Of a stretch of 64,000 nucleotides of DNA, positions 1 to 64,000 are shown one piece after another. The notes beneath the pieces were generated by a model. The model made no database searches. It was not told the origin of the DNA and worked only from the letters and a program-made list of their open reading frames with translations. The stretch covers positions 1 to 64,000 of the forward strand of contig NZ_VCCH02000017.1 of the NCBI RefSeq assembly GCF_005938675.2, given 5' to 3'. Origin of the DNA: Mycobacterium sp. KBS0706. Its GTDB lineage: Bacteria > Pseudomonadota > Alphaproteobacteria > DSM-16000 > Inquilinaceae. Both the position numbers and the translations under genes were made by a program. The stretch's first letter is position 1; every line of letters starts with the position of its first letter.

Positions 1-40
1 ATGGTGTAGGGGAGGCTACAGAGTAACCGCCACCATCCGG

Positions 41-859
41 TCAGCCGTTCACGGGAATGACCGATCCCTGGTAGCGCTCGCGGATGAACTTCGCGACCGC
101 CGGCGAGGTCAGGAGCTCCGCCAGCCGCTTGATCCGCGGGTCATCCGCCAGCTTCGGCGTGGTCACCAGGATGTTGGCGTAGGGGTTGTTCTCGGCCTTC
201 TCCAGCCCCAGCGCATCCTTGGCCGGGCTGAGGCCGGCCTCGAGCGCGTAGTTGCCGTTGATCACCGCCAGGTCGACGTCGTCCAGCGCCCGCGGCAGCA
301 GCGCCGATTCGACCTCCAGCACCGTCAGGTGCTTCGGGTTGTCGGCGATGTCGTTCGGCGTCGCCAGCTGCTTGTCCGGCTCGGCGAAGCCGTCCTTCAG
401 CCGGATCAGCTTCTGGTCCTGCAGCAGGTAGAGGGCCCGGCTGAGATTGGTGACGTTGTTCGGCACCGCCACGGTGCCGCCGTCCTTCACCTCGGCGAAG
501 CTCTTGGCCTTGCGGGAATAGACCCCCAGCGGCTCGATATGCACCGTGGCGGCGACGGCGAAGGTCTCGCCCAGCGCCTGCTCCTGCGAGCGCAGATAGG
601 GCAGGTGCTGGAAGTAGTTGGCGTCAACGTCGCCATGCGCCAGCAGCTCGTTCGGGTTCACCGCGGTCGACAGCTCGACGATGTCGAGCTTCAGGTCGGG
701 CGCCCGGCTCTGCACGAAGGCCAGGATCTCGGCATGCGGCACGGCGTCGGCGGCGACCTTCAGCGGCGCGTCCTGCGCCAGGGCGGCGCCGGCGAAGGCA
801 AAGGGCAAGGCGGCAGCGATCGCCGCCCGCGCCAGGCGGGCGGTCAGGGTATGGATCAT
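41..859 (-). CDS. metQ: MetQ/NlpA-family ABC substrate-binding protein
   Basis: A 272-aa periplasmic binding protein of the MetQ (NlpA) family, which delivers methionine or related organosulfur compounds to a MetNI-type ABC importer. Family blocks are clear: the ANYFQHLPYL stretch, PNNVTNLSRALYLLQ, an AVINGNYALEAGL block and NPYANILVTTP near the C-terminus. The start at 859 gives a Sec signal peptide (basic MIHTLTARLARA, hydrophobic core, cleavage near ALA-QD). An upstream in-frame start would add a proline-rich tail in front of the signal and is less likely. There is no lipobox cysteine, although many family members are lipoproteins. It follows a 2OG-Fe(II) oxygenase by 34 bp on the same strand. 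No MetN or MetI is visible before the left edge. Substrate is inferred from family only. Confidence 0.85.
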   Translation of the reverse strand: MIHTLTARLARAAIAAALPFAFAGAALAQDAPLKVAADAVPHAEILAFVQSRAPDLKLDIVELSTAVNPNELLAHGDVDANYFQHLPYLRSQEQALGETFAVAATVHIEPLGVYSRKAKSFAEVKDGGTVAVPNNVTNLSRALYLLQDQKLIRLKDGFAEPDKQLATPNDIADNPKHLTVLEVESALLPRALDDVDLAVINGNYALEAGLSPAKDALGLEKAENNPYANILVTTPKLADDPRIKRLAELLTSPAVAKFIRERYQGSVIPVNG

Positions 860-893
860 GAGGGACCTGTGAGTTTCGGGTGGCGCGGCGTGT

Positions 894-1919
894 TCAGGCG
901 GTGGCGGCTTGGGCGGCCAGGACGTCGGCATAGTGGCGCTGGGCCACGTCGGGGTGCGAGCGCAGCCGGCCCTTCAGGTAGTTCGGGCCGACATCGTGGA
1001 ACAGCGGGTTCTGCGGGTCGCTGGCCGGGCCGCGCGCCTCCGCCGCCAGGGCCGGCGGCAGGTCGAGCAGCGGCACGGTGGCATCGAGCCGGGCGCCGAG
1101 GAAGAAGGCGACCGACAGCCGGTCGGTGCCGGCCGGCGGCGTGATCATCCGGTGCACCGTGGCGCGGAGATAGCCGTTGGTGGCCAGCTCCAGCAGCTCG
1201 CCGATATTGACCACGAAGGTGCCGGGCACCGGCTCGGCGTCGATCCAGCGGCCGTCCTCGCCCTCGACCTGCAGGCCGCGCTGGGTGTCCTGCAGCAGCA
1301 GGGTCAGGAACCCGGAATCCTTGTGCGCGCCGACGCCCTGGCTGCTGCCGGTGGCCTCGCGGCCGGGGTAGCGGATGATCTTGATGTGCTGGTTCGGCGT
1401 GTCGCCATAGATCGGCTCCAGCGCGTCCCCGGCCTGGCCCAGCGCCGCGGCGAAGGCCTCGAGCAGGCGGATCGCCACCCGGGTCAGCTCCGCCTGCCAG
1501 CGCAGCAGCGCGGCCTTCAGCTCCGGCTGCGCCGCCGGCCACTGGTTCGGGCCCTGCAGCCGCAGCCAGGGCGGCACGCCCGGCCCCTGCGGGATCACCG
1601 CCCGCTCCGCCCTGATGTCGAACTGCTCGCGCCAGTCCGGCTCGCCGCGCGTCCGCTCCCACGCCGCGCGGGTGTAGCCGCGGAAATGCGGCGAATGCAC
1701 CATCTCGATCGCCAGCTTGTCGGCCTCGGGCAGGGCGAAGAAGCGGCGCGCCTCGGCCTTCACCTGCGCCACCAGCGCCTCCGGCACGCCATGTCCGCTG
1801 AGATAGAAGAAGCCGACATCCCGGGCCGCCGCACGCAGCTGGTCCAGGAAGGCCCGGCGCGCCGCCGGGCCGGCATCGAGCCGGGACAGGTCGAGCAGCG
1901 GCAAAGCGAGGGTGGTCAT
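894..1919 (-). CDS. 2OG-Fe(II) oxygenase, isopenicillin N synthase-like
   Basis: A 341-aa non-haem iron, 2-oxoglutarate-dependent dioxygenase of the isopenicillin N synthase/flavonol synthase fold. The N-terminal DIOX_N region (VGFFYLSGHGVP, about 35-46) is followed by the jelly roll with iron ligands H199 and D201 (GAHKDSGF) and H256 (ATVHRM), and the 2OG-binding R267-x-S269 (DRLSVAFF). The start at 1919 gives MTTLALPLLDLS, matching where family members begin; a start 33 bp upstream is possible. It is first in an apparent two-gene operon with the MetQ-like protein, so its substrate may be a compound imported by that system. That link is inference from neighbourhood only. Confidence 0.85.
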   Translation of the reverse strand: MTTLALPLLDLSRLDAGPAARRAFLDQLRAAARDVGFFYLSGHGVPEALVAQVKAEARRFFALPEADKLAIEMVHSPHFRGYTRAAWERTRGEPDWREQFDIRAERAVIPQGPGVPPWLRLQGPNQWPAAQPELKAALLRWQAELTRVAIRLLEAFAAALGQAGDALEPIYGDTPNQHIKIIRYPGREATGSSQGVGAHKDSGFLTLLLQDTQRGLQVEGEDGRWIDAEPVPGTFVVNIGELLELATNGYLRATVHRMITPPAGTDRLSVAFFLGARLDATVPLLDLPPALAAEARGPASDPQNPLFHDVGPNYLKGRLRSHPDVAQRHYADVLAAQAATA

Positions 1920-1995
1920 GGCAGGCCTCGGGCAGACAGAACGGCGCAGCAATGCACCGCTTGATAATTCACATATCTTTTCTGCATCGTGATTT

Positions 1996-2013
1996 ATACA
2001 ACAAAATATGTAT
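1996..2013. promoter_or_regulatory. AT-rich inverted repeat upstream of the oxygenase-metQ operon
   Basis: The stretch 1960-2025 is unusually AT-rich for this genome and lies directly upstream of the minus-strand operon starting at 1919. Within it, arms ATACA (1996-2000) and TGTAT (2009-2013) form a short dyad. It probably contains the operon promoter and may bind a regulator, but no regulator can be named and no clean -35/-10 pair was found. Confidence 0.3.
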
Positions 2014-2027
2014 GCAATAATGAATCC

Positions 2028-2109
2028 GTCATGGCGAGGAGCGAAGCGACGTGGCCATCCAGAGGACGGTGACGCTGGATGGCCGCGCCCCTGCGGGGCT
2101 CGCCATGAC
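2028..2109. repeat. Palindromic intergenic repeat (two nested stems)
   Basis: An 82-bp element between divergent genes. The outer arms GTCATGGCGAG (2028-2038) and CTCGCCATGAC (2099-2109) are perfect 11-bp complements. The inner arms GGCCATCCAG (2053-2062) and CTGGATGGCC (2075-2084) are perfect 10-bp complements. It resembles the dispersed intergenic palindromes common in alphaproteobacterial chromosomes. No second copy was recognised in this window. Confidence 0.75.
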
Positions 2110-2123
2110 CAAAGGGATTGGGT

Positions 2124-2957
2124 CTAGCCGCGCCTCTTCGGCAGCACCGTCAGGTCCGGCGGCGGCGGGGTCGGCCGCAGGCTCTCATAGGCCAGCCGCA
2201 CCGCCGCGGCGCCGTGGAGGCGCTCCAACCGCCGCACGGTGAAATGGGCGCGGGCCAGGCGCCGGAAATGCTCCAGGAAAGCCAGGTTGACCGTGGCGCC
2301 GGCGGCGGCGCCCAGCACCGGCGCGGCCTGGGCCGACAGCTTCAGCAGCACCGGGCCGCTGAACCGGGCGGCGACCATCGAGACCAGCCGCGGCATCACC
2401 ATGGCGGTCGCGTTCGGCACCACCCGGGCGAGCGCGATCCGCGTCGCCAGATAGCCGGTCTCGACCGCGTCGTCGGATGGGTCCGGCCGGCCCAGGGCGA
2501 AGACCTTCAGGCATTCGATCGCGGTCTCGGGGCTGGACGGATCCTCCCCCGCCGCCGCGGCCTCGGCCGCGATCTGGCGCAGCAGCAGGGCGGTGGAGAC
2601 CGGCAGCTCCAGCAGCGTGCCGGGCAGGCCGAAGCCGCCGCCGGCGGCGCCGCTGGCCGCCGCCAGGCCGCGATGCAGCCAGGCCTCGGGCCCACGCGGC
2701 ACCCGGTGGCCGGGGCGGCTGCGCAGCGCCGCCTTCAGCGCCGTCGTCAACGCGCGGCGGACGGCATCGTCCAGCACGGATTGCACCCCGGCCGGCAGGT
2801 TGCGCTTCAGCGCCTCGACCGGCGTCCCCGCCAGGGCCGACAGCCTGGCCACCAGCGTGTCGTGGTCGAGCACCGCCTTCGCCGCGGCCAGCTCGGCCAT
2901 GGCGTCGGGCGGCAGGGGCAAGGGGACGGGCAGCGCTGCGGCGGTCGTCATACGCAT
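2124..2957 (-). CDS. EcsC family protein
   Basis: A 277-aa protein resembling the EcsC family (named after a Bacillus protein of unclear function encoded near an ABC transporter). The recognisable part is a glycine/alanine-rich amphipathic core (GLPGTLLELPVSTALLLRQI, about 125-145) followed by helices with a conserved ECLKVFALG. The hydrophobic stretches suggest membrane association rather than a clean multi-pass topology. Start at 2957 (MRMTT) or 2951 (MTT); both are close to the divergent cobB start. No operon partner. The molecular role of the family is not established. Confidence 0.65.
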   Translation of the reverse strand: MRMTTAAALPVPLPLPPDAMAELAAAKAVLDHDTLVARLSALAGTPVEALKRNLPAGVQSVLDDAVRRALTTALKAALRSRPGHRVPRGPEAWLHRGLAAASGAAGGGFGLPGTLLELPVSTALLLRQIAAEAAAAGEDPSSPETAIECLKVFALGRPDPSDDAVETGYLATRIALARVVPNATAMVMPRLVSMVAARFSGPVLLKLSAQAAPVLGAAAGATVNLAFLEHFRRLARAHFTVRRLERLHGAAAVRLAYESLRPTPPPPDLTVLPKRRG

Positions 2958-3026
2958 CAGATTGGGACCCGCGGCGCGTCGACAAGGGCCGTTGAGCCCC
3001 GGCCCTGCCGCCTTCATCATCGACGC

Positions 3027-3761
3027 ATGAGACGAATCGAGCCCGGCGATCCGATCGTGATCCTGACCGGGGCCGGCATCTCGAAGGAGAGCGGCCTCGA
3101 CACCTTCCGCGACGCCGGCGGGGTGTGGACCCGCGTCCGGCTGGAGGATGTGGCCACGCCCGAGGCGTTCGAGCGCGATCCGGATCGCGTGCACGGCTTC
3201 TACAACGCCCGCCGCCGCACCCTCGCCGACCCGGCGGTGCAGCCGAACGCAGCGCATGCGGCGCTGGCGCGGCTGGAGCGCGACTGGCCGGGCCCGGTGC
3301 TGCTGGTCACCCAGAATGTCGACGACCTGCACGAGCGCGGCGGCAGCCGCCGGCCGGTCCATATGCACGGGCAGCTGAACCGCGCCCGCTGCCTGTCCTG
3401 CGGCGCCGGCCATCCCTGGACGGAAGACCTGTCGGTCGACACCCCCTGCCCCGGCTGCGGCGAGGCCGGCGGGATGCGGCCGGACGTGGTCTGGTTCGGC
3501 GAGATGCCGCTGGCGATGGACGAGATCGAGGCGGCGCTGGCCGGCTGCCGCCTGTTCGTGTCGATCGGCACCTCCGGCACCGTCTACCCGGCCGCCGCCT
3601 TTGTTCACCAGGCGCTGGACGCCGGCGCCCTGACGGTCGAGCTGAACCTGGAGCCCGGCGAGGGCTCCGGCCTGTTCCACATCCGCCGCCACGGCCCGGC
3701 GACCCGGCTGGTGCCGGCGCTGGTCGAGGCGCTGCTGGCGGGCGAATTCCCGAAGCGCTGA
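3027..3761 (+). CDS. cobB: Sirtuin NAD-dependent protein deacylase CobB
   Basis: A 244-aa class III sirtuin that removes acyl groups from lysines using NAD+, yielding nicotinamide and O-acyl-ADP-ribose. Seen: the NAD-binding GAGISKESGLDTFRD (15-29), TQNVDDLH (95-102), catalytic H114 in VHMHGQL, a zinc-ribbon with C122/C125 and C141/C144, and SIGTSGTVYPA in the Rossmann half. Y59-x-x-R62 (FYNARRR) matches the pair that gives E. coli CobB and SIRT5 desuccinylase/demalonylase activity, so acidic acyl groups are plausible substrates. Start ATG 3027 begins just before the conserved strand. It stands alone, divergent from the EcsC gene. Confidence 0.93.
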   Translation: MRRIEPGDPIVILTGAGISKESGLDTFRDAGGVWTRVRLEDVATPEAFERDPDRVHGFYNARRRTLADPAVQPNAAHAALARLERDWPGPVLLVTQNVDDLHERGGSRRPVHMHGQLNRARCLSCGAGHPWTEDLSVDTPCPGCGEAGGMRPDVVWFGEMPLAMDEIEAALAGCRLFVSIGTSGTVYPAAAFVHQALDAGALTVELNLEPGEGSGLFHIRRHGPATRLVPALVEALLAGEFPKR

Positions 3762-3857
3762 CGGCGACCGCGCCGTCACCAAAACTTCATCGGCCCGTCA
3801 CCCGGCCATCGCCGAGCCGGCGGAGGATCCCGCGTCCATCCCAGCAGGATCTCCGCC

Positions 3858-5825
3858 ATGACCAAGCGCCTCCGCGCCCGGCGCCGCCTCGCCGGCCTGC
3901 CCGCCGGCCGCTACGCCACCACCGACAAGGGCCGGGTCGTCCGGCGCAGCGCCGCGGTCGAGGCCCCGCCGCTGTCGGCCCTGGTACAGGCCAGCCTGTC
4001 GCGCCGCGGCCTGCTGCTGGGCTCCGCCGCCACCGTCGCAGCCCTGGCCCTGCCCGGCGGGCGCGCCGAGGCCGCCGAAAGCAGCGCGAGCTTCGCCGAG
4101 CTGGCGCGGGTGATGGACGACCGCGACCACATCGCCGCCGGCTATGACCGCAAGGTGCTGATCCGCTGGGGCGACAAGCTGCTGCCCGAGGCGCCAGAGT
4201 TCGACCCCGCCGCCATGAGTGCGGCGGCGGCCGAACGGCAGTTCGGCATGAACAACGACCTGCTGGTCTATCTGCCGCTGCCGATCGGGTCCGACCGCTC
4301 CGACCACGGGCTGCTGTTCGTCAACCACGAATACCCGAACCCGCAGCTGATGTGGCCGGGCCTGACCGAGGACGACGCCGGCGAAAAGCTGACCGAGGCG
4401 CAGGTCGCGGTCACCATGGCCGCGATCGGCTGCTCGGTGATCGAGGTGCGGGACGACGGCACGGGCTGGCAGGTGGTGCCCGGCAGCCGCTACGCCCGCC
4501 GGATCACGCCGGCGACGCCGATCCGGATCGCCGGCCCCGCCGCCGGCCACCCGCTGATGCGCACGACCGCGGATCCCGAGGGCCGCACGGTCCTCGGCAC
4601 CTTCGACAACTGCAATGGCGGCATGACGCCCTGGGGCACGGTGCTGTCCTGCGAGGAGGGCTTCGACGGCTGGTTCGGCGGCGACCCGACCAAGTCCGAG
4701 CACGCGAAGCTGCTTGCCCGCTACGGCGCCGACGAGGCCGAGGACAGCTATGGCTGGGGCCGGTTCCACGACCGCTTCCACTACGAGCGCGAGCCGAACG
4801 AGGCGCACCGCTTCGACTGGGTGGTGGAGATCGACCCCTACGACCCCGGGGCGCAGCCGGTGAAGCGCACCGCGCTGGGCCGCATGGCGCATGAGAATGC
4901 CGGCTGCGTCGTCGCGCCGGACGGCCGCGTGGTGGTCTACATGGCCGACGACCATGATTTCGACTACCTGTACAAATTCGTCACGGCGAAACCGTGGAAC
5001 CCGCAGGACCGCGCCGCCAACCGCGACCTGCTGGACGAGGGCACGCTGCATGTCGCCCGGTTCAACCCCGACCACACGCTGGACTGGCTGCCGCTGGTCC
5101 AGGGCGAGGGCAGGCTGACCGCCGAGAACGGCTTCGCCAGCCAGGGCGACGTGGCGATCAAGACCCGCCTGGCCGCCGACCTGGCCGGGGCCACGCCGAT
5201 GGACAATCCCGAAGGCTTCACGGTCAACCCGGTCACGGGCAAGATCTATGTCGCCCTGACCGAGAACGAGGACATCGAGGCGGGGCAGATCAACGCCGCC
5301 AATCCGCGGGCGCCGAACCCCGAGGGCCATGTGCTGGAACTGGTGCCGCCCGGCGCCGAAGGCCGCATCGACCACGCCGCCGCCCACTACGGCTGGGACA
5401 TCTTCATCCTGTGCGGCGACCCGGCGAAGCCCGAGGCCCAGGCGCGCTATCACCCCGACACCTCGGCCAATGGCTGGTTCACCGACCCCGACAACATCGC
5501 CTTCGACCCGGCCGGGCGGATGTATGTCTGCACCGACGGCCCGCCGGATGCCGGCTTCAACGACGCGCTCTACGTCCTCGACACCGAGGGGCCGGGCCGG
5601 GCGCTGCCGAAGCTGTTCTATTCGCCGCCGCGCGGGTCGGAATGCAGCAGCCCCTGCTTCACCCCGGACGGCCGCACGCTGTTCCTGTCGGTGCAGCATC
5701 CGGGCGAGGATTCCGAGACGCTGGACGCCGTGACCACGCGCTGGCCGGATTTCCGCGAGGGCGTGCCGCCCCGGCCCTCGGTGATCGTGATCCGGCGGAC
5801 CGATGGCGGCCACATAGGGACCTGA
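3858..5825 (+). CDS. PhoX family alkaline phosphatase (DUF839), Tat-exported
   Basis: A 655-aa PhoX-type phosphatase, expected to hydrolyse phosphomonoesters in the periplasm using Ca/Fe cofactors. The twin-arginine signal SRRGLLLGSAATVAALAL (48-65) follows a 46-residue N-terminal extension and is cleaved near AEA-AE (about 72). The body carries PhoX blocks such as LLFVNHEYPNP, DNCNGGMTPWGTVLSCEE, GRMAHENAGCVV, MDNPEGFTVNP, and the C-terminal DNIAFDPAGRMYVCTDG. Length fits the family. The gene is monocistronic; no Pho box was identified upstream. The folded-state export is consistent with metal loading in the cytoplasm. Confidence 0.92.
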   Translation: MTKRLRARRRLAGLPAGRYATTDKGRVVRRSAAVEAPPLSALVQASLSRRGLLLGSAATVAALALPGGRAEAAESSASFAELARVMDDRDHIAAGYDRKVLIRWGDKLLPEAPEFDPAAMSAAAAERQFGMNNDLLVYLPLPIGSDRSDHGLLFVNHEYPNPQLMWPGLTEDDAGEKLTEAQVAVTMAAIGCSVIEVRDDGTGWQVVPGSRYARRITPATPIRIAGPAAGHPLMRTTADPEGRTVLGTFDNCNGGMTPWGTVLSCEEGFDGWFGGDPTKSEHAKLLARYGADEAEDSYGWGRFHDRFHYEREPNEAHRFDWVVEIDPYDPGAQPVKRTALGRMAHENAGCVVAPDGRVVVYMADDHDFDYLYKFVTAKPWNPQDRAANRDLLDEGTLHVARFNPDHTLDWLPLVQGEGRLTAENGFASQGDVAIKTRLAADLAGATPMDNPEGFTVNPVTGKIYVALTENEDIEAGQINAANPRAPNPEGHVLELVPPGAEGRIDHAAAHYGWDIFILCGDPAKPEAQARYHPDTSANGWFTDPDNIAFDPAGRMYVCTDGPPDAGFNDALYVLDTEGPGRALPKLFYSPPRGSECSSPCFTPDGRTLFLSVQHPGEDSETLDAVTTRWPDFREGVPPRPSVIVIRRTDGGHIGT

Positions 5826-5919
5826 CAGGAGTTCCCTCCGCCCGCCCCGCGGCCGGCGCATCGGTGACCGGACATCGCCGATGCTTGGCCGCGGCCTGCG
5901 AACGGCCTAGACCGGTCGC

Positions 5920-6528
5920 ATGGCAATGGCGGCGACGGATGATCTGGCGGCGGTGGTGGCGGCGGCGCGGGCCTGCCGGATCTGCGCCGGGCGGTGGCCG
6001 CATGCGCCGCGCCCGGTGCTGCGCGCGACCACGACCGCGCGCCTGCTGATCGTCGGCCAGGCGCCCGGTGCGCGGGTGCAGGCCTCCGGCCTGTCCTGGA
6101 CCGACGCCAGCGGCGACCGGCTGCGGCAATGGCTCGGCCTCGACCGCGACGCCTTCTACGACGAGGACCGGGTGGCGCTGGTGTCGATGGGCTTCTGCTT
6201 CCCCGGCACCGATCCGAAGGGCGGCGACTATCCGCCGCCGCGGATCTGCGCCGATACTTGGCACCCGCGGCTGCGGCCGCTCTTGCCCGGGATCCGGCTG
6301 ACCCTGCTGGTGGGCGGCCTGGCCCAGGCCTATTACCTCGGCCAGCGGCGGCAGCCGAGCGTGGCGCAGACGGTGGCCGCCTGGCGCGATTGCCTGCCCG
6401 ATTTCCTGCCGCTGCCGCATCCGAGCTGGCGCAACACCGGCTGGCTGAAGCGCAACCCGTGGTTCGAGGCGGAGCTTCTGCCGGTGCTGCGGGCCAGGAC
6501 CGCGGCCGCGCTGGCGGGCGACGCCTGA
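5920..6528 (+). CDS. Uracil-DNA glycosylase family protein
   Basis: A 202-aa protein of the uracil-DNA glycosylase-like fold. Motif 1 is GQAPG (46-50) and the C-terminal motif is PHPSWRN, as in COG1573-like members that excise uracil from DNA. A CRIC pair (C19, C22) at the N-terminus recalls the iron-sulfur families 4/5, but the other cluster cysteines are not in the classical arrangement, so cluster binding is uncertain. Its stop overlaps or nearly abuts the following AI-2E transporter gene (TGATG at 6526-6530), suggesting co-transcription. Confidence 0.75.
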   Translation: MAMAATDDLAAVVAAARACRICAGRWPHAPRPVLRATTTARLLIVGQAPGARVQASGLSWTDASGDRLRQWLGLDRDAFYDEDRVALVSMGFCFPGTDPKGGDYPPPRICADTWHPRLRPLLPGIRLTLLVGGLAQAYYLGQRRQPSVAQTVAAWRDCLPDFLPLPHPSWRNTGWLKRNPWFEAELLPVLRARTAAALAGDA

Positions 6529-6563
6529 TGGCCGCCGCGCCCCCGTCACTCCAGGACCAGCCC

Positions 6564-7649
6564 ATGACTATCGATCCCGCCCATGGGCGCAACGGCGACG
6601 ACCATGTCCCGGAGATGCCGCTGCCGCAGGACCCGAAGACGGTGTTCCTCGGCATCCTGTGCCTGCTGGCGCTGACGGCCGCGCTGTATGTCGCGCGCGA
6701 CCTGGTCCTGCCGGTCGTGCTGGCCGTGGTGCTGAAGCTGCTGCTGCAGCCGCTGGTCCGGCTGCTGGAGAAGGGGCGGATCCCGCGCGCAGCCGGGGCC
6801 ATCGCCGCCATCCTGCTGCTGCTGGCGATCTTCGCCGGCATCGGCGCGCTGCTGACCAGCCCGGCCGCCGAATGGGCCGGCAACCTGTCGAACGAATGGG
6901 CGGCGCTGCAGGCCAAGTTCGCCTTCATCGCCGACCCGCTGCACCAGCTGCAGGAACGGCTGGCGCAGATGGGCGTGCATTTCGGCGGCGCCGGCACGCT
7001 GCTGGAGCATCCGACCGACATCGTCACCGCCGTCTTCGCCGGCACCAGCACCGTCGCCTCGCACCTGTTCGAGACGCTGCTGATCCTGTTCTACCTGCTG
7101 GTGTTCGGCGACATCTTCCTGCGCCGCTTCGTCGAGATCCTGCCCAATTTCGAGGAGAAGCGGGAGGCGGTGGCGATCTCGCTGCGGATCGAGCACGATT
7201 TGTCCGCCTATCTGCTGACCGTCACCGTGATCAACGCCGTGGTCGGCGTCGCCACGGCGCTGGTGATGTGGGCCTGCGGCATCCCGGCGCCGGTGCTGTG
7301 GGGTGCCGTCGCCTTCTGCCTGAACTTCGTGCCGATCCTGGGCCCGTTCTTCGGCGTGGCGCTGTTCCTGGCGGTCGGGCTGGTGGCCGACGGCCCGACC
7401 TGGATCGCGCTCCTGCCGGCGGCGCTGTATCTCGGCATCCATGTCGCCGAGGGCGAATGGATCACACCGATGGTACTGGCGCGGCGCTTCACCATCAACC
7501 CGGTGGCGGTGATCCTGGCCCTGATCTTCTGGTACTGGATGTGGGGCGTGCCCGGCGCCATCCTGGCGGTGCCGATGCTGGCCATCACCAAGATCGTCTG
7601 CGACCGCCTGCGCCCGCTGCGCGCCCTCGGCCACCTGCTGGAGGGGTGA
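6564..7649 (+). CDS. AI-2E family transporter (PerM/YdiK-like)
   Basis: A 361-aa inner-membrane protein of the AI-2 exporter family (PF01594). Seven or eight hydrophobic segments are evident: two near 25-70 (VFLGILCLLALTAALYVA and following), one at about 75-95, a cytoplasmic region with the ERLAQMG helix, then a C-terminal block with NFVPILGPFFGV and a GVPGAILAVPMLA loop typical of the family. The ATG at 6564 has AGGA 9 bp upstream. The ATG at 6528, overlapping the preceding stop, would add 12 residues. Family members export diverse small molecules; autoinducer-2 itself is only a namesake here. Confidence 0.85.
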   Translation: MTIDPAHGRNGDDHVPEMPLPQDPKTVFLGILCLLALTAALYVARDLVLPVVLAVVLKLLLQPLVRLLEKGRIPRAAGAIAAILLLLAIFAGIGALLTSPAAEWAGNLSNEWAALQAKFAFIADPLHQLQERLAQMGVHFGGAGTLLEHPTDIVTAVFAGTSTVASHLFETLLILFYLLVFGDIFLRRFVEILPNFEEKREAVAISLRIEHDLSAYLLTVTVINAVVGVATALVMWACGIPAPVLWGAVAFCLNFVPILGPFFGVALFLAVGLVADGPTWIALLPAALYLGIHVAEGEWITPMVLARRFTINPVAVILALIFWYWMWGVPGAILAVPMLAITKIVCDRLRPLRALGHLLEG

Positions 7650-7668
7650 GAGCCCGGGCTCGGACGCC

Positions 7669-8088
7669 TCAGCCCTCCCCGTCCGCCTCGCGCTCCAGCG
7701 CCTCCATGTCGTCGTCGGAGAAGCCGAAATGGTGGCCGATCTCGTGGATCAGCACGTGGCGGACGACATGGCCGAGATCCTCGCCGGTCTCGCACCAGTA
7801 ATCCAGGATCGGCCGGCGGTAGAGGAAGATCATGTCCGGCCGGGTCGCGATCGCGAAGGTCTTCTGCCCGAACGGCGTACCGGTGTAGAGGCCGAGCAGG
7901 TCGAACGGGCTCTCCAGCCCCATCTCGTCCAGCACCTCGTCATCCGGGAAGTCGACGACCTGGATGGCAACGCCGCGGACCATGGCCCGCAGCCGCGCCG
8001 GAACCCGCTCGAACCCCTCTTCCGCCAGCTCGATCAGGTCGTCGATCGACGGCGGCTCGGCCAAGCCCGGCTTCGGGATTGTGCTCAT
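7669..8088 (-). CDS. Small zincin-like metallopeptidase
   Basis: A 139-aa protein of the alphaproteobacterial acetyltransferase-adjacent metallopeptidase family (COG3824). The zinc motif HEIGHHFGFSDDDME (115-129) contains HExxH with a downstream acidic residue, and RPDMIFLYRRPILDYW is the conserved strand before it. Cytoplasmic, with no signal. Its ATG overlaps the TGA of the upstream SDR gene (ATGA, 8085-8088), so the two are translationally coupled. The substrate of the family is unknown. Confidence 0.8.
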   Translation of the reverse strand: MSTIPKPGLAEPPSIDDLIELAEEGFERVPARLRAMVRGVAIQVVDFPDDEVLDEMGLESPFDLLGLYTGTPFGQKTFAIATRPDMIFLYRRPILDYWCETGEDLGHVVRHVLIHEIGHHFGFSDDDMEALEREADGEG

Positions 8089-8861
8089 CGCGGCGCCAGC
8101 CGCACTGCGCCGTCGAGGCGGATCACCGAACCGTTCAGCATCTCGTTGGCGGCGATGTGCAGGACCAGCTGCGCGAACTCCTCCGGCCGGCCCAGGCGTT
8201 GCGGGAACAGGGTGGTGGCGATCAGGCTGTCCTGGACCTGCTGCGGCATGGCCTCGATCATCGGCGTGCCGATCAGCCCCGGCGCCACCGTCATCACCCG
8301 GATGCCGCTCTTGGCCAGGTCGCGCGCCGCCGGCAGGGTCAGCCCGACCACCCCGCCCTTGGAGGCGGAATAGGCGACCTGACCGACCTGGCCTTCATAG
8401 GCGGCGACCGAGGCGGTGGCGACGAACAGGCCGCGCTCGCCGGAGGCGCTGGCCGCCTCCGGCAGCGGATCCTCCGCCGCCATGGCGGCGGCGGTCAGGC
8501 GCAGCAGGTGGAAGGTGCCGAGCAGGTTGACCCGGATCACGCGCTCGAACAGCGCCGGGTCGTGCGGGCCGTCGCGGCCGACCAGCCGGGCGCCCGGGGC
8601 GATGCCGGCACAGGCCACGGCGATCCGCGCCGTGCCATGCGCCGCCCGCGCCTGCGCCAGCGCCGCCGTCACGGATTCGCCGTCGCCGACATCGCAGGCC
8701 ACGGCCAGGCCGCCGATCTCGCCCGCCACCGCTTCGGCCGCGTCGCGGTTGAGGTCGAGCAGCGCCACCTTGGCGCCCGCCGCAGCCAGGGCCCGGGCGG
8801 TCGCCGCCCCCATGCCCGACCCCGCCCCGGTGACCACCGCCGCCAGACCCTCGACCTTCAT
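8085..8861 (-). CDS. SDR oxidoreductase, 3-hydroxyacyl-CoA dehydrogenase type 2 (HSD10-like)
   Basis: A 258-aa classical short-chain dehydrogenase. TGAGSGMG (11-18) binds NAD, LLDLN ends in the aspartate that favours NAD over NADP, ACAG is the active-site asparagine region, and the YSASKGG motif supplies catalytic Tyr/Lys. The run GIRVMTVAPGLIGTPM and the pattern around it resemble HSD17B10-type 3-hydroxyacyl-CoA dehydrogenases, implying oxidation of short/branched 3-hydroxyacyl-CoA. GGAGG lies five bases before ATG 8861, which is why this start is preferred to the GTG at 8873. Coupled to the zincin gene downstream. Confidence 0.87.
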   Translation of the reverse strand: MKVEGLAAVVTGAGSGMGAATARALAAAGAKVALLDLNRDAAEAVAGEIGGLAVACDVGDGESVTAALAQARAAHGTARIAVACAGIAPGARLVGRDGPHDPALFERVIRVNLLGTFHLLRLTAAAMAAEDPLPEAASASGERGLFVATASVAAYEGQVGQVAYSASKGGVVGLTLPAARDLAKSGIRVMTVAPGLIGTPMIEAMPQQVQDSLIATTLFPQRLGRPEEFAQLVLHIAANEMLNGSVIRLDGAVRLAPR

Positions 8862-8966
8862 TTCATCCTCCACCCGAAACTCGTGCCCCTGGGTAGCAGA
8901 TCGCCGGTCCGGTTGCGACCGGGCCGAACGCCGCTATGCTTGGCGGATCGATAAGGGAGGAAAGCC

Positions 8967-9263
8967 ATGCAGTTCCTGGTGATCGCGAAGGACGGCACCG
9001 ATGCCGAGGCGCCGGCCCGGCGCCAGGCGGTGCGCGAGCAGCATCTGGCCGGCGCCCGGCCCCATGTGGAGGCGGGCGTGATCATCATCGGCGGCGCGAT
9101 CCTGGACGACGACGGCCGGATGATCGGCTCCACGCTGGTCTACGAGGTCCCGGACCGGGCGACGCTGGACGCCATCATCGACGCTGACCCTTACGTCACC
9201 GGCGGGGTGTGGCACGACATCGAAATCCGGCCGTTCCGGGTGGCCGTGCGGTCGAAGGGCTGA
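8967..9263 (+). CDS. YciI family protein
   Basis: A 98-aa ferredoxin-like alpha/beta-barrel protein of the YciI family. It shows the usual order MQFLVIAKDG, AVREQHLAGARPHVEAG, GGAILDDDGRMIGS, and DPYVTGGVW with the conserved Asp/Tyr. GGGAGG precedes the ATG. Members are proposed to be small dehalogenase- or muconolactone-isomerase-like enzymes, but function is generally unproven. Monocistronic. Confidence 0.88.
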   Translation: MQFLVIAKDGTDAEAPARRQAVREQHLAGARPHVEAGVIIIGGAILDDDGRMIGSTLVYEVPDRATLDAIIDADPYVTGGVWHDIEIRPFRVAVRSKG

Positions 9264-9293
9264 CACCTCATCTCCGCTGCAGCGTCGTCTCCA

Positions 9294-9569
9294 TCACGCG
9301 GCGTCCAGCGCGACATGCACGCGGCGGCCGAGCGCCGTCGCGATGTTCACTAGGGCGTCGAGGGAAAAGCGGGACACGCGGCCACGAAGCAGGTCGTTGA
9401 TGCGGGGCTGGGTCACGCCGCAATGCGCGGCGGCTTCGGCCTGTTTCCAGCCGTTCTCGTTGATGATCTCGGCAATCTGCGTCATCAGTTCTGCCCGCAT
9501 GCGCAGATTGGCGGCCTGTTCGGGCGTATCGGCGATGGCATCCCACACGCTGTCGAAGGTCTGGGTCAT
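9294..9569 (-). CDS. HigA-like XRE antitoxin (orphan)
   Basis: A 91-aa helix-turn-helix protein resembling antitoxins that pair with Gp49/HigB-like toxins (COG5606 type). WDAIADTPEQAANLRMRAEL is the family N-terminus, and AEAAAHCGVTQPRINDLLRG (about 43-63) is the HTH. Normally the toxin precedes and overlaps it. Here the 34-residue C-terminal tail of such a toxin is present with its TGA overlapping this ATG (9566-9569), but the rest of the toxin is missing. The antitoxin frame is intact and may still be expressed. Confidence 0.8.
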   Translation of the reverse strand: MTQTFDSVWDAIADTPEQAANLRMRAELMTQIAEIINENGWKQAEAAAHCGVTQPRINDLLRGRVSRFSLDALVNIATALGRRVHVALDAA

Positions 9570-9673
9570 TCTGCACCCCGGACAAGCTCGAGAAACCGCG
9601 ATCGGGCGAGTTCGATGTCGCGCCTGCTGGTCGCCTGCGTTTTCTTTTGAAGGCAGTGCAGCACATTGACGGC
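9566..9673 (-). pseudogene. C-terminal remnant of a Gp49/HigB-like toxin
   Basis: Read on the minus strand from 9673, the frame gives AVNVLHCLQKKTQATSR and then RDIELARSRFLELVRGAE and a stop. This is the terminal strand and helix of Gp49-like RelE-superfamily toxins (consensus VLHxFQKKTQKT then DIxLAxxR). The stop overlaps the antitoxin ATG as in an intact pair. Upstream codons show no toxin similarity and no start, so about 60-70 N-terminal residues including the catalytic core are deleted. Confidence 0.75.
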
Positions 9674-9689
9674 AATTTCATCCCATCGA

Positions 9690-9711
9690 ATTATATCCAA
9701 ACGGATATAAT
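9690..9711. promoter_or_regulatory. Perfect AT-rich palindrome, probable toxin-antitoxin operator
   Basis: Arms ATTATATCC (9690-9698) and GGATATAAT (9703-9711) are exact complements around AAAC. This AT-rich dyad sits just upstream of the toxin remnant in the direction of transcription and just past the stop of the Bcr/CflA gene. It resembles a type II TA autoregulatory operator brought next to the toxin 3' end by the deletion. It has no T-run, so a terminator is less likely. Confidence 0.5.
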
Positions 9712-9740
9712 GCTCAATCTCGCCTTTCGAAGCAGACCCA

Positions 9741-10955
9741 TCAACGCGCCGCCGTGGATTTGACCAGGAACCGGAACGCCGCCAGCGCCCCGAGCGTCGT
9801 CAGCAGCACGGCCAGCGCCATCGGCAGGCCGTCGGTGCCGGTGGCGTGGCCGATGGCGATGCCGACCAGGGCGGCCAGCGTCATCTGCAGGAAGCCCATC
9901 AGCGCCGAGGCGGTGCCGGCCATGGCCGGGAACGGCGCGATCGCCCCGGCGATGGCGTTGGGCAGGGTTAGGCCGACGCCGATCATCACCACGAAGAACG
10001 GGCCGACCACGGCCCAGACGGTGAACACGCCGCCGGCGGCCAGCGCCGCCATCGCCACGGCCCCGGCCAGCATCACCAGCGTCCCCATCGCGATCATCCG
10101 GTCGATGCCGAGCCGCAGCGTCAGGCGGCCGGAGGTGAAGGTGCCGCAGATGTAGCCGATGCAGACGATGCCGAAGCAGGCGCCGTAGACCGGCGGCGAC
10201 AGGCCGAGCATGCCGGACAGCACGAAGGACGAGCCGGAGATGAAGGTGAAGATCGCGCTGTAGCTGCAGGCGACGATCGCGACATAGCCGATGTAGCGGC
10301 GGTGGCGCAGCAGGCTGGCATAGTTGCGCACCAGCCGGGCCGGGCTGGTGGCCAGCGGGTCGCGGTGCCGGTTGCTTTCGCCGAGCAGGCCGAGGACCGA
10401 GGCCAGCATCAGCACGCCGAAGCCGACCAGCAGCCAGAAGGTGGCCTGCCAGCCGAATTCCTGCTGCAGGACGCCGCCGATGATCGGGCCGATCGCCGGC
10501 GCCAGCGCCATCGCCATCGACATGTAGGCGAGGATGCGGGCCGAGCGTTCGGGCCCGTACAGGTCGCGCACCACGGCCCGGCCCAGCACCGGGCCGCAGC
10601 AGGCGCCGAGCGCCTGCAGGAACCGGCACAGGATCAGCATCTCGATCGAGGTGGCGAGCGCGCAGGCAATGCTGGCGGCGGTGAAGATGGTCACCCCGGC
10701 CAGGATCGCCGGACGCCGACCGAAGCGGTCGGAGACGGGGCCATAGACCAGCTGGGCCACGGCGAAGCCGACCAGGAAGACGCTGAGCGTCAGCTGCACC
10801 GTGGCGACGTCGGTGTCGAAGGCGGTGACCAGCGACGGCAGCGACGGCAGATAGACATCCGTCGACATCGGCCCGAAGCCGGTCAGCAATGTCAGGACGA
10901 CGGCGATGATGGCCGAGGGCTGCATGCCCCCGGCCCCGGCAACCCGATCAGCCAT
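9741..10955 (-). CDS. Bcr/CflA family multidrug efflux MFS transporter
   Basis: A 404-aa, 12-TM drug:proton antiporter of the DHA1 Bcr/CflA group. Visible: DVYLPSLPSL in TM1 (the Bcr signature MxTDxYLPalP), motif A QLVYGPVSDRFGRRPAILAG between TM2 and TM3, CRFLQALGACCGPVLGRAVVRD around TM4, and APAIGPIIGG in TM5. The ATG at 10955 overlaps the stop of the upstream metallopeptidase gene by 8 bp; the ATG at 10925 (MQPSAII) would also give a full-length protein. Likely co-transcribed with that gene. Confidence 0.92.
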   Translation of the reverse strand: MADRVAGAGGMQPSAIIAVVLTLLTGFGPMSTDVYLPSLPSLVTAFDTDVATVQLTLSVFLVGFAVAQLVYGPVSDRFGRRPAILAGVTIFTAASIACALATSIEMLILCRFLQALGACCGPVLGRAVVRDLYGPERSARILAYMSMAMALAPAIGPIIGGVLQQEFGWQATFWLLVGFGVLMLASVLGLLGESNRHRDPLATSPARLVRNYASLLRHRRYIGYVAIVACSYSAIFTFISGSSFVLSGMLGLSPPVYGACFGIVCIGYICGTFTSGRLTLRLGIDRMIAMGTLVMLAGAVAMAALAAGGVFTVWAVVGPFFVVMIGVGLTLPNAIAGAIAPFPAMAGTASALMGFLQMTLAALVGIAIGHATGTDGLPMALAVLLTTLGALAAFRFLVKSTAAR

Positions 10956-11664
10956 AGAGATGCAGGTCCTGTCCCTTGGCCTTCAGCCAGGCGCGGCAGC
11001 GGTCGGCATCCGGGTGCAGCCGGTCGACCACCGCCCAGAAGCGCGCCGAATGGTTCATCTCGACCAGATGCGCCACCTCGTGCGCCACCACGTAGTCGAG
11101 CACGGCTTCGGGCGCCAGCAGCAGGCGCCAGGAATAGCTGAGCCGGCCGCTGGAGGCGCAGCTGCCCCAGCGGCTGCGGGTGTCGCGCACCGACACCGCG
11201 GCGACGGTGACGCCGAGCTTCAGCGCCGCCGCCCGGCTGCGGGCCAGGAGCTGGCGCCGCGCCTCCGCCTGCAGCCAGGCGGCGAGGCGGGTGCCGAGAT
11301 GCTCGGCGGGGCCGCCGACCTTGAGCTCGCCATCGGCGCTGCGGACGCCCCGGCCGGCCGCGGGGTCATGGATGATCCGGTGCGGCACGCCGAGGATCGG
11401 GATCTCGGCGCCGGGCAGGAACGGCGTCCGGACCGGCATGGCGGCGCGGCGGCGGCGCACCCATTCGGCGTGGCGGTTGACGAAATCGGCGATCACCTGC
11501 GGCGGCACCCGCGGCGGCGCCACCACCACCACCTCGCCGAGCGCCGGGTCGAGCCGCAGCGACAGGCGCCGCGCCCGGGCATTGCGGCGCAGCGCCACCG
11601 GGCGGTCGAGGCCGGCGACGGCGAGAAGGGCGGGCGACACCTTGGGATCGGTCCGGCTTGGCAT
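10948..11664 (-). CDS. M48/YgjP-type metallopeptidase (DUF45)
   Basis: A 238-aa protein of the YgjP/SprT-like metallopeptidase-domain family. The C-terminal zinc site is HEVAHLVEMNHSARFW (HExxH plus a third His eight residues on), preceded by the family block SRWGSCASSGRLSYSWRLLLAP. No signal peptide, so cytoplasmic. Substrates of the family are unknown. It leads a two-gene unit with the MFS pump, whose start lies within its last codons. Confidence 0.87.
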   Translation of the reverse strand: MPSRTDPKVSPALLAVAGLDRPVALRRNARARRLSLRLDPALGEVVVVAPPRVPPQVIADFVNRHAEWVRRRRAAMPVRTPFLPGAEIPILGVPHRIIHDPAAGRGVRSADGELKVGGPAEHLGTRLAAWLQAEARRQLLARSRAAALKLGVTVAAVSVRDTRSRWGSCASSGRLSYSWRLLLAPEAVLDYVVAHEVAHLVEMNHSARFWAVVDRLHPDADRCRAWLKAKGQDLHLYG

Positions 11665-11746
11665 GGCCGGACCATAGACGGGCCGGAGCCGGAGGGGAAT
11701 CCGGGTGTGCGATGCCCGGATCCCCCGTCCGGGGGCGGAGCCGCCG

Positions 11747-13945
11747 CTACAGCACGAAATCGGCCGCGGCGGCCGCAGCGCCGTTGGCCAGCACGATGCG
11801 GAAATCGGCGACGCCGTCGCCGTTCACATCGGCCTCGACCACCCCGGCCGCCGAGCGCAGCTGGCCGCGGACGGCAGAGAAGCCGGCCCCGCCGATGAAG
11901 GTGAAGGCCTGGTTGCCATCCGCCCCGATGTTGTTGGCGTCGATTTCCGACAGGTCGAACTTGTCGAAGCCGCTGACGAAGTCGGCGACGCTGTCGATCT
12001 TGGCGCCGGCCACCCAGGAATCGAGCACCGAGCCGTAGCGCATCGTGTCGTTGCCGGCGCCGGCGGTGATGGTATCGGCCCCGCGGCCGCCGCGGATCGA
12101 ATCGGCCTCGGTGCCGGCGTCGATCTTGTCGTCGCCCAGCCCGCCATCGATCGAATCGGCGCCGGCCCGGCCGTTCAGCGTGTCGGCGCCGATGTTGCCG
12201 CCGATGGTGTCGCCGGCGCTGCTGCCGCTGAAGGTCACCGTCTCCATGTTGTAGGCGTCGACATAGAAATTGCCGCTGTTCGACCGGACCTGGAAGCTCG
12301 GCGAGCCGCCGGCGAACAACTGCACCGCCAGGGTCTCGGCCGAGGCGTCGACCACCAGCGCATCGGTGCCCGCCTGGCCATCGACCACGTCGACCCCGGA
12401 CCCCGCCGCGGTCGGCCGGATCCTGGCGTTGATGCTGTCGTTGCCGGCCCCGGTGGTGATGCTGTCGGCCTGGGACCCGCCGACGATGGCGTCGTTGCCG
12501 GCGCCGGTGATCAGTTTGATGCGCTCGAGCCCGAGGATCGAGGTCAGCCCCGCCGCCGCGATCGACGTCGTGGTCCCCAGCGTGAAGGCCACGCTTGAGA
12601 CCAGCCCGCTGAGATCGGCGTCCCAATGATCGATGCCCGCGCCGCCATTCACCGTTCCGCCGCGGGTGCCGGTCTGGATGAAGTCGGCCCCCGCGCCGCC
12701 GGTGAAGGCCACCGTCTCCATGTTGTAGGCGTCGACGTAGAAATTGCCGGAGTTCGACCGCAGCTGGAAGGTCGGCGACCCGCCGGTGAACAGCTGCACT
12801 GCCTGGGTTTCGGTGGCGCAGTAGACGACCAGGGTGTCGCTGCCGGCGCCGCCGTCGACCACATCGACCCCGGATCCCGGCGCCGTCGGCCGCAACCTGG
12901 CGTTGATCACGTCGTTGCCGTTGCCGGTGTTGATGGTGTCGGCCTGGGTACCGCCGATGATGTTGTCGTTGCCGCTGCCTGTGGTCAGCGTCAGGCGTTC
13001 GAGGTTGAGGATCGAGGTCAGCCCCGCCGCAGCGATCGAGGTCGTGGTCCCCAGCTGGAACGCCACGCCCGAGATCAACGCGCTGAGGTCGGCCTCCCAG
13101 TGGTCGATGCCGGCGCTGCCGTCCACCGTGCCGCCGCGGGTGCCGGTCTGGATGAAGTCCGCGCCGGAGCCGCCGGTGAACTTGATCACCTCCATATTGT
13201 AAGCATCGACGTAGAAATTGCCGGAGCTCGACCGCACCTGGAAGGTCGGCGACCCGCCGGTGAACAGCTGCACCGCCTGGGTCTCGGCCGCGGCGTTGAC
13301 GATCAGGGTGTCGCTGTCCAGCCCGCCATCGACCACATCGACCCCGGACCCGGCCACCGTCGGCCGCGTCCTGGCGTCGATGACATCGTTGCCGTCGCCG
13401 GTGTTGATGCTGTCGGCCTGGGCACCGCCGGTGATCGTGTCGTTGCCGGCGCCGGTGGTCAGGCTGATGCGCTCGACGCTGAGGATCGAGCTCAGCCCGG
13501 CCGCCGCGATCGACGTCGTGGTCCCCAGGGTGAAGGTCACGCCGGTGAACAGCCCGCCCAGATTGGCGAGCCAGTGGTCGATGCCGGCGCCGCCATTCAC
13601 CGCGCCGGAGCGCTCGCCGGTATCGATCGAATCGTTGCCGGAGCCGCCGGTGAAGTTCACCGCCTCCATGTTGTAGGCGTCGACGTAGAAATTGCCGGTG
13701 GTCGAGCGGACCTGGAAGGTCGGCGACCCGCCGGTGAACAGCTGCACCGACTGGGTCTCGCCGGAGCAATTGACCACCAGCGTGTCGAAGCCCGTGCCGC
13801 CGTCGACCACGTCGACGCCGGAGCCGGGGGCGGTCGGCCGGGTGCCGGCATTGATGGTGTCGTTGCCGCCCAGTCCGTTGATCGTGTCAGCGGCGCTGGT
13901 CCCGACCAAATTGTCGGCGCCGTTGGTGCCATTGATGACTGCCAT
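11747..13945 (-). CDS. RTX-like calcium-binding repeat protein (158-aa repeats)
   Basis: A 732-aa acidic secreted-type protein. GGxGxDxUx nonapeptides (for example GGNDTINAG, GAGNDTITGG, GRGADTITAG) bind Ca2+ in beta-rolls, and the C-terminus ends in the hydrophobic ADFVL expected of type I secretion signals, after a serralysin-type tail (DFVSGFDKFDLSEIDAN, QAFTFIGG). The body is not ordinary RTX: a 158-residue unit recurs exactly every 474 bp. Each unit contains a non-RTX block (VQLFTGGSPTFQVRS, GNFYVDAYNMEAVNF) and an Asp/Trp segment (GGAGIDHWLANL, GTTTSIAAAGL). GGGGAGAG precedes ATG 13945. No type I secretion genes are nearby. Function unknown. Confidence 0.82.
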   Translation of the reverse strand: MAVINGTNGADNLVGTSAADTINGLGGNDTINAGTRPTAPGSGVDVVDGGTGFDTLVVNCSGETQSVQLFTGGSPTFQVRSTTGNFYVDAYNMEAVNFTGGSGNDSIDTGERSGAVNGGAGIDHWLANLGGLFTGVTFTLGTTTSIAAAGLSSILSVERISLTTGAGNDTITGGAQADSINTGDGNDVIDARTRPTVAGSGVDVVDGGLDSDTLIVNAAAETQAVQLFTGGSPTFQVRSSSGNFYVDAYNMEVIKFTGGSGADFIQTGTRGGTVDGSAGIDHWEADLSALISGVAFQLGTTTSIAAAGLTSILNLERLTLTTGSGNDNIIGGTQADTINTGNGNDVINARLRPTAPGSGVDVVDGGAGSDTLVVYCATETQAVQLFTGGSPTFQLRSNSGNFYVDAYNMETVAFTGGAGADFIQTGTRGGTVNGGAGIDHWDADLSGLVSSVAFTLGTTTSIAAAGLTSILGLERIKLITGAGNDAIVGGSQADSITTGAGNDSINARIRPTAAGSGVDVVDGQAGTDALVVDASAETLAVQLFAGGSPSFQVRSNSGNFYVDAYNMETVTFSGSSAGDTIGGNIGADTLNGRAGADSIDGGLGDDKIDAGTEADSIRGGRGADTITAGAGNDTMRYGSVLDSWVAGAKIDSVADFVSGFDKFDLSEIDANNIGADGNQAFTFIGGAGFSAVRGQLRSAAGVVEADVNGDGVADFRIVLANGAAAAAADFVL
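12384..13805 (-). repeat. 474-bp tandem repeats within the RTX-like gene
   Basis: The codons for GSGVDVVDG recur with anchors at about 13805, 13331, 12857 and 12383, an exact 474-bp (158-codon) period. This gives three complete units and a fourth whose second half has diverged into ordinary nonapeptide repeats. The exact period implies tandem duplication without indels. Confidence 0.88.
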
Positions 13946-14101
13946 GAAATGACTCTCCCCAAGGCCAGCGGCCCGCCAGTGCCGTCGAAACTGCTCGCGG
14001 CCCCCGGTCTGAAAGGGATGGGCTCACCTGTGCCATGGTGACATCATACGCCCGAACATCATGGTATGCGTAGATTTGCCTAAAATTTTTTGCATCCGGA
14101 A

Positions 14102-14128
14102 ATGACCGGTTGCGGCCCATCCGGTCAT
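14102..14128. promoter_or_regulatory. Inverted repeat between the RTX gene and tau operon
   Basis: Arms ATGACCGG (14102-14109) and CCGGTCAT (14121-14128) are perfect complements with an 11-nt spacer. It lies in the 574-bp divergent intergenic region and could serve either direction. No regulator gene is adjacent. Confidence 0.4.
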
Positions 14129-14180
14129 AAGGCCAGGAGGGCAGTCCTTGAAGTATATAACCTGCGGAACGTGTGATTTA

Positions 14181-14209
14181 TTCAACAACCGTGAAGCGTT
14201 GTTGTTGAA
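14181..14209. promoter_or_regulatory. Inverted repeat upstream of tau leader
   Basis: Arms TTCAACAAC (14181-14189) and GTTGTTGAA (14201-14209) are perfect 9-bp complements separated by 11 nt, in an AT-rich stretch (14145-14215) that probably holds the tau promoter. It is compatible with an operator for a sulfur-responsive regulator (CysB/Cbl-type activators are known for tau genes elsewhere). That assignment is inference. Confidence 0.4.
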
Positions 14210-14321
14210 TCCTGTTGACTTAATCCGGGCGGCTGTGAAAACCTGTGTCCTGTCGATCCTGTCCGGGATCGCGCCGCGGCAATTTTCTGTGAAGCTTGCG
14301 CCGCGTCACCAAACGCTAAGC

Positions 14322-14341
14322 ACCACGACCGGGTTCGTGGT
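14322..14341 (+). promoter_or_regulatory. Hairpin just before the leader-peptide ribosome-binding site
   Basis: ACCACGA (14322-14328) pairs perfectly with TCGTGGT (14335-14341) around a 6-nt loop. It ends three bases before the GAGGAG (14345-14350) of the candidate leader peptide and could contribute to post-transcriptional control of the tau mRNA. Confidence 0.35.
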
Positions 14342-14359
14342 CTCGAGGAGTCGAAGCCC

Positions 14360-14401
14360 ATGTCTGCCTTCTGCGATCCCGGCTGTTGCGGCCAAGCCTG
14401 A
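14360..14401 (+). CDS. Candidate cysteine-rich leader peptide upstream of tauA
   Basis: A 13-codon ORF encoding MSAFCDPGCCGQA with a stop at 14399-14401. GAGGAG (14345-14350) stands 9 nt before the ATG, as strong as the sites of annotated neighbours. Three of 13 codons are Cys, two adjacent, 118 nt upstream of a sulfonate-uptake operon. Cysteine-rich upstream ORFs that sense Cys-tRNA supply are known in front of sulfur genes in some bacteria (for example CCC-motif uORFs in mycobacteria). This one is a candidate seen only in this sequence. It is out of frame with tauA. The remaining intergenic DNA 13946-14359 holds the three inverted repeats listed and no other gene I can support. Confidence 0.5.
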   Translation: MSAFCDPGCCGQA

Positions 14402-14519
14402 GCCCCGCCGCTTCCCCCATTCCATAACGGCGCCCCGGCCGACTGATCCGCGCTCCCTGACCGGGTTCGATGCGCGACCGGCCCTGCGTGTGCGCCTGTT
14501 CGTTCGAGGACTATCCCGA

Positions 14520-15524
14520 ATGTTCGTCCAGATCCTGCGATGGTCCCTGCTGGCCGGTGCGGCCGCCGTGGTCATCGGCAACTACGCCCGGGCCGCGGAG
14601 CCGCTGACCATCGGCTACCAGAGCACGGTTGAGCCGGCCAAGGTGGCGCAGGCCGACGGCCTGTACGAGAAGGCGATCGGCCGCCCGATCGAATGGCGCA
14701 AATTCGACAGCGGCGCCGACGTCATCGCCGCCATCGCCTCGGGCGGGGTGCAGATCGGCTATGTCGGGTCCAGCCCGCTGGCCGCCGCGGCCAGCCGCGA
14801 GCTGCCGGTCCGCACCATCCTGGTCGCCATCGGCATCGGCGACGCCGAGGCGCTGGTGGTGCGCAACGGCGCCGGCATCGCCAAGCCGGCCGACCTGGCC
14901 GGCAAGGCCGTGGCCGTGCCCTTCGTCTCGACCACCCATTACAGCCTGCTGGCGGCGCTGAAGCATTGGGGCATCGACCCGGCCTCGCTCCGCATCCTGA
15001 ACCTCCGGCCGCCGGAGATCGCGGCGGCCTGGCAGCGCGGCGACATCGACGCCGCCTATGTCTGGGACCCGGCGCTGGGCAAGATCAAGGAGACCGGCAC
15101 GGTCCTGGTCACCTCGACCGAGGTCGCCGGCTGGGGCGCGCCGACCTTCGACGCCTGGATCGCCCGGGCCGACCTGATCGCGGCGGATCCCGCGGCGGTG
15201 CAGGCCTTCGCCGATGTGACCCTGAAGGAATACGCCGCCTATCGCGCCGATCCGAAGGCGTGGAGCGCGGAGTCGGAGCAGGTCGCCAAGATCGCCAAGC
15301 TGACCGGGGCGAAGCCGGAGGAGATCCCGGCGTTGCTGCAGGGCAGCGTCTTCCCGGTGAAGGCGGAGCAGGCCGGGCCGGCCCTCTTGGGCGGCGGCAC
15401 GGCCAAGGCGATCGCGGACACCGCGACATTTCTGAAGGAGCAGGGCAAGATCGACCAGGCGCTGGAGGATTATGGCGCTTACGTCGACGCCCGTTTCGTC
15501 GCCGCGACCACAGCGACGAACTGA
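14520..15524 (+). CDS. tauA: Taurine/aliphatic sulfonate ABC transporter, substrate-binding protein TauA
   Basis: A 334-aa periplasmic binding protein of the TauA/SsuA family. Signal peptide [20 protein letters not shown] ends near ARA-AE (about 23-25). The mature protein starts [18 protein letters not shown], with [29 protein letters not shown] and [11 protein letters not shown], which line the sulfonate pocket in this family. GAGGA lies about 10 nt before ATG 14520; a longer in-frame opening upstream lacks coding character. First gene of tauABCD, with tauB 20 bp downstream. Confidence 0.93.
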
Positions 15525-15544
15525 ACCGGGCGCAGGAGAGGCCC

Positions 15545-16324
15545 ATGTCGGTTCTGGCGGTGGAGGCCGTTTCGGTGACCTACCCTGCGGCGGATGGCGA
15601 CATCCGCGCGCTGGACCGGATCACCCTCGCGATCGAGCCGGGCGAATTCGTCGTCGCCCTCGGCCGGTCGGGATGCGGCAAGACCACGCTGTTGAACCTG
15701 ATGGCGGGCTTCCTGGCCCCCGAGGCAGGGACGGTCACACTCGGCGGCGTTCGTGTAACCGGACCTGGGGTGGAGCGGGGCGTCGTCTTCCAGGACGACG
15801 CCCTGTTCCCCTGGCTTGACGTGCTGGGCAATGTCGGCTTCGCGCTGCGGCTGCGCGGCATTCCGCCGGCCGAGCGCGACGACCGGGCCCGGCGCATCCT
15901 GCGGCTGGTCGGGCTGGAGGGCTTCGAAGGGCAGCGGCTGTGGGAGCTGTCGGGCGGCATGAGGCAGCGGGTCGGCCTCGCCCGGGCGCTGGCCGCCGAC
16001 CCCGAGGTGCTGCTGCTGGACGAGCCGCTGGGCGCGCTCGACGCGCTGACGCGGGAGCGGATGCAGGAGCTGCTGCTGGACCTGTGGCACCGCACCGGCA
16101 AGAGCCTGTTCCTGATCACCCACAGCATCGAGGAAGCCCTGTTCCTGGCGACCCGGCTGGTGGTGATGTCACCGCGGCCCGGCCGCATCGTGGAGGAGCT
16201 GCGGCTGGATTTCGGCCGCCGCTACTGTAGCGGCGAGCCGGCGCGCCGGATCAAGTCCGACCCCGGCTTCATCGCCCTGCGCGAGCAGGTGATGGACCTG
16301 ATCTTCGAGCGCGAGGCGGCCTGA
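15545..16324 (+). CDS. tauB: Taurine ABC transporter ATP-binding protein TauB
   Basis: A 259-aa ABC ATPase of the nitrate/sulfonate/taurine (NitT/TauT) importer group. Walker A is GRSGCGKTT (about 40-48), the Q-loop is [14 protein letters not shown], the signature [16 protein letters not shown], Walker [13 protein letters not shown], and the switch His lies in [18 protein letters not shown] precedes ATG 15545. It energises import by TauC with TauA; the next ATG is one base past its stop. Confidence 0.95.
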
Positions 16325-16325
16325 C

Positions 16326-17165
16326 ATGGCCGATGTCGCGCTCCAGAAACCGGCGCCTGCCGATGCCCGCACGGCGCCGATCGCGCGGCGCCGCGGCAAG
16401 GGCCGCGGGACGCGGCTGATCAGCCTCGCCACGGTGGCGGGCCTCCTCCTGATGTGGGGGCTCGTCTCCAATCTCGGCCTCGTCCCGCCCCTGTTCCTGC
16501 CGACGCCGCAGGCGGTGCTCGGCAAGCTGGTCACCACGGCCTCCGTCGGCTTCGCCGACGTGACGCTGCTGCAACATCTCGCCGCCAGCCTCGGCCGCGT
16601 CTTCGCCGCCCTGGCGCTGGCGCTGGTGGTCGCGATTCCGGTCGGCATCGCCATCGGCACCAGCCGGGTGGCGCGCGGCATCCTGGACCCGCTGATCGAG
16701 TTCTACCGGCCGATCCCGCCCTTGGCCTATCTGCCGCTGATCGTGATCTGGTTCGGCATCGGCGAAACCTCGAAGGTCCTGGTGATCTTCCTGGCCATCT
16801 TCGCCCCGATCGCGATCTCGACCGCGGCCGGGGTGCGCGGCGTGCCGTCCGACCGGCTGCGCGCCGCCCGCTCGCTGGGCGCCACCCGGGCCCAGCTGCT
16901 GCGCCATGTCATCCTGCCGAACGCGCTGCCGGAGATCCTGACCGGGGTGCGCATCGGCCTCGGCGTCGGCTGGTCCACCCTGGTGGCGGCCGAGCTGGTC
17001 GCCGCCACCAGCGGCCTCGGCTTCATGATCCAGAGCGCGGCGCAGTTCCTGGTCACCGACGTGGTGGTGCTGGGCATCCTGGTGATCGCCGCCATCGCCT
17101 TCCTGCTGGAAGTTCTGCTGCGCCTGCTGCAGCGCCGGCTGACGCCCTGGCACGGGCGCGGCTGA
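16326..17165 (+). CDS. tauC: Taurine ABC transporter permease TauC
   Basis: A 279-aa inner-membrane permease of the BPD_transp_1 family with six predicted TM helices after a basic N-terminus ([10 protein letters not shown]). The EAA coupling loop reads [26 protein letters not shown] in two halves typical of TauC/SsuC (about 177-203), and [20 protein letters not shown] is a strongly conserved segment. Its ATG follows the tauB stop by one base, indicating translational coupling. Confidence 0.94.
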
Positions 17166-17211
17166 CATCCCTTTCCCCCCTGAAACCAACCGAAAACAGA
17201 GAGGTCCCGCC

Positions 17212-18060
17212 ATGCCCGACAGCCTGTCGACCCTCCTCTCCGTCCAGCCGCTGAACCCTGCCATCGGCGCGGTGCTGCGCGGCATCGATCTGGCGCAGCC
17301 GCTGGGCGACGCCACCATCGCCGCGATCAACCGCGCTTTGCTGCAGCACCATGTGCTGTTCTTCGAGGGCCAGGAGCTGAATCCGGCGGCGCAGCGCGAC
17401 TTCGCCGCCCGCTTCGGCACGCTGCACGTCCATCCGGTCTATCCGCACGTCAAGGAGGTGCCGGAGATCATCATCCTCGACACCCATCCGGACAACCAGC
17501 CGGACAACGACAACTGGCACACCGACGTCACCTTCATCGAGACCCCGCCGCTGGGCGCGGTGCTGGCGGCGAAGCAGCTGCCGCCCTTCGGCGGCGACAC
17601 CAGCTGGTCCAGCAGCACCGCCGCCTTCGAGGCGCTGTCGGCGCCCTGGCAGGCCTTCCTGACCGGGCTGACGGCGCTGCACGACTTCGCCAGATCCTTC
17701 CCGCCGGAGCGCTTCACCGCGCCGGAGGAGCGCGAGCGCTGGCAGATCGCGCGCGACAAGAACCCGCCGGTGATCCACCCGGTGGTGCGCACCCATCCGG
17801 TGACCGGCCGCAAGGGGCTGTTCGTCAACGAGGGCTTCACCACCCGCATCCTCGGCTTCTCGGCCAAGGAGAGCGACGCGGTGCTGCGCTTCCTGTTCGA
17901 CCATGTGGCGAAGCCGGAATTCACCGTGCGCTGGCGCTGGAAAGCGGGCGACGTCGCCTTCTGGGACAACCGCTGCACCCAGCACTACGCCCTGGCCGAC
18001 TACCTGCCGAACCGGCGGGTGATGCACCGGGCGACCATCCTGGGCGATAGACCAGTCTGA
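17212..18060 (+). CDS. tauD: Taurine dioxygenase TauD
   Basis: A 282-aa Fe(II)/2OG dioxygenase that hydroxylates taurine at C1; the product breaks down to sulfite and aminoacetaldehyde. Iron ligands H103 and D105 (WHTDVTF) and the distal His in the NRCTQHYA block (about 258), with the 2OG-binding Arg in HRATI (about 273), are all present. Length matches E. coli TauD. GAGAGG precedes ATG 17212. It closes the tau operon, giving both uptake and desulfonation; the converging sugar permease gene ends 13 bp away. Confidence 0.94.
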
Positions 18061-18073
18061 CCCGGCCGGAGGA

Positions 18074-18907
18074 CTATCCCTTCACCGCGCCCTTCGCCAG
18101 GCCGGCGACGATGTGGCGCTGGGCCAGCAGGAAGAACACGATCGCCGGCGCCAGCGTCAGGGTGACGAAGGCCAGGATCTTGTTCCATTCGGTGGAATAC
18201 TCGCCCTGGTAGTTCATGATCCCGAGCGGCCAGGGATACATCTCGGGCGTGTTGAACATGATCAGCGGCAGCAGGTAGCTGTTCCAGCTGGCGACCAGGG
18301 AGAACACCGCCACCGTCGCCAGGATCGGCCGCGACAGCGGCAGAGTGATCCGCAGGTAGAACTGGAAATAGCCGCAGCCGTCGACCCGCGCCGCCTCCCA
18401 CAGCTCGTGCGGCAGCTGGCGGAAGAAGCCGCGCAGCATCAGGATCGCCATGCCCAGGCCGAAGGCGACCTGCGGCAGCACCACGCCCCAATAGGTGTCG
18501 AGCAGGCCGAGGTCGCGGACCCGGATGAACAGCGGCAGCATCGCCGTCGCCGCCGGGAACATCAGCCCCAGCAGCAGGTAGTTCAGCAGCATGCGGCTGC
18601 CGAAGAACACCACATGGGCGAAGATGAAGGCCGCCATCGACCCGACGATCAGCACCAGCCCGACGGTCAGGCCGGCGATGACGGCGGAGTTGAACAGCAT
18701 CCGCCACAGCCGCGCCGAGCCCAGGATCTCCCAATAGACCGGGCCGGCCCAGCTGGCCGGCAGGCCGAGCGGGTTGACCCGCAGCTCGCCCAGAGTCTTG
18801 AAGCCGCCCAGCCCAGCGGCGATCAGCGGCACCAGCACGATGCCGGCGACTGCGAGCAGCACCAGGTATTGCGGCAGGAGCGAGGGGCGGAGCGTGGGCG
18901 CAGCCAT
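18074..18907 (-). CDS. Carbohydrate ABC transporter permease (MalG-type)
   Basis: A 277-aa CUT1-family inner-membrane permease with six TM segments. The EAA loop is ELWEAARVDGCGYFQFYLRITLP in two parts, and the C-terminus QRHIVAGLAKGAVKG is the classic MalG tail. Its start lies 7 bp after the stop of the MalF-type permease gene. It pairs with that protein and the binding protein further upstream. No ATPase is encoded in the cluster, so a shared MsmK/UgpC-type subunit is presumably encoded elsewhere. Confidence 0.93.
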   Translation of the reverse strand: MAAPTLRPSLLPQYLVLLAVAGIVLVPLIAAGLGGFKTLGELRVNPLGLPASWAGPVYWEILGSARLWRMLFNSAVIAGLTVGLVLIVGSMAAFIFAHVVFFGSRMLLNYLLLGLMFPAATAMLPLFIRVRDLGLLDTYWGVVLPQVAFGLGMAILMLRGFFRQLPHELWEAARVDGCGYFQFYLRITLPLSRPILATVAVFSLVASWNSYLLPLIMFNTPEMYPWPLGIMNYQGEYSTEWNKILAFVTLTLAPAIVFFLLAQRHIVAGLAKGAVKG

Positions 18908-18914
18908 GGCCTTC

Positions 18915-19835
18915 CTAATCCCCGCGCATCAGGGTGCGGCGATAGACGATCGAAAAGGTGACGCAGATCAGGAACAGCACCACGCCGACGGCGCTGCCGA
19001 AGCCGATCTCCATCCGCATCTGGCCGAAGGTGTAGAGATAGGTCACCAGCGAATGGGTGGCGTTGGACGGGCCGCCCCGGGTCAGCGCCATCACCATGTC
19101 GAACAGCTGCAGCGCCCCGACCACCGAGAAGAACACCGACAGCCGGATCGTCGGCAGCAGCATCGGGATCTTGATCCGGCGGACGATCTGCCAGGGCGTG
19201 GCGCCGTCGATCCGGGCCGCGTCGATGATCTCGGACGGGATGCTCTGCAGCCCGGCGATGTAGATCATCATGTGGAAGCCGAAATATTTCCACACCACCA
19301 GCACCAGCACCGCCCCCATCGCCAGGGTGCGGTCGGCCAGGACGAAGGGCGCCTGGGCCCCGAACCAGCCCCAGATCAGCGCCACGGCGCCGTACTGGCC
19401 GTCATAGAGGAACTGCCAGATCAGCCCGGTCGCCACCTCGGCCAGGATGTAGGGCAGGAAGAACACCATGCGGAACGCCACCCGGCCGCGCAGCTTCTCG
19501 GCCAGGAGCAGCGCCATGGCCAGGGCCAGCGGCAGCTGGATCGCCAGCGACACCGCGATGATCAGCCCGGTGTTGGTCAGCGCCGACCAGAAGGTGCGGT
19601 TGCGCAGCAGCAGCTCGAAGTTGCGGAACCCGACGAAATCCTCCGGGCTGCCATAGCCGTTCCATTTGAACAGGCTGTAGAAGCCGGCCTCGCCCATCGG
19701 CAGGATCACGAAGATGGTGAACAGGGCGAGGGCCGGCACCAGCATCAGCACCACGGGCGCGACCTGCGTCCGCAGCGCCACGCGGCGGCGCCGGCGGATG
19801 GCGACGTGATCATGAGTGAGGGTCGCGGCCGTCAT
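18915..19835 (-). CDS. Carbohydrate ABC transporter permease (MalF-type)
   Basis: A 306-aa CUT1 permease. After an N-terminal cytoplasmic stretch (HDHVAIRRRRRVALRTQ) come six TM segments, starting VVLMLVPALALFTIFVILP. The EAA loop is IPSEIIDAARIDGATPWQI with KIPML, and the last helix is followed by VTFSIVYRRTLM. Partner of the MalG-type permease. It is separated from the upstream binding-protein gene by a 110-bp palindromic repeat, which may tune relative expression. Confidence 0.93.
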   Translation of the reverse strand: MTAATLTHDHVAIRRRRRVALRTQVAPVVLMLVPALALFTIFVILPMGEAGFYSLFKWNGYGSPEDFVGFRNFELLLRNRTFWSALTNTGLIIAVSLAIQLPLALAMALLLAEKLRGRVAFRMVFFLPYILAEVATGLIWQFLYDGQYGAVALIWGWFGAQAPFVLADRTLAMGAVLVLVVWKYFGFHMMIYIAGLQSIPSEIIDAARIDGATPWQIVRRIKIPMLLPTIRLSVFFSVVGALQLFDMVMALTRGGPSNATHSLVTYLYTFGQMRMEIGFGSAVGVVLFLICVTFSIVYRRTLMRGD

Positions 19836-19863
19836 CGTGAGATCACCCCATGGGCCAGAGCCG

Positions 19864-19975
19864 CCCCCTCACCCTCCCGTTGCCAACGCAACGGGCCCCT
19901 CCCTCTCCCCGAGGAGAGGGTCACCTCTCCCCCGGGGAGAGGTCGAAATCGCATCGCGATTTCGGGTGAGGGGGA
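19864..19975. repeat. Multi-stem palindromic intergenic repeat (family A, full copy)
   Basis: The outer arms CCCCCTCACCC and GGGTGAGGGGG bracket four consecutive hairpins: 19876-19895, 19901-19920, 19922-19942 and 19945-19963. Part of it recurs in the opposite orientation at 38224-38284, matching almost base for base except for one stem whose sequence is swapped while pairing is kept. It lies inside the sugar-transport operon between the binding-protein and permease genes. Confidence 0.88.
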
Positions 19976-19998
19976 TGGCACAGGCCTCTCCATCCCGC

Positions 19999-21258
19999 TC
20001 ACCGCATCTCCCAGGCTTCCTGGACCTGGCCGGCGGCGTCCTTCGGGTCGGTGGCGCCGGAGGCGATGTCGGTGGCGACGTCGTTCACCACCCGGCCGAC
20101 ATTGGCGCCCAGCATCTGGTCGTAGAACACCTGGAAATAGCCGGACTTGGCGATGTTCTCGGCCATCTGCCGGAAATACGGGTTCTTCAGCTTCTCGGCC
20201 GTGCCCTTGTTCACCGGGATGTAGACGCCGAGCTCCGCCGCCTTCTCCTGGTTCTCCTTGTTGGTCAGGAACTTCAGGAAATCGACCGCCTCGGGCGGCG
20301 ACCCCTTGGTCACCAGCCAGCCATTGACGCCGCCGAGCACGTCGGTGGGCTGGCCGGCGCCGCCCGCCACCGTCGGGAACGGGAACCAGCCGAGATCGGC
20401 GTCCGGGATGCCCTTGCCGGAGGCGCTGTTCTTCTTGCTGTTCAGATAGTCCCAGTTGCCCATCAGATGCATCGCCGCCTTGCCGTCGCCGAAATAGCCG
20501 GCGGCCTGCGGGTTGGTCAGGCCGAGATAGCCGGGCTCGAACGGGTCCAGCGCCGCCAGGGCCTTCAGATCCTCGCCGGCCTTGACGAAGACCGGCCCGT
20601 CGAAGCCGTCGCCGGACTGGTCATAGGCGGCCTGGAACGCGTCCTTCCCGCCGATCCGCATGGCCAGCAGCGTCCAGTAGAAATGGATCGGCCATTTGTC
20701 GGCGCCGCCGGTCGCCAGCGGCACGATGCCGGCGGCCTTGATCGTCTTCACCGCCGACAGCAGGTCGTCCCAGCTCTTGATGTCCTCGGCCTTGACCCCG
20801 GCCTTGGCCAGAAGCGGCTTGTTGAACCAGAAGCCGACCTGCGAGGCCAGCACCGGCACGCCCCAGACATGGCCGTCGACGGTGAAGGCGTCGAGCGCGG
20901 CCGGGCTGATCCGGTCGGCCCATTCGCCCTTCACCGCATCGCTCAGATCCTCGATCACCCCGGCCTTGATCTGGTCGCGCAGCACGCCGCCGCCCCAGCT
21001 GTAGATGATGTTCGGGCGGTCCGGCGATTGCAGCGTGGTCGGCAGCTTGGCCTTGTAGGCCTCGTTCTCCAGATACTGCATCTGGATGGCGACGCCGGGA
21101 TGCGCCGCCTCATAGGCGCGGGCGACGCTTTCCATCCAGGCCACGGTGTCCGGCGTGTTCTCGATGTGCAGCCATTTGACCGTGGTGGCGGCCATGGCGA
21201 CGCCGGACAGAAGGCCCGCGGCGGCGAAAGCCGCGAGGCCCGACAGCATCCTGTTCAT
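19999..21258 (-). CDS. Carbohydrate ABC transporter, extracellular substrate-binding protein
   Basis: A 419-aa family 1 extracellular solute-binding protein. The signal peptide MNRMLSGLAAFAAAGLLSG ends at VAMA-AT (about 23). The mature chain has the CUT1 pattern: TVKWLHIENTPDTV, GVPVLASQVGFWFNKPLLAKAGV, GKAAMHLMGNWDY and AVDFLKFLTNKENQEKAAE. GGGAGGAG stands 6 nt before ATG 21258, which decides the start. Downstream of the Gfo/AKR fusion in the same operon. The particular sugar cannot be read from sequence; the neighbourhood (ThuA, Gfo/Idh pair) suggests a disaccharide, polyol or glycoside. Confidence 0.92.
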   Translation of the reverse strand: MNRMLSGLAAFAAAGLLSGVAMAATTVKWLHIENTPDTVAWMESVARAYEAAHPGVAIQMQYLENEAYKAKLPTTLQSPDRPNIIYSWGGGVLRDQIKAGVIEDLSDAVKGEWADRISPAALDAFTVDGHVWGVPVLASQVGFWFNKPLLAKAGVKAEDIKSWDDLLSAVKTIKAAGIVPLATGGADKWPIHFYWTLLAMRIGGKDAFQAAYDQSGDGFDGPVFVKAGEDLKALAALDPFEPGYLGLTNPQAAGYFGDGKAAMHLMGNWDYLNSKKNSASGKGIPDADLGWFPFPTVAGGAGQPTDVLGGVNGWLVTKGSPPEAVDFLKFLTNKENQEKAAELGVYIPVNKGTAEKLKNPYFRQMAENIAKSGYFQVFYDQMLGANVGRVVNDVATDIASGATDPKDAAGQVQEAWEMR

Positions 21259-21317
21259 GATTGTCTCCTCCCTGTTTCCGCCGCCGTCGCCGGCGGCGGA
21301 TTGACTGGAACGACGGC

Positions 21318-23336
21318 TTATCCTTCGAGCCAGCGCACCTCCTCGGGCGTCAGCGCGATGTCGAGCGCCTGCAGCGAATCCTCCAGCTCCTCCAGCGTCA
21401 GCGGGCCGATCAGCGGCAGCACCGGGAAGTCCTGGTGCAGGCACCAGGCCAGGGCCACCTGGTTGGCGGACTTGCCCCGCCTGGCGCCGAGTTCGGCGGC
21501 GCGGTCGCGGCGGCGGAAATTGCCCTCGCCGTACCAGCAGCGCTCCAGCTCCGGATCCTGGTGCTTGTCGCGGGCGGCGCGGTCGGTGAAGAAGCCGCGG
21601 GCCTGGCTGGACCAAGCCAGCAGCGGCATGCGCCGCTGCCGCAGCCAGGCTTTCCACTCGGCATCGGCCGCGGCGATGCAGCCGGGCCAGACCGGCTGGA
21701 TCATCTCCGCCAGGCTGAAATTGTTGCTGACCGTGGCCGGTGCCGCCTTGCCGTTGGCCTGGGCATAGGCGATCGCCTCATCCAGCCGCTCGCGCGTCCA
21801 GTTCGACCCGCCCCAGGAGCCGATGCGGCCGGCGCGGATCTCGGCATCCAGCACGTCGACGAACTCGCCGACCGGGATGTCCGGGTTGTCGCGGTGCATC
21901 AGGTAGAGGTCGAGCCGGCCGGTGTGCAGCCGGTCGAGCGATTCCGTCAGCTGGCGCGGGATCACGTCGGGGTAGCACAGCGGCGCATGCGCGCCCTTGC
22001 CGATCAGCACCACCTCGTCGCGCACGCCGCGGCTGGCCAGCCATTGGCCAAGCACCCGGTCGGAGCCGCCGGCGCGGTAGATCCAGGCGGTGTCGAAGGT
22101 GTTGCCGCCGCGCTCGAAGAAGCGGTCGAACAGCATCCCGGCCTGGCTGATATTCTCCACCCCGACCGCGCCGAGGGCGAGGGCCGAAGCCGGCCGGGCG
22201 GCACCGGGCAGGTCGATCCGGCGCATGGCGCCGGCCTTGAGCGGCCGGCCATCGACCGGACTGGTGCGCCGCGCCGGCGTCTCCAGCGCGTATTCCAGGC
22301 CGATGGCGGCGCGCCAGGCATCCATGGTCTTCAGGTTGCCGAGGCTGTCGGCCGGGGTCATGAAGGCCGCCTCGCGCTGCCCCGCCGCCACCGCGTCGCC
22401 GACAGCGTCGGCCTCGAAGCTGTAGAGCCAGCCGGCCTCATCGATCGCCACGGTCTCGGTCTTGCCGTCCGGGCGGGTGATGACGATGGCGCTGCTGCCG
22501 CCTTCCTTGCCGCTGCAGAACCAGGGCGAGGCGACCTCGATCCGGCCCTCGGTGCCGAAGATCCGCACCGTGTTGTCGAGGGACAATGTCACGCCAGTCG
22601 CCACCTGGGCGACGATGCCGCCCGGGAACTCCAGCACCGCCGCGGTCCATTCGTCGACGCCGCTGCGGCCGAGATGGCCGGCGCCGGTGACCTTGACCGG
22701 GTCGAGGAACGGCTTGCCCGAGGCGGCGCCGGCGACCAGCCGCGCGATCGACACCGGATAGCCGCCGACATCGAGGATGCCGCCGCCGGCCAGGTCGTTG
22801 GCGAACAGCCGGTGGTCGGGGTTGAATTTCGCCGCGAAGCCGAAGCTGGCCTGGATCATGCGGACCTCGCCGATGGCGCCGCCCGCCACCAGCTCCGCCA
22901 GCTTCCGGGTCTGCGGATGGGCGCGGTACATATAGGCCTCGGCCAGGAACACGCCGGCGCGCCGGGCCGCGTCGACCAGCGCCATGGCGTCATAGGCGTT
23001 GACCGCGACCGGCTTCTCGCACAGCACATGCTTGCCGGCCTCGGCGGCGCGGATGCCCCAATGCACATGGCCCGGATGCGGCGTGGCGATGTAGACGGCA
23101 TCGACCTCGGGGTCGGCCAGCAGCGCCTCGTATCCGGCATGGATCCGGGCGCCGGGGAAGGCCTCGGCCAGCCCCGGCTTCGCCGCGTCGCGCGTGCCGA
23201 TCGCCACCAGCCGCCCGGTGCGCGACCGGGCCACGCCGCCGGCGAAGTCCCGGGCGATCCGGCCCGGCCCGAGAATGCCCCAACGCAGCTTCGCTTCCGT
23301 ACCCATGCCCATCTTTCCGTCTGTCGAGAGTGTCAT
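21318..23336 (-). CDS. Bifunctional Gfo/Idh/MocA oxidoreductase - aldo/keto reductase fusion
   Basis: A 672-aa two-domain enzyme. Residues about 15-340 are a Gfo/Idh/MocA dehydrogenase: GILGPGRIARDFA binds NAD(P), then YIATPHPGHVHWG, the catalytic EKP (HVLCEKPVAVN), and GGGILDVGGYPVSIA. Residues about 350-672 are an aldo/keto reductase barrel: GGNTFDTAWIYR with the catalytic Tyr, YLMHRDNPDIP, GGSNWTRERL and a C-terminal QVALAWCLHQDFPVLPLIG. Both halves look complete. Starts at 23336 (overlapping the stop of the permease relic, TGATG) or 23312 (GGAAAG just before ATG). First full gene of the sugar operon; probably oxidises and reduces the same sugar series. Confidence 0.87.
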   Translation of the reverse strand: MTLSTDGKMGMGTEAKLRWGILGPGRIARDFAGGVARSRTGRLVAIGTRDAAKPGLAEAFPGARIHAGYEALLADPEVDAVYIATPHPGHVHWGIRAAEAGKHVLCEKPVAVNAYDAMALVDAARRAGVFLAEAYMYRAHPQTRKLAELVAGGAIGEVRMIQASFGFAAKFNPDHRLFANDLAGGGILDVGGYPVSIARLVAGAASGKPFLDPVKVTGAGHLGRSGVDEWTAAVLEFPGGIVAQVATGVTLSLDNTVRIFGTEGRIEVASPWFCSGKEGGSSAIVITRPDGKTETVAIDEAGWLYSFEADAVGDAVAAGQREAAFMTPADSLGNLKTMDAWRAAIGLEYALETPARRTSPVDGRPLKAGAMRRIDLPGAARPASALALGAVGVENISQAGMLFDRFFERGGNTFDTAWIYRAGGSDRVLGQWLASRGVRDEVVLIGKGAHAPLCYPDVIPRQLTESLDRLHTGRLDLYLMHRDNPDIPVGEFVDVLDAEIRAGRIGSWGGSNWTRERLDEAIAYAQANGKAAPATVSNNFSLAEMIQPVWPGCIAAADAEWKAWLRQRRMPLLAWSSQARGFFTDRAARDKHQDPELERCWYGEGNFRRRDRAAELGARRGKSANQVALAWCLHQDFPVLPLIGPLTLEELEDSLQALDIALTPEEVRWLEG

Positions 23337-23476
23337 CAGCCCTTCACCGCCCGCATGGTCAGGCCGGCGATGACGTGGCGTTGCGTCAGGACGGACATTG
23401 CCACCGGCGGGGTGTCCACGGCCACCGTCGCGGCGGAGATCAGATCGCTGTGGATGATGGAGCGCGGCAGATCCAT
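23336..23476 (-). pseudogene. 46-codon relic of a MalG-type permease heading the sugar operon
   Basis: A 46-aa frame starting MDLPRSIIHSDLI and ending TQRHVIAGLTMRAVKG. That ending is the diagnostic C-terminal tail of CUT1 MalG-type permeases (compare QRHIVAGLAKGAVKG in the gene at 18074-18907). GGGAGAAG precedes its ATG and its TGA overlaps the fusion gene's ATG, so it would be translated and coupled. The five upstream TM helices are gone. I read it as a deletion relic that kept ribosome access; a functional micropeptide cannot be excluded. Confidence 0.6.
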
Positions 23477-23503
23477 GCGTCTTCTCCCTCGCCGTCGAAT
23501 TTT

Positions 23504-23548
23504 TTCGTTTTACGAATTTATCAGACCGGCTAGGGTGGGTCCTGTCAA
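23504..23548 (-). promoter_or_regulatory. Sugar-operon promoter with overlapping ROK-type operator
   Basis: On the minus strand, -35 TTGACA (23543-23548) and -10 TCTGAT (23520-23525) are separated by 17 bp. The dyad TTCG-TTTTA-CGAA (23504-23516) covers the expected start site, where a repressor would block initiation. The divergent ROK regulator starts at 23705, making it the obvious candidate. A second TTCGAAAAATC half lies upstream of the -35. Confidence 0.6.
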
Positions 23549-23704
23549 GTTCGAAAAATCGGATGAATGCCGAGAACTCGAAACAATATGGCCCGGCGGG
23601 TGGGATGGAAGCGCTGAATCGAGACCAGGCGAAGCCCTTCGCCCCCGGCCGCACCGGCATTCCCGGCATGGTGCGCCGCACCATAAAATTCGGATCATGA
23701 CGGA

Positions 23705-24928
23705 ATGAAAACCGCCGATCCGGAGCTGATGCGGGCGATCAACCGCTTCCACGTGCTGGATGTGGTGCGGCGCTACGGCCCGATCTCGCGGGTCGAGATC
23801 GTGCAGCGCACCGAGCTGGCGCCGGCCACCATCTCGGCCATCACCGGCGGGCTGATCGAGGAGAACCTGATCCTGGCCCGGGCGGTCGAGGGCGTCGGCA
23901 CCGCGGCGCGCGGCCGGCCGCGGGTGATGCTGGAGCTGAACCGCGAGGCTGCCTATGTCTGCGGCGTCAAGCTGGCGCCGCACCAGATCAGCATCGCCGT
24001 CACCGACTACAAGGCGGACGTCGTGAAGACCCTGTCGCTGCCGATCCGCGTCGCCCGCCAGGCGCCGGAGGTGGTGGCCGACATCCTGGAGGACGGCATC
24101 CGCCGCTGCGTCGGCGACGCCGACCTCGGCCTCGACCGGCTGGGCGGCATCGGCATCGGCCTGCCCGGCTTCATCGACGGCCGCAACGGCCTGTGCGTCT
24201 GGACCCCGATCCTGGGCGCGCCGGACGTGCCGCTGGCGCAGATGGTGCGCGACCGGCTGGGCGTGCCGACCACGGTCGAGAACGACGTCCATCTGGTCAC
24301 TTTGGCCGAGCACTGGTTCGGCCATGGCCGGGACAGCGACAGCTTCGCCGTGGTGGCGGTCGAGGATTCGGTCGGCCTCGGCCTGTTCCTGAACGGCGAC
24401 GTGCATCGCGGCGCCGCCGGGATGGGGACGGAGTTCGGCCACACCAAATGCACCCTCGACGACGGGCTGCTTTGCCGCTGCGGCCAGCGCGGCTGCATCG
24501 ATGCCTATGTCTCCGACCACGGCATCGTCACCCGCGCCCGCGCCCTCCTGGGCGCCGAGGCTGGGCCGATCACGCCGGACGACCCGCGCGCCATCGGCCG
24601 GCTGCGCGATATGGCGCGGGCGGGGCGGGGCGAGATCCGCGCCCTGTTCGCGGAGGCCGGCGCCATCCTGGGCTTCGCCGTCGGCAACCTGATCACGCTG
24701 AACAGCCCGCCCAAGGTGATCGTGGCCGGCAGCGCCATCCAGGCCCGCGACCTGATGGAGCCGGCCCTGCTGGCCGCCATCGACCGCGTCGTGCCGGTGC
24801 CGATCCGGCGCGGCACCGAGATCATCCTGCATGAATGGAGCGACGACGCCTGGGCCCGCGGTGCGGCCAGCCTGGTGCTGCGGCAGCTCTACGAAGCGCC
24901 CTGGAACGGCCAGGGCATGCCCCGGTAG
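23705..24928 (+). CDS. ROK family transcriptional regulator (NagC/XylR-like)
   Basis: A 407-aa ROK repressor. N-terminal winged helix 10-65 (FHVLDVVRRYGPISRVEIVQ, then LAPATISAITGGLIEE) precedes a ROK sugar-kinase-like domain with GIGLPGFIDG and the zinc-binding cluster C-x-C-G-x2-G-C (LLCRCGQRGCIDAY). Kinase ATP-site residues are not conserved as in true glucokinases. Divergent from the sugar operon across a 228-bp region with a promoter/operator, and upstream of the second Gfo/Idh gene by 11 bp, so it probably controls both arms in response to the imported sugar. Confidence 0.92.
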   Translation: MKTADPELMRAINRFHVLDVVRRYGPISRVEIVQRTELAPATISAITGGLIEENLILARAVEGVGTAARGRPRVMLELNREAAYVCGVKLAPHQISIAVTDYKADVVKTLSLPIRVARQAPEVVADILEDGIRRCVGDADLGLDRLGGIGIGLPGFIDGRNGLCVWTPILGAPDVPLAQMVRDRLGVPTTVENDVHLVTLAEHWFGHGRDSDSFAVVAVEDSVGLGLFLNGDVHRGAAGMGTEFGHTKCTLDDGLLCRCGQRGCIDAYVSDHGIVTRARALLGAEAGPITPDDPRAIGRLRDMARAGRGEIRALFAEAGAILGFAVGNLITLNSPPKVIVAGSAIQARDLMEPALLAAIDRVVPVPIRRGTEIILHEWSDDAWARGAASLVLRQLYEAPWNGQGMPR

Positions 24929-24939
24929 CGGAGAGGACC

Positions 24940-26043
24940 ATGAGCGACAGACCGGTCGGAATCGGCATCATCGGCTGCGGCTTTATCAGCGGCGCCTATC
25001 TGAAGGCGGCGCCGAACTTCCCGATCCTGCGGGTCAAGGCCTGCGCCGATCTGAGCCTGGAGGCGGCGCAGGCCAAGGCGGCCGAGTTCGGCATCGCGGC
25101 GCAGAGCATCGAGCAGCTGCTGGCCGACCCCGAGATCGAGATCGTGCTGAACCTGACCACGCCGCAGGCGCATGTGCCGGTCGGGCTGCAGGCGATCGCC
25201 GCCGGCAAGCATGTGCATGCGGAGAAGCCGCTGGCGGTCAGCGTCGCCGAGGGCCGCACCCTGCTGGAGGCGGCCAAGGCCAGGGGCGTGCGCGTCGGCA
25301 GCGCCCCCGACACCTTCCTCGGCGCCGGGCAGCAGACGGCGCGCGCCCTGATCGATGCCGGGCGGATCGGCCGGCCGGTCGCCGGCACCGCCTTCATGAT
25401 GGTGCCGGGGCATGAGCGCTGGCACCCGAACCCGGATTTCTACTATGCCAAGGGCGGCGGCCCGCTGTTCGACATGGGCCCCTACTACCTGACCACGCTG
25501 GTCAACATGCTGGGGCCGGTGGCGCGGGTGACCGGGACGGTGTCCGCCGCCTACACCGAGCGCCGCATCGCCAGCGGCCCGCGCGCCGGCCAGGCCGTGC
25601 CGGTCGGCACCCCGACCCACATCACCGGCACGCTGGCCTTCGCCTCCGGCGCGGTGGTGACCATGGTGATGAGCTTCGACATCCCGGCCCACCGCCACGC
25701 GCCGATCGAGATCTATGGCGAGACGGCGTCGCTGAGCGTGCCCGACCCGAACACCTTCGGCGGCGAGGTGCTGGTCTCGGTCGACCGCACCGAGTGGAAG
25801 GCCGAGGCCACCGGCCATGCCTATGGCGACGGCAACTACCGGATCATCGGCGTGGCCGACCTGGCCCATGCCATCCGCACCGGCCGGCCGCACCGCGCCA
25901 ATGCGGAGCTGGCCTTCCACGTGCTGGAGGTGATGGAGGCGGTGGAACGGTCCGGCCGCGAGGGCCGCACGGTCGAGATCGAGAGCCGCTGCGAGCGGCC
26001 GGAACCGATGCCGGTGGAGCCCGCCTTCGGCCGGGCCGCCTGA
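24940..26043 (+). CDS. Gfo/Idh/MocA family oxidoreductase (ThuB-like)
   Basis: A 367-aa NAD(P)-dependent sugar dehydrogenase. GIIGCGFISGAYL (8-20) is the dinucleotide site, LNLTTPQAHVPVG and HVHAEKPLAVS (EKP catalytic Lys) follow, and GGGPLFDMGPYYLTTLVN is the C-domain motif with the catalytic Asp/Tyr region. GGAGAGG precedes ATG 24940. Operonic with the ThuA-like gene 22 bp downstream. ThuB-ThuA pairs act in trehalose and related disaccharide catabolism in rhizobia, so 3-keto sugar formation is a reasonable but unproven guess. Confidence 0.9.
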   Translation: MSDRPVGIGIIGCGFISGAYLKAAPNFPILRVKACADLSLEAAQAKAAEFGIAAQSIEQLLADPEIEIVLNLTTPQAHVPVGLQAIAAGKHVHAEKPLAVSVAEGRTLLEAAKARGVRVGSAPDTFLGAGQQTARALIDAGRIGRPVAGTAFMMVPGHERWHPNPDFYYAKGGGPLFDMGPYYLTTLVNMLGPVARVTGTVSAAYTERRIASGPRAGQAVPVGTPTHITGTLAFASGAVVTMVMSFDIPAHRHAPIEIYGETASLSVPDPNTFGGEVLVSVDRTEWKAEATGHAYGDGNYRIIGVADLAHAIRTGRPHRANAELAFHVLEVMEAVERSGREGRTVEIESRCERPEPMPVEPAFGRAA

Positions 26044-26065
26044 GACGCGAAAGGGAGATGGAAAG

Positions 26066-26715
<650 letters not shown>

Positions 26716-26716
<1 letters not shown>

Positions 26717-26807
26717 ATGAGTCCCCCCTCCCGCAAGGCGAGGGGGGACTATAAAAGGTTGGGTCTCAGTTACTTTGAAAAGGCCCGCCAGGCGGGAGAG
26801 GCAACGC
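26716..26807. repeat. Family B palindromic repeat, partial copy
   Basis: It contains AGTCCCCCCTCCC and its complement GAGGGGGGACT, then TATAAAAGGTTGGG, CAGTTACTTTGAAAAGG and a short GC hairpin with GGCGGGAGAGGCAACGCG. The same order recurs at 58848-58942, where a 26-bp terminal inverted repeat is complete. Here the left terminal repeat is absent, the copy abutting the thuA-like stop. Confidence 0.8.
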
Positions 26808-26829
26808 GAAAGGAACCCGGCCTTCCAGG

Positions 26830-27609
26830 ATGCGTGGGATCGCCCTGAGACAACCCCGCGCTTGCGTCCGTCACGGCGGAGTCGGTAACACCAGGGGCTG
26901 GACCCATTATGACGCCGGACCAGCCCGCTTGCCCGACGCCCACCAGACCGAGATCCAGCAGCACGACCCCGGCGCGGCCCCGCCCGCCGGGGCGAAGCGC
27001 CGCCGGCGCTTCTCGGAGGTGCTGCAGGACCTGGCCGCGGAGGGCGGCGAGCGCATCGCCATTGCCGATATCCTGACCGCCTTCGGCGACCGGGCCTTCG
27101 GCGCGCTGATGCTGGTCTTCGCCGCACCCAACATCCTGCCGACGCCGCCCGGCACCTCCTCCGTCCTCGGCGCGCCGCTGCTGTTCATCACCTTCCAGCT
27201 GATGATCGGGCGCAAGGTGCTGTGGCTGCCGCGACTGATCACCCAGCGGTCGGTGGCGCGGGCGGACTTCGCCCGGCTGGTCGGGCGCATGGTGCCCTGG
27301 CTGGCCAAGGCCGAGCGGCTGCTGCGGCCGCGGCTGACGATCCTGATCGGCCCGGTGCAGGACCGCTTCATCGGCGCCGCCTGCCTGCTGCTGGCCGTCA
27401 TCCTGTTCATGCCGATCCCGCTCGGCAACATCGTGCCGGCGCTGGCGATCTCGGCCTTCGCCATCGGCCTGGTCGAGCGCGACGGCATCGCCGTCTCGGC
27501 CGGCTGGGCGGTCAGCGCCGGCGCGCTGGCGATCCTCGCCGCCGTCTCCGCCGCCCTCTGGGCCGCCCTGCGCGCCTTCCTGGAGACGCTGTTCGGCGTC
27601 ACGATCTGA
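26830..27609 (+). CDS. ExoD family exopolysaccharide synthesis-associated protein
   Basis: A membrane protein of the ExoD family: RRFSEVLQDLAAEGGERIAI, then FGDRAFGALMLVFAAPNILPTPPGTSSVLGAPLLFITFQ across TM1-2, a cytoplasmic loop with RLVGRMVPWLAKAERLLRPR, and a last pair of helices with MPIPLGNIVPALAISAFAIG. The family name comes from a Rhizobium gene affecting EPS and symbiosis; biochemical role unknown. The start is uncertain: ATG 26830 gives 259 aa but has a poor ribosome site and an odd N-terminus; TTG 26929 gives 226 aa, closer to family length. It converges on and overlaps the cyclase gene by 11 bp. Confidence 0.8.
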   Translation: MRGIALRQPRACVRHGGVGNTRGWTHYDAGPARLPDAHQTEIQQHDPGAAPPAGAKRRRRFSEVLQDLAAEGGERIAIADILTAFGDRAFGALMLVFAAPNILPTPPGTSSVLGAPLLFITFQLMIGRKVLWLPRLITQRSVARADFARLVGRMVPWLAKAERLLRPRLTILIGPVQDRFIGAACLLLAVILFMPIPLGNIVPALAISAFAIGLVERDGIAVSAGWAVSAGALAILAAVSAALWAALRAFLETLFGVTI

Positions 27610-29167
27610 CGGTCGTCGCCTCCGCCAGGTCGGCGATCCGGGTGACGACGCGGACGCGCAGCTCGTCGCGCCGGCCGCGGATCGCCACCTGCTCGGCACG
27701 GAAGGCCGACAGGTCGGCGCCGGCCTGGTCGAGCAGGTCCTGCGAGACCACCAGCTCCGCCGCATATTCCTTGCACAGCCCTTCCAGCCGGCTGGCGGTG
27801 TTGACCGTGTCGCCGACCGCGGTCAGGCCCTTGACCCCGCCATAGCCCATCTCGCCGACGATCGCCGGGCCGGCATGCAGGCCGATGCCCATGCGCAGCG
27901 GCTCCTTGAGGTCCGAGGCCAGGGCCTCGTTCAGCTCGGCCAGCCGCGCCGCCATCCGCCGGGCGGCGTCGAGCGCCTGGCGGCTTGCGGCGGCGCGCCC
28001 GGCCTCGACCCCGAACAGCGCCATCACCCCGTCGCCGATGAACTTGTCGACCTGGCCGCCCGCCGCCTCGATCGCCTGGCCCATGGCGGCGAAATAGCGG
28101 TTCAGCAGGAACACCACGTCATAGGGCAGGCGGTGCTCCGACAGCCGCGTGAAGCCGCGCAGATCGGCGAACATGACCGCGACCTCGCGCTCCTGGCCGT
28201 GGCGGTGGCCGGGACCCTGGAAGCCGTCGCGCGCGGTCGCCGTCGGCGGCAAGAGCGGCGTCACCTCGAGGTCCATGACCGGGCGGATCTGGCAGGCCAG
28301 CCGCACCCCCTCGGGCGCGCCGATCCGCTGCAGCACCCGCGCCTCGTCGGCGGCCGGCGGCGGCAGGTGCTCGGCCCCCAGCCCGACCCGCACCCGGCAG
28401 GTCGAGCAGCGGCCGCGGCCGCCGCAGACCATGGCCTGCGGAATGCCGGCGGCACGGATGATCTCCAGCGCGGTGGCGCCGGGGATGATGTCGAGCACCT
28501 TGGTGTCGCGGTAGAACAGCTTGGGGCCGCTGCGACGGGCCCGCACGGCGCGCAGGGCCGGACCGGCGAAGGCGGCCAGGATCAGCGCCAGGATCGTGAT
28601 CCGGGTCCACAGTGCCCCTTGGGCGGCGAAAGCCTGCGCCTCCGGCGTCAGCTTGACCGAACGGAACAGATCCTCGAGCCAGCCCGGCTGGGCCGCGAGC
28701 GCCCGGACCTGCAGCCCGGTCGAGACAAAGCCGGCCAGGCCGAGCGCCGGGATCAGCAGGGCGGCGGCGTAGAGATAGGGCAGCGCCTTCGGATACCAGG
28801 GCCTGAGCCGCAGCCAGTAATGCACGCCGATGCAGCCATGGCCCCAGGCGACCAGCACCACCACCGCCTGCTGCAGCGCGACCAGGCCGTTGCCGCTCCA
28901 CATCACCGACAGGATGAGGCGATAGGGCGTGCCGACACCGAACCGCTCGAAAGCGACGACGGTGCCGAAGACGTGCGCCGCCAGCAGCAGGGGCACGGCG
29001 AGGCCGAGGCCGAGCTGTACCGCCTGCCAGGGCTTCAGCCGGAAGCTGTGGCGCCGCCAGATCGACACCAGCGCATTGGCGAGATGGATCGCGAAGGCGG
29101 CCGCGAGCACGGTCAGGCCGGGCTGCTTCTCCCACACCAGGATGAACAGCCCGAGCCCGCGCTCCAT
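27599..29167 (-). CDS. Membrane-bound adenylate/guanylate cyclase with [2Fe-2S] ferredoxin domain
   Basis: 522 aa from the ATG at 29167. An N-terminal integral-membrane region (five or six helices, 20-235) is followed by a plant-type ferredoxin domain with cluster cysteines in CGGRGRCSTC and LACQI (about 265-315), then a class III cyclase domain (VAVMFADLRGFTRLSEHR, with the two metal Asp, and KFIGDGVMALFG; GIGLHAGPAIVGEMG). It would make cAMP or cGMP under redox or light/metal control through the cluster. The same frame continues upstream of 29167 with family-like residues (LVLLTFLATHLVNHAAGLI at about 29176-29232) but no ATG or GTG back to a stop near 29354, so the true start is unresolved. 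Confidence 0.85.
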   Translation of the reverse strand: MERGLGLFILVWEKQPGLTVLAAAFAIHLANALVSIWRRHSFRLKPWQAVQLGLGLAVPLLLAAHVFGTVVAFERFGVGTPYRLILSVMWSGNGLVALQQAVVVLVAWGHGCIGVHYWLRLRPWYPKALPYLYAAALLIPALGLAGFVSTGLQVRALAAQPGWLEDLFRSVKLTPEAQAFAAQGALWTRITILALILAAFAGPALRAVRARRSGPKLFYRDTKVLDIIPGATALEIIRAAGIPQAMVCGGRGRCSTCRVRVGLGAEHLPPPAADEARVLQRIGAPEGVRLACQIRPVMDLEVTPLLPPTATARDGFQGPGHRHGQEREVAVMFADLRGFTRLSEHRLPYDVVFLLNRYFAAMGQAIEAAGGQVDKFIGDGVMALFGVEAGRAAASRQALDAARRMAARLAELNEALASDLKEPLRMGIGLHAGPAIVGEMGYGGVKGLTAVGDTVNTASRLEGLCKEYAAELVVSQDLLDQAGADLSAFRAEQVAIRGRRDELRVRVVTRIADLAEATTVRS

Positions 29168-29310
29168 CGCATCGAGCGAAATGAGCCCGGCCGCATGGTT
29201 GACCAGATGGGTCGCCAGAAATGTGAGGAGAACCAGTCCGCTCGGCAGCCGCAGCTTTTGCAGCCATGTCCCGGTCCGGTTCCCCGGGAGTCCGGCGGCG
29301 CCAAGGCCGC

Positions 29311-29556
29311 TCAGTTCAGCGGACCGGTATAGACCCAGGTTTCCACCGTATCATGGGCGCGGAACGCCGGGATCTCGGGATGGTGGTAGACGAAGACGCG
29401 GATCGCCGCCTCGAGCGCCACCGACCGCGGCGCGCCGCGGGCCACCAGCTCGGTGTAGGCGCGGGTCACCGCCTGCTGGCAGCGGCAGTCCGACGAGCTG
29501 TCCGAAAAGGGCTGGTCGCCGAAGCCGCAGCCCTCAGGACTTCTTTTTCCGGCCAT
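29311..29556 (-). CDS. Conserved small protein downstream of fur
   Basis: An 81-aa protein of unknown function: a Cys-rich N-terminal patch (GCGFG, DCRCQQAV), an amphipathic helix (TRAYTELVARG) and HHPEIPAFRAHDTVETWVY at the end. The ATG at 29556 overlaps the last 23 bp of fur in another frame; a start at 29580 is also possible. Likely co-transcribed with fur. The cysteines could bind a metal or cluster, but the spacing matches no motif I can name. Confidence 0.6.
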   Translation of the reverse strand: MAGKRSPEGCGFGDQPFSDSSSDCRCQQAVTRAYTELVARGAPRSVALEAAIRVFVYHHPEIPAFRAHDTVETWVYTGPLN

Positions 29557-29935
29557 AGAGTTCCAGCCTGTGATCGACAAGTTCGAAGCCGAGCCGCTTG
29601 GCGATCTTCTCCTTCAGCACCTCCAGCTCCTGGTCCTTGAACTCGATGACCTCACCGGTTTCAAGATCGATCAGGTGGTGGTGATGCTCGAGATTGACCT
29701 CGAAGCGGGAATAGTTCTCGTTGAAGTCGTGCCGCTGGACCAGGTTCAGCTCGTCGAGCAGATGCAGGGTGCGGTATACGGTCGCGATGCTGATCGACGG
29801 ATCGATCTCGCGGGCCCGGTGATAGACGGTCTCGACCGACGGATGGTCGAGAGACTCGGTCAGCACCTGCAGAATGACACGACGCTGATCGGTCATCTTC
29901 AGGCCGGCGGAGACACATCTCTCCTCGAGCGTCAT
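29534..29935 (-). CDS. fur: Fur family iron-responsive transcriptional regulator
   Basis: A 133-aa Fur/Mur-type metalloregulator. The winged helix spans 1-80 (MTDQRRVILQVL, ISIATVYRTLHLLDELNLVQ), and the dimer domain carries NLEHHHHLIDLETGEVIEF, the regulatory metal site. The C-terminal CxxC zinc pairs of gamma-proteobacterial Fur are absent, as usual in alphaproteobacteria. The basic tail GRKKKS is typical. In this class Fur often senses Mn or Fe. Divergent from a 50-aa membrane protein gene 110 bp away. Confidence 0.92.
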   Translation of the reverse strand: MTLEERCVSAGLKMTDQRRVILQVLTESLDHPSVETVYHRAREIDPSISIATVYRTLHLLDELNLVQRHDFNENYSRFEVNLEHHHHLIDLETGEVIEFKDQELEVLKEKIAKRLGFELVDHRLELYGRKKKS

Positions 29936-30045
29936 GGCTCAAACCCTCTTTAAGCCGCGGAACCATTGGCGGAGTTAGAGAGATTACAGATCGAAGCGGC
30001 GCTTGGCACCCGAAAAGACGCCGCAGTGCAGCAGGAGCAACGGCC

Positions 30046-30198
30046 ATGGCCGATCTCTTCGCAGTCGAGATGAGCATCCATGGCTGGATCGCGCTGGGTA
30101 TCGCCGTGATCGGCATCATCGCCCTGAACCTCGGGCTGATGCACCTGGCCCGCAAGAAGCACGATTCCCACTACGACCCCGACGATGACGCCCCCTGA
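30046..30198 (+). CDS. 50-aa single-pass membrane protein
   Basis: MADLFAVEMSIHGW is followed by one hydrophobic helix (IALGIAVIGIIALNLGLMHL, residues 15-34), a basic ARKK stop-transfer and an acidic/His tail (HDSHYDPDDDAP). AGGAG lies 8 nt before ATG 30046. The last 28 bp overlap the 3' end of the converging mscS-type gene. The His/Asp-rich tail next to fur could be metal-related, but no function is assigned. Confidence 0.7.
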   Translation: MADLFAVEMSIHGWIALGIAVIGIIALNLGLMHLARKKHDSHYDPDDDAP

Positions 30199-32408
30199 GC
30201 GGCGGCCGCGGCATCCTCCGGCCGGTCGAGGCTGCGGGTCAGCACCATCCGGTGCGGGAACGGGATGTCGATGCCCAGCTCGTCGAAGCGCCGCTTCATC
30301 CGGCGGTTGAACTCCCGCATCACGCCCCACTGCTTGGCCGGCGGCGTCTTGATCCGCGCCTTGATGGACACGGCGCTGTCGCCGAACTTGTCGAGGCCGA
30401 TGATCTCGATCGGCGCCAGGATGGCCGGCGCCCAGGCGGGATCCAGCTGCAGCTCGCGGCCGAGGTCGCGCAGCACCTCGATCACGCGGTCGACATCCTG
30501 GTCGTAGCCGATGCCGACATTGAACACGGCGAAGGAGAAGTCCTTGGTCATGTTGACGATCGAGGTGACCGAGCTGAACGGCAGCGTGTGCACCGCCCCG
30601 GTCTCGTCGCGCAGCCGGATAGTGCGGATGGTGATGCTTTCGACCACGCCGCTGTCCGAGCCGAGCTGGACCACGTCGCCCACCGACAGCGTGTCCTCGA
30701 ACAGGATGAAGACGCCGGTGATCACGTCCTTGACCAGGGTCTGGGCGCCGAAGCCGATGGCCAGGCCGACCACCCCGGCGCCGGCCAGGAGCGGCGCGAT
30801 GTTCAGCCCGACCTCCGACAGCACCATCAGCGTCACCACGGTGATCAGCAGCACCAGGAAGGCGTTGCGCAAGAGCGGCAGCAGCGTGCGGGCGCGGGCG
30901 CTGCGCTGCACCAGGTTGCCCGAGGCGTCGTGCCGGTTCAGGTGGTACTCGATCAGCTGGCTGACCACCTCCCACGCCACCAGCGCCGTCACCACCACCA
31001 GCAGAATGGCGCCGCCGCTGGCCAGCACGGCGCGGCCGGTCTCGGTCTCCATCCAAGCGATGCCGCCGAGCTGCCAGACCTCGAGCAGCACCAGCACGCT
31101 GACCAGGAGGACGACCACCTTCAGCCCGGTGTCGAGCACCGGCAGATAGCGGTTGGCGCGGTGCTCCAGCCCGGGGAAGCGGGACTTCAGCTCCGGCCCG
31201 ATCGAGAAGGCGCGGTGGATCAGCCGCGGCCCGTAGGCGGAGACCAGCCGCGCCAGCACCAGGACCAGCACGGTCTGCAGCGTGGCCCGCAGGACGAAGA
31301 CGAAGCCGCCATTGATGCCGAGCGCCCAGATCGCGAAGGTGACGACGATATAGGCGATGGCCACGAGGTGCCAGACATCGGCCAGGCGCCGCCGGGCGGA
31401 GCCGACCGCGCGGGTCACGCCGGCCTCCTCGCCCTCCGCCGCCCGTCGATTGCGGCCGCGCAGCCAGTCGGCCACCGGCTGCCGGTTCTGCAGGACCAGA
31501 ACCACCAGCATCGCCGCGACGGCGAGGCCGATCAGGTATTTCAGCGCGGTCAGGCTGCCGGCGGGCAGGCCCAGCACCACGGCGGTGGAGACTGCGAGAT
31601 AGCCGAACACCAGCAGGTAGATCAGCCGCTTGGCCCAGACATAGAGATAGCCGGCGGTCTCGTCGCCGACGCGCAGCAGCCGCAGATGCGGATGCTCCGG
31701 CGTCAGCACCAGCCGGATCAGCATCAGGGCCACGCCGCTGATGATCGCGGCGTTGACCAGCGCCACCACGATGGTGCGGACGAACCAGGGCGGGTCCAGC
31801 ACCACCGCCATGGCGTAGGCGCCGAGCACGAAGGCGATCAGCGGCAGGAAGTCGAGCACCGCCTGTGCCAGCAGCAGCGGGATCTTGCCCCAGAGCGTGG
31901 CCGGCGCCCGCCGGTCCAGCGCCGTGAAGGGCCGGCGCAGCATCCGCCGGACCAGCCAGCCGGCGGCGATGCCGGCGAGGACGACGCCGACGACGTTGAG
32001 GAACACCACCCCCCAGCGCTCCCGCGCCGCCGGGTCGGACAGCTGGTCCCGGCTCCAGGTCGCCAGCTCCGGCAGCCGCGCCAGGGTGGCGCCGATCTCG
32101 GCAACCGCGCCGGTGACGTCGCGCACCTTGTCCGAAACCACGACCAGGGCCTGGCTGCCGGCCGTCTCCAGCGCGCTGCGCTCCTCCTGCTGCTGCGCCC
32201 GGGTCTGCAGCAGCAGCTGCAGCCGGGCCACCAGCTCGGCCCGCGCCTTGTCGTCCTGTAGCGTGGCGATCAGCGCCTTGACCCGCTCGGGGTCGGCCGG
32301 CTGGTCGGCCGCGGCGGGCGGGGTCGATGTCCCCGGCACCTGGCCGGCGGCGAGGCCGGGGGCGAGCAGGACGAGAAGGAGGAGCAGCGGGCGGAGCAGG
32401 CGGATCAT
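30171..32408 (-). CDS. Mechanosensitive ion channel (MscS family, large)
   Basis: A 745-aa multi-domain MscS homologue. Signal peptide MIRLLRPLLLLLVLLAPGLA (1-21), a periplasmic helical region with coiled-coil character (ALIATLQDDKARAELVARLQ), about eight TM helices, then the pore helix and beta domain (VVGLAIGFGAQTLVKDVITG, LSVGDVVQLGSDSG) and the C-terminal cage ending DEPLGIDIPFPHRMV-like (ELGIDIPFPHRMVLT). It opens under membrane tension to release solutes in hypo-osmotic shock. Monocistronic. Confidence 0.92.
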   Translation of the reverse strand: MIRLLRPLLLLLVLLAPGLAAGQVPGTSTPPAAADQPADPERVKALIATLQDDKARAELVARLQLLLQTRAQQQEERSALETAGSQALVVVSDKVRDVTGAVAEIGATLARLPELATWSRDQLSDPAARERWGVVFLNVVGVVLAGIAAGWLVRRMLRRPFTALDRRAPATLWGKIPLLLAQAVLDFLPLIAFVLGAYAMAVVLDPPWFVRTIVVALVNAAIISGVALMLIRLVLTPEHPHLRLLRVGDETAGYLYVWAKRLIYLLVFGYLAVSTAVVLGLPAGSLTALKYLIGLAVAAMLVVLVLQNRQPVADWLRGRNRRAAEGEEAGVTRAVGSARRRLADVWHLVAIAYIVVTFAIWALGINGGFVFVLRATLQTVLVLVLARLVSAYGPRLIHRAFSIGPELKSRFPGLEHRANRYLPVLDTGLKVVVLLVSVLVLLEVWQLGGIAWMETETGRAVLASGGAILLVVVTALVAWEVVSQLIEYHLNRHDASGNLVQRSARARTLLPLLRNAFLVLLITVVTLMVLSEVGLNIAPLLAGAGVVGLAIGFGAQTLVKDVITGVFILFEDTLSVGDVVQLGSDSGVVESITIRTIRLRDETGAVHTLPFSSVTSIVNMTKDFSFAVFNVGIGYDQDVDRVIEVLRDLGRELQLDPAWAPAILAPIEIIGLDKFGDSAVSIKARIKTPPAKQWGVMREFNRRMKRRFDELGIDIPFPHRMVLTRSLDRPEDAAAAAQGASSSGS

Positions 32409-32565
32409 CGGCTCGGTCGGGCTGTGGACGGGCGGAGTTCCGGATCGGCGTCCCGGCGGCGTGTCGAGGCCGGTCCTATCCTTCCCCGCCCGGCCCTCTG
32501 GATCAACCCGTCCGTCGGGGCCATCTTTGGGACGTCCTCACGGTAAGCGGCAAGGGAAGGCGACG

Positions 32566-33222
32566 ATGGCGGATGATCTCGGCTCGGTCCGGCCGAAGCT
32601 GGTCGAGAGCAAGAAGCGCTGGGCGCGCGAAGGCCGGCTGCTGACCGGCGCCACCGCGGATCCCGAGCGCGACCGGCTGCCGCCGGGCCAGCGCCTGGTG
32701 GAAAACTGGCCGGTGCTCGATCTCGGCGTGCAGCCGGAGATCCCGCTCGACAAATGGCGGCTGACCATCGACGGGCTGGTCGAGGCGCCGACGGTGTGGC
32801 GCTGGGCCGACATCCTGGCCCAGCCGGAATTCGAGGACGTGTCCGACATCCATTGCGTCACATCCTGGTCGCGCTTCGACAACCGCTGGCGCGGCGTCTC
32901 GGCCCGGCACCTGCTGTCGCTGGTGCGGCCGAAGCCGGAGGCCAGCCACGTCGTCTTCCACAGCTACGACACCTACACCACCAACGTCGCCCTCGACGCC
33001 TTCGCCGAGGCGGACGTGCTGCTGGCGACCCATCACGACGGCGAGCCGATCCCGGTCGAGCATGGCGGGCCGCTGCGCGTGATCATGCCGCGCTGGTACT
33101 TCTGGAAGAGCGCCAAATGGGTGAAGCGGATCGAGTTCGTCGCCGCCGACCGCCCGGGCTTCTGGGAGGAGCGCGGCTACCACAATGAGGGCGACCCCTG
33201 GCAGGAGCAGCGATACAGCTGA
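32566..33222 (+). CDS. Sulfite oxidase-like molybdopterin oxidoreductase
   Basis: A 218-aa protein of the sulfite-oxidase catalytic fold (SUOX/MsrP-like, COG2041 short class). The molybdenum-ligating cysteine is C97 in DIHCVTSWSRFDNRW, and GPLRVIMPRWYFWKSAKWVK is the conserved cofactor-contact block. It lacks a Tat signal and dimerisation domain, so is likely a cytoplasmic single-domain member. GGGAAGG precedes ATG 32566. Substrate unknown. Confidence 0.88.
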   Translation: MADDLGSVRPKLVESKKRWAREGRLLTGATADPERDRLPPGQRLVENWPVLDLGVQPEIPLDKWRLTIDGLVEAPTVWRWADILAQPEFEDVSDIHCVTSWSRFDNRWRGVSARHLLSLVRPKPEASHVVFHSYDTYTTNVALDAFAEADVLLATHHDGEPIPVEHGGPLRVIMPRWYFWKSAKWVKRIEFVAADRPGFWEERGYHNEGDPWQEQRYS

Positions 33223-33225
33223 GCC

Positions 33226-33921
33226 CTATCGCGGCAGCAGGCTGCGCAGCGAGTCCGCGCCCGGGTTGCTCTTCCCGCCCTGGAAGATCACCCGGGCCGG
33301 GGTGCCGAAGCCGTAATAGGCGTCGTTCTTGCCCTGGTCCTCGCTGATCACCGTGCCGTCCAGCGTGCCGCCGGCGAACAGCCCCTTGTTCTGCGAGAAG
33401 GCGTACATGTCGGAATTGGTGTTCAGCCCGGTCGAGGCGCCGACGCCGGCGCCGAGGGTGAACAGCGACCCCGACAGGTCGGCTCCGACGGTGAAGCTGC
33501 TCTGCTCCACCGCCCGGAGGCCCTTGTCGGTCATGATCGTCAGCACCAGCTGCGAGACCTGGCCGCCGATCTGCAGCCCGACGGTGCCGCCGCCGACGCC
33601 GTAGAAGGCCGGGTAGCTCCAATTGCCGTCCGGCAGCCGCACCATCATCACCGCATTGCCGCCGCGGCCGCCGAGGATGAAGCCGCCGCGCAGCAGCTCC
33701 GGCGCGATCAGCACGGCCTTGGCGCCGCGGATGTAGCGCGGCAGCGCCGTCAGCTCCTGCGCGGACAAGAGCGCCTGCAGCGCGGCCCGGCTTTCGTCGA
33801 CCAGCAGCTGCGCGTCGCTCGGCGTCGAGGTGGCCGAGCCGCAGCCGGCGAGCGTGCCCGACAGGGCCAGCCCGGCAGCCGACACGCCCGTCAGGCGCAG
33901 GAACTCACGGCGGTCGATCAT
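33226..33921 (-). CDS. SYLF/Ysc84-domain lipoprotein
   Basis: A 231-aa exported protein. The N-terminus MIDRREFLRLTGVSAAGLAL resembles a Tat signal followed by a lipobox LAGC (Cys about 26). The mature part is the SYLF (DUF500) lipid-binding domain: AKAVLIAPELLRGGFILGGRGGNAVM, SYPAFYGVGGGTVGLQIGGQ, and GADLSGSLFTLGAGVGAS. AGGAGAG before ATG 33921. Members bind phosphoinositides in eukaryotes; bacterial role is envelope-associated and undefined. Confidence 0.88.
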   Translation of the reverse strand: MIDRREFLRLTGVSAAGLALSGTLAGCGSATSTPSDAQLLVDESRAALQALLSAQELTALPRYIRGAKAVLIAPELLRGGFILGGRGGNAVMMVRLPDGNWSYPAFYGVGGGTVGLQIGGQVSQLVLTIMTDKGLRAVEQSSFTVGADLSGSLFTLGAGVGASTGLNTNSDMYAFSQNKGLFAGGTLDGTVISEDQGKNDAYYGFGTPARVIFQGGKSNPGADSLRSLLPR

Positions 33922-33974
33922 GATCGGGCTCTCCTGAGATTCCACATGAAGAATCGTGGCATACCGCAGAACAA

Positions 33975-34604
33975 TCAATACATCTTTTCAGTTCCAAATG
34001 TCAGATTCAGGGCGGTGACCCGCCAGCTTTCGGCGCCGGAGGACGACCGGATGCGGTCGATCCGGGTCAGCGACAGCGTGTCGACCGCGAGCCTGAGCGC
34101 GCGCTCGCCGTCCAGGTCCAGCGCCAACGCCGCCGCGGCCCGGATGGTGCCGGCATGGGCGACGGCGACGATGTCGCGGCCGGCATGGGCCTCGGACAGG
34201 GCCAGGATCGCCGGCCGCACCCGGCGCAGCACGGCGTCGAAGCTCTCGCCGCCGGGCGCGGCATGGGCGGAGGGGTGCGACCAGAACGGGTCGTGCTGCG
34301 GCAGCGCGCCATAGACCTCGCGGCTCGGCCGGCCCTGCCAGGCGCCGAAATCCTGCTCGACCAGCGCCGGCTCGATCGCCGGCGCGGCCGTCTCGTCCAT
34401 CGCTTCCAGGAGCACCGCCGCGGTCTCGGCGGTGCGCCGCAGCGGCGTCTGCAGCCACACCGCGCCGCGTGGCAGCCGGGCGGCGAGGGAAGCGATCGCC
34501 GCCGCATCGCCGGTGTCGGCCGCGAGGTCGAGCCGGCCGTAGAGCAGCTTGTCCGGATTGAGCACCGGGGCGTGGCGGATCCACCACCAGCGGGTCGTGC
34601 TCAT
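33975..34604 (-). CDS. cobC: Histidine phosphatase, probable alpha-ribazole phosphatase CobC
   Basis: A 209-aa phosphoglycerate-mutase-like phosphatase. The catalytic motif is RHAP (residues 10-13; RHG in most members) and the second His is in AHAGTIRA; TPLRRTAETAA and EQDFGAWQGRPSREV are typical. Its ATG overlaps the cobS stop (ATGA, 34601-34604). In cobalamin synthesis CobC removes the phosphate from alpha-ribazole 5'-phosphate, and the coupling to cobS supports that role over a generic phosphatase. Confidence 0.85.
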   Translation of the reverse strand: MSTTRWWWIRHAPVLNPDKLLYGRLDLAADTGDAAAIASLAARLPRGAVWLQTPLRRTAETAAVLLEAMDETAAPAIEPALVEQDFGAWQGRPSREVYGALPQHDPFWSHPSAHAAPGGESFDAVLRRVRPAILALSEAHAGRDIVAVAHAGTIRAAAALALDLDGERALRLAVDTLSLTRIDRIRSSSGAESWRVTALNLTFGTEKMY

Positions 34605-35350
34605 GCCGTCGCCGCGGCGCACAGCACCGCGACCTCCGCCAGCTGCTGGGCGGCGCCGAGCACGTCGCCGGTCTGGCCGCCGATGCGCCGCCGCGCCAGC
34701 CCGGCCAGCGCCCAGGCCGCGAGCGCCGCCAGCGCCAGCGCCGCCAGGCCGTGACGCAGCCCGAGCAGCAGCAGGGCGAAGCACAGGGCGAGGCCGGAGG
34801 CGGTGAACACGGCCTCCGGCGTTGGTCGGCCGGCGCCGGCGCCGAGCCCGTCGGGCCGGGCCGGGGGCAGCCAGGCCAGCAGCGCCGGGGCGGTGGCTCG
34901 CGACACCGCTCCCGCCGCGGCCAGCGCCGCGATTCCGGCCCAGGGCGAGAGGATCGCCGCCAGGGCCGCGGCGCGCAGCCCGACCGACAGCACCAGGGCC
35001 AGGGTGCCGTAGCTGCCGATGCGGCTGTCGCGCATGATCTCCAGCGCGCGCTCGCGGTCGCGGCCGGCGCCGAAGCCGTCGGCGACGTCGGCCAGCCCGT
35101 CCTCGTGCAGCGCCCCGGTCAGCAGCGCCTGCCCCGCCAGGGCCAGCAGCGCCGCCACCAGGGGCGGGGCGCCGAGCCACAGCGCCAGCGCCCAGACCAG
35201 CCCGGCGGTCGCGCCGATGCCGGCCCCGGCCAGCGGGAAGATCCGCATCGACCGGGCCAGCGCATCGGCCGGCGCATCCGCAGGCCAGCGGACGGGCAGC
35301 CGGGTCAAAAAGCAGGCGGCAACGCGCAGATCGCGCAGCAGGTCGTCCAT
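34601..35350 (-). CDS. cobS: Adenosylcobinamide-GDP ribazoletransferase CobS
   Basis: A 249-aa polytopic membrane enzyme that joins adenosylcobinamide-GDP with alpha-ribazole in the last step of cobalamin assembly. Seen: FLTRLPVRW near the N-terminus, GALHEDGLADVADGFGAGRD (about 80-99) with the catalytic acidic residues, and MRDSRIGSYGTLALVLSVGLR. Hydrophobic segments match the family. Translationally coupled to cobC. cobT, which makes the alpha-ribazole phosphate, lies 6 kb away on the other strand. Confidence 0.93.
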   Translation of the reverse strand: MDDLLRDLRVAACFLTRLPVRWPADAPADALARSMRIFPLAGAGIGATAGLVWALALWLGAPPLVAALLALAGQALLTGALHEDGLADVADGFGAGRDRERALEIMRDSRIGSYGTLALVLSVGLRAAALAAILSPWAGIAALAAAGAVSRATAPALLAWLPPARPDGLGAGAGRPTPEAVFTASGLALCFALLLLGLRHGLAALALAALAAWALAGLARRRIGGQTGDVLGAAQQLAEVAVLCAAATA

Positions 35351-35390
35351 GGCACCCGGTTAGCCGGTCCGGCCCGTCGCGGCAAGCCGA

Positions 35391-36776
35391 TCAGATCAGC
35401 CGCTGGATCGCCCGCTTGCGCCAGACCAGCCGGTAATAGGCGATCTGGCCCAGCGCCATCACCGCGAAGGCGACCGGATAGGCGATCCAGATGCCGTCGA
35501 TGCCGATCTGGCGGCTGAGCAGCCAGGCCACCGGCACCTCGACGCCGAGGATGGCGAAGAGCGAGATCGCCATCGGCGCCAGCACCGTGCCGCTGGCCCG
35601 CATCACCGCCGAGACCACGCCGGCGAGGCCGAAGACGATGTAGCTCCACAGCGTGATGTGCAGCAGGTCCTGCGCCAGCTCGATCACCGGCGGGCTGGTC
35701 AGGAACAGGCCCATCAGCGTGCGCGAGAACAGATAGGCGATCGCCACCAGCCCGCCGGTGACGGCGAGGTTGAGCAGGATGCCGGTGCGGGTGATGGCGC
35801 CGAGCCGGTCGGCATGCCCGGCGCCGATCGCCTGGGCGCCGAAGATCGAGGCGGTGATGGCGATCGAGATCGCCGGGAACTGGACGTAGCTGACCACCTG
35901 GTTGACCGCGCCATAGGCGGCGGTAGCGTCGGAGCCGAAGCCGTTGACGAAGGACAGCACGGCGACCTCGGCCAGCGACACCATCACCAGCTGCACGCCC
36001 GAGGGCAGGCCGATGCGCAGCACCGCCCGCAGGATCTTCGGATCGATCCAGAGATGGCGCAGCAGCGCAGCGTCCGGCGCCAGGGCATGGCCCCGGCGGC
36101 GCAGATGGATGGCCAGCCAGGCCAGGGCGGCGAGGAAGGAGACGATCGCGGCATAGGCGCCGCTGAGCACGCCGAGCTGCGGCAGCCCGGCCCAGCCGCG
36201 GATCAGCGCCGGGGTCAGCACCAGGCCGATCACGGTCTGCAGCGCCAGGGCCAAGAGCGGCGTCACGGTGTCGCCGGTGCCGCGCATCATCGAGCTCATC
36301 AGCAGGAAGACGAACAGGCCGGGCATGGCGATCAGCATGATCCGGGCATAGGCGGTGGAATCGGCCAGGATGTCGGCGGGCGTGCCGACCGCGGCCAGCA
36401 GCGACCGGGTGAAGGCGCCGCCGAACAGCGCGACCACCAGCCCGGCCAGGATGGTGACCGTCAGCGCCGTGCCGGCCACCGCCTTGACCTTGTCCGGGTC
36501 GCGCGCCCCCCAGGCCTGGCCGATCAGCACCGCGGCGCCGGCGCCGAGGCCGATGATGAACGAGATGAAGAAGAACAGGATCGGAAAGAAGGCCGAGACG
36601 GCCGCCAGCGCGCCGACCCCGATCATCTGGCCGAGATAGATGTTGTTGAGCGTGCCGGACAGCCCCTGCAGCACGTTGCTGAGCATCATCGGCCCGAGGA
36701 ACAGCAGGAACGCCTTCCACAGCACCGGGGGCGCCGCGAAGGCCGAGGCGGCGCCGCGCTCGATCGCGTTCGACAT
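35391..36776 (-). CDS. MATE family efflux transporter
   Basis: A 461-aa, 12-TM multidrug and toxin extrusion antiporter. Two MatE halves: IYLGQMIGVGALAAVSAFFP with LGAGAAVLIGQAWGARDPDKV in the first, GLPSGVQLVMVSLAEVAVLS and AYGAVNQVVSYVQFPAISIA in the second. Its ATG lies 11 bp after the stop of the DUF2239 gene, so both are read from the promoter at 37396-37424. Substrate unknown. Confidence 0.92.
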   Translation of the reverse strand: MSNAIERGAASAFAAPPVLWKAFLLFLGPMMLSNVLQGLSGTLNNIYLGQMIGVGALAAVSAFFPILFFFISFIIGLGAGAAVLIGQAWGARDPDKVKAVAGTALTVTILAGLVVALFGGAFTRSLLAAVGTPADILADSTAYARIMLIAMPGLFVFLLMSSMMRGTGDTVTPLLALALQTVIGLVLTPALIRGWAGLPQLGVLSGAYAAIVSFLAALAWLAIHLRRRGHALAPDAALLRHLWIDPKILRAVLRIGLPSGVQLVMVSLAEVAVLSFVNGFGSDATAAYGAVNQVVSYVQFPAISIAITASIFGAQAIGAGHADRLGAITRTGILLNLAVTGGLVAIAYLFSRTLMGLFLTSPPVIELAQDLLHITLWSYIVFGLAGVVSAVMRASGTVLAPMAISLFAILGVEVPVAWLLSRQIGIDGIWIAYPVAFAVMALGQIAYYRLVWRKRAIQRLI

Positions 36777-36787
36777 GACGGTCCCCC

Positions 36788-37363
36788 TCAGGCCGAATGC
36801 GGCGCGTCGAAGGCGGCGGCGGCCAGGCGGCGGGCGTGGTCGCGGATGTCGTCCGGCCAGGCCTCGGTCAGGGCGGCGAAGCGGTCGCGGTCCGGCGCGA
36901 ACAGGGCGCGCGCCGCCTCCTCGAAGCCGGGCCGGTCGCCGGCCATCGCCGCCATGAAGCGATAGGCCGCCTCCTGCGCCTGGCGCAGCCGGTCGCGCCC
37001 CTCGCCGGCGCGCCGCGCCTCCTCGACCAGGCGGCGCAAGGTCACCGAGGCGCCGCCGGGCTGGCCGGCCAGCCAATCCCAGTGCCGCGGCAGCAGCGTC
37101 ACCTCGCGGGCGACGACGCCGAGCTTCGGCCGGCCCGGGCCGCGCGGCGCGTCGGGCTCGGCCGATGCCGGCAACCGGGCCAGCACCTCGGCCTCGCTGC
37201 CGCGCAGGTCGAGCTCGACCGGCCGGCTGGTCGCGTCGTCGAACACCAGGATCGCGTCGCCGCGATCGGCGGCGCGCTTGGCCGCCAGCGCCACCTCGGC
37301 CAGCGGGCCGGAGGCGATGCGGCGGGCACCCTGGAAGGCGGTGCAGGTGGAGTCGGTGGTCAT
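36788..37363 (-). CDS. DUF2239 family protein
   Basis: A 191-aa protein of DUF2239. It has CTAFQGARRIASGPLAEVA at the N-terminus, a central GRPKLGVVAREVTLLPRHWD (about 95-114, the family hallmark), and a helical C-terminal half (RRLVEEARRAGEGRDRLRQA, FMAAMAGDRPGFEEAAR). The GRPKLG element resembles basic motifs in small DNA-binding proteins. First gene of an operon with a MATE exporter, under a promoter embedded in an inverted repeat. It could be an autoregulator, but the family is uncharacterised. Confidence 0.87.
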   Translation of the reverse strand: MTTDSTCTAFQGARRIASGPLAEVALAAKRAADRGDAILVFDDATSRPVELDLRGSEAEVLARLPASAEPDAPRGPGRPKLGVVAREVTLLPRHWDWLAGQPGGASVTLRRLVEEARRAGEGRDRLRQAQEAAYRFMAAMAGDRPGFEEAARALFAPDRDRFAALTEAWPDDIRDHARRLAAAAFDAPHSA

Positions 37364-37395
37364 GGGCGCCCTCCCCGGCGCGACGGATTTGACGC

Positions 37396-37435
37396 TTTAT
37401 ACCCGGGTGAAAATCCGCTGTCAATTTCACCCGGG
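37396..37435 (-). promoter_or_regulatory. DUF2239-MATE promoter inside a perfect inverted repeat
   Basis: Minus-strand -35 TTGACA (37419-37424) and -10 TATAAA (37396-37401) are spaced by exactly 17 bp. Arms CCCGGGTGAAA (37402-37412) and TTTCACCCGGG (37425-37435) are perfect 11-bp complements; one fills the space next to the -10 and the other lies just upstream of the -35. A bound dimer would occlude RNA polymerase. The start codon lies 33 bp past the -10. Confidence 0.75.
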
Positions 37436-37461
37436 CAAAAATATCCGATCCAATACTCAAC

Positions 37462-37550
37462 CTGTCATTGCCGGGCTTGACCCGGCATCCAGGGCCGCCC
37501 TGAGCGGCTTCGACATCTCTGGATGCCCGGGTCAAGCCCGGGCAGGACAG
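37462..37550. repeat. Large palindromic intergenic repeat (family C)
   Basis: The arms 37462-37492 (CTGTCATTGCCGGGCTTGAC then CCGGCATCCAG) and 37519-37550 (CTGGATGCCCGGGTCAAGCC then CGGGCAGGACAG) are near-complementary over about 30 bp with a 26-nt centre. This is the common CCCGGCATCCAG-type palindrome of alphaproteobacteria. It separates the DUF2239 promoter from the divergent TetR gene. Confidence 0.82.
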
Positions 37551-37582
37551 TTGGGGAGGGTGCTGAAGCGGTCTTTCGCCAG

Positions 37583-37624
37583 TTGAGCGAGGCGGCAGGA
37601 CGTATATAAATAGACGTTCATTTA
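37583..37624 (+). promoter_or_regulatory. tetR promoter with near-palindromic operator
   Basis: -35 TTGAGC (37583-37588) and -10 TATAAA (37605-37610) are 16 bp apart. An 18-bp near-palindrome TAAATAGACGTTCATTTA (37607-37624, 7 of 9 pairs) overlaps the -10 and start site, as expected for TetR autorepression. The ATG is at 37637. Confidence 0.5.
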
Positions 37625-37636
37625 CCTGGCCTGCCG

Positions 37637-38215
37637 ATGCCCCGCCCCCGCACCGTCCCGGACGAAGCCCTGCTCGACGGCGCCCTGGCGGTGATGCGCC
37701 GGGCCGGGCCAGAGGGCCTGACCTTCGCCGCGGTGGCGGCCGAGACCGGGCTGTCGGCGGCGACCCTGGTGCAGCGTTTCGGCGGCAAGGCGGCTCTGGT
37801 CCAGGCGGCGCTGCTGCGCGCCTGGGATCTTCTCGATGCCCGCACCGCCGCAGCCGATGCCGCGGCCCCGCCAACCCCGGCCGGGGCCGTCGATCTGCTG
37901 GTCGCCCTCTCCGGCGACTATGGGGACGACTATGCCGAGGGGCTGCTGGTGCTGCGCGAGGATCTGCGCGACCCGGTGCTGCGCCGCCGCGGCGCCGCCT
38001 GGGGCCGGGTGCTGGCCACGGCGCTGGGCCGGCGCCTGGCCGATTCCGCCGGCCCGCGCCCCGATCTCGGCCGGCTGATGGCGGCGCAATGGCAGGGCGC
38101 CGTGCTGTGGTGGGGCTTCGAGCGCGGCCGGTCGCTGCCGGAGGCGGTGGCGGCGGAGCTGGAGGCGTGGTGCCGGGCAATCGGAGCTCCGACAGGCTCC
38201 GGGCAGGCAGGATAG
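37637..38215 (+). CDS. TetR/AcrR family transcriptional regulator
   Basis: A 192-aa regulator with an N-terminal HTH (LDGALAVMRRAGPEGLTFAA, LSAATLVQRFGGKAALVQAA; about 12-55) and an all-alpha ligand domain (YAEGLLVLREDLRDP, WQGAVLWWGFERGRSLPEAV). Divergent from the DUF2239-MATE operon across a repeat. The DUF2239 operator does not resemble the dyad at this gene's own start, so whether it also controls the exporter is open. A family A repeat follows its stop. Confidence 0.87.
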   Translation: MPRPRTVPDEALLDGALAVMRRAGPEGLTFAAVAAETGLSAATLVQRFGGKAALVQAALLRAWDLLDARTAAADAAAPPTPAGAVDLLVALSGDYGDDYAEGLLVLREDLRDPVLRRRGAAWGRVLATALGRRLADSAGPRPDLGRLMAAQWQGAVLWWGFERGRSLPEAVAAELEAWCRAIGAPTGSGQAG

Positions 38216-38223
38216 GCTCAGAT

Positions 38224-38284
38224 TCCCCTCTCCTCGGGGAGAGGGAGGGGCCCGACGCCGAAGGCGGCGGGAGGGTGAGGGGGA
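38224..38284. repeat. Family A palindromic repeat, partial copy in reverse orientation
   Basis: It matches the reverse complement of 19864-19920: the CCTCTCCTCGGGGAGAGGGA hairpin, the GGGGCCCG linker, a variable stem and the GGAGGGTGAGGGGG end. The variable stem differs in sequence from the other copy but still pairs, showing compensatory change. Confidence 0.87.
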
Positions 38285-38328
38285 TTCGGTCGGTGCAGTT
38301 GAGCAGCCCGGCTTTACTCCAGCGCCCG

Positions 38329-39168
38329 TCAGAACCCGAACCGATCGTGGCTGCGCGGATCGTCGACCCTGCGCGACTCGTAGATGTCGCCCAGCCGGGC
38401 TGTCCGGCGCCAGGGCCGCGCCTTCTCCAGCGCGACGGCGAAGGCCGGCTCGCCGCGGTCGAGCGTGCCGAAGACGAGACCGGATTCGCCGTCCCGGCCG
38501 GCTTCGCCCAGCACCACGCCATTCGGCGCGATCAAGCTGCTCGGCAGCGGCTGGCTGCACTGTGCCGGAATCGCCAGCCCGATCCACAGGCAGGTGGAGG
38601 CGGCATGCGCCCTGGCGAGAACGCCGTAGATCGGATCGCGGGAGTAGGACGACACCAGCACGGCATCCGCGCCCAGCGTCTCGTACTCCGAGAAGACCTC
38701 GGGAAACACAGTCTCTATGCACAGGGCGCAGCCGAAGGTGAACCCGTCCACCGCAAAGGTCAGCGGCGCTTCGCCGGGCGCGAACCAGTCGCTGACCTCG
38801 GAGTGCGAGCAGCGCCGCTTGTCGTAGCGCCCGACCAGCGCGCCGGTGTCGGCGATGACGTAGAGGCTGTTGTGCGGCCGGTGCGGCGCGGTCAGCGGAT
38901 GGGCGCTGCCGAGCACCACCCACAGGCCCAGGCTGCCGGCCAGGGCCGCCGTTTCCTCCAGCTCCTCGCGCAGCGCCGGCCAGTCGACCTCGTCCCAGGA
39001 GGCGATCTCGGATTTGCAATAGCCGGAGGCGGCGCCTTCCGGGAACTGGACCAACCGGGCCCCGCCCGCCGCGGCGCGGCGCACCAACCCGCGGATCTCC
39101 CGGCCATTGGCGCGGACGTCGCGGTCGATCCGGCTCTGGGCGATGGCGATGCGCAGCGCGCCGGCCAT
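38329..39168 (-). CDS. Carbon-nitrogen hydrolase (nitrilase superfamily)
   Basis: A 279-aa cytoplasmic amidase/nitrilase-fold enzyme with the full catalytic triad: E44 (FPEGAASGY), K117 (RYDKRRC) and C150 (GCALCIETVFPE). It probably hydrolyses an amide or N-carbamoyl substrate. The branch is not obvious from motifs. ATG at 39168 overlaps the stop of the Na/Pi cotransporter gene (TGATG), so the two are coupled. Confidence 0.9.
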   Translation of the reverse strand: MAGALRIAIAQSRIDRDVRANGREIRGLVRRAAAGGARLVQFPEGAASGYCKSEIASWDEVDWPALREELEETAALAGSLGLWVVLGSAHPLTAPHRPHNSLYVIADTGALVGRYDKRRCSHSEVSDWFAPGEAPLTFAVDGFTFGCALCIETVFPEVFSEYETLGADAVLVSSYSRDPIYGVLARAHAASTCLWIGLAIPAQCSQPLPSSLIAPNGVVLGEAGRDGESGLVFGTLDRGEPAFAVALEKARPWRRTARLGDIYESRRVDDPRSHDRFGF

Positions 39169-40832
39169 CAGCCGTCCTCGCCGTCGGTGACCCGGCTGGG
39201 CAAGAGCTCGCCTGAGCGCTCCAGCACCGGATAGGCCGCGGCCGCCACGATGTGGCCGTTGACCCGCTTCATGTCGCGCAGCAGGTCGAGATGCAGGGCG
39301 CTGGTCTCCGCCGTGTCGCGGCGGCCGGCGCGCAGCCGGTCGAAATGCGACTGGGTGGCGGCCGCCTCGAGGTCGCGGAAGGTCACCTTCTCGTCGACCA
39401 GCAGGCGGGCGGCGCGGCGGTCGTCGGTCATGAACAGCGAGGCGGCGGTGCGCAGGTTGGTGACGAGGCGGTCCATCATCGCCAGCAGCTCGGCCTCGCC
39501 CTCCTTCGAGAATTCGAGGCCGCGCTTGAGCCGCTTGGCGCAGTGCGGCAGCAGGTTGCCGTCGACCACGTCGCCCGCCTGCTCCATGTTCATGGCGAAG
39601 TTCAGGATCTCGCCCAGCCGGCGGTGGTCGGCGTCGCTGAGCGATTCGGGGTCGAGCGAGGTCAGATAGGTCTTGATCGCGGTGTTGAGGTGGTCGAGCA
39701 CGTCGTCCATCCGCCGCGTCTCGGCGATCAGCTTGCGGTCGCCCTTGCGCAGCGCATCGCGGGCGCCGTGCAGCATCGTCTCCAGCACATCGGCCAGGCG
39801 CATCGCCTCGCGCGCGGCGCCGCCCAGGGCGACGATCGGCGTCTCCCGCGCCGCGGCGTCGAGATACAACGGCCGCGACGGGTCGGCCGGGTCGACCCGG
39901 CGCGGCAGCAGGCGCTGCAGCAGCTTCGAATAGGGCGTCAGCAGCGGCAGGAAGATGATCGCGAGCGCCAGGTTGAACAGGCTGTGGAAATCGGCCACGG
40001 CGCGGGCGTTGTCGGGCTCGACCGTCACCATCAGCGGCCCGATCCAGCGCAGCAGGGCCAGCGCCACGATCACCCCGAGCACCCGGTTGGCCAGGTTGCC
40101 GATCGGCAGCCGCTTGGCGGCCGGATCGTCGCTGGACACGCCTTCGATCACCGGGTTGATCGCGGTGCCGAGATTGGCCCCCAGCACCAGGGCGAAGGCG
40201 GCCTCCGGCGGCACCACGCCATTGGCGGCCAGCGACATCACCAGGAGCACCACGGCGACGCTGGAATGCACCGCCCAGGTGAAGATGGCGGCCAGCAGCA
40301 CGTCGACCACCGGCTCGGTCGAGATCGCGCCGAGCAGCAGCCGCAGGCTGGGCGCGTCCTCATAGGGGGTCAGCAGCGTCAGCAGCTGATGCAGCGCCAT
40401 CAGCATCAGGCCGAGCCCGATGAAGACGCGGCCGAGATCGTGCGTCTGGGTGGCGGAGTCACGCCGGAACAGCAGGAAGCCGATCAGGATCAGTACAGGG
40501 GCCGCGGCCGCCACGTCGAAGGACAGCACCTGCACGATCAGCGTGGTGCCGACATTGGCGCCCAGCATCACCGCCAGGGCCGGCACCAACTCGACCAGCC
40601 CGCCGGCGGCGAAGCCCGCCACCATCAACCCGGTGGCCGTGCTGCTCTGCAGCACCGCGGTGACGCCGATGCCGGCGAGGAAGGCACGGAACCGGTTCTT
40701 CAGCGCGCTGCCGAGGATCGAGCGCAGCTTCGGGCCGAAGGTGCGCTGGATCCCGGTCTGCACCATATGCGTGCCCCACAGCAGCAGGGCGATGTAGCCG
40801 GCCAGGTCGATCAGGGTGACGGGAAAGCTCAT
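39168..40832 (-). CDS. Na/Pi cotransporter family protein with PhoU-like domain
   Basis: A 554-aa type II sodium-phosphate cotransporter. Two inverted Na_Pi repeats: ALKNRFRAFLAGIGVTAVLQ with SSTATGLMV, and AAIFTWAVHSSVAVVLLVMS with LGANLGTAINPVIEG (QSS motifs of the transport core). Residues about 360-545 form a PhoU-like helical domain (GGAAREAMRLADVLETMLHG, NFAMNMEQAGDVVDGNLLPH). Start ATG 40832 follows a ribosome-like AAGGCCCG poorly, but the protein begins at the first TM as in homologues. Imports or regulates inorganic phosphate at the inner membrane. Confidence 0.92.
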   Translation of the reverse strand: MSFPVTLIDLAGYIALLLWGTHMVQTGIQRTFGPKLRSILGSALKNRFRAFLAGIGVTAVLQSSTATGLMVAGFAAGGLVELVPALAVMLGANVGTTLIVQVLSFDVAAAAPVLILIGFLLFRRDSATQTHDLGRVFIGLGLMLMALHQLLTLLTPYEDAPSLRLLLGAISTEPVVDVLLAAIFTWAVHSSVAVVLLVMSLAANGVVPPEAAFALVLGANLGTAINPVIEGVSSDDPAAKRLPIGNLANRVLGVIVALALLRWIGPLMVTVEPDNARAVADFHSLFNLALAIIFLPLLTPYSKLLQRLLPRRVDPADPSRPLYLDAAARETPIVALGGAAREAMRLADVLETMLHGARDALRKGDRKLIAETRRMDDVLDHLNTAIKTYLTSLDPESLSDADHRRLGEILNFAMNMEQAGDVVDGNLLPHCAKRLKRGLEFSKEGEAELLAMMDRLVTNLRTAASLFMTDDRRAARLLVDEKVTFRDLEAAATQSHFDRLRAGRRDTAETSALHLDLLRDMKRVNGHIVAAAAYPVLERSGELLPSRVTDGEDG

Positions 40833-40989
40833 GCTCGGGCCTTGCTCCAACCGTGAAAGGCGGTCGCCTCCGCTCTTGTCTTCCCCTAGGCTTGGAATCC
40901 GGCCGGCGGGTGGTCGGAACGACGGGAATGCCGCGATCGTTCCCGAATTGCCCGGGCCGATCAAGGCCGGGCCGTGGCGGAGGATGGGG

Positions 40990-41442
40990 ATGCCGGACAA
41001 GACCAAGGCCGTCCGGGTGCAACACGGCGCCCTGCCCTACCGGTTCGGGCCGGATGGCGCGCTCGAGATCCTGCTGGTCACCTCGCGCGGGACGCGGCGC
41101 TGGATCATCCCCAAGGGCTGGCCGATCAAGGGGCTGAAGCCGGCGAAATCGGCGGCGCGCGAGGCCTATGAGGAGGCCGGGGTGCGCGGCGCCATCGGGT
41201 CGAAGGCGATCGGCAGCTTCATCTACGACAAGGGGCTGGAGGACGGGGTGACCGTGCCTTGCGAGGTCGGCGTCTTCCCGCTGAAGGTCGAGCGGCAATA
41301 CCGGAGCTGGCCCGAGCGGCACGAGCGCGAGACCCGGTGGTGCGGTCCGGAGGAGGCGCTGGACCTGCTGGACGATGCCGGGCTGCGCGACGTGGTCGCC
41401 GGGTTCGTGACGCGGCTGCAGGCGCGCAACGCGGCCGAGTGA
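40990..41442 (+). CDS. NUDIX hydrolase (diphosphoinositol-polyphosphatase-like)
   Basis: A 150-aa Nudix enzyme. The Nudix helix is PKGWPIKGLKPAKSAAREAY followed by EEAGV, matching the PKGW subgroup related to DIPP/Ap4A hydrolases that cut nucleoside-diphosphate-linked compounds. N-terminal GALPYRFGPDGALEILLVTS is the first strand. GGAGG stands 6-7 nt before ATG 40990; the ATG at 40984 overlaps that site and is less likely. Divergent from the Na/Pi gene. Confidence 0.9.
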   Translation: MPDKTKAVRVQHGALPYRFGPDGALEILLVTSRGTRRWIIPKGWPIKGLKPAKSAAREAYEEAGVRGAIGSKAIGSFIYDKGLEDGVTVPCEVGVFPLKVERQYRSWPERHERETRWCGPEEALDLLDDAGLRDVVAGFVTRLQARNAAE

Positions 41443-41482
41443 CGGGCGCCCGGCCCGGGTTTTGACGCCGCACCGCTTTGGT

Positions 41483-41517
41483 GGCAGGGTCCGCGCTTCC
41501 GCAACCGGACCCCTGCC
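41483..41517 (+). promoter_or_regulatory. Hairpin abutting the cobT start codon
   Basis: GGCAGGGTCCG (41483-41493) pairs with CGGACCCCTGCC (41506-41517) with a single bulge and a 12-nt loop, ending at the base before ATG 41518. No Shine-Dalgarno sequence is present. It could control translation of cobT. There is no B12-box, so a classical cobalamin riboswitch is not supported. Confidence 0.4.
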
Positions 41518-42552
41518 ATGGCCCAGACCCAGACGCCCCTGCCCGACACCCTCGACGAGATCCGCGCTTTGCTGCGCCACATGCCAGGCCCGGACCTCGA
41601 GGCCGGGACCGCGGTGCGAGAGCGCGACCGCCAGCTGACCAAGCCGCCCGGGTCGCTGGGCCGGCTGGAGGATCTGACGGAGTGGATGGCGGTGTGGCAG
41701 GGCAAGCACCCGCCGCAGCTGCGCCGGCCGCGGGTCGCGGTGTTCGCCGGCAACCATGGCGTCGCCGTGGCCCAGGGCGTCTCGGCCTTTCCGGTCGCGG
41801 TGACGGCGCAGATGGTCAAGAACTTCGTCGCCGGCGGCGCCGCGGTGAACCAACTGTGCCAGGCGGCCGACAGCGACCTGCGCGTCTATGAGCTGGACCT
41901 GGACCACCCGACCGCCGACTTCACCATCGCCCCGGCGATGACCGAGGCCGAATGCGTCCGCGCCATGGCCTACGGCATGATGGCGGTGGAGCCGGGCCTC
42001 GACCTGCTGTGCCTGGGTGAGATGGGGATCGGCAACACCACATCGGGCGCGGCGCTGGCGACGGCGCTGTTCGGCGGCGAGGCGGCCGACTGGGTCGGCC
42101 CCGGCACCGGCGTCGACGCCGCCGGGGTCCGGCACAAGGCCGAGGTGGTGGCCAAGGGCGTCGCCACCCACCGGGCCGCGCTGACCGATCCGCTCGAGGT
42201 GCTGCGCCATCTCGGCGGGCTGGAGCTGGCGGCGATCGCCGGCGCAGTGCTGGCGGCACGGATGGCGCGGATCCCGGTGCTGCTGGACGGCTACACCTGC
42301 ACCGCCGCCGCCGCGGTGCTGTGGGCGATGGACCGGCACGCCCTCGATCACTGCCAGGTCGCCCATGTCTCGGCCGAGCCGGGGCATCGCCGGCTGCTCG
42401 ACAAGCTCGGCCGCACGGCGCTGCTGGACCTCGGCATGCGGCTCGGCGAGGGCTCCGGCGCCGCCCTGGCGATCGGCCTGGTGCGTGGCGCCCTGGCCTG
42501 CCACGAGGGCATGGCGACCTTCGCCCAGGCCGGAGTCAGCGATAAGGACTGA
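41518..42552 (+). CDS. cobT: Nicotinate-nucleotide-dimethylbenzimidazole phosphoribosyltransferase CobT
   Basis: A 344-aa enzyme that transfers phosphoribose from nicotinate mononucleotide to 5,6-dimethylbenzimidazole, making alpha-ribazole 5'-phosphate. Seen: RQLTKPPGSLGRLEDL, VAVFAGNHGVAVAQGVSAFP, CLGEMGIGNTTSGAAL, and the catalytic Glu region MRLGEGSGAALAIGLVRGA near the C-terminus. Length matches the family. The thioesterase gene starts 3 bp downstream. Functionally linked to cobS/cobC at 33975-35350. Confidence 0.95.
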   Translation: MAQTQTPLPDTLDEIRALLRHMPGPDLEAGTAVRERDRQLTKPPGSLGRLEDLTEWMAVWQGKHPPQLRRPRVAVFAGNHGVAVAQGVSAFPVAVTAQMVKNFVAGGAAVNQLCQAADSDLRVYELDLDHPTADFTIAPAMTEAECVRAMAYGMMAVEPGLDLLCLGEMGIGNTTSGAALATALFGGEAADWVGPGTGVDAAGVRHKAEVVAKGVATHRAALTDPLEVLRHLGGLELAAIAGAVLAARMARIPVLLDGYTCTAAAAVLWAMDRHALDHCQVAHVSAEPGHRRLLDKLGRTALLDLGMRLGEGSGAALAIGLVRGALACHEGMATFAQAGVSDKD

Positions 42553-42555
42553 GCC

Positions 42556-43011
42556 GTGAGCCCTCCGACCCCCAAGGACCCGGCCTTCCAAGCCCGCGTC
42601 CAGGCCAGCTTCGACAAGCAGGGGCTGATGCGCACGCTCGGCGCATCGATCCTGAGCATCGCGCCGGGGGCGGTCGAGATCGCGCTGGCGCCGAGCCCGG
42701 CGGTGTCGCAGCAGCACGGCTTCGTCCATGCCGGCGCGGTGTCGGCGATCGCGGACACCGCCGCCGGCTATGCCGCGCTCAGCCTGATGCCGCCCGGGGC
42801 CGGGGTGCTGACCACCGAGTTCAAGATCAACTTGCTAGCCCCCGCCATCGGCGAGCGCATCCTGGCCCGGGGACGCGTCGTCAAGGCCGGGCGCACCCTG
42901 ACCCTGGCGCAGACCGAGGTCTTCGCCGAGGCCGACGGCAGGGAGCGGCTGGTGGCGCTGCTGACCGCCACGCTGATGGCGATCGAAGGCCGCGACGGGG
43001 TGGCGGATTAG
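42556..43011 (+). CDS. PaaI family hotdog thioesterase
   Basis: A 151-aa single hotdog-domain thioesterase. HGFVHAGAVSAIADTAAGYA (about 55-74) is the active-site helix region (HGG/HAG with a catalytic acid), then VLTTEFKINLLAPAIGERIL. Probably hydrolyses acyl-CoA thioesters; substrate unknown. GTG start three bases after cobT, so read in the same transcript. Confidence 0.87.
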   Translation: MSPPTPKDPAFQARVQASFDKQGLMRTLGASILSIAPGAVEIALAPSPAVSQQHGFVHAGAVSAIADTAAGYAALSLMPPGAGVLTTEFKINLLAPAIGERILARGRVVKAGRTLTLAQTEVFAEADGRERLVALLTATLMAIEGRDGVAD

Positions 43012-43027
43012 ATAACCCGGCGGTAAG

Positions 43028-44818
43028 GTGCCGGCGGCGCGCACCAGGCTGGGACCCGTCTTGAACACCGACCGCGTGACCCGCAGGCTTGCCGCGATCC
43101 TGGCGATCGACATGGTCGGATACTCCCGGCATGTCGAGGCCGACGAGGCCGGCACCATCGCCCGGCACAGGGTCCATCGCCGCGACCTGATCGAGCCGGC
43201 GCTGCACGGCCATGGCGGCCGCATCGTCAAGACCACCGGCGACGGCATGCTGGTCGAGTTCGGCAGCGTCGTCGATGCGCTGGACGCCGCGGTGCGGATC
43301 CAGCGCGCGGTGGCCGAGGCCGAGGCCGGGCAGCCGCGGCGGATCCAGTATCGCGCCGGCATCAACCTGGGCGACATCGTCATCGACGGCGACGACATCC
43401 TGGGCGACGGCGTCAACATCGCCGCCCGCCTCGAGGGCATGGCCGAGCCCGGCGGCATCTCCGTCACCGCCAGCGTGTTCGACCAGGTGATCGGCAAGCT
43501 GGACCTGGCCTTCGACGATCTCGGCCAGCAGCAGCTCAAGAACATCCAGAAGCCGGTGCGGGTGTACCGGGTGCGGCTGGAGCCGGCCGGCGGCGGCGAG
43601 GTCGCGCCGGGCTCGGCCGGCGTCCCGGCCAAGCCGTCGATCGCGGTGCTGGCGTTCCAGGACATGAGCGCCGGCCGCGACCAGGAATACTTCGCCGACG
43701 GCATCGCCGAGGACATCATCACCGGCCTGTCGCGCCACCACGGCTTCCTGGTGATCGCCCGCAACTCCTCCTTCACCTATAAGGGCGGGCCGGTCGACGT
43801 GAAGCAGGTGGCGGGCGAGCTGGGCGTCCGCTATGTGCTGGAGGGCAGCGTGCGCAAGGGCGGCAGCCGCATGCGCATCACCGGCCAGCTGATCGACGCC
43901 GCCACCGGCGCCCATGTCTGGGCCGAGCGCTACGACCGCGAGATGGACGACATCTTCGCGGTGCAGGACGAAATCACCGACAGCATCGTCGGCGTGGTGG
44001 CGCCGGAGCTGCTGGGCGCCGAGATGCGGCGCGCCCGGCGGCTGGACCCGGCCGGCATGGACGCCTGGGACTGCGTCATGCGCGCCGGCTGGCACGCCTG
44101 GCGCCTGACGCCGGAGGACGGCGCCCAGGCCCGCACCTTCGCCGCCCAGGCGATGGCGCTGGATCCCGGCCTGGCCCGCGCCCGCGTGGTGCATGCCATG
44201 TGCGACGTCTGGGATGTGCTGTTCGGGCGCAGCGCCGACCCCGGCCGGTCGCTGGCCGCGGCCGATGCGATGGCGCGCCAGGCGGTCGACCTGGACCCAC
44301 GCGACGCCGAGGCGCAGACCGTGCTGGGCATGGTCGCCCTGTTCCTGCGCCGCTTCGACGAGGCCCAGCGCCGGCTGGAGACGGCCCTGGCGATCAACCC
44401 GAACCTGGCCTTCGCCCATATGCTGGGCGGCGGCCATTACGCCCTGTCGGGCCAGGCGGAGCTGGCGCGGCAGTCGCTTAACACGGCGCTGCGGCTGAGC
44501 CCGCGAGATCCGGCCAACCATTGGTGCCACGCCTTCCTCGGCCTCGCCGCCTTCGCCGAGGGCGACGACGCGGCCGCGGCCGAGGCGGCGCGCCAGGCGA
44601 TCCATCTGTACCCGGCCTTCCCGGTCGCCCACCGGCTGCTGGCGGCCGCCCTGTCGGCGCTGGGCCGGCCGGACAAGGCGAAGGCCGCGCTGACCGGCCT
44701 GCTGGCCGTGGCGCCGGGCGCCACCATCGCCAACACCCGCGCCGGCGTGCCGTGGAAGCAGGCCGAGGTGATGGACCGCTACCTCGACGCGCTGCGCCGG
44801 GCCGGGCTGCCGGACTAG
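43028..44818 (+). CDS. Class III adenylate/guanylate cyclase with TPR repeats
   Basis: 596 aa from GTG 43028 (TTG 43061 would give 585). Residues 18-185 are a CHD cyclase domain: RRLAAILAIDMVGYSRHVEA, TTGDGMLVEFGSVVDA, GINLGDIVIDGDDILGDGVN. Residues about 205-330 match the FlgO-like region common in these cyclases (SIAVLAFQDMSAGRDQEYFA, GIAEDIITGLSR, AHVWAERYDR). The C-terminal half is tetratricopeptide repeats (VDLDPRDAEAQTVLGMVALF, ALAINPNLAFAHMLGGGHYA). Cytoplasmic; probably one of many rhizobial-style cyclases responding to protein partners through TPRs. Confidence 0.9.
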   Translation: MPAARTRLGPVLNTDRVTRRLAAILAIDMVGYSRHVEADEAGTIARHRVHRRDLIEPALHGHGGRIVKTTGDGMLVEFGSVVDALDAAVRIQRAVAEAEAGQPRRIQYRAGINLGDIVIDGDDILGDGVNIAARLEGMAEPGGISVTASVFDQVIGKLDLAFDDLGQQQLKNIQKPVRVYRVRLEPAGGGEVAPGSAGVPAKPSIAVLAFQDMSAGRDQEYFADGIAEDIITGLSRHHGFLVIARNSSFTYKGGPVDVKQVAGELGVRYVLEGSVRKGGSRMRITGQLIDAATGAHVWAERYDREMDDIFAVQDEITDSIVGVVAPELLGAEMRRARRLDPAGMDAWDCVMRAGWHAWRLTPEDGAQARTFAAQAMALDPGLARARVVHAMCDVWDVLFGRSADPGRSLAAADAMARQAVDLDPRDAEAQTVLGMVALFLRRFDEAQRRLETALAINPNLAFAHMLGGGHYALSGQAELARQSLNTALRLSPRDPANHWCHAFLGLAAFAEGDDAAAAEAARQAIHLYPAFPVAHRLLAAALSALGRPDKAKAALTGLLAVAPGATIANTRAGVPWKQAEVMDRYLDALRRAGLPD

Positions 44819-44853
44819 GATCGAGACGCCAGGAACCGGAGGAGGATCCGAGC

Positions 44854-45228
44854 ATGGCGAGAACGGCGAGCTGTGCCTGCGGCGGCCTGCGCGTGACCTG
44901 CGCGGCCGAGCCGATCCTGGTGGTGCAGTGCCACTGCCTGGCCTGCCAGAGGCGTACCGGCAGCCCCTACGGCGTCGCCGCCCTGTTCCGGCGCGGGGAT
45001 GTGCTGGCGGAGGGGCCGGGCCGAAGCCACGAGCGACCATCCGACAGCGGCTCATCTGTGCTCTTCCACTTCTGCCCGCGCTGCGGTTCGAGCGTGTTCT
45101 GGGAGCCCCGCCGCCGGCCGGACGTCGTGGCCGTCGCCGTCGGCGCCTTCGCCGATCCAGACTTCCCGGCGCCGACCCAGGCCATCCATGCCCAGCACCG
45201 TCATCCCTGGGTCGGGGATCTCGGCTGA
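44854..45228 (+). CDS. GFA family protein (glutathione-dependent formaldehyde-activating-like)
   Basis: A 124-aa Mss4-fold zinc protein. Cysteines occur as CACGGLRVTC at the N-terminus, CHCLACQRRTGSPYG and CPRCGSSVFWEP, the standard GFA arrangement for two zinc sites. GGAGGAGG lies upstream of ATG 44854. Most members are not true formaldehyde-glutathione synthases and function is unassigned. Confidence 0.9.
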   Translation: MARTASCACGGLRVTCAAEPILVVQCHCLACQRRTGSPYGVAALFRRGDVLAEGPGRSHERPSDSGSSVLFHFCPRCGSSVFWEPRRRPDVVAVAVGAFADPDFPAPTQAIHAQHRHPWVGDLG

Positions 45229-45289
45229 GGCATAGTGTCGATTCCGGCGCCGGCCGGACGACCAGGGGCGGAACCAACGGAGGCCCGGG

Positions 45290-45640
45290 ATGCGCTATCT
45301 GCTGATCGTCCATGTCGACCGCGCCCTGATCGGCCGGCTGTCGCCCGAGGAGGGCCGCGATCTGACGCGGCGCTGCATGGCTGAGGACGACGAGCTCCGC
45401 CGCAGCGGCCATCTCATCGACTGCGGCCCGCTGGCCGAGCCGGAGACCGCCCGGATCGTGCGGCGCCGCGGCGGCCAGGCCGCGGTCACCGACGGGCCCT
45501 ATGCCGAGACCAAGGAGCATGTCGGCGGCTTCATCCTGATCGAGGCCCGCGACATGGACGAGGCGGTGGCGATCGCGGAAAAGTCGCCGATGGCGGCGAT
45601 GGGCAGCATCGAGGTGCGCGAGCAGCCGCCGATGGGGTGA
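45290..45640 (+). CDS. YciI family protein (DGPF domain)
   Basis: A 116-aa DGPF/YciI-like protein. The signature TDGPYAETKEHVGGFILIEA (67-86) and the N-terminal MRYLLIVHVD strand are typical of the group often found with ECF sigma factors; none is adjacent here. Likely a cytoplasmic dimeric barrel. Biochemical role unknown. A strong terminator-like palindrome begins 3 bp past its stop. Confidence 0.88.
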   Translation: MRYLLIVHVDRALIGRLSPEEGRDLTRRCMAEDDELRRSGHLIDCGPLAEPETARIVRRRGGQAAVTDGPYAETKEHVGGFILIEARDMDEAVAIAEKSPMAAMGSIEVREQPPMG

Positions 45641-45643
45641 CGA

Positions 45644-45673
45644 CTTCGGGGAGGCCGGCCGGCCTCCCCGAAG
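45644..45673. terminator. Perfect 30-bp palindrome, probable bidirectional terminator
   Basis: CTTCGGGGAGGCCGG (45644-45658) is followed directly by its exact complement (45659-45673). It lies between converging genes (YciI on plus, RTX on minus). No T-run follows on either strand. An identical element stands at 48076-48105 after the second RTX gene. Confidence 0.7.
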
Positions 45674-45681
45674 CGCAACCG

Positions 45682-47505
45682 CTACAGGATGAAGTCCGCC
45701 GCGGTCAGGACGTGCAGGCCGTCCAGCCGGATCAGGAAGTCCGCAGCCCCTCCGTTGACGTTGCCGCGCACAAAGGTGTTGCCGCCGGACTGGATGAAGC
45801 CGACCTCGCCCGGGTCGTTCGGGAAGGCCAGGCCCACGAAGGTGAAGGCCTGGTTGCCCGCGACCGTGGTGTTGGCGTCGATCGCCGACAAGTCGATGAA
45901 GTCGACGTCGCCGGCCTCGGTGAAATCGCGGATCACGTCGAAGCCGACGACCGGAGAATCCGCCACGCTGTTGAACACGAAGCTGTCGGGCCCCGCCCCT
46001 CCGGTCATGACATCGGAGCCGAGGCCGCCCGTGAGCACGTCGACACCCGCGCCACCCGAAAGGGTATCGTTTCCGGCCCCGCCCAGAAGATCGTCGTCGC
46101 CGGAGCTTCCGGACAGGAGGTCGTTGCCGAGGCCGCCGGAGAGCACATTGTCGGCGAGGTTGCCGATGATGGTGTTGTTCAGGGCGTTGCCGAAGCCGCT
46201 GATCGCGCCGGCGCCGGTCAGGATCAGGTTCTCGACCAGCGCGTCCCCGGCGAGGTTGAAGGTGATCGAGCTCTGGACGGTGTCGATCCCGCTGCCGGTC
46301 TCGTTCACATTGTCTCCGGCATTGTCGACGACATAGGTGTCGCTGCCGTTGCCGCCCGTCATCAGATCGGCGCCGGCGCCGCCGTCGAGCCGGTCGTTGC
46401 CTTCGCCACCGACCAGGGAATCATTGCCGCCGAAACCGAGGAGCGCATCGTTGCCGCCCAGGCCGATCAGCGTGTTGGCTGCGGCATTCCCTCGGATAAC
46501 GTTGCCCAGGGCGTTGCCGGTGCCGACGAGCGCGCCGCCGGTGAGGGTCAGGTTCTCGACCAGCGCATCCCCGACGAGGCTGAAATTGATCGAGCTCTCG
46601 ACCGTGTCGATCCCGCTGCCGGTCTCGTTCACATTGTCGCCGGCGGCGTCGACCACATAGGTGTCGCTGCCGTTGCCCCCGGTCATCAGGTCGGCGCCGG
46701 CGCCGCCGTCGAGCCGGTCGCTGCCCTCGCCCCCGATCAGGCTGTCATTGCCGCCGAGGCCAAGGAGGGTATCGTTGCCGCCGAGCCCGCTCAGCGTGTT
46801 GTTCGCGGCATTGCCGCGGATGACGTTGCCCAGGGCGTTGCCGATGCCGACAAGCGCGCCGCCGAGCAGGGTCAGGTTCTCGACCAGCGCGTCACCGGCC
46901 AGGCTGAAGCTGATCGTGCTCTCGACCAGATCGATGCCGGTGCCGGTCTCGTTCACATTGTCACCGACAGCGTCGACGACATAGGTGTCGCTGCCGTTGC
47001 CCCCGGTCATCAGATCGGCGCCGGCACCACCATCGAGCCGATCGTTGCCCTCGCCGCCGATCAGGCTGTCATTTCCGCCAAAACCACGGAGGATATCGTT
47101 GCCGCCGAGGCCGCTCAGCGTGTTGTTCGCGGCATTGCCCTGGATCGTGTTGCCGAGGGCGTTGCCGATACCGACTAGCGCGGCCCCGGACAGGTTGAGA
47201 TTCTCGACCAGCGCATCGGCCGCGATGCTGAACGAGACCGAGGCGTTGACCGTATCGATCCCGGTTCCGCCCTCGATGACGTTGTCAGCGGCGTTGTCGA
47301 CGACATAGGTATCGTTGCCGTCGCCGCCGATCAGCGTGTCGGCGCCGAGACCTCCGTTCAGGATATCGTTGCCGGCACCGCCTATCAGGACATCACTGCC
47401 GGCAAGGCCAAAGATCGTGTCGTTGCCGCCGCGGCCCCAGATGATGTCGGCGAATGCCGATCCGAAGAGAACGTCGTTTCCGAGTGTTCCGAAAATCGCG
47501 ACCAT
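45682..47505 (-). CDS. RTX calcium-binding protein, copy 1 (108-aa repeats)
   Basis: A 607-aa secreted-type protein starting MVAIFGTLGNDVLFGSAFAD with GGGAGG before the ATG. RTX nonapeptides (GRGGNDTIFG, GGAGNDILNG, GGDGNDTYVVD) alternate with a hydrophobic block (NASVSFSIAADALVENLNLS, GIGNALGNTIQGNAANNTLS) in a 108-aa unit repeated at an exact 324-bp period. The serralysin-type C-terminal domain (AGDVDFIDLSAIDAN, QAFTFVGLAFPND) ends in TAADFIL, the expected type I secretion signal. It has a same-length paralogue at 48114-49937. No secretion genes are nearby. Adhesin, S-layer-like or matrix roles are possible; no catalytic domain is seen. Confidence 0.85.
   Translation of the reverse strand: MVAIFGTLGNDVLFGSAFADIIWGRGGNDTIFGLAGSDVLIGGAGNDILNGGLGADTLIGGDGNDTYVVDNAADNVIEGGTGIDTVNASVSFSIAADALVENLNLSGAALVGIGNALGNTIQGNAANNTLSGLGGNDILRGFGGNDSLIGGEGNDRLDGGAGADLMTGGNGSDTYVVDAVGDNVNETGTGIDLVESTISFSLAGDALVENLTLLGGALVGIGNALGNVIRGNAANNTLSGLGGNDTLLGLGGNDSLIGGEGSDRLDGGAGADLMTGGNGSDTYVVDAAGDNVNETGSGIDTVESSINFSLVGDALVENLTLTGGALVGTGNALGNVIRGNAAANTLIGLGGNDALLGFGGNDSLVGGEGNDRLDGGAGADLMTGGNGSDTYVVDNAGDNVNETGSGIDTVQSSITFNLAGDALVENLILTGAGAISGFGNALNNTIIGNLADNVLSGGLGNDLLSGSSGDDDLLGGAGNDTLSGGAGVDVLTGGLGSDVMTGGAGPDSFVFNSVADSPVVGFDVIRDFTEAGDVDFIDLSAIDANTTVAGNQAFTFVGLAFPNDPGEVGFIQSGGNTFVRGNVNGGAADFLIRLDGLHVLTAADFIL
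46337..47308 (-). repeat. 324-bp tandem repeats in RTX copy 1
   Basis: Three 324-bp (108-codon) units start at 46337, 46661 and 46985, with a fourth, more divergent one at about 46013-46336. Each carries DTYVVD, GDNVNETG, VENLTL, GIGNALGNVI and GGNDSLIGGEG. Confidence 0.85.
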
Positions 47506-47767
47506 AGCTGCCTCCCATTCTGTGACGGGACATCGAAGGCGGATGTCGGGCAGGCGCGACCCTGCGCTTCGCCGTCCGGACGGATCCGGGCGAAACGGTC
47601 TCGACTGCCGCGCGAGCAAATTCGCGCAGACACGGCAGGGGCGAAGATGTCCCCAGGACGTCGTGATTGCCCCACACGGGCCATCAGCCCGCGTCAGCCC
47701 CGCAAGGCACAAGCTGAAGCGTAGAGATCAGGCTCCAAGTCTAGGGCGTCGCGCTTCGCGGCCGCAC

Positions 47768-47822
47768 CAGATTTGCCGAGCAGCACACAGAAATCGCTCC
47801 GCGTGGCAGGACGGCAAATCTG
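47768..47822 (-). promoter_or_regulatory. Inverted repeat in the 5' leader of RTX copy 1
   Basis: CAGATTTGCCG (47768-47778) and CGGCAAATCTG (47812-47822) are perfect 11-bp complements enclosing 33 nt. They lie near the 5' end of a roughly 335-nt leader between the promoter and ATG 47505. The equivalent place in copy 2 also has a CAGATCTG pair. The rest of the leader, 47506-47767, holds no gene I can support but is partly conserved between copies. Confidence 0.55.
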
Positions 47823-47847
47823 TGCATATAATAATATTGGAACCGAC

Positions 47848-47876
47848 ATAATACTTCGCTAATTCTTGAAAAGCAA
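47848..47876 (-). promoter_or_regulatory. Promoter of RTX copy 1
   Basis: -35 TTGCTT (revcomp of 47871-47876) and -10 TATTAT (revcomp of 47848-47853) are 17 bp apart in an AT-rich island. The same -10 and spacing recur upstream of copy 2. The DNA 47877-48075 between the two units shows no gene. Confidence 0.6.
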
Positions 47877-48075
47877 TAAGATTATAATGACAATTCCATT
47901 TGAATCTACCCGAATAACGCAGAACACCATAAAATGATATGGAGCCCGGAGCACCGTCGATGGAGGGAAGGCGTTACCCCTTACCCGCCTCGCGCCGCCG
48001 GGCCTTCCCCGGCAGGCTTTGGCGGTCGCCGTCGGGCACGCAAGCGGCCGCCGATCGGATCAGTCCACGGGACGA

Positions 48076-48105
48076 CTTCGGGGAGGCCGGCCGGCCTCCC
48101 CGAAG
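48076..48105. terminator. Perfect 30-bp palindrome after RTX copy 2
   Basis: The 15-bp arms are identical to those at 45644-45673 and stand 8 bp past the stop of the second RTX gene, the same distance as in copy 1. It is therefore part of the duplicated transcription unit. Confidence 0.7.
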
Positions 48106-48113
48106 CGCAACCG

Positions 48114-49937
48114 CTACAGGATGAAATCCGCCGCGGTCAGGGCGTGCAGGCCATTCAGCTGGATCAGGATGTCGGCCACGCCGCCGTCGACATTGCCGCG
48201 CACGAAGGTGTTGCCGGCGACCTGGATGAAGCCGAGCTCGCCCGGATCGTTCGGGAAGGCCAGGCCGACGAAGGTGAAGGCCTGGTTGCCAGCGACCGTG
48301 AGGTCGGCGTCGATCGCCGACAGGTCGATGAAGTCGGTGTCGCCGGCCTCGACGAAATCGCCGATCACGTCGGGCGCGCCGACCGGCGAATCCGCCACGG
48401 CCGTGAACACGAAGTTGTCGGGGCCCCCTCCGCCGATCAGGAGATCGACCCCGAGGCCGCCGGTGAGCACGTCGACCCCGGTGCCGCCGAACAGGCTGTC
48501 GGCCCCGGCGCCGCCCAGCAGGTCGTCGTCACCCGAGCTTCCGGACAGGACGTCGTTGCCGAGGCCGCCGGCGAGCACGTTGTCGGCGAGGTTGCCGATG
48601 ATGGTGTTGTTCAGATTGTTGCCGAAGCCGCTGATCGCGCCGGCGCCGGTCAGGGTCAGGTTCTCGACCAGCGGGTCGGGAAGCAGGCTCCAGGTCACCG
48701 AGCTCACGACCAGGTCGATGCCGCTGCCGGCCTCGTTGACGTTGTCGCCGGCGTTGTCGACGACATAGGTGTCGTTGCCGTTCCCGCCGCTCATCAGGTC
48801 GGCGCCGGTGCCGCCGTCGAGCCGGTCGGCGCCTTCGCCACCACTCAGGTTATCATTGCCGCCGAAGCCGAGGAGCGTGTCGTTGCCGTCCAGGCCGCTC
48901 AGCCCATTGGCCACGGCATTGCCCTGGATCAGGTTGCCGAGGGCGTTGCCGATGCCGAAGACCGCGGCGCCGGTCAGGGTCAGGTTCTCGACCAGTGGGT
49001 CCGGGACGAGGCTCCAGTTGAGCGAGCTCACGACCAGGTCGATGCCGGTGCCGGCCTCGTTCACATTGTCGCCGGCATTGTCGACGACATAGGTGTCGTT
49101 GCCGTTGCCGCCACTCATCAGATCGGCGCCGGCGCCGCCATCCAGCCGGTCGTTGCCTTCGCCACCACTCAGGTTGTCATTGCCGCCAAGGCCGAGGAGT
49201 GTATCGCTGCCGTCCACCCCGCTCAGCGAGTTGTGCGCGGCGTTGCCCGTGATCACATTGCCGAGGGCGTTGCCGATGCCGACGATCGCGGCGCCGGTCA
49301 GGGTCAGGTTCTCGACCAGAACGTCCCCGGCCAGGCTGAAATTGATCGAACTCTCGACCAGGTCGATCCCGGCGCCGGCCTCGTTCACGTTGTCGCCGAC
49401 ATTGTCGACGACATAGGTGTCGTTGCCGTTGCCGCCGCTCATCAGGTCGGCGCCGACGCCGCCGTCGAGCCGGTCGTTGCCTTCGCCACCATCCAGGTTG
49501 TCATTGCCGGCGAGGCCGAGGATGGTGTCGTTGCCGCCGAGGCCGCTCAGCACGTTGTTCACGGCATTGCCCTGGATCGTGTTGCCGAGGGCGTTGCCGA
49601 CGCCGACCACTGCGGCGCCGACCAGGGTCAGGTTCTCGACCAGGGCGTCGGCGGCGATGCTGAACGAGACCGAGGCGTTGACCGTGTCGATCCCGGTCCC
49701 GCCTTCGACGACGTCGTCGGCGCCATTGTCGACGACATAGGTGTCGTTGCCGTCGCCGCCGATCATCGTGTCGACGCCGAGCCCTCCGTTCAGCACGTCG
49801 TTGCCGGCGCCGCCGATCAGCACATCGTTGCCGGCGAGGCCGAAGAGCGAGTCGTTGCCGCCGCGCCCCCAGATGATGTCGGCGACCGCCGACCCGAACA
49901 GGACGTCGTTCAAGAGCGTCCCGAAAATCGCGACCAT
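48114..49937 (-). CDS. RTX calcium-binding protein, copy 2 (108-aa repeats)
   Basis: A 607-aa paralogue of the protein at 45682-47505, with the same length, start (MVAIFGTLLNDVLFGSAVAD), repeat register and C-terminal end (LTAADFIL). Differences are scattered (for example VVSSLNWSLVPDPLVENLTL replaces VESSINFSLVGDALVENLTL), indicating divergence after duplication rather than a very recent copy. AAGGAGGAAACC precedes the ATG. Terminator, gene, leader and promoter are all duplicated. Predicted type I secreted Ca2+-binding protein; role unknown. Confidence 0.85.
   Translation of the reverse strand: MVAIFGTLLNDVLFGSAVADIIWGRGGNDSLFGLAGNDVLIGGAGNDVLNGGLGVDTMIGGDGNDTYVVDNGADDVVEGGTGIDTVNASVSFSIAADALVENLTLVGAAVVGVGNALGNTIQGNAVNNVLSGLGGNDTILGLAGNDNLDGGEGNDRLDGGVGADLMSGGNGNDTYVVDNVGDNVNEAGAGIDLVESSINFSLAGDVLVENLTLTGAAIVGIGNALGNVITGNAAHNSLSGVDGSDTLLGLGGNDNLSGGEGNDRLDGGAGADLMSGGNGNDTYVVDNAGDNVNEAGTGIDLVVSSLNWSLVPDPLVENLTLTGAAVFGIGNALGNLIQGNAVANGLSGLDGNDTLLGFGGNDNLSGGEGADRLDGGTGADLMSGGNGNDTYVVDNAGDNVNEAGSGIDLVVSSVTWSLLPDPLVENLTLTGAGAISGFGNNLNNTIIGNLADNVLAGGLGNDVLSGSSGDDDLLGGAGADSLFGGTGVDVLTGGLGVDLLIGGGGPDNFVFTAVADSPVGAPDVIGDFVEAGDTDFIDLSAIDADLTVAGNQAFTFVGLAFPNDPGELGFIQVAGNTFVRGNVDGGVADILIQLNGLHALTAADFIL
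48769..49740 (-). repeat. 324-bp tandem repeats in RTX copy 2
   Basis: Units start at 48769, 49093 and 49417 with the same 324-bp period as copy 1, plus a divergent unit at about 48445-48768. Units carry GNDTYVVDN, GDNVNEAG, VENLTLTGA and GGNDNLSGGEG. Confidence 0.85.
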
Positions 49938-50178
49938 GGTTTCCTCCTTGATGAAATGTCCGACCAACGTCGAAGGCCCGGACAGACGCGACCGCACGCT
50001 TCGCCGTCCGGGCGAAACGGTCCCACGCGGATTCAGCCGCGCAGACGCGACAAAGGGCGAAGCCGCCCTCCAGCGATCGTGATTGCTCCACAGCGGCGGT
50101 AAGCCCGCCGCGGTTCCGCGAAGTCGCTGTATCGGCACCAGACCCGCAAGTCTGAAGCATCGCGCTTCGCGGCCGCAT

Positions 50179-50286
50179 CAGATCTGCTTCGGCATCACGC
50201 AGCTTTCAAACGGCGCTGCGGAATCCAGATCTGTGCATATAGCATTATTGCAGAATTATAATACCATGCGAATGCTTCAGAGACAA
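50179..50286 (-). promoter_or_regulatory. Promoter and leader inverted repeat of RTX copy 2
   Basis: -35 TTGTCT (revcomp of 50281-50286) and -10 TATTAT (revcomp of 50258-50263) are 17 bp apart. Downstream in the leader, CAGATCTG occurs at 50179-50186 and 50226-50233, matching the position of the inverted repeat in copy 1. The transcript leader to ATG 49937 is about 310 nt; 49938-50178 contains no gene I can support. Confidence 0.55.
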
Positions 50287-50296
50287 GATGCTAATA

Positions 50297-50827
50297 TTAT
50301 TTCGACTCTTCAGTTTTGTGGCGCGCCGTCCGGACCTTGTCGGGCAGCCCGTCATGATCGCCCATCGGCCGCGCCGGGACATCGTCCCACCAGTCGGTCC
50401 GCATCGGCTTCCGCTCCGGGTTGCGCGGATAGAAGATGCGGTTCTCCGGCTTCGGCCGCTCGCCGACGACCAGCAGGCGGACCTCGGAGTCGGTGTTGTT
50501 GATGAAGCTGTGGCACTGGCCGGTGCCGGCCGGGAAGCCGACCGAATCGCCGGGTTTCAACCGGTGCAGCACGCCGTCGAGCCAGGCGTCGGGCGCGCCC
50601 TCGATCACATAAACGAACTCCTCCTCATGGCTTTCGGCATGCGGGTAGGAGGTGCGGCGGCCGGGCGGCAGCCGCTCGTGATGGATGCCGATCCGGGTCA
50701 GGCTGAAATGCCGAGCCAGGGGCGCGCCGATGCTCATCAGCTCGTCATCGCCCTTGTAGTGGCTGTCGTCCGGCCCCTCGATCTCGGTCCAATGGGCGAT
50801 GCAGGGCGGACGGTCGGTCGGTGCCAT
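50297..50827 (-). CDS. Cupin domain protein
   Basis: A 176-aa single cupin. Motif 1 is SYPHAESHEEEFVYVIEGAP (about 70-90) with His/His/Glu metal ligands, and motif 2 VGFPAGTGQCHSFINNTDSE has the fourth His. A conserved tail NRIFYPRNPERKPMRTDWWD suggests a specific subfamily related to mannose-6-phosphate isomerase-like cupins. AGGGGAG precedes ATG 50827. The metal-dependent activity is unknown. Transcribed toward the RTX copy 2 promoter, which begins 10 bp past its stop. Confidence 0.87.
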   Translation of the reverse strand: MAPTDRPPCIAHWTEIEGPDDSHYKGDDELMSIGAPLARHFSLTRIGIHHERLPPGRRTSYPHAESHEEEFVYVIEGAPDAWLDGVLHRLKPGDSVGFPAGTGQCHSFINNTDSEVRLLVVGERPKPENRIFYPRNPERKPMRTDWWDDVPARPMGDHDGLPDKVRTARHKTEESK

Positions 50828-50923
50828 GATGGGCTCCCCTGGGCGTGAGATGGGGCCGAGGCTAGACGAGCCTCCTCCCCGACGCCATGTCGCTGACGTA
50901 TTCGCCACCGAGCCTCGGGGACC

Positions 50924-51409
50924 ATGAGCCGACCGATCGACCGCCGCCGCCTCCTCGCCCTCTTGCCCGCTGGGGCCCTCGCCGCTTGCACCGCGCCCTT
51001 CGCCGGACCGCCGCCGCCCCGGGTCGGCATCGTCGACCTGCGGCCGGTGGACGCTACCCTGTTCGAGCAGCGCTGGGAGGCGCTGCTGCGGGTCGAGGAG
51101 CAGGCCGGCACCGGGTTGCAGGTCGACGCCATGACCGCGGCGATCGAGATCAACGGGCGGGAGTTCGGCAGCGGCCGGACCGACCGGCCCTTCCTGCTGC
51201 CGGCCCATGGCGGGCGCGAGGTGACGGTGCCGATGCACGGCTCCGGCCTCGGCCTGGTCGACCAGCTGGCCACGATCGGCCGTCGCGGCGAGCTGAAATG
51301 GCGGGTCGAGGGCGTGTTCCTCAGCGCCGGCCGGCAGATCCCCTATCAGGACGAGGGCACGGTGTTCTCGCTGCGCGACACGCTGCGGGACTCGCTGCTG
51401 CCGTTCTGA
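50924..51409 (+). CDS. LEA type 2 / WHy-domain lipoprotein
   Basis: A 161-aa exported protein. Signal RRRLLALLPAGALA leads to the lipobox LAAC-T (Cys 22). The mature part PPRVGIVDLRPVDATLFEQR, ALLRVEEQAGTGLQVDAMTA, EINGREFGSG and FLLPAHGGREVTVPM has the fibronectin-like LEA_2 pattern found in desiccation-related and envelope proteins. Probably anchored in the outer membrane. Monocistronic. Confidence 0.78.
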   Translation: MSRPIDRRRLLALLPAGALAACTAPFAGPPPPRVGIVDLRPVDATLFEQRWEALLRVEEQAGTGLQVDAMTAAIEINGREFGSGRTDRPFLLPAHGGREVTVPMHGSGLGLVDQLATIGRRGELKWRVEGVFLSAGRQIPYQDEGTVFSLRDTLRDSLLPF

Positions 51410-51506
51410 ACGCCCAGAGCGCGTCGCTTGTCTCCAGACAATGTCCCGGTTGACCGGGACAATCGGCGCCGCCGATGCTGGCCGCCCCGATCCGGAGCGC
51501 CGACCC

Positions 51507-52463
51507 ATGTTCGACCTGACCGCCCTCGAGGATGCCGCCCGGCTGGTGCATGCGGCCATGCCGCCGACACCGCAATTCGCCTGGCCGCTCTTGGCCGCGC
51601 GCACCGGCTGCGAGGTCTGGGTCAAGCATGAGAACCACACCCCGATCGGCGCCTACAAGGCGCGCAACGGCATCGTCTTCATCGACGCGCTGCGCCGCCG
51701 CCGGCCGGAGGTCCGCGGCATCGTCACCGCGACGCGCGGCAATCACGGCCAGAGCCTGCCCTTCGCCGCGCGCGGCACCGGCCTGGCCGTCACCGTGGTG
51801 GTGCCACAGGGCAATTCGGTCGAGAAGAACGCCGCCATGCGCGCCTTCGGGGCCGAGCTGGTGGAGCACGGCCGCGACTTCGACGAGGCCTATGGCCATG
51901 CCCGGCACCTGGCCGGGGAGCGCGGGCTGGAGATGGCGCCGGCCTTCCATCCCGACCTGATGCGCGGCGCCGCCACCTATGCGCTGGAGCTGTTCCGGGC
52001 GGTGGCCGGGCTCGACACCGTCTATGTGCCGATCGGCATGGGGTCGGGCATCTCCGGCCTGATCCGCACCCGCGACCTCCTGGGCCTGAAGACCCGGATC
52101 GTCGGCGTGGTCTCGACCGAGGCGCCGGCGATGGCGCTGTCGGTCGAGGCCGGGCGGGTGGTGACGACCGAGACCGCCCGCACCTTCGCCGACGGCATGG
52201 CCTGCCGGGTGCCGGACCCGGAGGCCCTGGCCATCGTGCGGGCCGGCGCCGAGCGGATCGTCCAGGTCTCCGACGACGAGGTCGCCGCGGCTTTGCGCGC
52301 CTATTGGACCGACACCCACAACCTGGCCGAAGGCGCCGGCGCGGCGGCCCTGGCGGCGCTGCTGCAGGAGCGCGGGCGGATGCAGGGCAAGCGCGTCGGC
52401 CTGATTCTGACCGGCGGCAACATCGATCTGGCGGTGGCCAGAAAGGTGCTGGCGGAGGGCTAG
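51507..52463 (+). CDS. Threonine dehydratase-like PLP enzyme
   Basis: A 318-aa fold-type II PLP enzyme. The Schiff-base lysine is K51 in PIGAYKARNG, the phosphate-binding loop follows in TRGNHGQSLPFAA and GMGSGISGLI, and LTGGNIDL is the C-terminal cofactor-contact motif. No ACT domain, so catabolic or serine/threonine/hydroxy-amino-acid type rather than feedback-regulated IlvA. Probable reaction: deamination of threonine or a related 3-hydroxy amino acid to a 2-oxo acid. Confidence 0.9.
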   Translation: MFDLTALEDAARLVHAAMPPTPQFAWPLLAARTGCEVWVKHENHTPIGAYKARNGIVFIDALRRRRPEVRGIVTATRGNHGQSLPFAARGTGLAVTVVVPQGNSVEKNAAMRAFGAELVEHGRDFDEAYGHARHLAGERGLEMAPAFHPDLMRGAATYALELFRAVAGLDTVYVPIGMGSGISGLIRTRDLLGLKTRIVGVVSTEAPAMALSVEAGRVVTTETARTFADGMACRVPDPEALAIVRAGAERIVQVSDDEVAAALRAYWTDTHNLAEGAGAAALAALLQERGRMQGKRVGLILTGGNIDLAVARKVLAEG

Positions 52464-52479
52464 TGACGCGTCCGGGAGG

Positions 52480-52737
52480 TCACGGCCGGCGCCGCCGCCC
52501 AGCCAGGAGAACCTCGGGCTCGCCGTCCCCGGCCAGCTCCCTGCAGCGGGTCACCTCGGGCGAGGTCCAGCGCTGCGACCACCGCGCCTGCTCGGCGTGG
52601 TCGGAGGGCATGTCCCAGGCGCTGGCCGTGGCCCGCGCCTCCATCTCGCTCCCGGCCCGGACGATCAGCACCGACCGGGTCTCGCCGCGCCAGCTCTCGT
52701 CATTCCAGTCGCGTGGGTAGAGCTTGTAGAACGCCAT
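52480..52737 (-). CDS. Small conserved hypothetical protein
   Basis: An 85-aa protein beginning MAFYKLYPRDWNDESWRGET then RSVLIVRAGSEMEARATASA. Strand-helix-strand character; cytoplasmic; no recognisable catalytic motif. ATG 52737 is preferred because MAFYKLYPRDWND looks like a natural N-terminus; a TTG at 52776 overlapping the stop of the next gene upstream would add 13 residues. I do not recognise a named family. Confidence 0.6.
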   Translation of the reverse strand: MAFYKLYPRDWNDESWRGETRSVLIVRAGSEMEARATASAWDMPSDHAEQARWSQRWTSPEVTRCRELAGDGEPEVLLAGRRRRP

Positions 52738-52772
52738 CGGTCTCTTCCGGCCCGGCAACCCCTTGCTGTCCG

Positions 52773-52985
52773 TCAACGGCGTTCCTTCGGCTCCGGGGTG
52801 CGATGGGCGGCGGCCGCCGCCTCGAGCTCCTTGGCGGCCTGCAGCGAGATCGCATGCATGGTCATGTTGCCGCGCCGGGCATAGCGTTCGGCATCCTGGC
52901 GCGCCTCGCGGGCCTGGCGCTCCGCGGCCTTCAAGGTCCCCGGGTCCTTGCCCTGCATCGAAAGGCGGATTTCACCTGCCGTCAT
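52773..52985 (-). CDS. Small charged helical hypothetical protein
   Basis: A 70-aa, highly charged, probably all-helical protein (KAAERQAREARQDAERYARR, SLQAAKELEAAAAAHRT). AAGGA lies 8 nt before ATG 52985, and a minus-strand TATTAT (53045-53050) would place the transcript start near 53037, which excludes the longer reading from 53069. Its stop overlaps a possible TTG start of the next gene. Function unknown. Confidence 0.55.
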   Translation of the reverse strand: MTAGEIRLSMQGKDPGTLKAAERQAREARQDAERYARRGNMTMHAISLQAAKELEAAAAAHRTPEPKERR

Positions 52986-53357
52986 GTCGAGATGTCCTTG
53001 TCGGTTCGCCGGCCAGAATGGGCCGACCGCCTCATCTTGACTAGATAATATTTCGAAATGACGGGCCATGGTCACGCCAGCTACAAATTTCCAGGGCCCC
53101 ACAAAAAAACAAACCGCCGCAAGGGTCGCCGGCATCTTCGAATATAGCTGAAGAAGCCGCGGCAGGCGATTTTTGCAGACACGATCCTGGATTTGCCTTA
53201 AGCTATCTGTTCTCAGGATTTATTGAGAGCCCGATGCGCAGAGTGCCCGTGGCGACGGAGTGCACCTGCGATCAAACGTGTCCCACCGGCGATGGCCGCG
53301 ACGCGATGACGGGCCGGGACCCTCACCGCGCTCTTCGCCGGGCGCAGAAATGCAGGA

Positions 53358-53603
53358 ATGAGCGATCACCGATATGCCGTGGGCAGCACGGTCTACATCT
53401 GGCGGCGGCCCAGCCTCAGCAACGCGATCTCCGGCCCGTACACGGTGGTGGCGCATTACCCGAGCGATTCCTCCGGCCGGCTCTACCGGGTGCGCAGCGT
53501 GCTCGCGACGGAGGAGCGCATGGTGCCGGAATCCGATCTCTCCGACGTGCCGCGCGGCTCCGACACCGTGGAGCGCGCGCCGCGCAAGCGGCGCAGCGCC
53601 TGA
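53358..53603 (+). CDS. Conserved small SH3-like hypothetical protein
   Basis: An 81-aa protein with an all-beta pattern: YAVGSTVYIWRRP, GPYTVVAHYPSDSSGRLYRV, then RSVLATEERMVPESDLSDV and a basic tail. Short SH3-like proteins of this type are common in alphaproteobacteria, function unknown. The YkgJ-like gene starts 11 bp downstream. The preceding 222 bp (53136-53357) contain no gene I can support. Confidence 0.6.
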   Translation: MSDHRYAVGSTVYIWRRPSLSNAISGPYTVVAHYPSDSSGRLYRVRSVLATEERMVPESDLSDVPRGSDTVERAPRKRRSA

Positions 53604-53614
53604 CCCTGGCCGAG

Positions 53615-53914
53615 ATGGCCGACACCGCGGCGTTCGATTGCCAGGCCTGCGGCGCCTGCTGCGCCTTCAACCGCGACTGGCCGCGGTTCTGGACCGAGAG
53701 CGAGGCCGAGATCGAGCGCGTGCCCCGCCGCTACCGCGACGAGGCCTCGGCGGCGATGCGCTGCGACGGCGACCGCTGCTCCGCCCTGGAGGGCGAGATC
53801 GGCCGATCCACCCGCTGCGCGGTCTATGCCGACCGGCCAGTGGTCTGCCGCGATTGCATGCCCGGCGACGATGCCTGCCGGATCGCGCGGGCCGGGCCGG
53901 GGCTGGCTGCATGA
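53615..53914 (+). CDS. YkgJ family cysteine cluster protein
   Basis: A 99-aa zinc/iron-chelating CxxCxxCC-domain protein: CQACGACCAFNRDWPRFW near the N-terminus, RCDGDRCSALEGEIG, and CAVYADRPVVCRDCMPGDDA at the end. The eight-cysteine layout is that of the YkgJ family, which probably binds metal; enzymatic role unproven. Its stop overlaps the ATG of the Sel1 gene (ATGA, 53911-53914). Confidence 0.88.
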   Translation: MADTAAFDCQACGACCAFNRDWPRFWTESEAEIERVPRRYRDEASAAMRCDGDRCSALEGEIGRSTRCAVYADRPVVCRDCMPGDDACRIARAGPGLAA

Positions 53915-54360
53915 GCGCGCCCGCCGACCGCCTGGCACCGCCCCGCCTGACCCCGGTGACCTCCGACCTGAAGGCGCTGCGGCGCGCGGCGGAGGCCGGC
54001 GACGCGGCGGCGCAGTTCAACCTCGGCGTGCTCAGCGACAGCCGCCTCGACGACAACGGCTACACCATCCCCGGCGACCGGGCCGAGGCGCTGCGCTGGC
54101 TGCTGCTGGCCGCCGGCAACGGCCTGACGCGCGCCCAGCTGCGGCTGGCCGAGCTCTATGCCGACAGCCCCGCGGCCTCGGGCGACCGGGTGCGGGCCGG
54201 CGCCTGGTTCCTGGTGGCCGCGGCGGGGGCGACCGGTGTCCAGCGCGCCGCGGCCGAGACCGGATACCGGACCCTGGCCGCCGGGTTGAGCCCCGGCCGC
54301 AGGGCCAAGGCCCGTGGGCTGGCGACCCGCCTGGCGGCGACGCTGGGGTCCCGCCCGTGA
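53911..54360 (+). CDS. Sel1-like repeat protein
   Basis: A 149-aa alpha/alpha-repeat protein with about three SEL1/TPR-like units: GDAAAQFNLGVLSDSRLDDN, then DRAEALRWLLLAAGNGLTRA with QLRLAELYAD, and DRVRAGAWFLVAAAGATGVQ. Cytoplasmic; a scaffold for protein interactions by family. Coupled to the YkgJ-like gene. Confidence 0.83.
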   Translation: MSAPADRLAPPRLTPVTSDLKALRRAAEAGDAAAQFNLGVLSDSRLDDNGYTIPGDRAEALRWLLLAAGNGLTRAQLRLAELYADSPAASGDRVRAGAWFLVAAAGATGVQRAAAETGYRTLAAGLSPGRRAKARGLATRLAATLGSRP

Positions 54361-54415
54361 GGCCCGGCCAGGATTGACTCCCGAGCGGAGAGCCATCGGT
54401 TATCCTGCCGGTGAG

Positions 54416-55009
54416 ATGACGTCCCGGATCCCGACCTCCGCCCTGCTCGACGGCCTGCTGCACGACGCCGATGCCGAGCGTGTGACGCTGGGCCGGCTGC
54501 TCGACGGGCTTGGCGACCGGTCCTTCGGTCTGGTCATGCTGTTGCTGGCGCTGCTCGGAGCGATGCCGGGCGTATCCGCCATCGTCGCCCCACTGCTCGT
54601 CATCCTCGCGGTGCAGATGATGTTGGGCCATGCCGGCCCGGTCTTTCCCCGACGCATCGCCGAGCGCAGCGTGCCGACCCGGGGGCTGGCGCGCACTCTC
54701 GGCCGCGCCGTGCCGGTGCTGCGCGCCATCGAGAGCTTCATCCATCCGCGCTGGCCGACGCCGTTCGAGGCGGCGAGACGCGGGGTCGGCCTGGTGGTGC
54801 TGCTGCTCGGCGTGCTGCTGCTGGTCCCGATCCCGCTGAGCAACGTCCCGCCGGCCCTGGCGATCGCCCTGCTGGCCGTCGCCTGGCTGGAGGAGGACGG
54901 CATCCTGCTCTGCGTCGCCCTCGCCGCCTCCGCCCTGCTGCTCGCCATCGCCGCCGGCGCCGCCTGGCAGGCGATGGGCGAGCTCGGCTGGGTGCGGGGG
55001 TTCCTGTAG
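54416..55009 (+). CDS. ExoD family protein, second copy
   Basis: A 197-aa ExoD-family membrane protein with about four hydrophobic segments: FGLVMLLLALLGAMPGVSAI, VAPLLVILAVQMMLG, then GLVVLLLGVLLLVPIPLSNV and PALAIALLAVAWLEEDGILL. The cytoplasmic loop has FPRRIAERSVPTRGLARTL. It parallels the protein at 26830-27609 (LITQRSVARADFARLVGRM in the same position). Function in exopolysaccharide production is inferred from family name only. Confidence 0.87.
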   Translation: MTSRIPTSALLDGLLHDADAERVTLGRLLDGLGDRSFGLVMLLLALLGAMPGVSAIVAPLLVILAVQMMLGHAGPVFPRRIAERSVPTRGLARTLGRAVPVLRAIESFIHPRWPTPFEAARRGVGLVVLLLGVLLLVPIPLSNVPPALAIALLAVAWLEEDGILLCVALAASALLLAIAAGAAWQAMGELGWVRGFL

Positions 55010-55020
55010 GGCGGCCAATC

Positions 55021-55164
55021 TCACGATGCTCGGTCGGTCAGCTTTCGCCGGGTCTCCGTCCGCCACGCCATTGCCTCGGCTTCGACGTCCTCGGCCGACA
55101 CCAGGTCACCGGCAGCGGCGGCATCGAGACCGATTTTCACCTCGCGACGAAAACGAGCGTCTCA
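55021..55164 (-). pseudogene. Antitoxin-like (ParD/CopG type) C-terminal fragment
   Basis: After an in-frame TGA (55162-55164) the minus-strand frame reads DARFRREVKIGLDAAAAGDL, VSAEDVEAEAMAWR and ends KLTDRAS (stop 55021-55023). The pattern of a GL-x4-G-x3-SAEDV-x7-W helix resembles the toxin-binding tail of ParD-like antitoxins. The N-terminal ribbon-helix-helix is missing and no toxin gene is adjacent. A GTG at 55138-55140 could start a 39-aa peptide, but I read it as a relic. Confidence 0.4.
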
Positions 55165-55208
55165 CTCTGCGGCATCTCGCCGTTGCCGAATGAAGTCGCG
55201 CGACATGC

Positions 55209-56039
55209 CTACTCCCCCTGCTGCAGCAGCGAGCCGCGGTCGCGGGCGGTGCGGAAGCCCCAGAGGAAGGCGGCGCAGCCGAGGGCCAGCCAGATCACGT
55301 TCAGTCCGACCGCGGCGACGAAATGGCCGATGTCGAAGCCCTGGCCGTGCAGCAGGTCGCGCATGCCCTCGAACACATGGGCCGGCGGCAGCGCCAGGGC
55401 CACGCCCTGCAGCCAGCCGGGCAGCACCGAGACCGGATAGTAGATCGCGCTGATCGGCGAGATGGCGAAGACGATGGCCCAGGCCAGGCCTTCCGCGCCC
55501 ATGCCGTAGCGCAGGATCAGCGCCAGCACCACCAGGGCCACGGCCCAGCCGGTGACGATCAGGTTGACGAAGAAGGCCAAGAGCGGCAGGCCGAGCGAGA
55601 AGATGTTCCAGTGGTACAGCAGGATCGCCAGCAGCGCCGCCGGCACCACCCCGGCCAGGGTGCGGATCAGGCTCATCGCCATCAGCGACGCCACCCATTC
55701 CCAGGGCCGGATCGGGCTGACGAAGAGATGGCCGAGATTGCGGCTCCACATCTCCTCGAGGAAGGAGATCGACATGCCGAGCTGGGCCCGGAACAAGAGA
55801 TCCCACAGCAGCACCGCCGAGATCAGCACCCCGGCCGCCTGGGCCTGCCAGTTCATCGCCGGCGCCAGGCTCTCGGTGATCAGGCCCCAGACCACCATCT
55901 GCACCGTCGGCCAATAGGCGAGCTCGACCAGCCGCGGCATCGACCCGCGCAGGATGTAGAGATGGCGCAGCATCACCGCCAGGATGCGGCCCAGGGCCGA
56001 GCCGTGCAGGTCGGGCGGAGCGGCCAGACTCCCGCTCAT
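55209..56039 (-). CDS. ABC-2 type transporter permease
   Basis: A 276-aa inner-membrane protein with six hydrophobic segments: YWPTVQMVVWGLITESLAPA, AGVLISAVLLWDLLFRAQLG, VVPAALLAILLYHWNIFSLG, and others. SFLEEMWSRNLGHLFVSPIR is the conserved cytoplasmic segment after TM2 of ABC-2 exporters. Coupled to the ATPase gene upstream (ATGA at 56036-56039). With it forms an exporter of unknown substrate. Confidence 0.88.
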   Translation of the reverse strand: MSGSLAAPPDLHGSALGRILAVMLRHLYILRGSMPRLVELAYWPTVQMVVWGLITESLAPAMNWQAQAAGVLISAVLLWDLLFRAQLGMSISFLEEMWSRNLGHLFVSPIRPWEWVASLMAMSLIRTLAGVVPAALLAILLYHWNIFSLGLPLLAFFVNLIVTGWAVALVVLALILRYGMGAEGLAWAIVFAISPISAIYYPVSVLPGWLQGVALALPPAHVFEGMRDLLHGQGFDIGHFVAAVGLNVIWLALGCAAFLWGFRTARDRGSLLQQGE

Positions 56040-56797
56040 TGCGCCGCTTGCCCCAGCGCGCCGCGGCTGCGGGCGATGTCGAGGAACACCTCCTCCAGGT
56101 CGGAGCGGCCGTATTTGGCGATGAGGTGGTCGGGCGAGCCCTGGTCGACGATCCTGCCGGCCTTCAGCATCAGCACCTGGTCGCTCAGCCGCTCGACCTC
56201 GTCCATGTTGTGGCTGGCCAGGAGGATGGTGGCACCGCGCTCGGCCCGGTAGCGCTCCAGCATGCCGCGCACCCAGTCGCCGGTGTCGGGGTCGAGCGAG
56301 GCCGTCGGCTCGTCGAGCAGCAGCAGCTCCGGCGCGTTGACCAGCGCCTTCGCCAGCGCCACCCGGGTCTTCTGCCCGGCCGACAATTTACCGGACGGCC
56401 GGTCGAGGAATCCGGTCAGGTCCAGCATCCCGGCCAGCTCGGCGATGCGGTTGCGGCGGTCGCGCACGCCGTAGAGCCGGGCATAGACCGCCAGGTTCTC
56501 GCGCACCGTCAGCCGGTGCGGCAGATCGACATAGGGGCTCGAGAAGTTCATCCGGGGCAGGACGGCGAAGCGGTCCCGCGCCATGTCATGGCCGAGCACG
56601 GTGATGCGGCCGCCGGACGGCAGCAGCAGGCCGAGCAGCATCGAGATCGTGGTGGTCTTGCCGGCGCCGTTGCCGCCCAGCAGCGCGACGGTCGAACCGC
56701 GCGGCACCACGAAGGAGATGCCGTCGACCGCGGGCGCGGCGCCGGGATGGAAGCGCTTGGACAGGCGCTCCGCTATGATGACGCCGTCGGAGAGCAT
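56036..56797 (-). CDS. ABC transporter ATP-binding protein (export type)
   Basis: A 253-aa ATPase of the DrrA/CcmA-like group: Walker A GGNGAGKTTT (about 40-49), signature LSAGQKTRVALAKALV, Walker B LLLLDEPTASLD, switch His in LLASHNMDEVERLSD. The signature has SAGQ rather than SGGQ, which is tolerated in this group. The ATG at 56797 is only 9 bp from the regB ATG on the other strand, so its promoter must lie inside regB. Energises the ABC-2 permease. Confidence 0.92.
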   Translation of the reverse strand: MLSDGVIIAERLSKRFHPGAAPAVDGISFVVPRGSTVALLGGNGAGKTTTISMLLGLLLPSGGRITVLGHDMARDRFAVLPRMNFSSPYVDLPHRLTVRENLAVYARLYGVRDRRNRIAELAGMLDLTGFLDRPSGKLSAGQKTRVALAKALVNAPELLLLDEPTASLDPDTGDWVRGMLERYRAERGATILLASHNMDEVERLSDQVLMLKAGRIVDQGSPDHLIAKYGRSDLEEVFLDIARSRGALGQAAQ

Positions 56798-56806
56798 GGA
56801 GCGAGA

Positions 56807-58186
56807 ATGGACGGACAGGGCGAGAATGACCAGGGGGCCGGCGTCGATCCGACGGCGGAGGCGGGCCGCAACCCCGCGCTGCGGCCGTTGCCGGAGCCAA
56901 CCGACGCCATGCCCGGCCGGCGGATGCGGGCGCGGATCAGCCAGATCACCCTGATCAAGATCCGCTGGGTCGCCGTCGCCGGCCAGGCCGCCACCATCCT
57001 GTTCGTGCATTACTGGCTGGACTACGCCCTGCCGCTGTGGCCGGCGCTGGCGATCGTTGCCATCTCGGTGGCGCTGAACGCCGCCGCCGTGGTCCAGGGC
57101 AAATGGCGGCTGCGCCTGGTGGAGCGGGATGCGGCGCTGTATCTCGGCTACGACATGTGCCAGCTGGTGGCGCTCCTGTTCCTCACCGGCGGCCTGCTGA
57201 ACCCCTTCGTGGTGCTGATGCTGGCGCCGCTGACGGTGTCGGCCACGCTGCTGAGCTACCGCAGCACGATGACGCTGACCGGCCTGGCCATCGCCGGCGT
57301 CGTGCTGCTGGCCTTCTGGCACTATCCGCTGCCGGGGGGCATGCCCTCCAGCGGGTCGCCCTACCATCTCGGCGTCGGACTGGCGATGGGCATCTCGATC
57401 CTGTTCGTCTCGCATTATGTCTGGCAGGTCGCGGCCGACGCCCGGCAGGTCTCGGACGCGCTGGCCGCCACCCAGATGGCGCTGGAACGCGAGCAGCGCA
57501 TCTCGCTGCTGGGCGGGCTGGCGGCGGCGGCGGCGCATCAGCTGGGGACGCCGCTGGGCACCATCACCCTGATCGCGCGGGAGATGCGGCGCGACGTGCC
57601 GGCCGACGACCCGATGGCCGAGGACATCGCGCTGCTGGAGCAGGAGGTCGGCCGCTGCCGCGACATTCTGACCGAGCTGGCGCGACGGCCGGAGCCGGAC
57701 GACGAGGATCCGTTCCGGCTGATGACCCTGCCGGCGCTGGCCGGAGCGGCTGCCGAAAGCTACCTGCATGCCGAGAATCGCCGCCTGTTCATCACCGCCG
57801 CCGAGGGCCCGCCGGGCCAGGCGCTGCAGCTGCGGCGGACGCCGGAGCTGATCCACGGCCTGGGCAACCTGATCCAGAACGCCCTGCAATTCGCGCGAAA
57901 CCGGGTCGAGATCGGCGCCGAATACGGACCGAAGACCGTGGTGCTGAAGATCAGCGACGACGGTCCCGGCTTCCCGCTGGCCCTGCTGGGCCGGCTCGGC
58001 GAGCCCTATGTCTCCGGCCGCGGCGAGGACAGCGACCATATGGGGCTCGGCATCTTCATCGCGGCCACGCTGCTCGAGCACAGCGGGGCCCAATTGTCCT
58101 TCTCGAATGGCCCGCAAGGGGGCGCGGTTATTGCAGTTGCGTGGCCGCGACACAAATTTGAGAGGAAAGAAAGGACCTGGTCATGA
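56807..58186 (+). CDS. regB: Redox sensor histidine kinase RegB/PrrB/ActS
   Basis: A 459-aa membrane histidine kinase. Six TM helices lie between about 50 and 205, including the quinone-sensing GGLLNPF (128-134). The H-box AAAAHQLGTPLGTITL has phosphorylatable H244. C284 in GRCRDILTE matches the redox-active Cys of Rhodobacter RegB. The HATPase domain has the N-box NLIQNALQFA, SDDGPGFP and MGLGIFIA. GGAG stands 5 nt before ATG 56807; ATG 56909 is a shorter alternative. Coupled to regA (4-bp overlap). No senC gene intervenes, unlike many relatives. Confidence 0.93.
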   Translation: MDGQGENDQGAGVDPTAEAGRNPALRPLPEPTDAMPGRRMRARISQITLIKIRWVAVAGQAATILFVHYWLDYALPLWPALAIVAISVALNAAAVVQGKWRLRLVERDAALYLGYDMCQLVALLFLTGGLLNPFVVLMLAPLTVSATLLSYRSTMTLTGLAIAGVVLLAFWHYPLPGGMPSSGSPYHLGVGLAMGISILFVSHYVWQVAADARQVSDALAATQMALEREQRISLLGGLAAAAAHQLGTPLGTITLIAREMRRDVPADDPMAEDIALLEQEVGRCRDILTELARRPEPDDEDPFRLMTLPALAGAAAESYLHAENRRLFITAAEGPPGQALQLRRTPELIHGLGNLIQNALQFARNRVEIGAEYGPKTVVLKISDDGPGFPLALLGRLGEPYVSGRGEDSDHMGLGIFIAATLLEHSGAQLSFSNGPQGGAVIAVAWPRHKFERKERTWS

Positions 58187-58770
58187 CCGTTTCCCCTGCC
58201 ATCCTCACTCCCGAACAGCCGGCGCCGCTGCCGGCACGCGACGCGGCCAAGAGCCTCCTGATCGTCGACGACGACATCGCCTTCCGCACCCGCCTGGCCC
58301 GCGCCATGGAGAAACGGGGCTTCGAGGTGGTGACCGCCGACGGCCTCGCCACCGGCATCGACCTGGCCCGCCGCGTCGCCCCCGCCTTTGCCGTGCTGGA
58401 CCTGCGGCTGGGCGACGGCAACGGCCTGGACATCGTGCCGGTCCTGCATGAGGCGCGGCCGGACAGCCGGGTGATCATGCTGACCGGCTACGGCAACATC
58501 GCCACCGCCGTGGCCGCGGTGAAGGCCGGCGCCGTCGACTACCTGGCCAAGCCGACCGACGCCGACCAGATCGAGGCAGCGCTGCTGAACCCCGGCGAGA
58601 AGCTGCCGCCGCCGCCGGAGAACCCGATGTCGGCCGACCGGGTGCGGTGGGAGCACATCCAGCGCGTGTTCGAGCAATGCGACCGCAACGTGTCGGAGAC
58701 GGCGCGCCGGCTGAAGATGCACCGCCGCACCCTGCAGCGCATCCTGAACAAGCACGCCCCGCGCGGGTGA
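58183..58770 (+). CDS. regA: Redox response regulator RegA/PrrA/ActR
   Basis: A 195-aa two-domain regulator. The receiver has DDD at 29-31, phospho-acceptor D73 (AVLDLRLGDGNGLD), Thr in MLTGYGN and Lys in YLAKP. A proline linker (KLPPPPENP) leads to a Fis-type HTH (NVSETARRLKMHRRTLQRIL, about 166-185), nearly invariant among RegA/PrrA/ActR. Activated by RegB under reducing conditions to control respiration, CO2/N2 fixation and related energy genes elsewhere. A MITE-like element starts right after its stop. Confidence 0.94.
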   Translation: MTVSPAILTPEQPAPLPARDAAKSLLIVDDDIAFRTRLARAMEKRGFEVVTADGLATGIDLARRVAPAFAVLDLRLGDGNGLDIVPVLHEARPDSRVIMLTGYGNIATAVAAVKAGAVDYLAKPTDADQIEAALLNPGEKLPPPPENPMSADRVRWEHIQRVFEQCDRNVSETARRLKMHRRTLQRILNKHAPRG

Positions 58771-58934
58771 CCTCTCCCGCAAGCGAGACCTTTTCAGAAT
58801 GTCCGTCGGATTGTCTCTGAGGCTCGCAACGACATCGGCCGAAAGCAAAATGAGTCCCCCCTCCCCTCGCGGGAGGGGGGACTATAAAAAGTTGGGTCCC
58901 AGTTACTTTGAAAAGGTCTCGCTTGCGGGAGAGG
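58771..58934. mobile_element. 164-bp MITE-like element with 26-bp perfect terminal inverted repeats (family B)
   Basis: 58771-58796 (starting CCTCTCCCGCAAGCGAGACC) and 58909-58934 (ending CTCGCTTGCGGGAGAGG) are perfect complements over 26 bp. The interior contains an AGTCCCCCCTCCC/GGGAGGGGGGACT hairpin, then TATAAAAAGTTGGG and CAGTTACTTTGAAAAGG. It encodes nothing. A partial copy is at 26716-26807. It starts at the base after the regA stop, so the repeat pair may also act as the regA terminator. Confidence 0.75.
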
Positions 58935-58944
58935 CAACGCGTTC

Positions 58945-60171
58945 TCATACCGATGGTCGCTCGCCTTCCTCCCTCAGGATCGCCGCGGTGCGGCCCAGCC
59001 AGTCGGCCGGGTCGGTGCGGTGGTACACCCGCTCCGCCGGCTCGATGCGGTCGAGGAAGCCCTGGTAGATCACCGCTTGGCGGGCGGCGGCGACCGGCGC
59101 CAGCAGCGCCGCGGCCCGGTCGGGATCGGCGCCTGGCACCGCTTCGCGCCAGCATTCGTGCCAATGCGCCCGGACCGGCCCGACCGCCTCGTCCGGGATC
59201 CGGCTCAGGAAGGCCGGCTGGTCCAGCAGCGGATGGCCGACGCCGCTGTCGCCCCAGTCGAGCAGGGTGATCGCCGAGCCCTCGCCCCGGCAATTGCCGG
59301 GGTGGAAGTCGCCATGCACCAGCGTGTCGTCCAGGCCGCAGGCGGCGATGTCGGCGAAGCGCCGCGGCAGGCCGGACAGGAACCCGGACAGGACCGCCCG
59401 GTCGGCGGCCGCGAGCTGGTCCGCCGTACGCTCCACCACCGCGGCGACCGCCGCTTCAAGCGCCGGCGCGCGCCAGTCCGGCAGGCCGAGCGCCAGGAGG
59501 TCCTCCGCCCGCCCATGCCACGGGCGCTGCAGGCCGGCCAGCAGCGCCGCCATGTCGAGCAGCCGGGCCGGCCCGGCCTCGTACAGGTCCTCGCCCGGGA
59601 TCTCGGCCAGCAGGACGCGACCTTCCGCCTGCCCCAGCAGCCGCGGCACCGGGCCGCCGGCCAGGCGTTCGAGCAGCCGCCCCTCATGGGCGAAGAAGGG
59701 CGGCACCACCTTCAGCCAGGCCACCTGCCCCTCGACCGGAATCCGCCAGAGGCTGGACAGGTTCCAGCTGCGGATCTGCTCCGGCGCCCCTGACGGGCGC
59801 AGGCCCTGCCCTTCCAGCACCTGCCGGGCCCAGGCCAGGTCGGCCGCCGGACCGCCGGGCCTAGCATAGGGCAGCCGCAGCGGCTGCTCGTCGAGCGTGC
59901 CGCCCCAGGGCTCGACGGGCGCCGGATCCGCCGTCTCGGCCAGATAGGTCACCTCGCCGCCATGCGGCCGGCCGAGCTCCGTCTCCAGCAGCCGCAGGAT
60001 GGTGGCGTCGATGCCGAAGCGGTCGCGCACCGCGCGCACCACGAGCTCGACTTCTTGCCACCACGGCGTCGCGGCGGCGACCGGCGGCAGGATTCCGCGC
60101 ACGCGGCCATCCGGCGTGCAGAGGACAAGGCGGGCGGTCCGCGGCGGGACCCCGGGAAATTCTGACGGCAT
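58945..60171 (-). CDS. Aminoglycoside phosphotransferase (APH)-family kinase
   Basis: A 408-aa protein with a kinase-like APH domain in its C-terminal two-thirds: VAWLKVVPPFFAHEGRLLER (ATP-site Lys region), the catalytic loop LVHGDFHPGNCRG and the metal-binding LLDWGDSGVGHPLLD. The N-terminal about 110 residues (LVLCTPDGRVRGILPP, WWQEVELVVRAVRDRFGIDA) form an extra domain. Probably phosphorylates a small molecule; aminoglycoside resistance is only one use of the fold. Start 60171 (MPSEFPG) chosen; 60201 possible. Confidence 0.83.
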   Translation of the reverse strand: MPSEFPGVPPRTARLVLCTPDGRVRGILPPVAAATPWWQEVELVVRAVRDRFGIDATILRLLETELGRPHGGEVTYLAETADPAPVEPWGGTLDEQPLRLPYARPGGPAADLAWARQVLEGQGLRPSGAPEQIRSWNLSSLWRIPVEGQVAWLKVVPPFFAHEGRLLERLAGGPVPRLLGQAEGRVLLAEIPGEDLYEAGPARLLDMAALLAGLQRPWHGRAEDLLALGLPDWRAPALEAAVAAVVERTADQLAAADRAVLSGFLSGLPRRFADIAACGLDDTLVHGDFHPGNCRGEGSAITLLDWGDSGVGHPLLDQPAFLSRIPDEAVGPVRAHWHECWREAVPGADPDRAAALLAPVAAARQAVIYQGFLDRIEPAERVYHRTDPADWLGRTAAILREEGERPSV

Positions 60172-60333
60172 CGATCTGTCCGGCGCAGCCTGCCCGATCA
60201 TCGCCGGGCCGCGATTGAGGATACACGGCCGGTCCGATTCCAATCCTAGTGTATTTTGAATTCCTATAATGTTGATTCCTGGGCCACCAGCGTGCCACCA
60301 TTGTCTCATACGGGAGCAAAATCGGAGACGGCG

Positions 60334-61155
60334 ATGGCGACGCAGACCCGCTGGCCGGGGGGCGCCCGGACGGTGCTGTGCGTCACGGTCCATGTCGACG
60401 GCCCGTCGGAGGAGGCCGGGCGCGGCCTCAACGCGCTCGGCATCCACAGCCGCGGCCGCTATGCCATCCGGCGCGGCGTGCGGCGGTATCTCGACATGTT
60501 CGACCGGCTGGGCATCCCCGCCACCTTCTTCGTCTGCGGCCAGGACGTCGAGACCTGGCCCGAGCTGTACCGCGACATCCACCGGGCCGGCCACGAGCTG
60601 GCGGCGCATGGCTACCAGCATGAGGGCTGGGACTTGGGCGACGCCGAGCCGGCGCTGCTGGAGAAGACCCACCGCATCATCGCCGACACGGTCGGCGAGG
60701 CCCCGGTCGGCTGGTGCTCGCCCTCCGGCCGCAAGAGCCGCCTGACCCTGCCGACACTGCGCCGCCTGGGCTATCGCTACGATGCCAGCGAGAAGGATGA
60801 CGACCTGCCCTATCTGCTGCCGGAAGAGGCCGGGCAGCCGGATTTCGCCATCCTGCCGAACAACGTCGTCTCACTGGACGACCACCCGATGTATGCCATC
60901 GGCCGGGCGCTGGCGTCGGAGGTGCTGGAGACCTGGATCCAGGAGCTGGAGGCGATCGAGGCCGGCGACGGCTATGTCCAGCTGATCATCCATCCGGAGG
61001 CCAATGGCGGCTCCGGCGTGCCGGCCCGGGCCGCGGCGGTCGAGGCCTTCCTGCGCCACGCCCAGGCCCGGCCGGGCATCGCGGCCCTGCGGATGAAGAC
61101 CCTGGCCGAGCATTGCCTGGCCGCGCCCGATGCCTGGAGGAACCCGCGCCAATGA
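60334..61155 (+). CDS. Polysaccharide deacetylase family protein (active-site intact)
   Basis: A 273-aa NodB-homology enzyme of the PuuE-like/peptidoglycan deacetylase subgroup. Metal and catalytic residues: D22 in VTVHVDGP, H92 and H96 in AAHGYQHEGWD; GIPATFFVCGQDVETWP precedes them and GWCSPSGRKSRLTLPTLRRL is motif 3 with its Arg. No signal peptide, hence cytoplasmic. Likely removes an acyl or formyl/carbamoyl group from a small substrate. AT-rich DNA with TATAAT (60265-60270) lies upstream. Coupled to the next gene (ATGA, 61152-61155). Confidence 0.85.
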   Translation: MATQTRWPGGARTVLCVTVHVDGPSEEAGRGLNALGIHSRGRYAIRRGVRRYLDMFDRLGIPATFFVCGQDVETWPELYRDIHRAGHELAAHGYQHEGWDLGDAEPALLEKTHRIIADTVGEAPVGWCSPSGRKSRLTLPTLRRLGYRYDASEKDDDLPYLLPEEAGQPDFAILPNNVVSLDDHPMYAIGRALASEVLETWIQELEAIEAGDGYVQLIIHPEANGGSGVPARAAAVEAFLRHAQARPGIAALRMKTLAEHCLAAPDAWRNPRQ

Positions 61156-61943
61156 CCCGCACCACCCTGGTCACGGTCAATGTCCACGGCGTCGGCCCGG
61201 AGGCCGCTTCGGCGCCGGAGGAGGAGCTGTTCGGCCGCCTGGGCCTCGGCCGCTACACCTATCGCATCGGCTTGGCCCGCATGCTGGACTCGCTGCGCCG
61301 GTCGGAGATCAAGGCCACCTTCTTCTGGCCGGTGTTCGAGGCCGAGCGCTGCCGCGCCCTGCTGGAGCGCTGCCTGGCCGACGGCCACGAGGTGGCATCG
61401 AACGGCCTGGCCTTCGAGGACCATATCGGCCTGGGTGACCGCGAGGATGCGGTGCTGGAGCGGGCGCATTCCCGGCTGGCGGCGCTGTGCGGCACGGCGC
61501 CGGTCGGCTTCCGGGCCCCGACCGGGACGCTGTCGGACCGCACCGTCCCGATCCTGCAGCGCCTGGGCTACCGCTATGACAGCAGCTTCATCGACGACGA
61601 CGCGCCCTATCCGCTGGACGGCGACGGCGGGGCCGGGATGGTCGAGCTGCCGGTCAGCCAGGGCCTGACCGACGCCACCCATTTCGGCCAGCGCCTGACC
61701 CAGTCGCGGGCCGAGGCCTTCATGATCGAGGCGTGGGACGCGCTGCTCGCCACCGACGGCTATGCCTGCCTGACCTTGCATCCGCGCGCCGATCTCGGCG
61801 TCGGGCGGGCGGCGCGGATCACGATGATCGAGCGGCTGTTCGAGCGGGCACGGGGGCTGGGCAGCGAGTTCCGGCAGTGCCGGGAGGTGGCGGCGGAAGC
61901 CGGCCGGCAGTTCGGATCAGGCGTGCCGTCCGGCGCCGCCTGA
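61152..61943 (+). CDS. Polysaccharide deacetylase-like protein lacking metal ligands
   Basis: A 263-aa homologue of the preceding protein with the same fold order: TLVTVNVHG, EIKATFFWPVFEAERC, PVGFRAPTGTLSDRTVPILQ, GYRYDSSFIDDDAPYPLDG, TDGYACLTLHPRADLG. The three ligand positions are replaced: D22 by H12 (VNVHGVG), H92 by N84 and H96 by F88 (ASNGLAFED). It is probably catalytically dead and may act as a partner subunit. Translationally coupled to the intact enzyme. Confidence 0.8.
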   Translation: MTRTTLVTVNVHGVGPEAASAPEEELFGRLGLGRYTYRIGLARMLDSLRRSEIKATFFWPVFEAERCRALLERCLADGHEVASNGLAFEDHIGLGDREDAVLERAHSRLAALCGTAPVGFRAPTGTLSDRTVPILQRLGYRYDSSFIDDDAPYPLDGDGGAGMVELPVSQGLTDATHFGQRLTQSRAEAFMIEAWDALLATDGYACLTLHPRADLGVGRAARITMIERLFERARGLGSEFRQCREVAAEAGRQFGSGVPSGAA

Positions 61944-61969
61944 TCTCGCTGCAATGCAATATGTCGGAT

Positions 61970-62164
61970 CTAATGCCGGGCAGTATGGTCGCGCAGCACG
62001 TCGGCGATGAAGGTGTTGGCCAGGTCGGACGATGCTTCCGGGTGACGTCTGCGGAACGCCTCGAGCGCGGCGTCGCAGGCCGTCCATTCATCGGCGCCCG
62101 CGGCGCGGCGCGCCTCATAGGCGCTGATGACAATGTCGCTGGTGGAAGGAATGGCCTGGCCCAC
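61970..62164 (-). CDS. Small conserved hypothetical protein
   Basis: A 64-aa mostly helical protein: IVISAYEARRAAGADEWTAC, then DAALEAFRRRHPEASSDLAN and FIADVLRDHTARH. GGGAGAGG stands 5 nt before the GTG start at 62164. Convergent with the deacetylase pair. No family recognised. The 240 bp upstream (62165-62404) are AT-richer and contain no further gene I can support. Confidence 0.6.
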   Translation of the reverse strand: MGQAIPSTSDIVISAYEARRAAGADEWTACDAALEAFRRRHPEASSDLANTFIADVLRDHTARH

Positions 62165-62404
62165 TTAACCTCTCCCTTGGCGCAATTCGATACCGACGTG
62201 GCGAAACAATCCGGCGGGTAGAGCTATCAACATTGCACTGCACAATACGTTCCCTGTCCAGTCGATTCTTCGGGTGAAATCCAGCCGAGCCACTGCTGAA
62301 ATCGATACAATTTTGAATAAAGCATTGTCGTCCGGGGGTGTAGGACAATATCCAAAATGATGAGGCCGAGATCAGGACAAGATCATGTCCGACATTAGGC
62401 AGCC

Positions 62405-63235
62405 TCAAGGCTTCAATCGCCAACCCCGGGAGATCAGCAGGGCGGCGCAGGCCCACAGCACCGCGCCGCTGGCGGCCAGCACGGCGAGGCTGCGGCCGAC
62501 CGGCTCGGCCCCGGCACCGCCGAAGGCGATGCGGGCGGCGTCGATCGCGTAATAGACCGGGTTCAGCGCCACCACGGCGGCGAGCGGATCGGGCAGCAGC
62601 GCGACCGGGGCGAAGACGCCGGACAGGAAGGTGACCGGGATCAACAGGAAGCCGAAGAAGGCCGCGGCCTGGTCCCATTTCTCCGCCCACAGCCCGACCA
62701 GCGTGCCGGCGGCGGCCAGCAGGAAGGCGCCGAGCACCAGCACCAGGGCCAGCAGCGCCGGGTCGGCGACGCCGGTGCCGGCGGCCAGCAGCAGCGCGAT
62801 CAGGCAGGGCAGGCCGGTGACGAGGCCGGAGGCGGTGCCGGCCAGGGCATAGCCGGCCGCCACCTCCCAGGCCGCCAGCGGCGGCATCAGGATGTCGCCG
62901 ACCAGCCGTTCGACCTTGAGGAAGGTGATGCTGTAGACCGTGGCCTCGGCCGCCCGCAGGATCACGACATAGACGACGAGCCCGGGCGCCAGGAACGGCA
63001 GCAGCCCGCCGGGCCCGGCCCAGGCGGCGGTTCCGGTGGCGTCGCCGATCGCCTCGCCCGATGCGACGGCGAACACCGCGACATAGAGCAGGGTCGAGAA
63101 GGTCGGGGCGACGACCGTCTCCCGCCACTCCTTGAGATAGGCCCGGAACTCGCGCCGGAACAGCGTGGCCAGGCCCAGCCAATGCACCGCGCCGAAGCGC
63201 CGGACCGGGCGGGCCGCCCCCGCCGGACGCTGCAT
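62405..63235 (-). CDS. ABC-2 type transporter permease
   Basis: A 276-aa ABC-2 permease: HWLGLATLFRREFRAYLKEW at the cytoplasmic N-terminus, PTFSTLLYVAVFAVASGEAI, VERLVGDILMPPLAAWEVAA (the conserved interfacial segment), and GFLLIPVTFLSGVFAPVALL with the C-terminal LNPVYYAIDAARIAFGG. Its ATG stands 2 bp after the stop of a second ABC-2 permease gene, so the two may form a heterodimeric channel. The ATPase is not in the window. Confidence 0.9.
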   Translation of the reverse strand: MQRPAGAARPVRRFGAVHWLGLATLFRREFRAYLKEWRETVVAPTFSTLLYVAVFAVASGEAIGDATGTAAWAGPGGLLPFLAPGLVVYVVILRAAEATVYSITFLKVERLVGDILMPPLAAWEVAAGYALAGTASGLVTGLPCLIALLLAAGTGVADPALLALVLVLGAFLLAAAGTLVGLWAEKWDQAAAFFGFLLIPVTFLSGVFAPVALLPDPLAAVVALNPVYYAIDAARIAFGGAGAEPVGRSLAVLAASGAVLWACAALLISRGWRLKP

Positions 63236-63237
63236 GC

Positions 63238-64000
63238 TCAAGCCTTCAGCTTGTAGCCGGTGGCGAGCATGCGCAGCAGCAGCGCCAGCAGCGCGGCGTT
63301 GACGCCGAGCAGCACCAGGATGCCGATCGCCAGCGTGCCGTCGCTGACGCCGATGAAGCCGTAGCGGAACCCGTCGATCATGTAGAAGAACGGGTTGAGA
63401 TGGGCGACGAAGTGCCAGGCCGGCGGCAGCCGGTCGAGCGAGTAGAAGGTGCCGGACAGGAAGGCCAGCGGCGTGACCACGAAGTTGGTGACGGCGGCGA
63501 TGTGGTCGAACTTCTCCGACCAGATGCCGCCGATGGCGCCGAGCAGCGCCAGCATCATCGACGCGGCGAGGCCGTGGAACAGCACGAAGCCGGGATGGAC
63601 CGGGTCGACCGGCACGAAGATCCGGATCGCCGCCCAGGTCACCGTCCCGACCAGCAGGCCGCGGACGACGCCGCCGGCGATGTAGCCGGCGGCCAGCTCG
63701 GCCGGGGCCAGGGGCGGCATCAGCACGTCGACGATGTTGCCCTGGATCTTGGCGATCATCAGCGAGGAGGAGGTGTTGGCGAAGGCGTTCTGTGCCATCG
63801 CCATCATGATCAGCCCCGGCGCCAGGAACTGCAGGAACGGCACCCCCGCGGCCTGCCGGTCCGCCCCGCCGAGGGCGAGGGCGAAGATGGCGTAGAACAG
63901 CAGCGTGGTGATCACCGGGGCGGCGATGGTCTGGGTCGCGACCTTGAGGAAGCGGTGGATCTCCTTGGCGGTCAGGGTCCACAGGCCGATCCAGTTGATG
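63238..64000 (-). CDS. ABC-2 type transporter permease, 5' end beyond window
   Basis: At least 253 residues are in frame to the right edge, beginning INWIGLWTLTAKEIHRFLKV and continuing QTIAAPVITTLLFYAIFALA. Conserved features: QFLAPGLIMMAMAQNAFANT, IVDVLMPPLAPAELAAGYIA, FVVTPLAFLSGTFYSLDRLP and HLNPFFYMIDGFRYGFIG. The start codon must lie just past 64000, so a GTG at 63915 is not the true start. Similar in architecture to its neighbour, the two being related but clearly diverged. Confidence 0.88.
   Translation of the reverse strand, partial: INWIGLWTLTAKEIHRFLKVATQTIAAPVITTLLFYAIFALALGGADRQAAGVPFLQFLAPGLIMMAMAQNAFANTSSSLMIAKIQGNIVDVLMPPLAPAELAAGYIAGGVVRGLLVGTVTWAAIRIFVPVDPVHPGFVLFHGLAASMMLALLGAIGGIWSEKFDHIAAVTNFVVTPLAFLSGTFYSLDRLPPAWHFVAHLNPFFYMIDGFRYGFIGVSDGTLAIGILVLLGVNAALLALLLRMLATGYKLKA

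Follow-up and report, generated by a model that had tools for sequence, protein, structure and literature searches.

Cysteine leader peptides of actinobacteria were reportedly the subject of work by Canestrari in 2020. In these bacteria, short ORFs with Cys codons near their stop occur before sulfur genes, and in many cases no terminator is visible (Seliverstov, 2005; PMC1262725). A Rhodobacterales uORF located before cysS, uORFC-8-2, contains two tandem Cys codons and has been proposed to act as an attenuator (PMC8632094), while in the case of CruR of Bordetella, copper binding to CXXC relieves arrest and permits Rho termination (PMC9426467). The SAM_alpha (SAM-II) riboswitch has been reported in Rhizobiales and Rhodobacterales only, with metY as its core target (Leyn et al., 2014; PMC4239095). 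In Sinorhizobium (S. meliloti) metA, a SAM-II aptamer is followed by a terminator region and by a distant translation start, AUG1/AUG2 (PMC9373788). The core of the SAM-V riboswitch is nearly superimposable on that of SAM-II; its nucleotide A50 contacts SAM at the amino-acid end, and replacement of A50 by inosine severely reduces SAM binding (PMC6061858). Within the open-access literature we found no description of a SAM-II-related element combined with a Cys leader, or of either of them in tau operons.

The locus described here lies in a window of 64,000 nucleotides, the whole stretch of DNA that was analysed, and consists of a tauABCD operon preceded by an RNA element related to SAM-II and by a short ORF with Cys codons (Table 1). 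We think it on balance probable, if only narrowly, that this tau leader is a tandem sulfur-status sensor, in which a SAM-II-derived, aptamer-like RNA is combined with a Cys-codon leader peptide. The initial annotation had named the operon correctly, as all four genes have NCBIfam profile matches, and reading and translating the sequence bore out its ORF, the GAGGAG site at proper spacing and the 118 nt to the tauA ATG. The spacer is partly conserved, with TTCCATAACGGCGCCCCGGCCG, or a close match to it, present in each of the five Inquilinus species compared. Since a scan for -35/-10 promoters found none, transcription of the whole element is an assumption. Just 5′ of a TTGACT at 14215, an inverted repeat (CAACAAC/GTTGTTG, 14183-14204) forms a possible operator; upstream of tau, some other Inquilinus seem to have a comparable repeat. 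Further upstream, the minus strand of 11747-13945 carries a 732-aa ORF with repeated GGSGNDxIxTG-like motifs, which resembles calcium-binding repeat proteins of the RTX type. A second Cys-rich frame (14470-14607), overlapping the tauA start in another frame, stays open in five of five Inquilinus species and was set aside for its weak ribosome site and variable Cys.

Table 1. Features of the tau leader and operon, in positions of the window.
Feature	Position	Strand	Remarks
SAM-II-related RNA element, tau-type variant, about 82 nt	14267..14348	+	whole element; model R2, 84.4 bits; sister copies match RF00521 below threshold at 20-28 bits
Helix P1 (14275-14280 with 14300-14305) and loop L1	14275..14305	+	read from sequence
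U-strand AAUUUU	14281..14286	+	GAUUUG in canonical SAM-II; role by SAM-II/SAM-V structure (PMC6061858)
Pocket strand GCUAAG	14315..14320	+	GCUAAA in nearly all other elements; G14320 is the counterpart of SAM-V A50
Hairpin P3, 7-bp stem, A14322-T14341 to A14328-T14335	14322..14341	+	read from sequence
Shine-Dalgarno GAGGAG of the leader ORF	14345..14350	+	9 nt before ATG; invariant across five Inquilinus species
Leader ORF MSAFCDPGCCGQA	14360..14401	+	translation; frame, start, stop, Cys-5 and Cys-9 kept in five species
Spacer, leader stop to tauA	14402..14519	+	118 nt; without terminator-like hairpin
tauA, taurine ABC transporter substrate-binding protein	14520..15524	+	TIGR01729, 440 bits
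tauB, ATP-binding subunit	15545..16324	+	NF008421, 365 bits
tauC, permease	16326..17165	+	NF007545, 373 bits
tauD, taurine dioxygenase	17212..18060	+	NF007104, 459 bits

A search of the same genome with the tau leader returned two partial copies, both of which contain AGCTTGCGCC(C)GCGTCACCAAMCGCTAAAGCGCCACGA-loop-TCGTGG and then a short ORF preceded by a Shine-Dalgarno sequence. In the first copy (C58) the leader ORF MVSTLPPPFLSAVPRIGMCRACRCC is followed by a small gene and metQ, and in the second (C449) the leader ORF MTRTVLCSPFAHRPTAAAPMRCRRA is followed by metN, metI and metQ; five further genomes of the genus Inquilinus hold two or three elements each. At most of the sister loci scanned, RF00521 (SAM_alpha, SAM-II) is a recurrent sub-threshold Rfam match of 19-32 bits (gathering cut-off 36; the exception is L102 with 36.8), aligning P1, GAUUUGA, GCUUGC and CGCUAAAG. 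The tau leader alone, scanned over 13900-14800 at E up to 1, gave no RF00521 match and only a weak, unrelated one to RAGATH-16. Seven genomes of the order, this one included, have canonical SAM-II copies above the cut-off at other loci. The conserved RNA element is a relative of the SAM-II riboswitch. A GCUU/AAGC stem, the first fold given to the shared motif, was dropped in favour of P1 and a pseudoknot after the SAM-II match appeared.

A covariance model derived from the sister elements (R2, used at E up to 0.001, its E-values being rough) matched 82 of 387 alphaproteobacterial genomes. When it was applied as a control to 313 kb around 80 tauA genes, strong matches lay solely upstream of tauA, and 71 of the 80 nearest tauA loci had no detectable element. 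The genes 3′ of the elements are sulfur genes, encoding MetN, MetQ, a sulfate-binding protein, and SsuA-like, TauD-like and rhodanese-type proteins. Over 111 distinct sequences, aligned using the model's own structure, which favours P1/P3 pairing, 98.8% of the cells of both helices were paired, with both-side changes in 9 of 11 pairs; the covariation score was reached by none of 500 shuffles, and slid controls were only 26-40% paired. Taken singly, P1 has both-side changes in three of its five modelled pairs (99.8% of cells paired) and P3 covaries in all six. The 7-bp hairpin noted initially at 14322-14341 is present, but it forms the last helix of an element that begins at about 14267 and does not stand alone as an attenuator stem. 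In the elements with GCUAAA, the pocket strands (A)UUUG, UUGC and GCUAAA are conserved and L1 pairs with the strand 3′ of P3 to form P2a; its strict-register run averages 3.85 vs. at most 3.54 with swapped partners, and a loose, free-register test of the same pairing was not significant. For the GCUAAA elements SAM is the predicted ligand.

Two side observations concern the sister loci. On the minus strand of L051 (G009:C80), tandem SAM-II-like elements at about 1508-1581 and 1639-1715 precede an O-acetylhomoserine sulfhydrylase-like gene, and similar pairs occur at L252, L253, L254, L257, L261, L239, L240, L242, L264 and L206. Often, a small conserved ORF (about 63-80 codons, IEVxxxxAGxxxRExGGFxF) separates the leader peptide from metQ or tauA (L325:1095-1304, L108, L114, L117, L328:448-636 and others); the one copy checked had no Pfam match.

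Elements upstream of tauA were also found in Arenibaculum, in one alphaproteobacterial metagenome-assembled genome (MAG) and in four Kaistia species. Tau elements of every one of these lineages, as of Inquilinus, carry GCUAAG, and the base after UUU is C or U in all of them except Kaistia soli (U in the window copy), vs. GCUAAA and, nearly always, UUUG in the compared non-tau elements. The window element thus has AAUUUU and GCUAAG in place of the SAM-II pocket strands UUUG and GCUAAA. No P2a pairing was found by reading the sequences of the Inquilinus tau leaders, and its strict-register run averages at most 1 in two other tau elements. On account of these pocket strands and of P2a, we do not count the tau element among the SAM-II riboswitches. 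GCUAAG is not exclusive to tau, an idea that was dropped because an element before a sulfate ABC transporter gene (L326, G524:C42) also has a tau-type pocket, AAUUUC with GCUAAGC. A search for the exact tau-type pattern in 385 genomes returned the window's own copy only, which makes tau-type elements rare in this set; a second tau-type copy in Arenibaculum had no clear downstream gene.

The change at the end of the pocket strand bears on the ligand. Guanine and inosine carry the same 6-oxo group. With SAM-V numbering transferred by motif alignment, not by a structure, the counterpart of A50 is a G, and since this G has inosine's 6-oxo group, the tau element is predicted not to recognise SAM in the normal manner; probably, either its affinity for SAM is low or it binds a different ligand. 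That the tau element derives by decay from a SAM-II aptamer and has no ligand left, its helices being retained as a fixed structural spacer 5′ of the leader ORF, is somewhat unlikely. The G at this position and the absent P2a would fit such decay, as would the Kaistia elements, in which no P3 was recognised, but five Inquilinus species are identical in P1, the U-strand, UUGC and GCUAAG, all of which the Arenibaculum, MAG and Kaistia tau elements share as well, and under unconstrained decay the same two changes would not have become fixed. The TauA proteins of these lineages are near relatives of each other, so that the change to GCUAAG may come from a single ancestor. Tentatively, and as a less likely reading, we also put forward a more specific proposal, in which the joint changes of G to Y after UUU and of A to G after GCUAA would mark a SAM-II-derived riboswitch whose specificity has shifted to another adenosine-containing sulfur metabolite, placed in series with a Cys-codon leader peptide that would read a second sulfur pool. 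The tau subset, with its matched changes at pocket contact positions, would allow a direct test of a change of riboswitch ligand.

Turning to the leader peptide, the tau ORF keeps its start, stop, frame and Shine-Dalgarno sequence in five Inquilinus species, with one in-frame insertion of 36 nt. The three Cys codons that had been pointed out, two of them adjacent, are not equally retained: all five species have Cys-5 and Cys-9, but the second of the adjacent pair, Cys-10, is present in two and replaced by Arg in three. A lack of conservation of the ORF or of its Cys codons in orthologous leaders, the outcome that the initial annotation had named as speaking against its proposal, did not occur. 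Comparison across species gave a conserved ORF and, family-wide, a covarying P3; the substitutions in the tau ORF are mostly non-synonymous. Of the 35 ATG ORFs in the window that follow a Shine-Dalgarno sequence and span 8-30 codons, 4 contain three Cys or more, so the tau ORF is unremarkable as a single sequence and becomes significant by comparison. These counts would suit a functionless short ORF that carries three Cys by chance in GC-rich DNA, an explanation we regard as extremely improbable, contradicted as it is by conservation at the genus level and by the family-wide Cys enrichment described below. Cys also occurs in the other tau leaders (peptide ends are given here up to the stop codon): a 32-aa ORF in Arenibaculum, MTFDTSAPAVRRRSCLSHTSVTTPGMCRGSCR, with the end GMCRGSCR; MSNLCSCCRPA in the MAG; and MTTRLC, MTNRLC or MTERLC in Kaistia.

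For the family as a whole, leaders were defined as starting at the first ATG that lies shortly 3′ of the element and is preceded by GGAG, GAGG or AGGA, with at most 50 codons (n = 60). Cys makes up 10.6% of their residues, vs. 3.6% in shuffles (maximum 5.4%). It is present within the last six codons of 48 of the 60, vs. a mean of 12 and a maximum of 23 in shuffles and vs. 11 and 4 in the other two reading frames; with one leader taken per family, 12-13 of 17 families have Cys near the stop, where about three are expected. Leader ends such as MCCSCGC, TCCCRT, MCTGCR, CRCRCRT, CAACCCRR and GTCC illustrate this pattern. Among three Inquilinus classes, leader lengths vary by whole codons only, and most other spacings do not. 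The Cys-leader idea is well supported at the family level, since terminal Cys is so much more frequent than in any shuffle. Two sister elements of another genus of the same order (L050, L066) are followed by leader ORFs free of Cys, so that conservation is stronger for the RNA element than for the Cys codons, and the short frame after the tau-type element of the sulfate transporter also lacks Cys. An unlikely explanation is that the RNA element alone regulates, the leader ORF being a by-product or a mere ribosome landing site and Cys mattering in some relatives only; the Cys-free leaders and the amino-acid changes in the tau ORF speak for it, but it leaves unexplained the Cys enrichment at leader ends and the Cys retained in independent tau leaders. 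It is very unlikely that the peptide is a nascent-chain sensor of metal or thiol state in the manner of CruR. Cys does cluster at the peptide end, and a uORF of this type, with a Cys motif and Rho dependence, is known (PMC9426467), but the number and spacing of Cys are very variable (MTTRLC, MCRACRCC, GTCC, RCRCRT, GCCCCN), a Cys that is the final residue would not yet have left the active site of the ribosome, nothing like a RAPP arrest motif is present, and the genes are sulfur genes.

Downstream of the leader, the evidence differs between tau and some of its relatives. The several pairing options noted initially in 14402-14519 are not above chance, as RNA of 14300-14525 folds no better than shuffles (z +1.15); z is +0.76 around the tau leader stop, and no terminator or antiterminator is visible in the tau leader. 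The proposed Cys-sensing leader of tauABCD is thus supported by the conserved Cys ORF of the genus, by Cys in independent tau leaders and by family enrichment, but not by an attenuator structure. Around leader stops of the family, folds are mildly stronger than those of shuffles (mean z -1.1; 14 of 53 below -2), and three metN leaders (L102, L104, L225) have a GC-rich hairpin and CTTTT(T) directly after a leader ending in RCRCRT, which looks like a classical transcription attenuator. Because the tau leader lacks a terminator, we propose, as a guess, Rho-dependent control.

The two-part sensor that we favour would operate as follows. An aptamer-like RNA of SAM-II descent, with P3 as an added 3′ hairpin and an altered pocket, stands in front of a short leader ORF whose Cys codons lie near the stop. 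Under a shortage of charged Cys-tRNA, a ribosome translating the leader would be slowed at the Cys codons near its end and would keep the downstream RNA covered or open, so that tauABCD would be expressed; when cysteine, which we infer to be the signal for the tau leader, is plentiful, the ribosome would complete the leader and depart, the spacer would be exposed to Rho or to structure, and tau expression would be lowered. The upstream element would set, by its ligand, the frequency of entry into the leader ORF, this ligand being presumed to be SAM for the GCUAAA elements. Such a sensor is supported by the element common to the tau, metQ and metNIQ leaders of one genome, by the same layout before tau in Arenibaculum, the MAG and Kaistia, by the sulfur genes downstream, by the recurrent RF00521 match, by P1/P3 covariation, P2a pairing in GCUAAA elements, leader Cys enrichment and whole-codon leader lengths, and by the GC hairpin and U-run after the Cys codons of the three metN leaders. 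We count against it the tau leader without terminator or unusual structure, its mostly non-synonymous substitutions and unretained Cys-10, the Cys-free leaders (L326 included), the missing promoter and the tauA loci without the element. If the proposal is true, a single leader monitors sulfur metabolism on the methionine/SAM side as well as on the cysteine side. SAM-II-related elements not called by the public RNA library are present in at least 51 of 264 sampled alphaproteobacterial genera, and many of these elements are followed by a leader that ends in Cys.

Compared with SAM-II (RF00521), the new elements share P1, the U-strand (A)UUUG, GCUUGC and the GCUAAAG core, with P2a covarying in GCUAAA elements, as well as the sulfur and methionine gene context; they differ by P3, inserted 3′ of the GCUAAAG core and ahead of the 3′ strand of P2a, and by scores of 20-37 bits, nearly all below the gathering score of 36, and the tau type differs further by GCUAAG for GCUAAA and, usually, UUUY for UUUG. 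As in S. meliloti metA, the aptamer lies far 5′ of the gene start, but metA has no separate Cys-coding leader peptide. CruR likewise has a Cys motif in an upstream ORF, but it is a 145-residue exported DUF2946 protein with a fixed CXXC and RAPP, none of which is seen here. uORFC-8-2 is also an alphaproteobacterial Cys-codon uORF, but it is limited to cysS, has its own terminator and has no SAM-II part. The actinobacterial cysteine leaders resemble those described here in their short ORF, stop-proximal Cys codons, sulfur genes and often invisible terminator; unlike them, the ORFs of the present family have a Shine-Dalgarno sequence and a SAM-II-related element in front, and the genes that follow are transport operons.
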